Virus record (IMG/VR): IMGVR_UViG_3300042868_000976
Coordinates: 1 to 27,426 of that record
DNA: 27,426 nt
DNA from: a virus
Direction: 5' to 3' (one strand)
In this document: positions 1 to 27,426 of the stretch, piece by piece
How the letters are laid out: every line of letters starts with the position of its first letter
Position numbering within the stretch: position 1 is the stretch's first letter
Notes under the pieces: model-generated
What the model was told of the DNA's origin: nothing
The model's input: only the letters and a program-made list of their open reading frames with translations
The model's database searches: none
Translations under genes and position numbers: made by a program

Positions 1-18
1 GGGGGGCCGAAGCCCCCC
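1..18 (-). terminator. GC-rich hairpin with UUCG loop, terminator of the 29-436 gene
   Basis: Read on the minus strand this is a perfect 7-bp stem GGGGGGC/GCCCCCC closed by a TTCG tetraloop, 11 nt past the stop codon of the leftward gene at 29-436. The window edge hides any following T-tract. The same 18 bases occur on the plus strand at 8757-8774. The very stable C(UUCG)G loop and the position favour a transcription terminator or 3'-end stabiliser. Confidence 0.7.
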
Positions 19-28
19 GTGAGGGGCC

Positions 29-436
29 TCAGGATGCGAGGCCAAACTTGGCGAGGCGGCTGTCGATGCCGTGGCCAGTGGATACATGGGTGCGCTTGGG
101 CTTGGCACTCCACTCTTCGCCAGCGAGAAGGAAGTAGACTCCCTTGTCTGCGGCGTGACGCTCTTCGAGAATGGCAAGCTCGGCTTCCATCTGCTCATAA
201 CGGTCGAGCAGGCGTTCCAGTTTGACATCGGTGATCTCTTGGCCACGCTGGGGCAGAAGGTCTTTGATCTCAGCGGCAAGGTCGCCCATCTGTCCCTGCC
301 CAGTGCGCTTCCACATCATGCTGTTGTGGCTGGTGAAGCAGGCATCCCGTGCCATGGAGATTTCAAGGTATTCGTTACCGTTATGGTATTTGATGACGGC
401 GAGTTTCAGATCGACAAGGTTGGTTTGCTTAGTCAT
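29..436 (-). CDS. Hypothetical phage protein, 135 aa
   Basis: I do not recognise this protein. The chosen ATG has a good Shine-Dalgarno (AGGAG, about 8 nt upstream); a longer in-frame reading to 529 crosses a hairpin and is unlikely. The sequence is soluble, with no signal or membrane segment. Residues about 60-95 are charged and leucine-rich (LERLLDRYEQMEAELAILEE) and probably form a helix or short coiled coil. The C-terminus is basic then glycine-rich. It is transcribed leftward, divergently from the late genes, and is followed by a strong UUCG-loop terminator, so it may be the last or only gene of a short unit. It could belong to the early arm, but nothing in the sequence gives its function. 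Confidence 0.72.
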   Translation of the reverse strand: MTKQTNLVDLKLAVIKYHNGNEYLEISMARDACFTSHNSMMWKRTGQGQMGDLAAEIKDLLPQRGQEITDVKLERLLDRYEQMEAELAILEERHAADKGVYFLLAGEEWSAKPKRTHVSTGHGIDSRLAKFGLAS

Positions 437-455
437 GTCTAGGTCTCCTGTTTGT

Positions 456-476
456 TGGCGAGGACCACCCTCGCCA
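456..476 (-). promoter_or_regulatory. Leader hairpin upstream of the 29-436 gene
   Basis: A perfect 8-bp stem, TGGCGAGG/CCTCGCCA, with a 5-nt loop lies in the leftward leader, just before the Shine-Dalgarno of the gene at 29-436. There is no T-tract after it on the minus strand. It could be a 5'-end stabiliser, a processing site or a weak terminator for a transcript starting further right. Confidence 0.45.
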
Positions 477-520
477 TGAGTGCAAGACGCACCTGCGAGT
501 AACCGACGAAGGAGGCTTGC

Positions 521-619
521 AGTTCGCAAGCGTAATCCCCCAAAGGCGGATGTGTTCGAGGGCGCAACGGAGACGCACAGACCAACAGCGACTGTGCAAA
601 AGGATTATGCTTGCGAACT
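521..619. repeat. 18-bp inverted repeat with 63-nt spacer
   Basis: AGTTCGCAAGCGTAATCC at 521-538 is the reverse complement of GGATTATGCTTGCGAACT at 602-619 at 17 of 18 positions. The spacer holds a second, perfect 6-bp inverted repeat (575-580/592-597) and, at 593-601, the reverse complement of TTTTGCACA, which fits a relaxed DnaA-box consensus. Each arm presents the same sequence toward one of the two divergent transcription units, as expected for paired operators, divergent promoters or an origin-like element. Which of these it is cannot be decided here. Confidence 0.6.
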
Positions 620-772
620 GTTACCGCTGGTGCGACGCCAGCATGAAGGGCGAGGTGGCCGCAGCAACAGGAGACCGTCAGACGCGCTGAGCAAACCAAC
701 CTTGGAGCATCTGACACTGGCCCTTTTAGTATGCCTGATCACGTTTAGCTGTAACAATCGACCAAAGCAGGG

Positions 773-790
773 TTTGTGCGTTGACAGCCC
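773..790 (+). promoter_or_regulatory. Putative phage late promoter, copy A
   Basis: TTTGTGCGTTGACAGCCC begins 61 nt before the small terminase ATG. Its first 11 bases are identical to copies at 7510 and 19122 and differ by one base from the copy at 4237. It includes a TTGACA hexamer, but no matching -10 box follows and the conservation among copies starts upstream of that hexamer, so a host sigma-70 promoter is the weaker reading. A CAGCCC/GGGCTG inverted repeat (785-790/826-831) spans the leader behind it. Confidence 0.55.
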
Positions 791-833
791 TTTAGCAGAG
801 GTGGCTTATGGGGGGGACATAGGGGGGGCTGAC

Positions 834-1220
834 ATGGTAGGTAAAGCACCTGCAACGAAGGACAGGTTGACCACGAAGCAAAGGGCGCTGGTTGAAGCGT
901 ATGTTGCAAACGGTGGAAACTTGACGAAAGCCGCAGAAGAAGCAGGATACGCTGAGGGCAACAGCGGAAGAGTGACTGCGTGGAAGGCGATGAAGACCGC
1001 CCATGTGCAGCAGTACCTGATGCAGCAGACAGCAGCGGCGTTCAGTACACATGCAGCGATGGCTGTACACAAGGTCGCTAGCTTGGCACAGAAGGCCAAG
1101 AGCGAGTATGTACAGCTCGAAGCGAGTAAGGACATATTGGATCGTGCCGGGTTCAAGCCGATAGACAGAGCGCAGGTACAAGTCGCTGGTGACATCAGGG
1201 TTCAGATAGACCTTGGCTAG
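834..1220 (+). CDS. terS: Terminase small subunit (putative)
   Basis: This 128-residue protein probably recognises phage DNA and hands it to the large terminase for packaging. After a short polar N-terminus, residues about 12-55 (TTKQRALVEAYVANGGNLT then KAAEEAGYA) have the pattern of the helix-turn-helix at the start of many phage small terminases. The rest is helical (about 60-100), fitting the oligomerisation core, with a polar tail ending in QVQVAGDIRVQIDL. ATG 834 is preferred because a G-rich Shine-Dalgarno (AGGGGGGG at 821-828) precedes it; GTG 801 is in frame but poorly supported. It opens the late arm behind a copy of the repeated late motif and is followed by a terminator at 1273-1318. 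Assignment rests on the N-terminal pattern, length and synteny with the large subunit 1.5 kb downstream. Confidence 0.75.
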   Translation: MVGKAPATKDRLTTKQRALVEAYVANGGNLTKAAEEAGYAEGNSGRVTAWKAMKTAHVQQYLMQQTAAAFSTHAAMAVHKVASLAQKAKSEYVQLEASKDILDRAGFKPIDRAQVQVAGDIRVQIDLG

Positions 1221-1272
1221 CGGAGAAAAAAGTCCCTGCGATTACAGTGTGATAGTAGGGGGTGGGGGGAAA

Positions 1273-1318
1273 AGTGAGAGACACAAGGTTACATATAGTC
1301 CCTCACTCGTATTTTTTT
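1273..1318 (+). terminator. Rho-independent terminator after the small terminase gene
   Basis: AGTGAGAGAC at 1273-1282 pairs with GTCCCTCACT at 1298-1307 at nine of ten positions around a 15-nt loop, followed by CGTA and seven T residues (1312-1318). The gap 1221-1446 otherwise holds G-rich runs at 1258-1269 and no convincing gene. Readthrough would be needed to reach the small genes downstream unless they have their own promoter, which I could not identify. Confidence 0.7.
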
Positions 1319-1446
1319 CCACTAAGGTTCGCTATCAAAGAGGTGAGCGATGAGAGTTGGAGTGATGATGGGTTCCAGGTTTGGGAACAAGGTTCCTGAA
1401 CGACAGCCTTTTGGTGATCTCTCTATGGCTAAGAAGGGGATTGGTT

Positions 1447-1752
1447 ATGAAGACTCCGGCGTGGCAGAGGAAAGCGGGGCAGAATCCGGCAGGCGGATTA
1501 AACGCCGCAGGAAGAGCCAGCTACAAGGCGGAGACGGGGGGGACCTTGAAGGCTCCGGTGAAGTCGGGGGACAATCCGAGGCGGGCTAGTTTCTTGGCGC
1601 GGATGGGGAACATGCCGGGGCCGGAAAAGGATGAGAAGGGAAGGCCGACGCGGTTGCTTCTAAGCTTGAAGGCTTGGGGGGCTAGCAGCAAGGCTGATGC
1701 GAAATCGAAGGCGCGGGCGATTAGTGCGCGGCTGAAAGCGAAGAAGGATTAA
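1447..1752 (+). CDS. DUF6321-type small basic phage protein
   Basis: The 101-residue product matches, from memory, the phage family annotated DUF6321: an N-terminal MKTPAWQRKAGQNPAGGLN, a central VKSGDNPRRASFLARMGNMP and a C-terminal RLLLSLKAWGASSKADA followed by a lysine-rich end. Function is unknown; the strongly basic composition suggests nucleic-acid contact or a virion role, but that is inference. ATG 1447 has an AAGGGGA Shine-Dalgarno about 7 nt upstream and gives the usual family N-terminus. A competing frame opening at ATG 1350 overlaps it and looks like a shadow in its second half. The gene starts a run of closely packed small genes leading to the large terminase. Confidence 0.82.
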   Translation: MKTPAWQRKAGQNPAGGLNAAGRASYKAETGGTLKAPVKSGDNPRRASFLARMGNMPGPEKDEKGRPTRLLLSLKAWGASSKADAKSKARAISARLKAKKD

Positions 1753-1756
1753 GCTC

Positions 1757-1942
1757 ATGTGCTTCGGCGGTGGACCTGATATTCCTGTGACCAAGATTGA
1801 GTATGAGAAGGAGGACTACGGCCCTCTTCCTTCATTGCGAACTGGTGAGACTGTGGCTCGGAGTGGGCCGAGTTATCAGAGTGTTCGGAAGGGATCGAAG
1901 GTTCGCAGCCTTCTTATGCCAACGGGGATGAGCAATGGCTGA
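1757..1942 (+). CDS. Small hypothetical protein, MCFG start, 61 aa
   Basis: I do not know its function. It begins MCFGGGPDIP and continues as a polar, proline- and glycine-containing chain without membrane segments; the C-terminal third is basic (VRKGSKVRS). Start codon 1757 follows an AAGGA Shine-Dalgarno lying in the end of the upstream gene, and the stop overlaps the next gene by 8 nt, so translational coupling is likely. The gp7.3-like gene at 4296 also starts MCFG, which hints at a common N-terminal signature for small structural proteins in this phage, with a cysteine at position 2. Confidence 0.72.
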   Translation: MCFGGGPDIPVTKIEYEKEDYGPLPSLRTGETVARSGPSYQSVRKGSKVRSLLMPTGMSNG

Positions 1943-2105
1943 TTCGATGAAGCTTGGTGGTGGTGGCCGCTACAAGAAACTCGTTAGGGAATTGGCATCG
2001 AGGGGTGCGAAAGACTCGAAGTCGCTAGCTGCCTATATTGGCCGCAAAAAATATGGTAAAGAGAAGTTCCAAGAGATGGCAGCTAAAGGTAGAAAGGAGA
2101 AGTAA
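1935..2105 (+). CDS. Small basic hypothetical protein, 56 aa
   Basis: ATG 1935 sits inside the last codons of the upstream gene with a GGGGA Shine-Dalgarno 6-7 nt before it, and the frame runs to TAA at 2103-2105. The product starts MADSMKLGGGGRYKKL, contains AAYIGRKKYGKEKF at about residues 32-45, and ends in a lysine/arginine-rich tail. I recall similar short basic proteins, with the same GGGGR start and IGRKKYG core, beside terminase genes of other phages. No function is known. The overlap, coding-like composition and the gene that follows after one base support it as real. Confidence 0.75.
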   Translation: MADSMKLGGGGRYKKLVRELASRGAKDSKSLAAYIGRKKYGKEKFQEMAAKGRKEK

Positions 2106-2106
2106 G

Positions 2107-2499
2107 ATGGCCGATGGTGAAGGCGCAAAGCCACTTATCCTGAATAGACGAATCTTGAAACCAGCAGAGAAGCGAGTTCTCAAAAAACTCTCAAGCCAAG
2201 TTAAATCCCTTAAGGATAAAATTGGCATGGAAATAGATGACCGAAACTTTGAGCAAAGCGATCATCCAGAGAGTCGTGCATACCTTGTTAAGCCAAAAGC
2301 CAAGGACAAACAGGAGTCCTTAAGGCGAGAAGAGGCTATGCGAATGCAGTTGAAAAATACAAACCGAATGATCAGCAAGGTAAAAGCTGGCGCTCTTGTT
2401 CCAAAGAGCCTGTTCAAGACTGCTGGCTCCGCACCATCCCTAAAGTCCGGCCTCGGCGCTGCTGTTGCGCGATGGAATGAACTGTTCCAAACAAACTGA
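2107..2499 (+). CDS. Hypothetical phage protein, 130 aa
   Basis: Not recognised. ATG 2107 follows the upstream stop by one base and has an AGGAG Shine-Dalgarno 7 nt upstream. The product is highly charged and lysine-rich with no membrane segment. Residues about 15-45 (LKPAEKRVLKKLSSQVKSLK) and 75-105 look helical, and the C-terminus (SGLGAAVARWNELFQ) is more hydrophobic. Its base composition is a little more A-rich than its neighbours. Position between small basic proteins and the large terminase suggests a packaging or head accessory role, but this is only context. Confidence 0.7.
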   Translation: MADGEGAKPLILNRRILKPAEKRVLKKLSSQVKSLKDKIGMEIDDRNFEQSDHPESRAYLVKPKAKDKQESLRREEAMRMQLKNTNRMISKVKAGALVPKSLFKTAGSAPSLKSGLGAAVARWNELFQTN

Positions 2500-2505
2500 G
2501 GGCAG

Positions 2506-2694
2506 ATGAGCTTTATCAGCACAATCGGAAAACAAGACTTGGACCTTCTTCGCAACATTGTGAGGAAGGTTCACTTGGCTTATGTCCCAAAGGACAAGGC
2601 CACCAACAAAGAGTGCGACAAGCTGATTGAAAGCTTGGGGCCTGAGATTGTAGAGAAGATGATCCGCTTCGGGGTGGACAAGGGACTTCGATGA
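2506..2694 (+). CDS. Small helical protein upstream of terL, 62 aa
   Basis: A short soluble protein with an amphipathic helical pattern (KQDLDLLRNIVRKVHLAYVP, then KLIESLGPEIVEKMIRFGVD). GAGGG lies before ATG 2506. Its stop overlaps the large terminase start as ATGA at 2691-2694, so the two are probably translationally coupled. Function is unknown. It is too small and the wrong shape for a classical small terminase, which is better placed at 834. Confidence 0.72.
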   Translation: MSFISTIGKQDLDLLRNIVRKVHLAYVPKDKATNKECDKLIESLGPEIVEKMIRFGVDKGLR

Positions 2695-4214
2695 TCGACT
2701 TCAAGTATAAGCCTGATGGTGAGGTGCTGAAGGACTTCATGAAGGACGACACCTTCTTTCGCGGCATCCGTGGTCCTGTCGGTTCAGGTAAGTCGGTCGG
2801 ATGTTGCGTTGAGGTTTTTCGTCGCGCCTTAATGCAAGAGAAGGGGCCGGATGGTAAGCGCAAGAGCCGTTGGGCTATCATTCGAAACACCAACCCACAG
2901 CTTAGAACGACGACGATCAAGACTTGGCTGGACTGGTTTCCCGAGAATGATTGGGGCAAGTTTACTTGGTCAGTGCCTTACACGCACATGATTAAGAAGG
3001 GTGACTTAGAGCTTGAGGTTATCTTCCTCGCTCTTGATAGACCCGAAGATGTGAAGAAACTTCTGTCGCTGGAACTTACTGGTATCTGGATCAACGAGGC
3101 TAGGGAAATTCCCAAGAGCATCATTGATGCTTGTACCATGCGCGTGGGTCGCTACCCTTCTATGCGCGATGGTGGCCCTAGCTGGACTGGCGTTATCGCA
3201 GATACCAACGCACCGGAAGAAGATCACTGGTGGCCGATCATGTCTGGTGAGGTTCCGATCCCAGACCACATTCCCAAGGAACAGGCAAAGATGCTGGTGA
3301 AGCCAAGCAACTGGCGCTTCTTTACCCAGCCTGCCGGGATGGTTGAGGTCAAGAATGATAGCGGCGACATTGAGAAGTACGAGCCAAACGCAAAGGCTGA
3401 GAACCGCAAGAACATGATGCAGTCGTATTACCCGAACTTGATTCAGGGTAAGACCAAAAGCTGGATCGATGTCTATGTGATGAACCGCCTTGGCACCATT
3501 CAGGATGGAAAGCCAGTGTATCCCATGTTTGCCACAGAGGCTCACGTTGCTCAGGAAGAGATTCCGATTGCGGCGGGCCAGCCTGTCTATGTTGGATTGG
3601 ACTTTGGCCTTACGCCTGCGGCTGCAATTGGCCAGAAGGTCAGAGGTCGGTGGCTGATTCAGTCTGAGATTGTCGCCATTGATATGGGCATCGTCAGGTT
3701 TGCTGAGGTTCTACGCAATGAACTGGCAACTAGATTTGCGGCGGCTGGCGAAACTATCATCTATGGCGATCCGGCTGGTGACTTTAGAGCGCAGACCGAT
3801 GAATCAACGCCGTTCCATATCTTGCGGGGCGCTGGACTGCGGGCCTTTCCTACGCACTCCAACTCGCCTGACCTGCGGATTGAAGCTGTTTCTTCTCAGC
3901 TTACCAAGATGGTCGAGGGCAAGCCCGCGTTTCTCTTGGATCGGCGCTGCACGACAATCATCAAGGGCTTTGAGGGCGGCTATTCCTACAAGCGCATGGA
4001 GGTTTCTGGTGAGCGGTATGCCGACAAGCCAGAGAAGAACATGTTCAGCCACGTCCATGACGCCTTGCAGTATCTTCTTCTCGGCGCTGGCGAGGGACGA
4101 GCCTTGATGAATAGCCAGAAACCAGCGCAGGTTACAGTTGCCAAGCGTGACTTTGACGTGTTTGCGCGGCAAGATAAGCCTAAGCGTAGGCAGGGACTCT
4201 GGGCTAGGATGTAG
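2691..4214 (+). CDS. terL: Terminase large subunit
   Basis: This 507-residue packaging motor has both expected halves. The ATPase domain carries Walker A GPVGSGKS at residues 28-35 and a Walker B-like TGIWINEA with the catalytic glutamate at about 136. The RNase H-like nuclease domain shows its acidic residues in GLDFG (D304), YGDPAG (D360) and HVHDALQY (D457). Length fits podovirus large terminases. ATG 2691 overlaps the upstream stop by 4 nt. In T7 this gene is near the end of the late region; here it precedes the portal, and a terminator (4218-4240) and a new copy of the late motif follow directly. Confidence 0.96.
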   Translation: MIDFKYKPDGEVLKDFMKDDTFFRGIRGPVGSGKSVGCCVEVFRRALMQEKGPDGKRKSRWAIIRNTNPQLRTTTIKTWLDWFPENDWGKFTWSVPYTHMIKKGDLELEVIFLALDRPEDVKKLLSLELTGIWINEAREIPKSIIDACTMRVGRYPSMRDGGPSWTGVIADTNAPEEDHWWPIMSGEVPIPDHIPKEQAKMLVKPSNWRFFTQPAGMVEVKNDSGDIEKYEPNAKAENRKNMMQSYYPNLIQGKTKSWIDVYVMNRLGTIQDGKPVYPMFATEAHVAQEEIPIAAGQPVYVGLDFGLTPAAAIGQKVRGRWLIQSEIVAIDMGIVRFAEVLRNELATRFAAAGETIIYGDPAGDFRAQTDESTPFHILRGAGLRAFPTHSNSPDLRIEAVSSQLTKMVEGKPAFLLDRRCTTIIKGFEGGYSYKRMEVSGERYADKPEKNMFSHVHDALQYLLLGAGEGRALMNSQKPAQVTVAKRDFDVFARQDKPKRRQGLWARM

Positions 4215-4217
4215 TCC

Positions 4218-4240
4218 AGCGAAGCCGCTTCGTTGTTTTG
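4218..4240 (+). terminator. Terminator after the large terminase gene
   Basis: AGCGAAG at 4218-4224 pairs with CTTCGTT at 4228-4234 (one G-T pair) around a 3-nt loop, followed by GTTTTG. It begins 4 nt after the large terminase stop. Its T-rich tail runs directly into the next copy of the late motif, so a terminator and a putative promoter are packed back to back. Confidence 0.6.
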
Positions 4241-4254
4241 TGCATTGATGCAAC
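4237..4254 (+). promoter_or_regulatory. Putative phage late promoter, copy B
   Basis: TTTGTGCATTGATGCAAC starts 59 nt before the gp7.3-like ATG. It differs from the copy at 19122 in only two of 18 positions. The GATGC inside it can pair with GCATC at 4258-4262 to form a small hairpin. No -10-like box follows the TTGATG part. Confidence 0.6.
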
Positions 4255-4295
4255 CGCGCATCTGTGCTTTTCCAAGGGAAACATAGGAGGCAACC

Positions 4296-4553
4296 ATGTG
4301 CTTTGGACCTAGTAAGGCGGAAAAACAAGCCGCACAGAAATCTCAAGAGGATCAGCAGAAAGCTGCGGATGAAGCTCAGGCAGCAGCGGATGAAGCTCAG
4401 CGTGAAGAGGCTGAGGTTCGTGCAGAAGCCAAGCAGGAAGACATTTCTGAGGCGCTTGATGCCCGCACTAAGCGGCGCGGCATGAGCGGTGGCGCTGGTC
4501 GTCGCTCTCTATTCTCGGCTGGCGCTCAAGGATTTTTGGGAAGGTTCCAGTAA
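4296..4553 (+). CDS. T7 gp7.3-like virion/tail assembly protein (putative)
   Basis: An 85-residue protein beginning MCFGPSKAEKQAAQK, with an alanine/glutamate-rich helical or coiled-coil middle (about 10-60) and a basic glycine-rich end, RRGMSGGAGRRSLFSAGAQG. T7 gp7.3, a tail assembly protein encoded just before the portal gene, has a comparable end (basic residues, GG, then KKSLS), and this gene occupies the same place: its TAA abuts the portal ATG. AGGAGG at 4287-4292 is a strong Shine-Dalgarno with only 3 nt of spacing. The gp7.3 link rests on synteny and the tail motif only. Confidence 0.72.
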   Translation: MCFGPSKAEKQAAQKSQEDQQKAADEAQAAADEAQREEAEVRAEAKQEDISEALDARTKRRGMSGGAGRRSLFSAGAQGFLGRFQ

Positions 4554-6092
4554 ATGAAAGACCCCTTGGCCAAAAAGTATCTGGAACGTTACCTGAAGGC
4601 CAAGGCTTTTCGGGAGAACTGGGTTCCCTTGTTTGAGGAGTGCTACGAGTACGCGCTGCCTCAACGCGAGTCCTTCTATTACGAAGAAGCAGGCCAGCGC
4701 CGTGACGACAGAATCTTTGATGAGACTGCCGTTGTCGGTGTGCAAGAGTTTGCCAGCCGACTGCAAAGCGGACTTGTTCCTAACTTTGCGCGTTGGGCCG
4801 ATCTCATTGCAGGCTCCGAGGTTCCCAAGGAACAGCGTGATGGCGTGGACAAGGAGCTTGATGATGTAACTGAATACGTCTTCGAGATTCTTCAAAGCTC
4901 CAACTTCAACCAAGAAGTCCATGAGTCGTTCATGGATTTGGCCGTTGGCACTGGCATCTTGGCCGTTGAAGAAGGCGACTCAATCAATCCAGTAGTCTTC
5001 GCTGCGGTTCCGCTGCCACATGTGGTTCTGGATACTGGACCAGATGATCGCATTGATCATGTGTTCCGTGAACGAAAGAAGGTGCGCTTTGCTGATCTGG
5101 AAATCCTCTATCCCAAGGGGACATTCGATCAGAAAGTAATCAAGCGAATGAATGGTGATGACACTACTACTGTTCTTGAGGTGGTGTGCCGTGACTACGA
5201 CCTTCGCAATGAAGAAGGTTACTATCACTATGCAATCTGCATGGAGACTGAAACCGTTCTGCACAAGAAGCAGATGAAGGGCGTTGGTTCCAATCCGTTC
5301 ATTTGCTTTCGTTGGTCGAAATGCGCTGGCGAGGTTTACGGTCGCGGCCCGCTTCTTAATGCGCTATCGGCCATCAAAACCACGAACCTGACAATTGAGT
5401 TGATCCTTGAAAATGCTCAGATGTCGATCAGTGGCATCTACCAGATGGAAGATGATGGGGTGATTAACCCTGACACCATCCGTCTGGTTCCCGGCACAAT
5501 CATTCCCAAAGCTATGGGAAGCCAAGGTTTGCAGCCAATCAATGCAGCTGGTCGCTTTGACGTGGCCCAGCTTATCTTGAGTGACATGCGCCTGAACATT
5601 AAGCGCGCACTCTACAACGATATGCTTGGCAACCCAGACAAGACCCCTGCAACTGCAACCGAAGTGGCTGAGCGAATGGCCGACCTTTCGCGGCGCATCG
5701 GCTCCGCCTTTGGTCGCTTGCAGGCTGAGCTTGTGCAGCCAGTTCTTCAGCGTGTGATCTACATTTTGAAGAAGCAGGGCCGCATCCAAGTGCCGACTAT
5801 CAATGGCCGTGAGGTCAAGGTTCGCTCAGTGTCCCCATTGGCTCAAGCTCAGGCCAATCAGGACATCTCGAATGTCGCTCGTTACCTACAATTGGTCGGT
5901 GGCGTCTTCGGTCCTGAGATGTTGCAGATGCTCATCGACTCGGAAGCAAGCGCAATTTATCTGGCAAAGAAGTTTGGTGTGCCAGAAAGCTTGATCCGCG
6001 ACGAAGAGCAGCGTAAGCAGATAGCTGCAATAGCGCAGCAGTTAGCGCAGCAACAGTCGGGAGCGCAACTTGGTCAACCAGCCCAAGGTTAA
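4554..6092 (+). CDS. Portal protein (head-tail connector)
   Basis: The 512-residue product is a podovirus portal protein of the T7 gp8 family, which forms the dodecameric ring at one head vertex through which DNA is packaged and to which the tail binds. The N-terminal pattern (RYLKAKAFRENWVPLFEECYEYALPQ, split here by residues about 12-37) and FASRLQSGLVPNFARW at about 68-83 are typical. Further family-like stretches are FMDLAVGTGILAVEEG (about 126-141) and GRGPLLNALSAIKTTN (about 264-279). The C-terminus is rich in glutamine and alanine. It starts directly after the upstream TAA with GGGAAGG as ribosome-binding site, and overlaps the next gene by 23 nt. Confidence 0.95.
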   Translation: MKDPLAKKYLERYLKAKAFRENWVPLFEECYEYALPQRESFYYEEAGQRRDDRIFDETAVVGVQEFASRLQSGLVPNFARWADLIAGSEVPKEQRDGVDKELDDVTEYVFEILQSSNFNQEVHESFMDLAVGTGILAVEEGDSINPVVFAAVPLPHVVLDTGPDDRIDHVFRERKKVRFADLEILYPKGTFDQKVIKRMNGDDTTTVLEVVCRDYDLRNEEGYYHYAICMETETVLHKKQMKGVGSNPFICFRWSKCAGEVYGRGPLLNALSAIKTTNLTIELILENAQMSISGIYQMEDDGVINPDTIRLVPGTIIPKAMGSQGLQPINAAGRFDVAQLILSDMRLNIKRALYNDMLGNPDKTPATATEVAERMADLSRRIGSAFGRLQAELVQPVLQRVIYILKKQGRIQVPTINGREVKVRSVSPLAQAQANQDISNVARYLQLVGGVFGPEMLQMLIDSEASAIYLAKKFGVPESLIRDEEQRKQIAAIAQQLAQQQSGAQLGQPAQG

Positions 6093-6333
6093 TATCGGAA
6101 TAGACGGCAGCGTAAGGGCTGTCGATGCTGACAGACAGATCAGCCAGAACATAGCGGAGGTCTTCTCGTCCCCAGCGGGCAAGGAAGTCCTTCGCTATCT
6201 TCGTTCTATCACCATCGAAATGGTCAGTGGTCCCAACATCACAACCGAAGAGCTTCGACACTTGGAGGGCCAGCGTTATCTTGTTGGCCTAATTGAGCGT
6301 CGTATTGACCATGCACATAGGAGCAAACAATGA
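6070..6333 (+). CDS. Hypothetical protein between portal and scaffold, 87 aa
   Basis: The frame has no early ATG; TTG 6070 is chosen because CGGGAG lies 6 nt upstream inside the portal gene. It overlaps the portal end by 23 nt and the scaffold start by 4 nt (ATGA), so coupled translation with both is likely. The soluble product carries VLRYLRSITIEMVSGPNIT and RHLEGQRYLVGLIERRIDHA, two probable helices. Short genes of this kind recur between portal and scaffold in T7-like marine phages as I remember them, but no function is known to me. Confidence 0.78.
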   Translation: MVNQPKVNIGIDGSVRAVDADRQISQNIAEVFSSPAGKEVLRYLRSITIEMVSGPNITTEELRHLEGQRYLVGLIERRIDHAHRSKQ

Positions 6334-7073
6334 GCGAATCGCTTTTGTCATCAGCGCCAGCGCCCGCTGTTAATGATCAGATCACCGACTCTGTAACTCA
6401 AGCTGCACCGCAGCAAACTGATTCTTCTCAGCGTCCCGAATGGCTCCCTGAGAAATACAAGTCGCCAGAGGATTTAGCCAAAGCTTACAAAGAGCTTGAG
6501 GGCAAACTTGGCGCTCGCGACGAAGATATGCGGAAGAAGGTGATGGAAGAGCTTCAAGCCGAAGCTTACAAGGATCGCCCGCCGTCCGCTGGCGAGTATA
6601 GCCTTCCCGACTTTGTGAACGAAGAAGAGGCTGTGAATAGCGACCTACTCAAGTGGTGGGCGGATCAAGCCTTTGAGAACGGCTACTCTCAGTCTGAGTT
6701 TGAGAAGGGTATTGAGATTTACATGAAGTCCATGCCAGCCCCGCCTGATCTTGCGGCTGAGGCACAAAAGCTGGGCGACAACTCAAACCAGCGTATCGAA
6801 GCTGCTTCTGCGTTTGCCATGAAGTTCTTCCCTCAAGAAACCTTGCCAGCCATTGAGCGTCTGTGCGAAAGCGCAGAAGGCATTATCGCCCTTGAGGTGA
6901 TGATGGAAGCCATGAAGGATGGCAGCTTTACTCAGACTGCTAATCCGGCAAGTGGCTTATCTGCGGCAGACCTGCGTGAAATGATGAAGGATGAGCGTTA
7001 TTGGAATCCATCCAAGCGCGACAATGACTTCATTAAGAAGGTAGATGGCGGGTTCAAGAAACTCTATGGCTAA
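6330..7073 (+). CDS. Capsid assembly scaffolding protein
   Basis: A 247-residue acidic protein like T7 gp9, which guides capsid shell assembly and then leaves. The N-terminus is a disordered Ala/Pro/Gln-rich segment (1-35), followed by RPEWLPEKYKSPEDLAKAYKELEGK at about 36-60, a hallmark of this family (quoted across its parts), a helical acidic middle, and a basic lysine-rich C-terminal tail (SKRDNDFIKKVDGGFKKLYG), the usual capsid-binding end. It lies between portal and major capsid genes as expected, and its start overlaps the upstream stop as ATGA. Confidence 0.92.
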   Translation: MSESLLSSAPAPAVNDQITDSVTQAAPQQTDSSQRPEWLPEKYKSPEDLAKAYKELEGKLGARDEDMRKKVMEELQAEAYKDRPPSAGEYSLPDFVNEEEAVNSDLLKWWADQAFENGYSQSEFEKGIEIYMKSMPAPPDLAAEAQKLGDNSNQRIEAASAFAMKFFPQETLPAIERLCESAEGIIALEVMMEAMKDGSFTQTANPASGLSAADLREMMKDERYWNPSKRDNDFIKKVDGGFKKLYG

Positions 7074-7575
7074 GCCCTTCCTTGAAGAACGTGGCCTACG
7101 GCTTGTGGCGCTTGAACAGCGCCACATCCTACCTTTCGTAACCAACCTTAGCGCAGAAAACCTAAGAGAGTTTGAGACCCTATATGAGCGGTCGCCACTA
7201 GAATCTCTTGAGGCTATTGTTCATAACCCTCTGGTTTATGCTGTGGAAAAGGATGGGCAACCACTTGCGGTGACTGGCATTGACCCAGATCACGGCTTCA
7301 TGTGGGCAATGTTTAGCAAAGATATGCGGAAACATTGGGTCAGCTTTGCCAGAGCTTCCATTAAACTGATGGCCTTCTACAATCTCCTTCATCTGCGCCT
7401 GACCTGTGATGTCTGGACGGAGAACGAGATGATCCATCAATGGCTAGTTTCTCTTGGCTTTCTGCCGGAACGTGCTATTCAAAGTGCAAATGGACAAGTG
7501 GTCATCCGTTTTGTGCGTTGCAGTCCTGAGCAAAAATCTGTTCAGACTACAACATTACGGCCCGTGCTGCACTGA
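7066..7575 (+). CDS. T7 gp13-like GNAT-fold protein (DUF2833 type)
   Basis: The 169-residue product resembles T7 gp13 / DUF2833, a GNAT-fold virion morphogenesis protein. Compare PLAVTGIDPDHGFMWAMFS at about 66-84 with the PLAIGG...WFVTS stretch of T7 gp13, then a long helix with basic residues, a VWTENEMIHQWLVSLGF segment (compare VWVGNTSHIRFLKTIGA) and a closing strand GQVVIRFV. Acetyl-CoA-binding residues are not clear, so enzymatic activity is doubtful. ATG 7066 overlaps the scaffold stop by 8 nt but has a weak ribosome-binding site; ATG 7045 is in frame with AAGG too close. In T7 gene 13 follows the tail tube genes; here it sits before the capsid gene. Its 3' end contains a copy of the late motif at 7510. 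Confidence 0.75.
   Translation: MAKPFLEERGLRLVALEQRHILPFVTNLSAENLREFETLYERSPLESLEAIVHNPLVYAVEKDGQPLAVTGIDPDHGFMWAMFSKDMRKHWVSFARASIKLMAFYNLLHLRLTCDVWTENEMIHQWLVSLGFLPERAIQSANGQVVIRFVRCSPEQKSVQTTTLRPVLH
7510..7520 (+). promoter_or_regulatory. Putative phage late promoter, copy D
   Basis: TTTGTGCGTTG, identical to the first 11 bases of copies A and C, lies within the end of the gp13-like gene, 143 nt before the capsid ATG. Beyond base 11 it diverges (CAGTCC, resembling copy A with one base removed). Capsid genes in T7-like phages are usually preceded by a strong promoter, which fits. The coding context makes this the least certain copy. Confidence 0.5.
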
Positions 7576-7596
7576 GAGGCCCGCAAGGACACCCTC

Positions 7597-7639
7597 GTTG
7601 AAGTGAGAAGGCGGATACCCGTCAGACCTCAACTTCAAC
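7597..7639 (+). promoter_or_regulatory. Leader hairpin upstream of the capsid gene
   Basis: GTTGAAGTGAG at 7597-7607 pairs with CTCAACTTCAAC at 7628-7639, with one bulged base, around a 20-nt loop. It ends 13 nt before the capsid ATG. No T-tract follows, so an RNA-processing site or 5'-end stabiliser for the capsid message is more likely than a terminator. Confidence 0.5.
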
Positions 7640-7652
7640 ATGGACCTTGAAA

Positions 7653-8465
7653 ATGGCTAACACAATCGACCAAGCCTTCATCAAGCAGTTTGAGACCGAA
7701 GTTCACATGGCGTATCAGCGCATGGGTTCCAAGCTCCGGAACACCGTTCGCACGACCAACGTGACTGGTTCGTCTGCTCGATTCCAGAAGATCGGTGCGG
7801 GTTCCGCATCGACCAAATCCCGCAATGGTAACGTCGCTCCGATGGAGTTGGCGCACACCTATGTCGAAGCAACGATGGCTGACTTCTACGCAGCCGAGTA
7901 CATCGATAAGCTGGACGAACTGAAGATCAACATCAACGAGCGTCAAGCCGTTGCTCAGTCGGCTGCTGCTGCCCTTGGCCGCAAGACCGACGAACTGTTG
8001 ATCACCGCTATGGACGCTGGCGCGAACGCAACCCAAGTCAACTCGACTGGCGCTGCGGTTGACAAAGCTGACATGCTTTCGCTGTTCGAACTGTTCGGCA
8101 CCAATGACGTTCCTGAAGATGGTCAGCGTTATATCGCTATGCACCCGAAGGGCTTTGCGGACCTGTTCAACATCACCGAGTTTGCTTCCTCGGATTTTGT
8201 TGGCCCGCAGAACCTGCCGTTTGCTGGCGGCATGACCATGAAAGAATTCCTCGGCTTCAAGATTTTCTCGACCTCGGCTGTTGCGGCTGGCAAGAACCTT
8301 GCCTACCACACCTCTGCAGTCGGCCTCGGCATCAACGCCGATGTGCAGACGGAGATCAACTACGTTGCTGAGAAAGTCTCGCACCTCGCAACTTCGATGA
8401 TGTCGATGGGCGCTATCGCAATTGATAGCAACGGCATCTACGAACTGCTCGACAACAACGGCTAA
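7653..8465 (+). CDS. Major capsid protein
   Basis: A 270-residue capsid protein with the look of HK97-fold podovirus capsids: N-terminal helix (IDQAFIKQFETEVHMAYQRM), an E-loop-like SARFQKIGAGSAS region (about 40-55), a spine helix (DELKININERQAVAQSAAAA, about 88-107) and a later MHPKGFADLFN. ATG 7653 is preferred over the in-frame TTG 7647; GGA lies about 8 nt upstream. Base choice is more C-rich at third positions than in neighbouring genes, as often seen in highly expressed capsid genes. It lies between scaffold/gp13-like genes and a small downstream gene, and a putative late promoter and leader hairpin precede it. Confidence 0.93.
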   Translation: MANTIDQAFIKQFETEVHMAYQRMGSKLRNTVRTTNVTGSSARFQKIGAGSASTKSRNGNVAPMELAHTYVEATMADFYAAEYIDKLDELKININERQAVAQSAAAALGRKTDELLITAMDAGANATQVNSTGAAVDKADMLSLFELFGTNDVPEDGQRYIAMHPKGFADLFNITEFASSDFVGPQNLPFAGGMTMKEFLGFKIFSTSAVAAGKNLAYHTSAVGLGINADVQTEINYVAEKVSHLATSMMSMGAIAIDSNGIYELLDNNG

Positions 8466-8477
8466 GGAGAATCAGAA

Positions 8478-8747
8478 ATGGCTTTTACTCCCGCTTCTCT
8501 GACCCGTCTTGCTGGCGCTTCGGGCGTGTCCCTGTGGCACTACTCGACCGCTGACACGCTGGCAGATATCAACACCGCTGGCTACTTCAACTCGGCTTCC
8601 AACATGCTCGGCCTCAACGATGTTATCATCGCTGTTACCGAAACTGGCGGCACCCCGGTTGTGAGCCACACCTATGTCAATGCTAACGCTTCGGGCGTTG
8701 TTGACGTAGTGAACGGTGTTGCAATCACCAACACCGACTCCGACTAA
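8478..8747 (+). CDS. Putative head decoration/stabilising protein
   Basis: An 89-residue protein with an AAGGAG Shine-Dalgarno, 12 nt after the capsid stop and sharing the capsid gene's C-rich codon style, which suggests high expression. It contains SLWHYSTADTLADINTAGYF and LGLNDVIIAVTETGG, a pattern I associate with small beta-rich proteins encoded beside capsid genes; a head decoration role is inferred from this and position. A strong UUCG-loop hairpin follows 9 nt later, which would raise the level of capsid and this product over the tail genes. Confidence 0.7.
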   Translation: MAFTPASLTRLAGASGVSLWHYSTADTLADINTAGYFNSASNMLGLNDVIIAVTETGGTPVVSHTYVNANASGVVDVVNGVAITNTDSD

Positions 8748-8756
8748 GAAAGGAGA

Positions 8757-8774
8757 GGGGGGCTTCGGCCCCCC
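8757..8774 (+). terminator. UUCG-loop hairpin after the capsid module
   Basis: Perfect 7-bp stem GGGGGGC/GCCCCCC with TTCG loop, identical in sequence to the element at 1-18 on the other strand. TAACCC follows instead of a T-tract, so termination may be partial. It lies between the capsid/decoration genes and the tail genes, the place where T7 also has its main late terminator. Confidence 0.72.
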
Positions 8775-8783
8775 TAACCCCAC

Positions 8784-9362
8784 ATGCCAGCAAACACAGC
8801 AATCAAAGTCTGCTCCCGCGCCTCCATCCTAATGGGTGGTTCTGCCATTGCTTCATTCGAGGATGGAACTGTTGAGGCTGATGTCTGCGAAGCAATGTAT
8901 GATGATGTTGCTAGGGCATCCCTGACCAATACTCGGTGGCGGTTTGCCACCAACCAATCCATTTTGACGCGCAATGCCTCTGCCCCTACTGGCAGATTCG
9001 ATGCGTCCTATCAGCTTCCGGCAACTATGCTGATGCTCAACGCAATCACTGTGAATGATATGCCGATTGAGTATGACATCTACGGTGACAAGGCTTTCTG
9101 CAATGCCGTGGCCTCCGATGTTGTGATTGCTGACTACATCTTCCGCGCAACAGAAGCTAACTGGCCCGCCTACTTCACCATTGCTGTGGAGTTTTCGATG
9201 GCTGCAATCTTGGCTGTCTCGGTTGCGCGTGATGCCCAGCTTGCTTCACTCATGGAGCAGAAGGCCAATCTCTATATGATGCAAGCTCGTCGTCTTGACT
9301 CTCAGCAGCAGACCACGCGCAAGCTCAACACTTCGAGGTTCATTGCTCAAAGGCGTAGCTGA
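8784..9362 (+). CDS. Tail tubular protein A (gatekeeper, T7 gp11-like)
   Basis: The 192-residue product fits the gp11 family that forms the adaptor ring below the portal: an N-terminal SRASILMGGSAIASFEDGT, then ADVCEAMYDDVARASLTNTR followed by W-R-F (about 30-53), a LPATMLMLNAI segment (about 77-87) and a long C-terminal helix. ATG 8784 follows the UUCG hairpin by only 9 nt, and no Shine-Dalgarno is visible in the C/A-rich leader, which is unusual in this genome. The stop overlaps the next ATG (TGATG). Confidence 0.93.
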   Translation: MPANTAIKVCSRASILMGGSAIASFEDGTVEADVCEAMYDDVARASLTNTRWRFATNQSILTRNASAPTGRFDASYQLPATMLMLNAITVNDMPIEYDIYGDKAFCNAVASDVVIADYIFRATEANWPAYFTIAVEFSMAAILAVSVARDAQLASLMEQKANLYMMQARRLDSQQQTTRKLNTSRFIAQRRS

Positions 9363-11596
9363 TGCAGAAGATTCGCGTTCCCATCAACAGCTTTCAGTAT
9401 GGTGAGGTGAGCCGCTCTGCGATGATGCGGACTGACAGCCCAGTCTATAACGCCTCTGCTCAGAGCTTGAAGAACATGGTTGTGATGGCCGAGGGTAGCT
9501 TGATTAAGCGTCCCGGCCTTAAGCATCACTATCGCTTTGAGAACATTACTCAAGACACTAGCAAGGTGTTCCAGTCATACCTTGCGCCCTTTGTTTTCTC
9601 AGACGATGAGAAGTATCTGATCTCCCTTGAGAACGCCAAGGTGCGCTGCTTCCGCATTGAAAATGGTTCCGTAAGCTTAGTTTCAACTTTGACTGCGGAT
9701 ACGAATAGCGATCCCTTGCCCTTTGATGATGACTACCTGCATCAATACACCCATGCTCAGTATGGGGATGTGATGTTCATCTGCCATCCTTTGTTCATGC
9801 CGAGGATGCTGATTCGCACTGGCCTAACTAGCTTTGAGATTACGCCTTACACGTTTGACATGCGGGCAGATGACTCTCAGACCTATCAGCCCTACAGCGT
9901 GTTCCATCGTCAGAACGTAACGCTTGACCCTGCTGCATCGACTGGGAGCAATATTGTACTAACTGTGAGCGAGCCTTACTTTGATACGACTGGATCGGTA
10001 ACTGGCGGCAACTATCTAAGCTCTAAGCATGTTGGGGTTGTTCTTCGCTATGGCGATACTGAGATTGAAATTGTCAGTGTTCAGTCTTCTACGCAGGCAA
10101 GGGGAGACATCATTGGAACTCTTCGCATCCGCTTAGAGATTCTAAACCCGCTTCGCACGACTGATGGTAGCGACATTGTTGAAGTCACCCACATCAATCA
10201 TGGCTTTGCTGGTGGTGAGTCAATTACTGTGGAGGGCGCATCTGCGGTTGGCGGTCTTAACGCCAATCAAATCAATGGCGCTCGAACTGTTGGAACCATC
10301 ATTAACAATAACACCTATACCATTACTGCCGGGGCAAACGCTAACTCGGCAGAAGATGGTGGTGGCTTGGTTAAGCTAGTAACTCATGCGCCAACCGATC
10401 AGTGGGATGAGCAATCTTTCTCAGCGGCGCGTGGTTATCCTGCGGCTGTTGTTTTTCATGAAAACCGCCTTGTTTTTGGGGGAACGATTCAAGAGCCAGA
10501 TACGCTTTGGTTTAGCAAGATTGGCGAGTTCTTTGACTTCGACTTTAACGATGCCTCAGATGAGGATGCTTTCAATCTTGTTGCCGCAACTGGTGACGTG
10601 AATGAAATCAGATACATGGTTTCTAGCCGTGACTTGCAAATCTTTACAGACGCTTCGGAGCTTTATGTTCCGGCCTTCTTGAATCAGGTTATCACCCCAA
10701 CCAATGCTCAGATCAGAAAGCAGACGCCATACGGCACAACATTTGTTACGCCCGTTTCTATAGATGGCGCTACAATGTTTATCCAAACTGGTGGCAACGT
10801 AGCCCGCGAGTATCTCTATACCGACTCAGAAGATGCCTACACTGCAACATCCGTGTCTACGATTGCATCGCACCTTTTTGAAGGTCCGATTGATATGGAC
10901 GTGGTTCATGGCGCTTTTGAAGAGGCTGAGTCTTATGTCGCAATGCTTAACAGTGCTGGATACATAGCTGTCTTTGGTTCTAACCGCGCTGAGAAGCGGG
11001 CTGGCTGGACTAAATGGGAGTTAGCATCGGGATCGTTTGGAAGCGTTGTTGCAGTAGATGATCGTCTTTTTGCAACATTCTGGTATGGCGGCAAGTTGCG
11101 GCTCTGCGAGTTCATTGGAAACATTGGTCTTGATGGCTACAAGTCTGGCGCTGGTCCGACAATTAGCATGACCAATCTCTTTGATAATGGCAGCACGGTT
11201 CACATTGTAGGCGTAGCAACCAGCACTGGTCGTCAAGATTATCTTGGCACTCAAGTTGTTGCCAGCGGATCGGTTAGCGTCTCATCCTTTACTGGATACT
11301 CAACCTTCTATGTTGGCATCCCGTTTACAGTTGAGATCAAGACAAATCCCATTGATGCGGTCACTGGCAACGGCCCAGCAACTGGCGATGTTCGCGGTGT
11401 ATCTGCCGCAATCGTTGACTTAAAGGATACTCGGTCGGCCACTGTCAATGGACGTCCGTTGGTAACGACTGAACCATTCACTGGAAAGAAAGAGTTCCGA
11501 CTGAATGGCTATGGACGCGACCCACAGATTACAATTACTCAACCGTATCCACTGCCGATCCAAGTGAACGGCCTTATTGCGGAGTTGATCCTCTGA
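9362..11596 (+). CDS. Tail tubular protein B (nozzle, T7 gp12-like)
   Basis: A 744-residue nozzle protein forming the tube end of the tail. The start (FQYGEVSRSAMMRTDSPVYN then SLKNMVVMAEGSLIKRPGLK) is the standard N-terminus of this family. GYPAAVVFHENRLVFGGT and TLWFSKIGEFFDFDF at about 360-395, and the SSRDLQIFTDASELYVP stretch at about 418-435, are the conserved core. Residues about 270-335 (VTHINHGFAGGESITVEGAS to NNNTYTIT) look like an inserted small beta domain of the type often called FCCH-like in phage structural proteins. It overlaps both neighbours by one base (TGATG). Confidence 0.93.
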   Translation: MQKIRVPINSFQYGEVSRSAMMRTDSPVYNASAQSLKNMVVMAEGSLIKRPGLKHHYRFENITQDTSKVFQSYLAPFVFSDDEKYLISLENAKVRCFRIENGSVSLVSTLTADTNSDPLPFDDDYLHQYTHAQYGDVMFICHPLFMPRMLIRTGLTSFEITPYTFDMRADDSQTYQPYSVFHRQNVTLDPAASTGSNIVLTVSEPYFDTTGSVTGGNYLSSKHVGVVLRYGDTEIEIVSVQSSTQARGDIIGTLRIRLEILNPLRTTDGSDIVEVTHINHGFAGGESITVEGASAVGGLNANQINGARTVGTIINNNTYTITAGANANSAEDGGGLVKLVTHAPTDQWDEQSFSAARGYPAAVVFHENRLVFGGTIQEPDTLWFSKIGEFFDFDFNDASDEDAFNLVAATGDVNEIRYMVSSRDLQIFTDASELYVPAFLNQVITPTNAQIRKQTPYGTTFVTPVSIDGATMFIQTGGNVAREYLYTDSEDAYTATSVSTIASHLFEGPIDMDVVHGAFEEAESYVAMLNSAGYIAVFGSNRAEKRAGWTKWELASGSFGSVVAVDDRLFATFWYGGKLRLCEFIGNIGLDGYKSGAGPTISMTNLFDNGSTVHIVGVATSTGRQDYLGTQVVASGSVSVSSFTGYSTFYVGIPFTVEIKTNPIDAVTGNGPATGDVRGVSAAIVDLKDTRSATVNGRPLVTTEPFTGKKEFRLNGYGRDPQITITQPYPLPIQVNGLIAELIL

Positions 11597-12126
11597 TGCC
11601 ATTCCCTTTCGCCAAACTCTTCTTAGCTTCATCGGCTATCTCTGCTGGCGCTCAGGTTGCTGGTGGGATTGGTGCTGCTCGGACTGCTAAGTTTAACGCA
11701 TGGCAAGCTGAGTTTGCTGGGCGTCTTGAGGGCTTCAACATTGAGACTGAGCGAAAGCTTTCAATGGCCGAAGCTGCTCAGCGTCACAATGATCGACTTG
11801 AGCTTTACCGCGAAAACCTGTCCTCCAACATTGCGTCATTCGCTGCCGCTGGGCGTGACATTGGAGGGCAGGATAGAAGCGTAGCTCGGTTCCTTGAGCG
11901 TCAGAAAGAAGTAGCTGCTGGCGACACTAAGCGGTCTGACTTCATGGCTCAGATTACTTCAAAGAAACTGCAAGCTGAAGCTTTGTCTGCTAAGGCTGGC
12001 GGCGCTCAACGTGCTGCTGCTATTCGCGCAGAAGGCAAGGCTCAGGCTATAGCCTCAATGGTTGGAGCTTTTACCACGATTGCTGGTGGCCTTCATGAAT
12101 ACAACCTCATTCGCACGGGTGGATAA
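11596..12126 (+). CDS. Internal virion protein, T7 gp14-like
   Basis: A 176-residue protein rich in alanine and long helices. The N-terminus (KLFLASSAISAGAQVAGGIG) is a hydrophobic, glycine-rich stretch typical of gp14, the ejection protein that inserts in the outer membrane. It is followed by a charged helical region (about 35-75), a GGQDRSVARFLERQ segment and another small-residue-rich helix near the end (QAIASMVGAFTTIAGG). Position directly after tail tubular B and before two larger ejection proteins matches the T7 order 12-(13)-14-15-16. It is expected inside the head core until DNA ejection. Confidence 0.8.
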   Translation: MPFPFAKLFLASSAISAGAQVAGGIGAARTAKFNAWQAEFAGRLEGFNIETERKLSMAEAAQRHNDRLELYRENLSSNIASFAAAGRDIGGQDRSVARFLERQKEVAAGDTKRSDFMAQITSKKLQAEALSAKAGGAQRAAAIRAEGKAQAIASMVGAFTTIAGGLHEYNLIRTGG

Positions 12127-12762
12127 ATGCCAGTGATCCGAGAAGAAAAGCGGTTTAGTATCGGACCGATTGGTGTTGCTCGACTGTCTTCTCCTGTTCC
12201 CGGCACCAATGCGGCGGGTACAATTGCTGAGAGCGTTGCTCGTTCTGCCGATCAGATGGCAGATATGTTCTTTCGTCGCGGCGCTCAGGTTGCCGAGAAA
12301 ACTGGGCTTGAACAGGGCGCATCGGTTGCGCCTGAAATGATCATGGCAATTGATCCTGCCACTGGTGCGCCTAAAGCCTATGAAGCGCCAAGGGGTATGG
12401 GTGTCATTGCACAGGAAGCCTATCAGCGCGTGATTCAGACTCGCTTCCAAGCTGCTCTTGAGGATGAGATCAAGTTCAAGGCAACTGAGCTTGCAATCAA
12501 GTATGATGGCTCTGTTGATCGCTACTCTTCTGCGATGAGTGAATACATCGGCGCTATGGCTGAGAACGCTGAAGGTCAGTTCAAGGGCATGATTATCGAC
12601 ATCGGCACCAGCTATCTCAATGCCACTCGCACTTCGATGGCTTTGGACCAGATCAACAAAGAACGTGCCGCCGCCAAGAAAGCAAACGATGCAGCTATTG
12701 CTGAGGGCCTGTCTGCCATAGAAGGCGCTGTTGCCAGTGGTGGGCTTGGCATTTTCGAATAA
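12127..12762 (+). CDS. Internal virion protein, N-terminal gp15-like part
   Basis: A 211-residue helical protein. The start, REEKRFSIGPIGVARLSSPV, has the extended proline-rich look of the N-terminus of large podovirus ejection proteins, and the rest (MADMFFRRGAQVAEKTGLEQ onward, helices to about 200) resembles the first part of a gp15-like core protein. It begins right after the upstream TAA and is in the same frame as the next gene; only TAA plus nine bases separate the last codon from that gene's ATG. So it is either an independent small ejection protein or the split-off first part of a 1060-residue protein. Residues 170-195 are lysine/alanine-rich. Confidence 0.75.
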   Translation: MPVIREEKRFSIGPIGVARLSSPVPGTNAAGTIAESVARSADQMADMFFRRGAQVAEKTGLEQGASVAPEMIMAIDPATGAPKAYEAPRGMGVIAQEAYQRVIQTRFQAALEDEIKFKATELAIKYDGSVDRYSSAMSEYIGAMAENAEGQFKGMIIDIGTSYLNATRTSMALDQINKERAAAKKANDAAIAEGLSAIEGAVASGGLGIFE

Positions 12763-12771
12763 GGGGAAGTC

Positions 12772-15312
12772 ATGGACGAAGCGACTAAAAAACCAAAGCT
12801 CAGCTTTGCCGGGGTTCCATCTGTCAATCTAACCGCAAACCCAGCTAGCCTTGGTGGTTACTTAGCCACCTCTATCAAGGTCGGTCAGGAGAATGCAGTT
12901 AAGGCTGAGCTGTCTCCACCCGAGTCTTTGGCTCGGCTTGAGTTTGTTCAGCAAGAAGCTGTTGCCCGTGGTCTTCTAAAGCACTTTGTTGGCAAACTTG
13001 ATAAAAGCAATCCAGATACCGCTACGATCCTTGAGGGGATCAATGGCGCTATCCGTTCTCAGGACTTGTCTTCTGTTGAAGCATTCTCGCCTGAGCTTGC
13101 CTCTGTACTTTCTATCTACGCCAAGAACCCTAAGGCATTTGGAGACTACAACGACTTCTCCAAGGAGTATTTGCAGGGGCAGATTGCTGTAACCAAGTCG
13201 GTTAGCTCTCTTGCCAAGGCTGAGTCGGATGCGGCTGTCGCTGCTGACATTCGCAAGGCTAATGCCAATACTGCGGACTTTGCCACCAGCGTTTACAACA
13301 CGGCATCGACCATTCAGGCAACTGGAAGCTACGCCCGTGATGTTCGGGCGGCAGTTACCGATCTTCGCAACCAAGCTGTTGCTGAGACAAATGAAGCAGT
13401 AATCACTTCACTCAATGATCGCGCTAAGACTATTGAGACATCCCTTGCTGATGGCCTTGTCTCAACTCTTGTTCGCGGCAAATCGTCAGACGATGTTACC
13501 CGCATCCGTCAAGCTGTGGCTGACAACAACTACGCCAACTTAACCGATGATGAGCGGACAAACTTCTTCATCCTAATGGATGGCATCTCGCCGGATATGC
13601 GGGATCATGTTGACACGGAGCTTGGTGCTTATGCCTCTGGTCCCGCTAAGTTTGCAGAAACTAAACAGCGCGAAGAAGCTGTTGAGTCCGTAAATTCTGT
13701 TAGGTCTGATCTTTTTGCCTTTAGATCGCTTGGGTCTACAGAGCAGATTCAATCTGCCGTAACCGAAGCCGTTTCTGCAATCGAAGGCATTCCCGGCCTG
13801 CCTGATGGCGATGCTAAGAGCGTTAAGGACGAGGCATATATTGAAGCTGCGAACGCAGCTTTGGGCCTTGCAACGAAATCAGCTAGCTCAGCCGAAGAGC
13901 TAACTCAAATGCAGGCGTATGTAACAAACAAAGAGGTTGGCAACCTTTCTCCTGAAGTCTTGAAGAACCTTGATACGTTTGTTCAGCTTGGCGGCTTGGT
14001 TACGGACAATGGCTTTCGGCAATCCGCCTTTAACTACGCAGAACAAATCCGCAACGATCAACTTGATGATGCAAGAAGCGCCCGCGCATTAATGGATGCA
14101 ACTAACAATGTTGCGGCTGGTCGTGGCAATCCAAACACTCAGGAAGGCAGGGCTGCTGCTGACAACTGGACCGTTGGTCTAGTTAATCGTTATCGTTCTG
14201 ATGTTGGTGGTGTCCCGCTTACTGCACCACCTGCTGATCTCTGGAGCAACCCAACCTACATGCAAGACCCTCAATACTCGAAGGTCTTCTCTATGGTTTA
14301 TAAAACTCCCGGCGCAATGCCGAGCGGGCTTTTAAACTCGTTTCAGTCATTGGCTTCTGGTGTCTACAATCCCACGACTATGGCGCATTACAATGCCATG
14401 AAATCGGTATCGACACCGCAAGGATTGATCCCTAATCCGGCGCTTAATGCGCTAGGAGAAGATGAGCGTGGTCGCCTTGAGTTTTACTCTCAGGTTTTGC
14501 AGCTTACGCCCGAGGCAAACATTGCAACCCTGACTGCTGCTGCCAATCAGAATATGTCTAAGGAAGGTTTCTCCAAGACTGTCGGCATGTTCCTTGGGTC
14601 TGGCGAAGAAAAGCCAATCAATGACTGGATGCTTGAGTCTATTACTGACTATCAGTTGCTCAACACTGCCCAACAAGAATCGGTTAAGTCTCTTGTGACT
14701 TACCTTGTAGCGGACACTCTTGCTGGTGGCCCTGCACAACAAACTCCTAAGTCGATTGCTCGTCGCATCAACGAGCAGATGAACTCATGGTTCCCAGATA
14801 GTGAGGGCTATGTCATTGATATGAGCAATGGCCTGCCTTCGTCGCGCACTAAGCTAGCCCTTTCGCAAACCATTCCTAAGTATCAGTCTGAGTTTATTCA
14901 GTATGTTCAGGATGAGGTTTCCAAGACTGCACCAGATGCAATAGCAACCAAGTTTGCAAAGTCTCCTAGCACTGGCTTTTTCGGCGCACTTGAAAGTACC
15001 TCGCAAACTATTGCTTATGGCTATGGCGCTCAGGTCAAACCTTTCATCCAACTTGTTCCACGTGGAACAGATCGTTTTGGTGGGCAGACCTACATGGTAA
15101 CATCCTTCAATCCTGAAAGCGGGATGCGAAATCCAGTGGTTAAGCAAAATGGCGAACCATTGATGGTGTCTACCGCTGAGCCGGGATTTGCGGCAATCAC
15201 CAACAAGATTGCTACAGAGGAACGACTGCTTGCTGAGCGTCAAGAAGCTGCCGCAAGAGAGCTTCTTGATCTAACATCTGGCAGAACGCCAATCACACTT
15301 GGAGGCAACTAA
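12772..15312 (+). CDS. Internal virion protein, gp15-like
   Basis: This 846-residue protein is mostly helical, with many alanine-, serine- and aspartate-rich heptad-like stretches and no signal peptide or membrane segment. Order and size fit T7 gp15, which together with gp14 and gp16 forms the ejection channel across the periplasm. Residues about 640-720 (NDWMLESITDYQLLNTAQQE, later SIARRINEQMNSWFPDSEGY) form a recognisable C-terminal block. No lysozyme or transglycosylase motif is seen. ATG 12772 has AAGGGGA 5 nt upstream, strong enough for independent initiation. It stops just before the gp16-like start, whose Shine-Dalgarno overlaps this gene's end. Confidence 0.82.
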   Translation: MDEATKKPKLSFAGVPSVNLTANPASLGGYLATSIKVGQENAVKAELSPPESLARLEFVQQEAVARGLLKHFVGKLDKSNPDTATILEGINGAIRSQDLSSVEAFSPELASVLSIYAKNPKAFGDYNDFSKEYLQGQIAVTKSVSSLAKAESDAAVAADIRKANANTADFATSVYNTASTIQATGSYARDVRAAVTDLRNQAVAETNEAVITSLNDRAKTIETSLADGLVSTLVRGKSSDDVTRIRQAVADNNYANLTDDERTNFFILMDGISPDMRDHVDTELGAYASGPAKFAETKQREEAVESVNSVRSDLFAFRSLGSTEQIQSAVTEAVSAIEGIPGLPDGDAKSVKDEAYIEAANAALGLATKSASSAEELTQMQAYVTNKEVGNLSPEVLKNLDTFVQLGGLVTDNGFRQSAFNYAEQIRNDQLDDARSARALMDATNNVAAGRGNPNTQEGRAAADNWTVGLVNRYRSDVGGVPLTAPPADLWSNPTYMQDPQYSKVFSMVYKTPGAMPSGLLNSFQSLASGVYNPTTMAHYNAMKSVSTPQGLIPNPALNALGEDERGRLEFYSQVLQLTPEANIATLTAAANQNMSKEGFSKTVGMFLGSGEEKPINDWMLESITDYQLLNTAQQESVKSLVTYLVADTLAGGPAQQTPKSIARRINEQMNSWFPDSEGYVIDMSNGLPSSRTKLALSQTIPKYQSEFIQYVQDEVSKTAPDAIATKFAKSPSTGFFGALESTSQTIAYGYGAQVKPFIQLVPRGTDRFGGQTYMVTSFNPESGMRNPVVKQNGEPLMVSTAEPGFAAITNKIATEERLLAERQEAAARELLDLTSGRTPITLGGN

Positions 15313-15313
15313 G

Positions 15314-18300
15314 ATGGCAGTTACAGAGCGCGACATCATCCCAACTGGTCCAGAGGTTCAAGCTGGGCCGGGGTTCCGCGCTACTGTTCCCGGCCTTGCG
15401 ACTGCCGCAGCCAATGAACTCGACTACTACTTTGGTGGTATGGTTGAGAAAGCTCGTCAAACTGTTGTCTATGGACCCAACATCGAACCGGGGTACGATT
15501 ACAAAAAGCACATCCCTCAAGGCTTTGAGGCATTTGGCGCTTCCTATGTTGGCACTGTAAACCCTCAACATGCCGCTGACGTAACTCGTTTCATTACGGA
15601 TCGTCAGAAGCTCCGCGAAGATATGGCGGTCACGCCCATTGGCACGTCTCTTGTTGCAAGCTTTGCAAATCCTATCAACTTGTTGCCCATTCCTCTTGGC
15701 TTGGCTGCAAATGCTGGGCGTGTGTCGTTAACTCGCACCGCGCTAAGGGGTGGTACTATTGTTGGTGGCACTGAGCTTGCTCTTAACCTCAACATCAAAG
15801 ACACCGATCCAGTTCAGACTTGGACTGAGACTACAGTTAATACTGCAACCGCAGCATTGTTCGGTGCTGGTGCAACTGGCGTCTTCGCTGCTCCACTTGT
15901 TTCCAAGCTCAATGCTCAAGCCAAGATCAAGACGCAGGCCGAAGCCATCTTTACCGCATCTCGCGCACTGGACAGCATGGGTGGCACATCTCCCGGTGTC
16001 ATTGAGCGCTTTACGCGGCGCGATGCTCGTCCGCTTGGTCAGATTGAAAATGTCGATGAAAGCCTTACTGGTCTCAATGCCCGCATTCAGGGTCTTGAGG
16101 ATCAGCTTGTCACTCTTCCAGCTGGAAGTGGAGAGGCCCGCATCATTAAGGATGACATTGAGCAACTGCGCGTGGAACGTCAGGGTTTGGCTGATGAGTC
16201 CTTCTTCCGCAAGGTTGAGGAGAAGGGCGTCAATCTAAACGACCTGTATCGTCCGTCAGAAGGTGCTGACAATCCGCTCATTAACTTTGTGACCAACCCG
16301 TTTCGTCGCACGATTACCGATAACTACGGATCGGTAAACAATGAGGTCAAGCGCACCTTTGTTATGCTGGCTGGCGATGGCGGTACTCAACTTAAGCTGC
16401 ATGAGGCTGGTGTATCTGCGCCTCTCTCCGTGCATCAACTGTCCACTAAAGACATGGGCGAGTTTGCCGTAGCCTATGATGGCATGGTAAAGCTCTGGGC
16501 TGAGGATACTGGCGCACCTACTCCCGGCACTTCTGTTCTTAGCAATCTTGATGTGAACGCGACGAGCATTTCCCGTGCTGTTCAACGCAATGGATCGACA
16601 ATCACGGCATGGCTATCTGATGTGAACCGCAAGCGGATTACTGGCGGTGACATGACTGCTGCTGAGGCTAGAGCCTCTAAGATGATGGACGATTACTTTG
16701 CGCGTTGGGAAGAGCGTCTGATTGAGACGGGTCAACTTCGCACTAAGGCTACCCTTGGCCGTCAACTAAATGACTTGCGCCTTGAGGTCGATGCACTCCA
16801 AGCCAAGATTGACCAAGCTCCAGCAGATCAGCTTCCCAAGCTAAACGAAACTCTGGCTGAGCGCAGAGCGGTGTTGGATGAAACTCAGTTTGAGTTTGAT
16901 AACCCAATGCTGACTGAGAAGTCTGAACCGTTCCTGCCTCGCTACTGGAACACTGGCGCTGTGCAAGCTGGCCGTGACAAGCTCAAGAAAATCCTGACTG
17001 ACTGGTATGCCGAGAACCCTTACATCATTCGGTTCAATGAAGAGTCGATGAAGTGGGAGCGGATTGACCTTTCGACTGAGCCTGATGCAATTGCCAAGCG
17101 GGCAGACGAAACAATCGAAACCATTCTTGGCAATCGACTAGACCCCGAAGGACAGAATGTCTTTACTGGCGCTGGTCGTCCCAGTGCGCTGCGCTCTCGT
17201 CAACTCGACATCCCAAACAGCAAGGTGTTTGAGTTCATTGAGCAAAACCCAATCAATGTGATGAGCAACTATACTTCGCGTACCAGCGCCTCGTATCACT
17301 TTGCCAAGCAGTTTGGTGGCAATCGCGGCAAGATTGTTACCCGCCTTCGTGAAAACATGCAGGCTGCTGGCGTTGCTGAGGCAAAGATTCAGAAGACCGT
17401 GCGTGACTTTAACCATCTTTATGATCGGGTTGTTGGTCGCGTGGTGCAAAACCCAGAAGCTTGGAACCAACAGGTTGCAACTGTTCTTCGTGATGCAGCA
17501 TCACTGACATATCTTGGTGGCGCTGGCATTGCAGCTATTGGTGACTTTGGCCGCATCATCATGGAGCATGAGGGGCAGGCTATTGTGCGTGGCGCACAAG
17601 CTATGTTTGATCCAGCCCTTCGTCGTGCTTCAAGGGATCAGGTTCGAGCCATTGGCGGCGCATTGGACATGCTTCTTGGCTCAGCGCATCTGCGAATGGT
17701 CGATGATCAGAACTACAATCTAATAAACAATGGTGTGATGGATCGTGTTCGCAACGCTTTCCATACTGTAAACCTTCTTGGCCCCATGACTACGATTGCC
17801 AAGCAATTTACTGGCGCACTGTCTGGTCACAACATGATCGAACTATCTGGCAAGCTAGCCCGTGGCGAAGCGGATGAGTTTGAAGTGCGCTATCTTGCAC
17901 GGCATGGCATTGACGCTGAGCTTGCTGCTCGGATTGCTGCATCACCATATCAGATTGATCCTAAGACTGGGTTCATTCTTCCTAATGCGGATCAGTGGGC
18001 TGGAAACTATGCGGTCCCAACAGTTGATGGAAATCGCGTTCGCATCATTGAGGTAATGGATGATGGTTCTCCTGTAGGTAAGACCAATGATGCTGGTGAG
18101 TACGTTGCCACCTTCTATCGTCCCGATGAAGAAGGGCCGGGAGGCACGATCTACTTTGACCGGGAGGTTATTGAGGGCGTTAAGTTTGAAGAGAAGGCTT
18201 GGACTAAGCCGCGCATGGAAGGCGTAAAGCCTCTAGCCGAAGATGCCTTCAAAACGCCACGTGAGTGGGCCAACTTTGCCATGTTGCATGAAATCATGCA

Positions 18301-19120
18301 CACTCGTTTCTCTGCGGAAGACCTTGGTTTGCCGCCTCGTAGCCCTGAGTATGAGAACAAGATCAATCAGCTTGCTATGGCTGAGCATAAGAAGTCTCAG
18401 CAAGTGGCCCAAGATACTGCTGATCGCTTCAAGACTGCGGTAAATACTGCAATCAACAATACGGTCATTATGGCTACGCCCGCTGATAAGCCGATCATGA
18501 TGGATGGCGTAGTCTATGTGCGTGAAGAGCTAGGCGCACGGATTGGGCTTGCTCCCGATCCTCGCAATCCCGGTTACTCTCGCATTGAGAATGCCTTCAT
18601 TGCGCTGCCATTCCAGTTCTATGCCTATGCGTTTGCCAACGTGAACAAGACTGTTGGCTTGATGATGCAGAACGCAGTGCGTAGCCGCATGACTGGCATT
18701 GCCGCAATGATGGGCCTTGGCTACATGATTACCGCAATCAGAACCCCAGATCAGGTCTGGGAGAACATGCCTATCCAAGACAAGGTTGCCCGCGCCTTTG
18801 ATATGGGTGGCATTGCTGCGCTCTACAGCGACTTGTTCTACACTAGTTTGCAAACTTCATTGGCGCTTGGTGGACCCAACATTACAGGTGGCGTTCTTTC
18901 TCCGCGCTTCCCTCAGAAGCCTAGCATGATTGACGCTGTGACTGGGTTGACTGGGGCTAGCAGTTCTTGGGTTGCCGACATGGCCCGCTCTGGTGCTGCA
19001 TTTGCAAACGGAGAGTATGGCGAAGGTGCGTCCATGTTTATCAAGAACCTACCATTCTCCAACCTGTGGTTCCTGCGAGGAGAGGTCAACGAGATGGCTC
19101 GCACATTATCGCGTGGCTAA
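15314..19120 (+). CDS. Large ejection protein, gp16-like, with embedded HEXXH zincin motif
   Basis: At 1268 residues this is the largest protein here and fits T7 gp16, the ejection protein that anchors the channel in the inner membrane. ATG 15314 (GGAGG 8 nt upstream) is preferred to in-frame TTG 15299. The N-terminus lacks the transglycosylase domain found in T7 gp16. Residues about 100-220 contain small-residue hydrophobic stretches, and about 480-525 a coiled coil. Between about 880 and 1030 is what looks like an inserted domain ending in LHEIMHTRF: H992, E993 and H996 form HEXXH, and E1014 is a possible third zinc ligand (HEXXH-17-E). The last 200 residues hold hydrophobic segments (ALPFQFYAYAFANVNK, GIAAMMGLGYMITAI). 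A copy of the late motif follows directly. Confidence 0.88.
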   Translation: MAVTERDIIPTGPEVQAGPGFRATVPGLATAAANELDYYFGGMVEKARQTVVYGPNIEPGYDYKKHIPQGFEAFGASYVGTVNPQHAADVTRFITDRQKLREDMAVTPIGTSLVASFANPINLLPIPLGLAANAGRVSLTRTALRGGTIVGGTELALNLNIKDTDPVQTWTETTVNTATAALFGAGATGVFAAPLVSKLNAQAKIKTQAEAIFTASRALDSMGGTSPGVIERFTRRDARPLGQIENVDESLTGLNARIQGLEDQLVTLPAGSGEARIIKDDIEQLRVERQGLADESFFRKVEEKGVNLNDLYRPSEGADNPLINFVTNPFRRTITDNYGSVNNEVKRTFVMLAGDGGTQLKLHEAGVSAPLSVHQLSTKDMGEFAVAYDGMVKLWAEDTGAPTPGTSVLSNLDVNATSISRAVQRNGSTITAWLSDVNRKRITGGDMTAAEARASKMMDDYFARWEERLIETGQLRTKATLGRQLNDLRLEVDALQAKIDQAPADQLPKLNETLAERRAVLDETQFEFDNPMLTEKSEPFLPRYWNTGAVQAGRDKLKKILTDWYAENPYIIRFNEESMKWERIDLSTEPDAIAKRADETIETILGNRLDPEGQNVFTGAGRPSALRSRQLDIPNSKVFEFIEQNPINVMSNYTSRTSASYHFAKQFGGNRGKIVTRLRENMQAAGVAEAKIQKTVRDFNHLYDRVVGRVVQNPEAWNQQVATVLRDAASLTYLGGAGIAAIGDFGRIIMEHEGQAIVRGAQAMFDPALRRASRDQVRAIGGALDMLLGSAHLRMVDDQNYNLINNGVMDRVRNAFHTVNLLGPMTTIAKQFTGALSGHNMIELSGKLARGEADEFEVRYLARHGIDAELAARIAASPYQIDPKTGFILPNADQWAGNYAVPTVDGNRVRIIEVMDDGSPVGKTNDAGEYVATFYRPDEEGPGGTIYFDREVIEGVKFEEKAWTKPRMEGVKPLAEDAFKTPREWANFAMLHEIMHTRFSAEDLGLPPRSPEYENKINQLAMAEHKKSQQVAQDTADRFKTAVNTAINNTVIMATPADKPIMMDGVVYVREELGARIGLAPDPRNPGYSRIENAFIALPFQFYAYAFANVNKTVGLMMQNAVRSRMTGIAAMMGLGYMITAIRTPDQVWENMPIQDKVARAFDMGGIAALYSDLFYTSLQTSLALGGPNITGGVLSPRFPQKPSMIDAVTGLTGASSSWVADMARSGAAFANGEYGEGASMFIKNLPFSNLWFLRGEVNEMARTLSRG

Positions 19121-19121
19121 C

Positions 19122-19139
19122 TTTGTGCGTTGATGCAGC
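19122..19139 (+). promoter_or_regulatory. Putative phage late promoter, copy C
   Basis: TTTGTGCGTTGATGCAGC starts one base after the large ejection protein stop and 57 nt before the tail-fibre ATG. It is the copy closest to the consensus and matches copy B at 16 of 18 positions. A perfect hairpin (19141-19169) lies directly behind it. Confidence 0.62.
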
Positions 19140-19140
19140 T

Positions 19141-19169
19141 TCTCTACGCTGCAATGAGTGGCGTAGAGA
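19141..19169 (+). promoter_or_regulatory. Leader hairpin upstream of the tail-fibre gene
   Basis: TCTCTACGC at 19141-19149 and GCGTAGAGA at 19161-19169 form a perfect 9-bp stem with an 11-nt loop. It lies between the putative promoter and the Shine-Dalgarno (GAGAGG, partly within the stem). No T-tract follows. It could stabilise or be processed in the fibre message, or limit access to the ribosome-binding site. Confidence 0.6.
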
Positions 19170-19178
19170 GGTGTTCCT

Positions 19179-19772
19179 ATGACGATCAATCTGGCCGACA
19201 ACAATCCGCGCATTGAGTACACAGTTGCCCAAGGGGTGACTCAGGATAGCTTCGCTGTCCCATTTGAGTTCTTTAATGACGGCGACCTTAGTGTCTATGT
19301 CGATGGCGTTCTCAAAGCAGAAGGCACGGACTACACGATCACTGGCGGCGACGGCTCGACGGGTGACATTGAGTTTGTCACGGCAACTCCTCCTGATGTT
19401 CAGCAGGTCACTGGTATTGCGGGCGGCTCTAGTGTTGTTATCTTTCGTCGGACACCTATTGAGCGCACCAGTGACTTTTCTGCGGGCGCTGACATTAATC
19501 GCGCTGCTCTCAACGAACAACTCGACATCATCACAGCAATGCTTGCTGATGCAAAGGATCGCATTGATCGCTCTTTGCGCTTTACGGATTACGAAGTATC
19601 CCCAGATTCTCAGCTTCCAAATGCTCAAGACCGCGCTGGTGGCGTTCTTTACTTTGACGATGAAACTGGCGATGCAACCATCTACAAAGACTTCCCTAAT
19701 CGCGTAACAGTTAGTGTTGATGCGCCTTCTGGCGGCGTTGATGGGGACATCTGGTTTAGAATTCTAACCTAA
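19179..19772 (+). CDS. Tail fibre anchor protein (T7 gp17 N-terminal domain)
   Basis: The 197-residue product matches the N-terminal tail-attachment domain of T7-type fibres: an ITVADNNPRIEYT-like opening (here INLADNNPRIEYTVAQGVTQ), SFAVPFEFFNDGDLSVYVDG at about 25-44, VVIFRRTPIERTSDF at about 87-101, and a closing helix NEQLDIITAMLADAKDRIDR. This domain binds the tail tube. Only about 25 residues follow the anchor helix region (ending GGVDGDIWFRI), so the receptor-binding part must be supplied by separate proteins, probably the next three genes. Start follows a leader hairpin and GAGAGG. Confidence 0.92.
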   Translation: MTINLADNNPRIEYTVAQGVTQDSFAVPFEFFNDGDLSVYVDGVLKAEGTDYTITGGDGSTGDIEFVTATPPDVQQVTGIAGGSSVVIFRRTPIERTSDFSAGADINRAALNEQLDIITAMLADAKDRIDRSLRFTDYEVSPDSQLPNAQDRAGGVLYFDDETGDATIYKDFPNRVTVSVDAPSGGVDGDIWFRILT

Positions 19773-19784
19773 AAGGAAACGCAA

Positions 19785-20177
19785 ATGGCCGCTCTTTCTG
19801 ACTACGCCGAAAAGCTACTGCTCGACTGGCTAATGACAACTGGAAGCGCAACCCGCCCAACGGCTTGGTATGTCGCGCTTTACACCGCTGCCCCCTCTGA
19901 TTCTGGTGGCGGCACTGAGGTATCTGGCAATGGCTATGCTCGTCAGGCTGTTACTTTTGCTGCAGCATCCACTCCCGGTGGCACTACCTCAAACACTGGT
20001 GCTGTAACTTTTACTGCCGCTGGTGGAAGCTGGGGTTCAATCAGCCACATTGGCTTGCATGATGCGCTGACTAGCGGAAACCTTTTGTGGCATGGCGCTA
20101 TGACTGCGGCCAAGACTATTGCTGATGGCGATACGCTTGAGTTTGCAATCGGCAACATCGACCTAACTCTCGCGTAA
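19785..20177 (+). CDS. Tail fibre/tail-associated protein, Gp80-like family
   Basis: A 130-residue beta-rich protein: LSDYAEKLLLDWLMTTG helix at the start, then AWYVALYTAAPSDSGGGTEV (about 27-46), GNGYARQAVTFAA, and a glycine/threonine-rich strand series ending in DTLEFAIGNIDLTLA. I associate this pattern with a phage tail protein family often annotated as putative tail fibre protein Gp80, found next to fibre genes; function beyond virion structure is not known to me. It follows the anchor by 12 nt with AAGGAAA as ribosome-binding site. Confidence 0.75.
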   Translation: MAALSDYAEKLLLDWLMTTGSATRPTAWYVALYTAAPSDSGGGTEVSGNGYARQAVTFAAASTPGGTTSNTGAVTFTAAGGSWGSISHIGLHDALTSGNLLWHGAMTAAKTIADGDTLEFAIGNIDLTLA

Positions 20178-20189
20178 GGTGACATAGAG

Positions 20190-20918
20190 ATGGAAGGCCC
20201 TCGGATAACAGAATCGGGAGATGTCCGTGTAACGGAATCTTCTGATCGCCGTGTTACTGAGGGCTTCATTGAAGGCTTTGCTTCCCTAAGCGGCGTTGGC
20301 TCAGTTGATGCGCTTGCAAACTTTTCTGTAAAGGTCTTTGCAAACTTAGCTTCTGATGGCAGCGTTCTTCTTGTTGGAGAGTCCACACTCTTTGGCAGAC
20401 TAGACCTAAGTGCTTCAAGCTCTGCTGTTTTTGATGGCGATCTTGTTGCTAACGGACTTCTTGATGCCTCCGCTTCTTCTCTGATTTCTTCTTCTGCTGT
20501 CAGAATTCAGTATGGTCTTGCGGACTTTTCTTCCAGTGCGTCACTTGCAAGTGTGGCTGGCTTTAAGTTTGTTGCTGACTCTTCGATGTCGTCGTCTGGA
20601 TCAATGTCTGCCGCTCAAAGCTTTATTGCTGATGGAAGATTTGGCGGAATACTTGAGAACTACATCAGGATTACTGAGTCTGGGGATACTCGTGTAACCG
20701 AAGATGATGATGTTCGGATTACTGGGCTTTTGTCTCAGAACGAATTTACCGCTTCTCTTGTTGCTGAGGGAACAAGACGTGGGTTTAGCAAGACTACACA
20801 TGCAAAATATGATGGTGATTGGTTAGAAGCTGATCCATATGTTAAGTATGGTGGGGTTTGGAGTGAGCCGGATAGGATTTACAGGAACACCAACGGAAAC
20901 TGGAAGAGGATTGCCTAA
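20190..20918 (+). CDS. Tail fibre component with duplicated RITESGD motif
   Basis: A 242-residue serine- and alanine-rich, probably beta-repeat protein. The motif [20 protein letters not shown] (from residue 5) returns as [20 protein letters not shown] (from residue 160), each with internal repeats of R-[IV]-T-E. Between them lie about 130 residues of short hydrophobic/serine alternation (for example [14 protein letters not shown]). The end, [20 protein letters not shown] to NGNWKRIA, is aromatic and glycine-rich like an exposed tip. The stop overlaps the next ATG (TAATG). Role in host binding is inferred from its place between fibre genes. Confidence 0.72.
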
Positions 20919-21703
20919 TGGCAAACGTAAAAATATCCGATCTGACAGCCGCCGCTGCCGCGACTTCAACCCAACAGTTTGAGGTAAACGATAGTGGCGC
21001 GTCCAAGAGCGTGACTGGCGCTCAGCTTAAGTCATTTGTTCTTAATGACATCACGGCTTCTGCTGCTGAGCTTAACATCTTGGATGGTGCAACAGTTACA
21101 ACTGCTGAGCTAAACATCCTCGACGGCGTGACGGCGACGACTGCTGAATTAAACTTTGTCGATGGCGTCACTTCAAACATCCAGACGCAGCTTGATGCTA
21201 AGCAAGCCTCAGACGCCACGCTCACGGCTCTTGCTGGCTTAGACACCACCGCAGGCTTGGTGGTGCAAACTGGCACGGACACCTTTACGAAGCGGACCCT
21301 AGCGGCTGGTACTGGGATTTCAGTTTCGAACGGCACTGGGGCAGCGGGAAACCCGACCGTCACTAACACTGGCGTAACCAGCTTTAACGGCTCTACTGGC
21401 GATGTATCTTATTCTGCACCTGCACCCACAACTAATCAGGTTCTCAGCGCAACGTCTGGGGCTTCTGCCTCTGCGGTTGGAACATACGCAAGCCTTAGAA
21501 CCGGCGGCTCTGGCTATGCAATTGGAGACACTCGCGCTGGAAGCCAGTTGAATGCTAGCTCCGTTGGTGGAAATGGCAACAACGCCGCGATCAGCTTTAC
21601 TCTTGGAGCCGCGCAAACAGGAACATGGCGAGCTATGGGAAGTGGCCCGGGTGGCGGAGCAAACGGCGCTTACTCTGTTGCAACATGGTTGAGGATTGCC
21701 TGA
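20918..21703 (+). CDS. Distal tail fibre protein with ELNxxDG repeats
   Basis: This 261-residue protein starts with a small domain ([20 protein letters not shown]), then three 13-residue repeats [11 protein letters not shown]-like at residues 47-85, a pattern common in fibrous phage adhesins, then [20 protein letters not shown] at about 92-111, and a glycine/asparagine/serine-rich C-terminal domain ending [12 protein letters not shown]. The end resembles that of the preceding protein (aromatic-X-RIA). It overlaps the upstream stop and is followed by a tail-fibre assembly chaperone, as expected for the receptor-binding subunit. Confidence 0.78.
21056..21172 (+). repeat. Three in-frame 39-nt coding repeats
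   Basis: Units at 21056-21094, 21095-21133 and 21134-21172 encode [26 protein letters not shown] and [13 protein letters not shown]. The protein repeat is better kept than the DNA, so this is an old, selected duplication in the fibre shaft rather than a recent expansion. Confidence 0.85.
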
Positions 21704-21704
21704 C

Positions 21705-22106
21705 ATGAACTACCGCAACTCAAAACGCCTTGCAAACGGCTGGATCGACTGCGAGATTGAACATGCAGAATACGGCTGGATACCGTTTACCTGCGACCCT
21801 AGCGACACCGGGGCGCAGTTTGACGTGGCCGAACTTTGCGCTCAGATGGACGCAGACCCTGCCACCGCAGCTTACGTTCCTCCCACGCAGGAAGAACTCG
21901 ACGCCGCAGCCGCAGAGGCCGTTCGAGCAGAGCGTGACGCCAAGCTGGCGTCCGAGGTTGACCCCATTGTCAGCAACCCTCTCCGCTGGGCTGACTTGAC
22001 TGCGGAAAAGCAGGCCGAATGGGCAACCTACCGTCGCGCACTTCTCGACATCACAGCACAGGCTGGCTTCCCGCACAGCGTGGTCTGGCCCACAAAGCCG
22101 GAGTAA
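21705..22106 (+). CDS. Tail fibre assembly chaperone (Phage_tail_APC type)
   Basis: The 133-residue product ends in the conserved block of phage tail assembly chaperones: a helix RAERDAKLASEV, then LTAEKQAEWATYRRALLDIT and GFPHSVVWPTKP. The N-terminal part (NYRNSKRLANGWIDCEIEHA, then YGWIPFTCDP) is typical of such proteins in marine phages as I recall them. It should help fold or trimerise the fibre protein encoded just upstream. ATG 21705 is chosen over TTG 21696 because GAGGA lies 9 nt before it; it follows the fibre stop by one base. Confidence 0.9.
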   Translation: MNYRNSKRLANGWIDCEIEHAEYGWIPFTCDPSDTGAQFDVAELCAQMDADPATAAYVPPTQEELDAAAAEAVRAERDAKLASEVDPIVSNPLRWADLTAEKQAEWATYRRALLDITAQAGFPHSVVWPTKPE

Positions 22107-22109
22107 GCT

Positions 22110-22340
22110 ATGACCCCTGAAATGCTTTGGAGCGCAGTCCTATCAGGCACCTTGGCCTTCTTTGCTTGGGTGCTGAGAACCCATGCTGAGGAGGTCAAGC
22201 GCCTGCAAATCCTGTTGAACAGGACACGCGAGGATTACGCTACCAAGGCCGATCTGCACTCTGACATCAACCGGGTGCTGTCGCGGCTGGACCTCATGGA
22301 AAAGAAGATCGACAGGTTGATTGAGAAGGGCATGAAATGA
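22110..22340 (+). CDS. Small membrane/coiled-coil protein, possible lysis or spanin partner
   Basis: A 76-residue protein with one hydrophobic segment at about 5-21 (MLWSAVLSGTLAFFAWVL) followed by a coiled coil (about 26-75, ending DLMEKKIDRLIEKGMK). The topology plus the lipoprotein gene that overlaps it as ATGA suggests a two-gene spanin, but positive residues after the membrane segment argue for a cytoplasmic C-terminus, against that idea. It could instead be a holin accessory or membrane tether. It stands at the head of the lysis/secretion cassette, 3 nt after the chaperone stop. Confidence 0.72.
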   Translation: MTPEMLWSAVLSGTLAFFAWVLRTHAEEVKRLQILLNRTREDYATKADLHSDINRVLSRLDLMEKKIDRLIEKGMK

Positions 22341-22552
22341 GACTAGCACTCGTCCTCTTGGTTGCTGGCTGCGGCCCTGTTACTGTATCGTCCGTGGCCT
22401 ACACGACGGCCTGCCCGAAAGGTGACCGCCAGTGCGAAATCCGCCAGAACGCAGAGACCCTGTACTACATGGCGCACGGCGACGCGGCCAACGAACTGCT
22501 TTGCTCTGGAGATACGCGGGACGTTATGGGTGCGCTCTGCTCTGTCTACTGA
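22337..22552 (+). CDS. Small lipoprotein, candidate outer-membrane spanin
   Basis: The start MRLALVLLVAGC is a short signal peptide with lipobox VAGC, so Cys12 should be lipidated and the mature 60-residue protein tethered to a membrane. Four more cysteines (26, 33, 56, 67) could form disulphides in the periplasm. The coding region overlaps the upstream gene by 4 nt and, in another frame, the start of the next secreted protein. Spanin outer subunits are short lipoproteins, usually proline-rich; this one is cysteine-rich, so the assignment is tentative. Confidence 0.65.
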   Translation: MRLALVLLVAGCGPVTVSSVAYTTACPKGDRQCEIRQNAETLYYMAHGDAANELLCSGDTRDVMGALCSVY

Positions 22553-23208
22553 CGACAGCAGCCACGGCCCAAGTCAGCGGCGACCTGAACACCAACAGCG
22601 GCAACACCAACTCGACCATCGGCTCCAACAACAACGACAGCACCACCAACTATAACGGCGCTGGCTCTGCTCCATTCAGCACGCCCGTGCCGACAGCCGC
22701 AGCGCCTACAGTCATGGGCGGCGGCGGCAACGATAGCTGCCTAATCCCAAAGCAGCAGGCTTTTCAGATCAGCATCTTCGGCAGGGCCGAGGGCAGCATG
22801 GAGCAAGACCCCGAGTGCAACCGCCGCAAGGATGCCCGCCTGCTCGGCACACCGCAGGAAAGCGGTGGCCTCGGGCTGCAAGTCAGCGGCATTTCGGTCA
22901 TGTGCGACAACGCTCAAATCTACAAAGCTATGGCGCTGGCATCGACGCCCTGCCCGATATACAGCATTGAGACAGGCAAGCTGCTGGTGGGCCGCGAGGG
23001 CTATCTGGCTATGCGTGACAACCCGCATACCTATGTGGTAGGATACGCCCAAGATCGGTCCTTCTGGGACACCTTCCTTCGCATTGGAGAGGAACTGCCC
23101 GATGTCTTACCTCAAGAAAGCAGCGGCCCTACTCTGTCTGAGCGTTTCCGCCGCTCACGCCGATCCGACGATAACCAATCTACAGGGGTCAGCGCAGACA
23201 ATCCTTGA
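22501..23208 (+). CDS. Secreted hypothetical protein, SGDLNTNSGNTNST type
   Basis: A 235-residue protein with a clear signal peptide if it starts at TTG 22501 (LWRYAGRYGCALLCLLTTAA, cut near TAQ-VSG). GTG 22432 is the alternative, with AAAGG about 10 nt upstream, but would add 23 basic residues before the signal. The mature start is an Asn/Ser/Gly/Thr-rich stretch (GDLNTNSGNTNSTIGSNNND) followed by a proline/alanine linker and a folded, cysteine-containing domain (LIPKQQAFQISIFGRAEGSM to PCPIYSIETGKLLVGREGYL). I recall related proteins in marine phages without known function. It overlaps the lipoprotein gene by 52 nt and the next gene by 107 nt. Confidence 0.68.
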   Translation: MLWRYAGRYGCALLCLLTTAATAQVSGDLNTNSGNTNSTIGSNNNDSTTNYNGAGSAPFSTPVPTAAAPTVMGGGGNDSCLIPKQQAFQISIFGRAEGSMEQDPECNRRKDARLLGTPQESGGLGLQVSGISVMCDNAQIYKAMALASTPCPIYSIETGKLLVGREGYLAMRDNPHTYVVGYAQDRSFWDTFLRIGEELPDVLPQESSGPTLSERFRRSRRSDDNQSTGVSADNP

Positions 23209-23851
23209 CCAACTGTCAGCGGCCCAGAGCCTGACGGCTGGAGCGGTCTACAGTGCTGAGCAAGGCGACATCCTCGCTCCCGGCATCATGCAGACGGCGA
23301 CTGTCACTGAGCAGATGCGGCTTGATTACAACGCTGATGTGCAGGGGGTGATCGACGCGACGTACTATAACGCCGAATTGTTGTTTCAGGATCAATACAC
23401 CGCAACAATGGTCAATCTCGATTCGGCTGTCGATAACCTCGTTGCCGCAACTGCGGTTTTGATGGAGGTGCAGGCGGTGGCCAACATGGCAGCCAACGCC
23501 GACACGGTGCAGGAGCAGATGGCAGTTCAGGCTGTCCTGACCAACAACGACATGACCATCACGGCTGCGGATGTGAGCAACTACAACAACGCTCTCGGTG
23601 CTGTGCAAACCTACGCCCGCGATGCTGGTGCCTTCTTAGCGGCCTCGCGCAACACGACCATGACCGGGACAGTGGATGCCTACGCGGCCAACAGCGGCAC
23701 AAGCCTCTACGGCGCGACGGTAACTTACTCTGCTACGGCTGACATCATGAACATCTCCGCCACCAACGTCTTTGGCATTGGCCTGCAAGGGCTGCTTGGT
23801 GCTGACACTGTGACGCTGGCTGACGTGTACGCTGCGGGCTACGGCTCGTGA
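23102..23851 (+). CDS. Secreted hypothetical protein, 249 aa
   Basis: ATG 23102 (GGAGAGG upstream) gives a clean signal peptide, MSYLKKAAALLCLSVSAAHA, cut before DPTITN. The mature protein is alanine-, threonine- and asparagine-rich, without cysteines and with few lysines; helical stretches such as NLVAATAVLMEVQAVANMAA (about 115-134) alternate with beta-like ones near the end (GATVTYSATADIMNIS). Its first 107 nt lie inside the previous gene in another frame. Export to the periplasm during late infection is expected; function is not recognised. Confidence 0.75.
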   Translation: MSYLKKAAALLCLSVSAAHADPTITNLQGSAQTILDQLSAAQSLTAGAVYSAEQGDILAPGIMQTATVTEQMRLDYNADVQGVIDATYYNAELLFQDQYTATMVNLDSAVDNLVAATAVLMEVQAVANMAANADTVQEQMAVQAVLTNNDMTITAADVSNYNNALGAVQTYARDAGAFLAASRNTTMTGTVDAYAANSGTSLYGATVTYSATADIMNISATNVFGIGLQGLLGADTVTLADVYAAGYGS

Positions 23852-24279
23852 GCGAAGAAGCTGAAACCACTGGCCTAAGAATTGCGGGCTTCGACATTAA
23901 GGGATGGTGGTTTGCTGCCGCCGTCCCTGTTTTGTCTGGCATCAGTGGCACGATTTACTACGGCTATGATGTGGTCAATCGGTTCTGGGGCGTGGAGGAA
24001 AGCGTTGCCGAAGTTCTGGATGTGGTCAGCCGGGTGCAAACTCTTGAGCAGGCTATTCAGGACAACGATGTGCGCGGCCTTGCTCCAAAGCTGTCTGCAA
24101 TTTCAACTCAGATGGCAACGATCTTAGAGCAACAAAAAGAGTTGATGGACCTGCGGTCTATGGTGGAGAAATCAGACAGCGTGACCAGCGGCATTGATGG
24201 CAAGCTAGAAAAGTATGACGCTGAGATCGAAGACCTCTGGAAAGCAATGGACGATCTTATAAGGAATCCCATGCAATGA
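23848..24279 (+). CDS. Membrane-anchored coiled-coil protein
   Basis: The 143-residue product starts at GTG 23848, overlapping the upstream TGA. A polar head (1-18) is followed by a hydrophobic segment (WWFAAAVPVLSGISGTIYYG, about 20-39) and a long, acidic coiled coil (about 50-140: VQTLEQAIQDN, then ATILEQQKELMDLRSMVEKS, then KLEKYDAEIEDLWKAMDDLI). This architecture also fits an inner-membrane spanin, so two candidates exist in the cassette. The predicted topology is not clear from charges. The next gene overlaps as ATGA. Confidence 0.75.
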   Translation: MSEEAETTGLRIAGFDIKGWWFAAAVPVLSGISGTIYYGYDVVNRFWGVEESVAEVLDVVSRVQTLEQAIQDNDVRGLAPKLSAISTQMATILEQQKELMDLRSMVEKSDSVTSGIDGKLEKYDAEIEDLWKAMDDLIRNPMQ

Positions 24280-24464
24280 TTAAGCTTGAAGCTTACGTTT
24301 GGCTGGCTTTCGCTGCGGCTGTTGCTGCAATCTTCTACTTTTCAGGGGATGGCTTCTATCGCTATCCCTGCCAAGACCCAGCTAATTGGTCTGCTTTGGA
24401 ATGTACCCCACCCATCTGTCTTCGCACTGGCATGTGCGCTGACGCCCTGACAGGAGGCAACTAA
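24276..24464 (+). CDS. Small membrane protein with four cysteines
   Basis: A 62-residue protein: N-terminal membrane segment (AYVWLAFAAAVAAIFYFSGD, about 6-25) then a short, probably periplasmic domain with Cys32, Cys43, Cys48 and Cys54 (YPCQDPANWSALEC, PPICLRTGMC). Even cysteine number and position after the membrane segment suggest two disulphides. I recall similar small proteins in lysis-proximal regions of marine phages, function unknown. Both ends overlap the neighbouring genes. Confidence 0.7.
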   Translation: MIKLEAYVWLAFAAAVAAIFYFSGDGFYRYPCQDPANWSALECTPPICLRTGMCADALTGGN

Positions 24465-24748
24465 TGTCTAACAAGAATGACCCAGATGTAATGGAAGCTA
24501 AGCTGCGCTACTTTATTGGCGTAGCTTTGACCGTGATCCTCGGCGGCACCATCTTTGTAATCCTCTATAGCTTGGTCTTTGTCACCCAGCCTCTAGGCGA
24601 AAGCTCTGAGAACGACCGCAAGTTCTTTGAGCTACTAACTCCTATTGCGTCATTCATTGTCGGCGCTCTTGGTGGCGTCATGGCTGCTGGAAACAATAAG
24701 CAAAAGGGTGGCAACGATGAGCCGCCAACACAGGAGTACACCGAATGA
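24464..24748 (+). CDS. Putative holin
   Basis: A 94-residue protein with a charged N-terminus, two hydrophobic segments (YFIGVALTVILGGTIFVILY, about 16-40; ELLTPIASFIVGALGGVMAA, about 56-75) and a hydrophilic tail (NKQKGGNDEPPTQEYTE). Size, two membrane segments and location in the same cassette as an endolysin lacking a signal peptide fit a class II-type holin that would release the endolysin to the periplasm. No family was recognised, so the call rests on topology and context. ATG overlaps the upstream TAA; the stop overlaps the next start. Confidence 0.65.
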   Translation: MSNKNDPDVMEAKLRYFIGVALTVILGGTIFVILYSLVFVTQPLGESSENDRKFFELLTPIASFIVGALGGVMAAGNNKQKGGNDEPPTQEYTE

Positions 24749-24972
24749 TTGGACGCATGGTTGGGATGCTCATTGGCCGCAAGGCTAAGGAGAAGGTGGT
24801 CGATGCTGTGCTAGACAAGGTGAACCTTCCGGACCCAGTGGAGGCTGCAATCAAAGTTGCCGCCACTGGCAACGTGGGTGATTTGCTTGGCGGCATGGGC
24901 AAGGACATGGCGCAGGAAGCTGTGCTTGGTGCAATCACCAAAAAGGTTCCGATCAAGAGACCCAAGAAATGA
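24745..24972 (+). CDS. Small hypothetical protein, 75 aa
   Basis: Not recognised. It begins MIGRMVGMLIGRKAKEKVVD, an amphipathic basic helix, has VDAVLDKVNLPDPVEAAIKV and a glycine-rich middle, and ends in a lysine/arginine tail (KKVPIKRPKK). The sequence may associate with the membrane surface or nucleic acid. It overlaps the holin-like gene by 4 nt and the nuclease gene by 4 nt, so all three are probably made together. Confidence 0.68.
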   Translation: MIGRMVGMLIGRKAKEKVVDAVLDKVNLPDPVEAAIKVAATGNVGDLLGGMGKDMAQEAVLGAITKKVPIKRPKK

Positions 24973-25370
24973 AGTGGCTGTCCCTGCTCTTGTTGACGGC
25001 TGCGCCTGCTCATGCTTATGAAATCACCCGTGTCATTGACGGCGATACAGTGGAGATTGCGGTGGATTTTCTTCCGTCGCCCCTGCCGCCTAAGCTGTCA
25101 ATCAGGGTCATCGGCATCGACACCCCAGAGAAAGCACCTCGCGCTCAATGCGATGCGGAAGCAGCTTTGGCTAAGAAAGCCAGCGCCTTTACAAAAGACG
25201 CGGTTGCCAATGCGCTTGAGGTCGATGTGAAAATACTCAAGTGGGACAAGTACGGCGGCAGAGTCTTGGGTGAAGTTTATCTAGACCACCAGAGCCTAGC
25301 CCAAAGCCTGATCTCTGCTGGTCTTGCCCGTCCCTATAAGGGTGACGCTAAGCAATCATGGTGTGAATAG
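24969..25370 (+). CDS. Secreted thermonuclease-like (SNase) protein
   Basis: The 133-residue protein has a signal peptide (MKWLSLLLLTAAPAHA) and a complete staphylococcal-nuclease OB fold: VIDGDT with D24, IRVIGIDTPE with R46, D51, T52 and E54, and KYGGRVLGEVYL with R98. These correspond to the calcium-binding Asp21, Asp40 and Thr41 and to catalytic Arg35, Glu43 and Arg87 of the type enzyme, so an active periplasmic or secreted DNA/RNA endonuclease is expected. It lies between the holin-like and endolysin genes, overlapping the upstream stop. Two cysteines (61, 132) may be disulphide-bonded. Possible roles are degrading host nucleic acid at lysis or competing DNA in the periplasm; both are inference. 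Confidence 0.9.
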   Translation: MKWLSLLLLTAAPAHAYEITRVIDGDTVEIAVDFLPSPLPPKLSIRVIGIDTPEKAPRAQCDAEAALAKKASAFTKDAVANALEVDVKILKWDKYGGRVLGEVYLDHQSLAQSLISAGLARPYKGDAKQSWCE

Positions 25371-25380
25371 GAGATAGACG

Positions 25381-26223
25381 ATGAGCCTAATTACTGAGGG
25401 CCAACTGGCCGCAATGATCCCGACAAACAAGGAAATTGCTGCATGGTGCGAGGAGCTTAACAAAGCCCTTCCAAAATACGACATCACCACCGACCAGCGT
25501 ATCGCTGGCTTTATCAGCCAGTGCGCCCATGAGAGCATGGATTTCAACGCCATGTCCGAGAACCTGAACTACCGCGAGGAGACCTTGAACAAAGTCTTTC
25601 CGCGCTACTTTGGCCCCGGCAAGCGCAATGCTGCTGAGTATGCTCGGAACCCTGAGAAGATTGCTAACTACGTTTACATGGATGAGTTCCGCACCAGCAA
25701 GCTGGGCAACACCCACCCGGGTGACGGCTGGCGCTTTCGTGGCCGTGGGTTGAAGCAGTTGACTGGGCGGGACAACTACACCCGCTTTGCTAAGGATTAC
25801 GGCATGACGGCGGAAGAGGCTGCTGTGTGGGTCGAGACCAAGGAAGGTGCGCTGGCATCGGCTTTGTGGTTTTGGAACACCAACAAGCTTAATGCCATTG
25901 CCGACACTGGCAACGTGGCTGCGCTGACTAAGAAGATCAACGGTGGTGACATTGGCTTGGCTGATCGTCAAGCCCGCTACTCTAAAGCAATGGCTGCTCT
26001 TGGCGGTAAGATCGAAGCACCTGTAACTGTTGCCGTTGCTGAGACTTTGCGCCGTGGATCAAAGGGTGATGCCGTTAAGCAGATGCAAGCTAAGCTTGGC
26101 CTTACTGCCGATGGTGACTTTGGACCGGGGACTGAAGCCGCTCTGAAGAAGTGGCAAGCTGCCAATGGCTTGACCGCTGATGGCGTAGCTGGAGCTAAGA
26201 CCTTGGCTAAGCTTCTAGGGTAA
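25381..26223 (+). CDS. Endolysin: GH19 (chitinase-like) domain plus peptidoglycan-binding domain
   Basis: A 280-residue lysis enzyme. Residues about 10-205 are a GH19 domain with QCAHES (H50, E51) and SENLNY (E60) at the active site, FRGRGLKQLTGRDNY at about 119-133, and NTNKLNAIADTG. Residues about 218-280 form a peptidoglycan-binding repeat (LRRGSKGDAVKQMQAKLGLT, DGDFGPGTEAALKKWQ). It should cleave the glycan chain of peptidoglycan. There is no signal peptide, so a holin is needed. AGGAGA lies 7 nt before the ATG. It is the last gene of the late arm and converges on the minus-strand operon; its final codons overlap a small antisense gene. Confidence 0.95.
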   Translation: MSLITEGQLAAMIPTNKEIAAWCEELNKALPKYDITTDQRIAGFISQCAHESMDFNAMSENLNYREETLNKVFPRYFGPGKRNAAEYARNPEKIANYVYMDEFRTSKLGNTHPGDGWRFRGRGLKQLTGRDNYTRFAKDYGMTAEEAAVWVETKEGALASALWFWNTNKLNAIADTGNVAALTKKINGGDIGLADRQARYSKAMAALGGKIEAPVTVAVAETLRRGSKGDAVKQMQAKLGLTADGDFGPGTEAALKKWQAANGLTADGVAGAKTLAKLLG

Positions 26224-26314
26224 TCGTGAGGGGCGCGATGGTGATGATAAGCCGTAGCGCAGTCTGATCTTCGACCGATACAAAGCCAATGGCCTCGTAG
26301 CGCCCCTCACTCAT
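26207..26314 (-). CDS. Very small hypothetical protein, 35 aa
   Basis: ATG 26314 overlaps the stop of the preceding leftward gene (ATGAGTGA), so it could be the coupled last gene of the operon. The product begins MSEGRYEAIGFVSVEDQTAL and continues RLIITIAPLTITLEA, an orderly alternation consistent with a small beta hairpin. The end overlaps the endolysin by 17 nt. An 11-bp inverted repeat spans most of it, so an RNA structure at the convergent end is an alternative explanation. Ribosome-binding signal is weak. Confidence 0.42.
   Translation of the reverse strand: MSEGRYEAIGFVSVEDQTALRLIITIAPLTITLEA
26226..26310. repeat. 11-bp inverted repeat between convergent arms
   Basis: GTGAGGGGCGC (26226-26236) and GCGCCCCTCAC (26300-26310) are perfect reverse complements separated by 63 nt. 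CGTAGCGC also occurs twice in direct orientation (26253-26260 and 26296-26303). The element lies 3 nt after the endolysin stop, where a bidirectional terminator is expected, but no T-tract follows and the loop is long. Confidence 0.5.
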
Positions 26315-26510
26315 AAGGATTATCTGATTGCCACCTTGGTTGGCAAGCCTCTGCTCTCTCTTTGATTTTGTTTATGTCCGGCAAATTTTGCCGTGCCATG
26401 TATTCTATTAGCTCAAGTTGTTCTTGAGTAACCCACCATGCAGGCAACTTAACGTAGCCCGCCAACCTCAACGCTATCGCGCCGGGGCTGTTGGACTGGT
26501 CACGGGGCAT
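26307..26510 (-). CDS. Small hypothetical protein, 67 aa
   Basis: ATG 26510 is chosen because it overlaps the preceding gene's stop (26500) and has GAGG about 7 nt upstream; the longer frame from 26594 lies wholly within that gene. The soluble product contains LRLAGYVKLPAWWVTQEQLE and LIEYMARQNLPDINKIKERA, two likely helices, with a WW pair at 25-26. I recall short phage proteins with similar AWWVT(Q/R)EQLELIEYMA stretches but no function. It lies in the leftward operon. Confidence 0.68.
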   Translation of the reverse strand: MPRDQSNSPGAIALRLAGYVKLPAWWVTQEQLELIEYMARQNLPDINKIKERAEACQPRWQSDNPYE

Positions 26511-26745
26511 CGCTTCCCTCAATCTCGGCCAGCGTGGCGCACATGCTGTCATAGGCTTCAACTTGCCGCTGGGTTTCGAGGACGCAGAAAGCATCCAGCA
26601 TAGCGTTAGATTTCTCCACCAAATTCGTCAGCTTGGCTTCCAGTTCTTCGATGCGGTCGGCGGTTTGGCGGCACCAATCGCAAGCCTTGTCTTTGGTCGC
26701 GTGTATTGGATATCCGCAAGCGCCGCAGCAATTCTTATCACTCAT
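26500..26745 (-). CDS. Zinc-ribbon plus coiled-coil protein, 81 aa
   Basis: The N-terminus has two CXXC pairs, CGAC at about 7-10 and CDWC at about 22-25, a probable zinc ribbon, followed by a helix with heptads (TADRIEELEAKLTNLVEKSN) and a helical end. Start ATG 26745 overlaps the upstream TGA (ATGA); TTG 26763 is in frame but less likely. Such small proteins often bind nucleic acid or another protein; nothing more specific is supported. Third gene of the visible leftward operon. Confidence 0.7.
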   Translation of the reverse strand: MSDKNCCGACGYPIHATKDKACDWCRQTADRIEELEAKLTNLVEKSNAMLDAFCVLETQRQVEAYDSMCATLAEIEGSDAP

Positions 26746-26957
26746 TTCCGCCCCCGTTCCCAAGCCGCCCGCGACAGCCGATTAGCCAGCGCGTCCATGT
26801 CCTCGGTGCTGATCTGGCGGTTGGTGATGATGGCCCAGTAAACAAGGTCCATAAACCGCTTGGCTGGTAGAATTTGCGCGGCATTGCTAATGCCCAGTGC
26901 TGCTTCTGATTGGATGTCACGGTGCGGCATGACCTCTTTGCTTCTGCGAAAGAACAT
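26742..26957 (-). CDS. Small helical protein, 71 aa
   Basis: It starts in the stop of the DnaA-like gene (TAATG) after GGGAG, so both are co-translated; ATG 26930 is a possible internal start with AGAGG close by. The sequence (MFFRRSKEVMPHRDIQSEAA, then ALGISNAAQILPAKRFMDLV) is mainly helical and basic near the ends, finishing RLSRAAWERGRK. Not recognised. Close coupling to a DNA-binding protein suggests a role in replication or its control, as inference. Confidence 0.66.
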   Translation of the reverse strand: MFFRRSKEVMPHRDIQSEAALGISNAAQILPAKRFMDLVYWAIITNRQISTEDMDALANRLSRAAWERGRK

Positions 26958-27382
26958 TACTTCTTCTCCCTCTTAGCTCTCTCGACTACGCTATCAATCA
27001 CGTCGATAAGCACTGGATTTTCCCTAAGAATAATCTCTGCTCTGCGAATTGATGATGCCACAGTTGAATGGTCGCGCTTAACAACAGCACCGATCTGTTG
27101 AAGCGACATGCCTAGTCTCTTACGAAACGTGTAGGCCATGATGTGACGGGCGTTAGCTATGGCTGCTGTATTGTTGTAGCCAATGAACTCATCCTTGGTT
27201 ACACCAGCTAACTCAGCAAAGGTCTCAATGATTACGTTCTCGTCGTGATCGTTGCCCTTGCGAATGGTTACAAAGATGCTTGGTTGCTTGTAGGCCAAGC
27301 CTTTTTCCCTGCGGTAATTGGCCTGCTTAGTTTCTTCTGCGCTCTTGGCCAGAAGATGTGCGTACTTTTCTTCGTGTGTCAT
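26957..27382 (-). CDS. Stand-alone DnaA domain IV protein
   Basis: A 141-residue protein whose C-terminal half is the DNA-binding domain of DnaA without the AAA+ ATPase. Residues about 52-115 read ETFAELAGVTKDEFIGYNNT, NARHIMAYTFRKRLG (R79 and H80 at the position of the basic loop), SLQQIGAVV and the signature RDHSTVASSI (103-112), which matches the RDH(T/S)TV contact motif of DnaA. The N-terminal 50 residues are charged and unrelated to DnaA domains I-III as far as I can see. Start ATG 27382 follows GGGAGAG. It may recognise DnaA boxes to start, recruit or block replication. Confidence 0.9.
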   Translation of the reverse strand: MTHEEKYAHLLAKSAEETKQANYRREKGLAYKQPSIFVTIRKGNDHDENVIIETFAELAGVTKDEFIGYNNTAAIANARHIMAYTFRKRLGMSLQQIGAVVKRDHSTVASSIRRAEIILRENPVLIDVIDSVVERAKREKK

Positions 27383-27400
27383 GGCTCTCTCCCAGAAGGT

Positions 27401-27420
27401 GCCGGGGCTTTCACCCCGGC
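27401..27420 (-). terminator. Hairpin upstream of the DnaA-like gene
   Basis: Perfect 7-bp stem GCCGGGG/CCCCGGC with a 6-nt loop. On the minus strand it lies 18 nt before the DnaA-like start, at about the same distance as the hairpin before the 29-436 gene. It may end the gene beyond the window edge or act as a leader/processing hairpin. ACCTTCT follows rather than a T-tract. Confidence 0.5.
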
Positions 27421-27426
27421 GAAGTT

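Follow-up and report, generated by a model that had tools for sequence, protein, structure and literature searches.

What might a phage do with the DNA-binding end of DnaA when the rest of that protein is missing? The question is raised by one gene at the edge of a 27,426-base virus record (IMGVR_UViG_3300042868_000976; hereafter the window), which is itself a fragment and stops 44 bases upstream of this gene. A preliminary description had read the gene as DnaA domain IV without the ATPase, and had suggested that its product could block host initiation at DnaA boxes, mark the phage origin or act as a repressor. We therefore consider in turn what the protein is, which DNA it is likely to read, where its gene is found and which of these roles fits best.

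Identity and fold of the 141-aa protein

The open reading frame begins with ATG, lies on the minus strand at positions 26957–27382, exactly where it had been described, and encodes 141 amino acids (aa). A search with the Pfam profile Bac_DnaA_C (PF08299), which the preliminary description had proposed as a check, matched residues 50–114 with 55.9 bits (E = 4.5e-15; Pfam cut-off 31.5 bits). This is the sole recognised domain of the protein, within a phage genome, and the RDHSTV signature noted earlier is present at residues 103–108. Solved DnaA DNA-binding domains were also matched by sequence (3pvp, E = 4.3e-6). The AlphaFold2 model has an overall pLDDT of 80.8, with domain IV mostly at 84–96 and lower values at the very end; aligned with VIA-align it gave Z-scores of 13.8 to 3pvp and 13.3 to 1j1v. 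The top six structure matches are all DnaA (Z 13.8 to 10.2), and the next falls to 6.4. Taken together, Pfam, AlphaFold2 and VIA-align define a helix at residues 3–26, a disordered linker at 30–43 and DnaA domain IV (DnaA-IV) at 48–140. Most changes between relatives of the gene fall at third codon positions, indicative of purifying selection, and since synonymous changes dominate, the ORF encodes a real, selected protein. A search for an AAA+ domain (PF00308) was positive in 14 of 14 control genomes but negative for the window and for both sister genomes, G001 and G002; the full AAA+ domain elsewhere that could have overturned the first reading is thus absent from all three. It is near certain that the ORF encodes a DnaA domain IV without the AAA+ motor.

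The window protein adds one more member to a known and widely annotated kind of phage protein, the stand-alone DnaA C-terminal domain. Such domains are widespread in phages and are labelled ‘DnaA’ in the records, including those of Cellulophaga, Rhizobium, Sinorhizobium, Synechococcus and Pelagibacter phages. Named members are those of HTVC010P, HTVC203P (gp22), phiLM21 (gp33), RHph_TM3_3_3, Ssp-JY42 and phi46:3, and PHROG 27829, which comprises such proteins, is called ‘DnaA-like replication initiation protein’. Chen and co-authors report DnaA in all HTVC010P-related genomes (PMC6811365), and the HTVC010P protein (26998–27531) matches Bac_DnaA_C with 62.7 bits. Predicted viral structures include dozens of stand-alone DnaA C-terminal proteins, many from uncultured Caudovirales; a structure search of BFVD with the 141-aa model gave 22 matches at E ≤ 0.001, mostly named DnaA C-terminal, and a tblastn search with the window protein recovered none of the named phage proteins. 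These proteins resemble the window protein in being small phage products, often encoded beside replication or recombination genes, but most of them keep the arginine equivalent to R399 of Escherichia coli DnaA, which the window clade lacks, and the window clade has an N-terminal helix of its own. Among the papers searched we found annotation-level mentions of DnaA in phages only, and no experimental study of a stand-alone DnaA-IV.

The closest matches in the phage collection were rejected as phage homologues, being bacterial dnaA genes of full length that stand in ‘Bacteriophage sp.’ records without annotation. Five such records (MT835860, MT837552, MT838777, MT839132 and MT837889) are, given their full-length dnaA, probably bacterial contigs. 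One scan of bacterial and archaeal genomes yielded no relatives of the 141-aa protein, and a plasmid search with it returned one host dnaA.

Compared with bacterial DnaA domain IV (1j1v, 3pvp), the window protein has the same fold at 19–28% identity and shares R407 and RDH(S/T)TV, but it lacks domains I–III and has four DNA-facing positions altered. DnaA domain IV is also reused outside DnaA by the TnpA-REP/TIRYT transposases, which carry a C-terminal Bac_DnaA_C-like domain and whose flanking repeats are unlike DnaA boxes (PMC6006769); unlike the window protein, these have a fused Y1 transposase. On the Rickettsia felis plasmid pRF, DnaA-like proteins have been proposed to act in plasmid replication (PMC1800911). 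These too are encoded on a mobile element but are plasmid genes.

DNA-facing residues and DnaA boxes

DnaA contacts DNA through a basic loop (R399 in E. coli), helix 4 (P423) and helix 5 (432–435 and 438–439) (PMC5043019; PMC7561715). A profile alignment in E. coli numbering places the base-reading part of the window protein at residues 71–108 (27059–27172, minus strand), with N71 equivalent to R399, A73 to R401, R79 to R407 and Q95 to P423. The minor-groove arginine R399 is replaced by Asn in all window-clade members shown, and three further DNA-facing positions are changed in the clade (R401 to A, P423 to Q and H439 to S). R407 is retained; helix 5 keeps R432, D433 and H434, with S at 435, T at 436, A at 438 and S at 439. 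Almost every other DnaA or phage DnaA-IV protein in the comparison, those of L039 and HTVC010P included, has Arg at position 399; the exceptions are Gln in one L046/L047 paralogue, phiLM21 and one bacterial DnaA, and Lys in L034.

Exact TTATNCACA boxes number zero in the three phage genomes, one-mismatch sites occur at chance frequency, and the phage sequences yielded no convincing over-represented or conserved word as a DnaA-IV site. Judged by these residues, the recognition helix appears DnaA-like, but a full DnaA box is probably not what it binds best, and the sites that the protein reads are probably those of the phage, not the standard DnaA boxes of the host. Replacement of the minor-groove arginine and of three more DNA-facing positions casts doubt on the binding to host TTATNCACA boxes first envisaged and, together with the zero count of boxes, makes a block of the host origin through standard boxes the weaker reading. 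Nor can marking of the phage origin, another of the early suggestions, mean classical boxes, since the phage has none.

Operon context and distribution

Because the window is a fragment, the operon upstream of the DnaA-IV gene lies outside it and was read from relatives that are 89–97% identical in the DnaA-IV protein, with the near-complete 34-kb genomes L001 and G002 used as sisters. In both, the early genes start with DUF932, HTH genes and a Holliday-junction-resolvase-like protein, followed by the replication initiator Rep (phrog_270, E = 3.5e-40), a 159-aa protein (modelled with low confidence, pLDDT 57), a RecE-like exonuclease (phrog_434, 3.6e-28), a phrog_7838 protein (1.4e-37) and SSB (phrog_18154, 2.4e-6). 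DnaA-IV comes directly after SSB and closes this replication/recombination operon. Rep is lambda-O-like and carries iterons within its own gene. The remaining recognised genes are mostly for virion, packaging and lysis; the portal shares 64% identity with its counterpart in Pelagibacter phage Hodr, a phage in which no Bac_DnaA_C match was found. None of the large ORFs of G001 and G002 stood out as a phage DNA polymerase or helicase. The absence of both is likely rather than proven, because an 846-aa ORF (12772–15312) matched no PHROG. The large terminase gene of G001 is split across both contig ends (L001 start, L011 end) with an apparent overlap, which suggests a near-complete genome with imperfect end overlap.

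Downstream of DnaA-IV in the window, the gene for a 71-aa protein (26742–26957, minus strand; no Pfam family above cut-off) overlaps the DnaA-IV stop codon by one base (TAATG), and is itself overlapped by four bases (ATGA) by that for an 81-aa protein with a zinc-ribbon-like start, CxxC-x12-CxxC (26500–26745, minus strand). The overlaps bear out the tight coupling behind the earlier idea that these co-translated proteins are partners of DnaA-IV. However, they are not conserved partners, because in L001 two ORFs stand between the zinc-ribbon gene and the 71-aa gene, and L106 and L107, both without DnaA-IV, keep the 71-aa gene. Just upstream of the DnaA-IV gene lies a G+C-rich hairpin, GCCGGGGTGAAAGCCCCGGC (27401–27420, minus strand), and relatives that lack the gene have a similar hairpin at the corresponding position.

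Viral contigs were queried with two neighbours of the gene, the exonuclease and the phrog_7838 protein, which gave about 130 loci. A custom profile recovered more stand-alone DnaA-IV proteins after SSB, some only 16–39% identical, and all 19 members of the family alignment matched Bac_DnaA_C, at E-values of up to 1. Among loci with enough sequence, DnaA-IV was found in 19 of 27 with Rep versus none of 58 without it; after clustering by exonuclease similarity, it was present in 8 of 13 Rep clusters versus none of 16 clusters without Rep. The link between Rep and DnaA-IV lies largely between clades and is not made of independent cases. The slot after SSB is variable, given that nothing stands between SSB and the 71-aa gene in L107 and an unrelated small ORF does so in L106. 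With DnaA-IV missing from eight of the 27 Rep loci and the L107 slot empty, the protein is not essential for Rep-type replication. In L040 (5541–6173) and L049 (9107–9745), DnaA-IV is fused to another HTH-like region and extended at the C terminus.

In unrelated phages, the gene follows SSB in C72C1, genes for a DnaB-like helicase and a primosomal protein in phiLM21, and a DUF1376 gene in RHph_TM3_3_3; in HTVC203P and HTVC010P it lies downstream of genes for annealing proteins. Stand-alone DnaA-IV genes also occur in a separate viral lineage, represented by L026 (1820–2251) and L028 (878–1309); judged by eye, the genes that come next in L026 are SSB-like and helicase-like.

Candidate sites and function

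We tentatively favour the view that the protein binds DNA at altered sites as an accessory to phage replication, and place this ahead of a regulator, a host block and an origin marker. The phage would produce a small early DNA-binding protein, made of DnaA domain IV and the N-terminal helix, whose recognition helix would bind double-stranded phage DNA at sites unlike classical DnaA boxes. Once bound, it may assist phage DNA replication as an accessory factor, with the N-terminal helix perhaps touching a putative partner. The lambda-O-like Rep, with palindromic iterons in its own gene, is more likely to be the origin-recognition protein, and host polymerase and helicase would copy the phage genome, since no phage polymerase was recognised. 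Gene order argues for an accessory role, DnaA-IV being encoded beside replication/recombination genes both in the sisters and in unrelated phages, and the four replaced contact positions and the zero count of boxes argue for altered sites. Against this reading count the failure to find a site word, the occurrence of the iteron and leader motifs also where the protein is missing, its absence from eight of the 27 Rep loci, the empty slot of L107 and the largely between-clade nature of the link with Rep.

Two sequence elements were considered as its site. Palindromic, origin-like iterons (e.g. GTGCCAATTTGGCAC) lie in the linker of rep at 7402–7508 of L001, and also in L002, L031, L033, L039 and others; they occur twice per gene, 69–87 bases apart, and their sequence varies between relatives. 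The lambda ori likewise lies inside gene O. Iteron sequence differs among L001, L002 and L004, whereas the DnaA-IV contact residues are identical in all three, which makes Rep the probable reader of the iterons; they were ruled out as the DnaA-IV site.

The second element is the divergent junction of the early and late operons, at which the early operon holding DnaA-IV begins in the sister genomes. In the window it spans 415–704 and contains two inverted copies of one leader (arms 520–538 and 602–620); the same layout is seen in L001 (3376–3677), L002 (about 3025–3334) and L039 (2540–2850). The region 521–619 had been put forward as a target of the protein. It corresponds to this inverted pair (520–620), which was ruled out as a specific DnaA-IV site because a leader counterpart is present in L111, a relative without the protein. 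The leader is about 100 nt long, with the pattern GGATTN..CTTGCGAACTG ... GCGAGG.TGG, and its early copy contains a hairpin whose closing pair is C-G instead of G-C in L039. The paired leader could be a leader-RNA control element; the window gave no Rfam match.

Rather unlikely, in our view, is a role purely in transcription: the protein would belong to a set of interchangeable small DNA-binding regulators, expressed late from the early operon, that act as the switch between early and late genes and take no direct part in replication. The variability of the slot after SSB is what such exchange would produce: relatives without DnaA-IV often carry other small proteins there, and among ten slot proteins scanned that of L127 has a clear HTH_3/HTH_19 match, that of L058 just reaches the HTH_23 cut-off and others match HTH families weakly. 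The joining of DnaA-IV to a second HTH-like stretch in L040 and L049, and the start of early and late operons from one divergent junction with paired leaders, point the same way. However, an operator was not found, the junction leader has its counterpart in a relative without the protein, and DnaA-IV adjoins helicase, primosomal, SSB or annealing genes in several unrelated phages.

We consider it improbable that the protein is a motorless competitor that occupies host DnaA boxes and halts host chromosome replication early in infection. The retained RDHSTV recognition helix and R407 and the early operon position speak for this, and the absence of the AAA+ motor is what a competitor would show; against it stand the Asn, Ala, Gln and Ser at positions 399, 401, 423 and 439, the first of these positions being Arg in nearly all compared proteins. 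Least probable is a marker of the phage origin beside the Rep iterons, like host DnaA at many plasmid origins: DnaA-IV is seen in this phage group only in Rep-bearing loci, and several members have a palindrome, TAGTAATATTACTA, between their iterons, but the palindrome is also present in L106 and L107 without DnaA-IV, no exact copy is listed in L004 or L005, which carry DnaA-IV, and DnaA boxes are absent from the phage genomes.

If the window clade reads other sites, as the favoured accessory role supposes, calling the protein ‘DnaA’ or a ‘replication initiator’ is misleading. What sets this clade apart is that it has lost the minor-groove arginine and comes with a comparative set in which L001, L002 and L004 combine the same DnaA-IV contacts with different Rep iterons, and L106 and L107 are close relatives without the gene. 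It is possible, if short of probable, that the box-reading loop has been rebuilt for a phage-specific site, giving a motorless accessory initiator or an early/late switch to phages apparently without a polymerase. Two tandem, different stand-alone DnaA-IV genes are present in one operon in L046 (5715–7074), L047 (8737–10096) and L050 (5903–7262); were the loop rebuilt, these diverged copies would represent separate specificities. In L046 and L047, one copy has the R399-type arginine and the other Gln.
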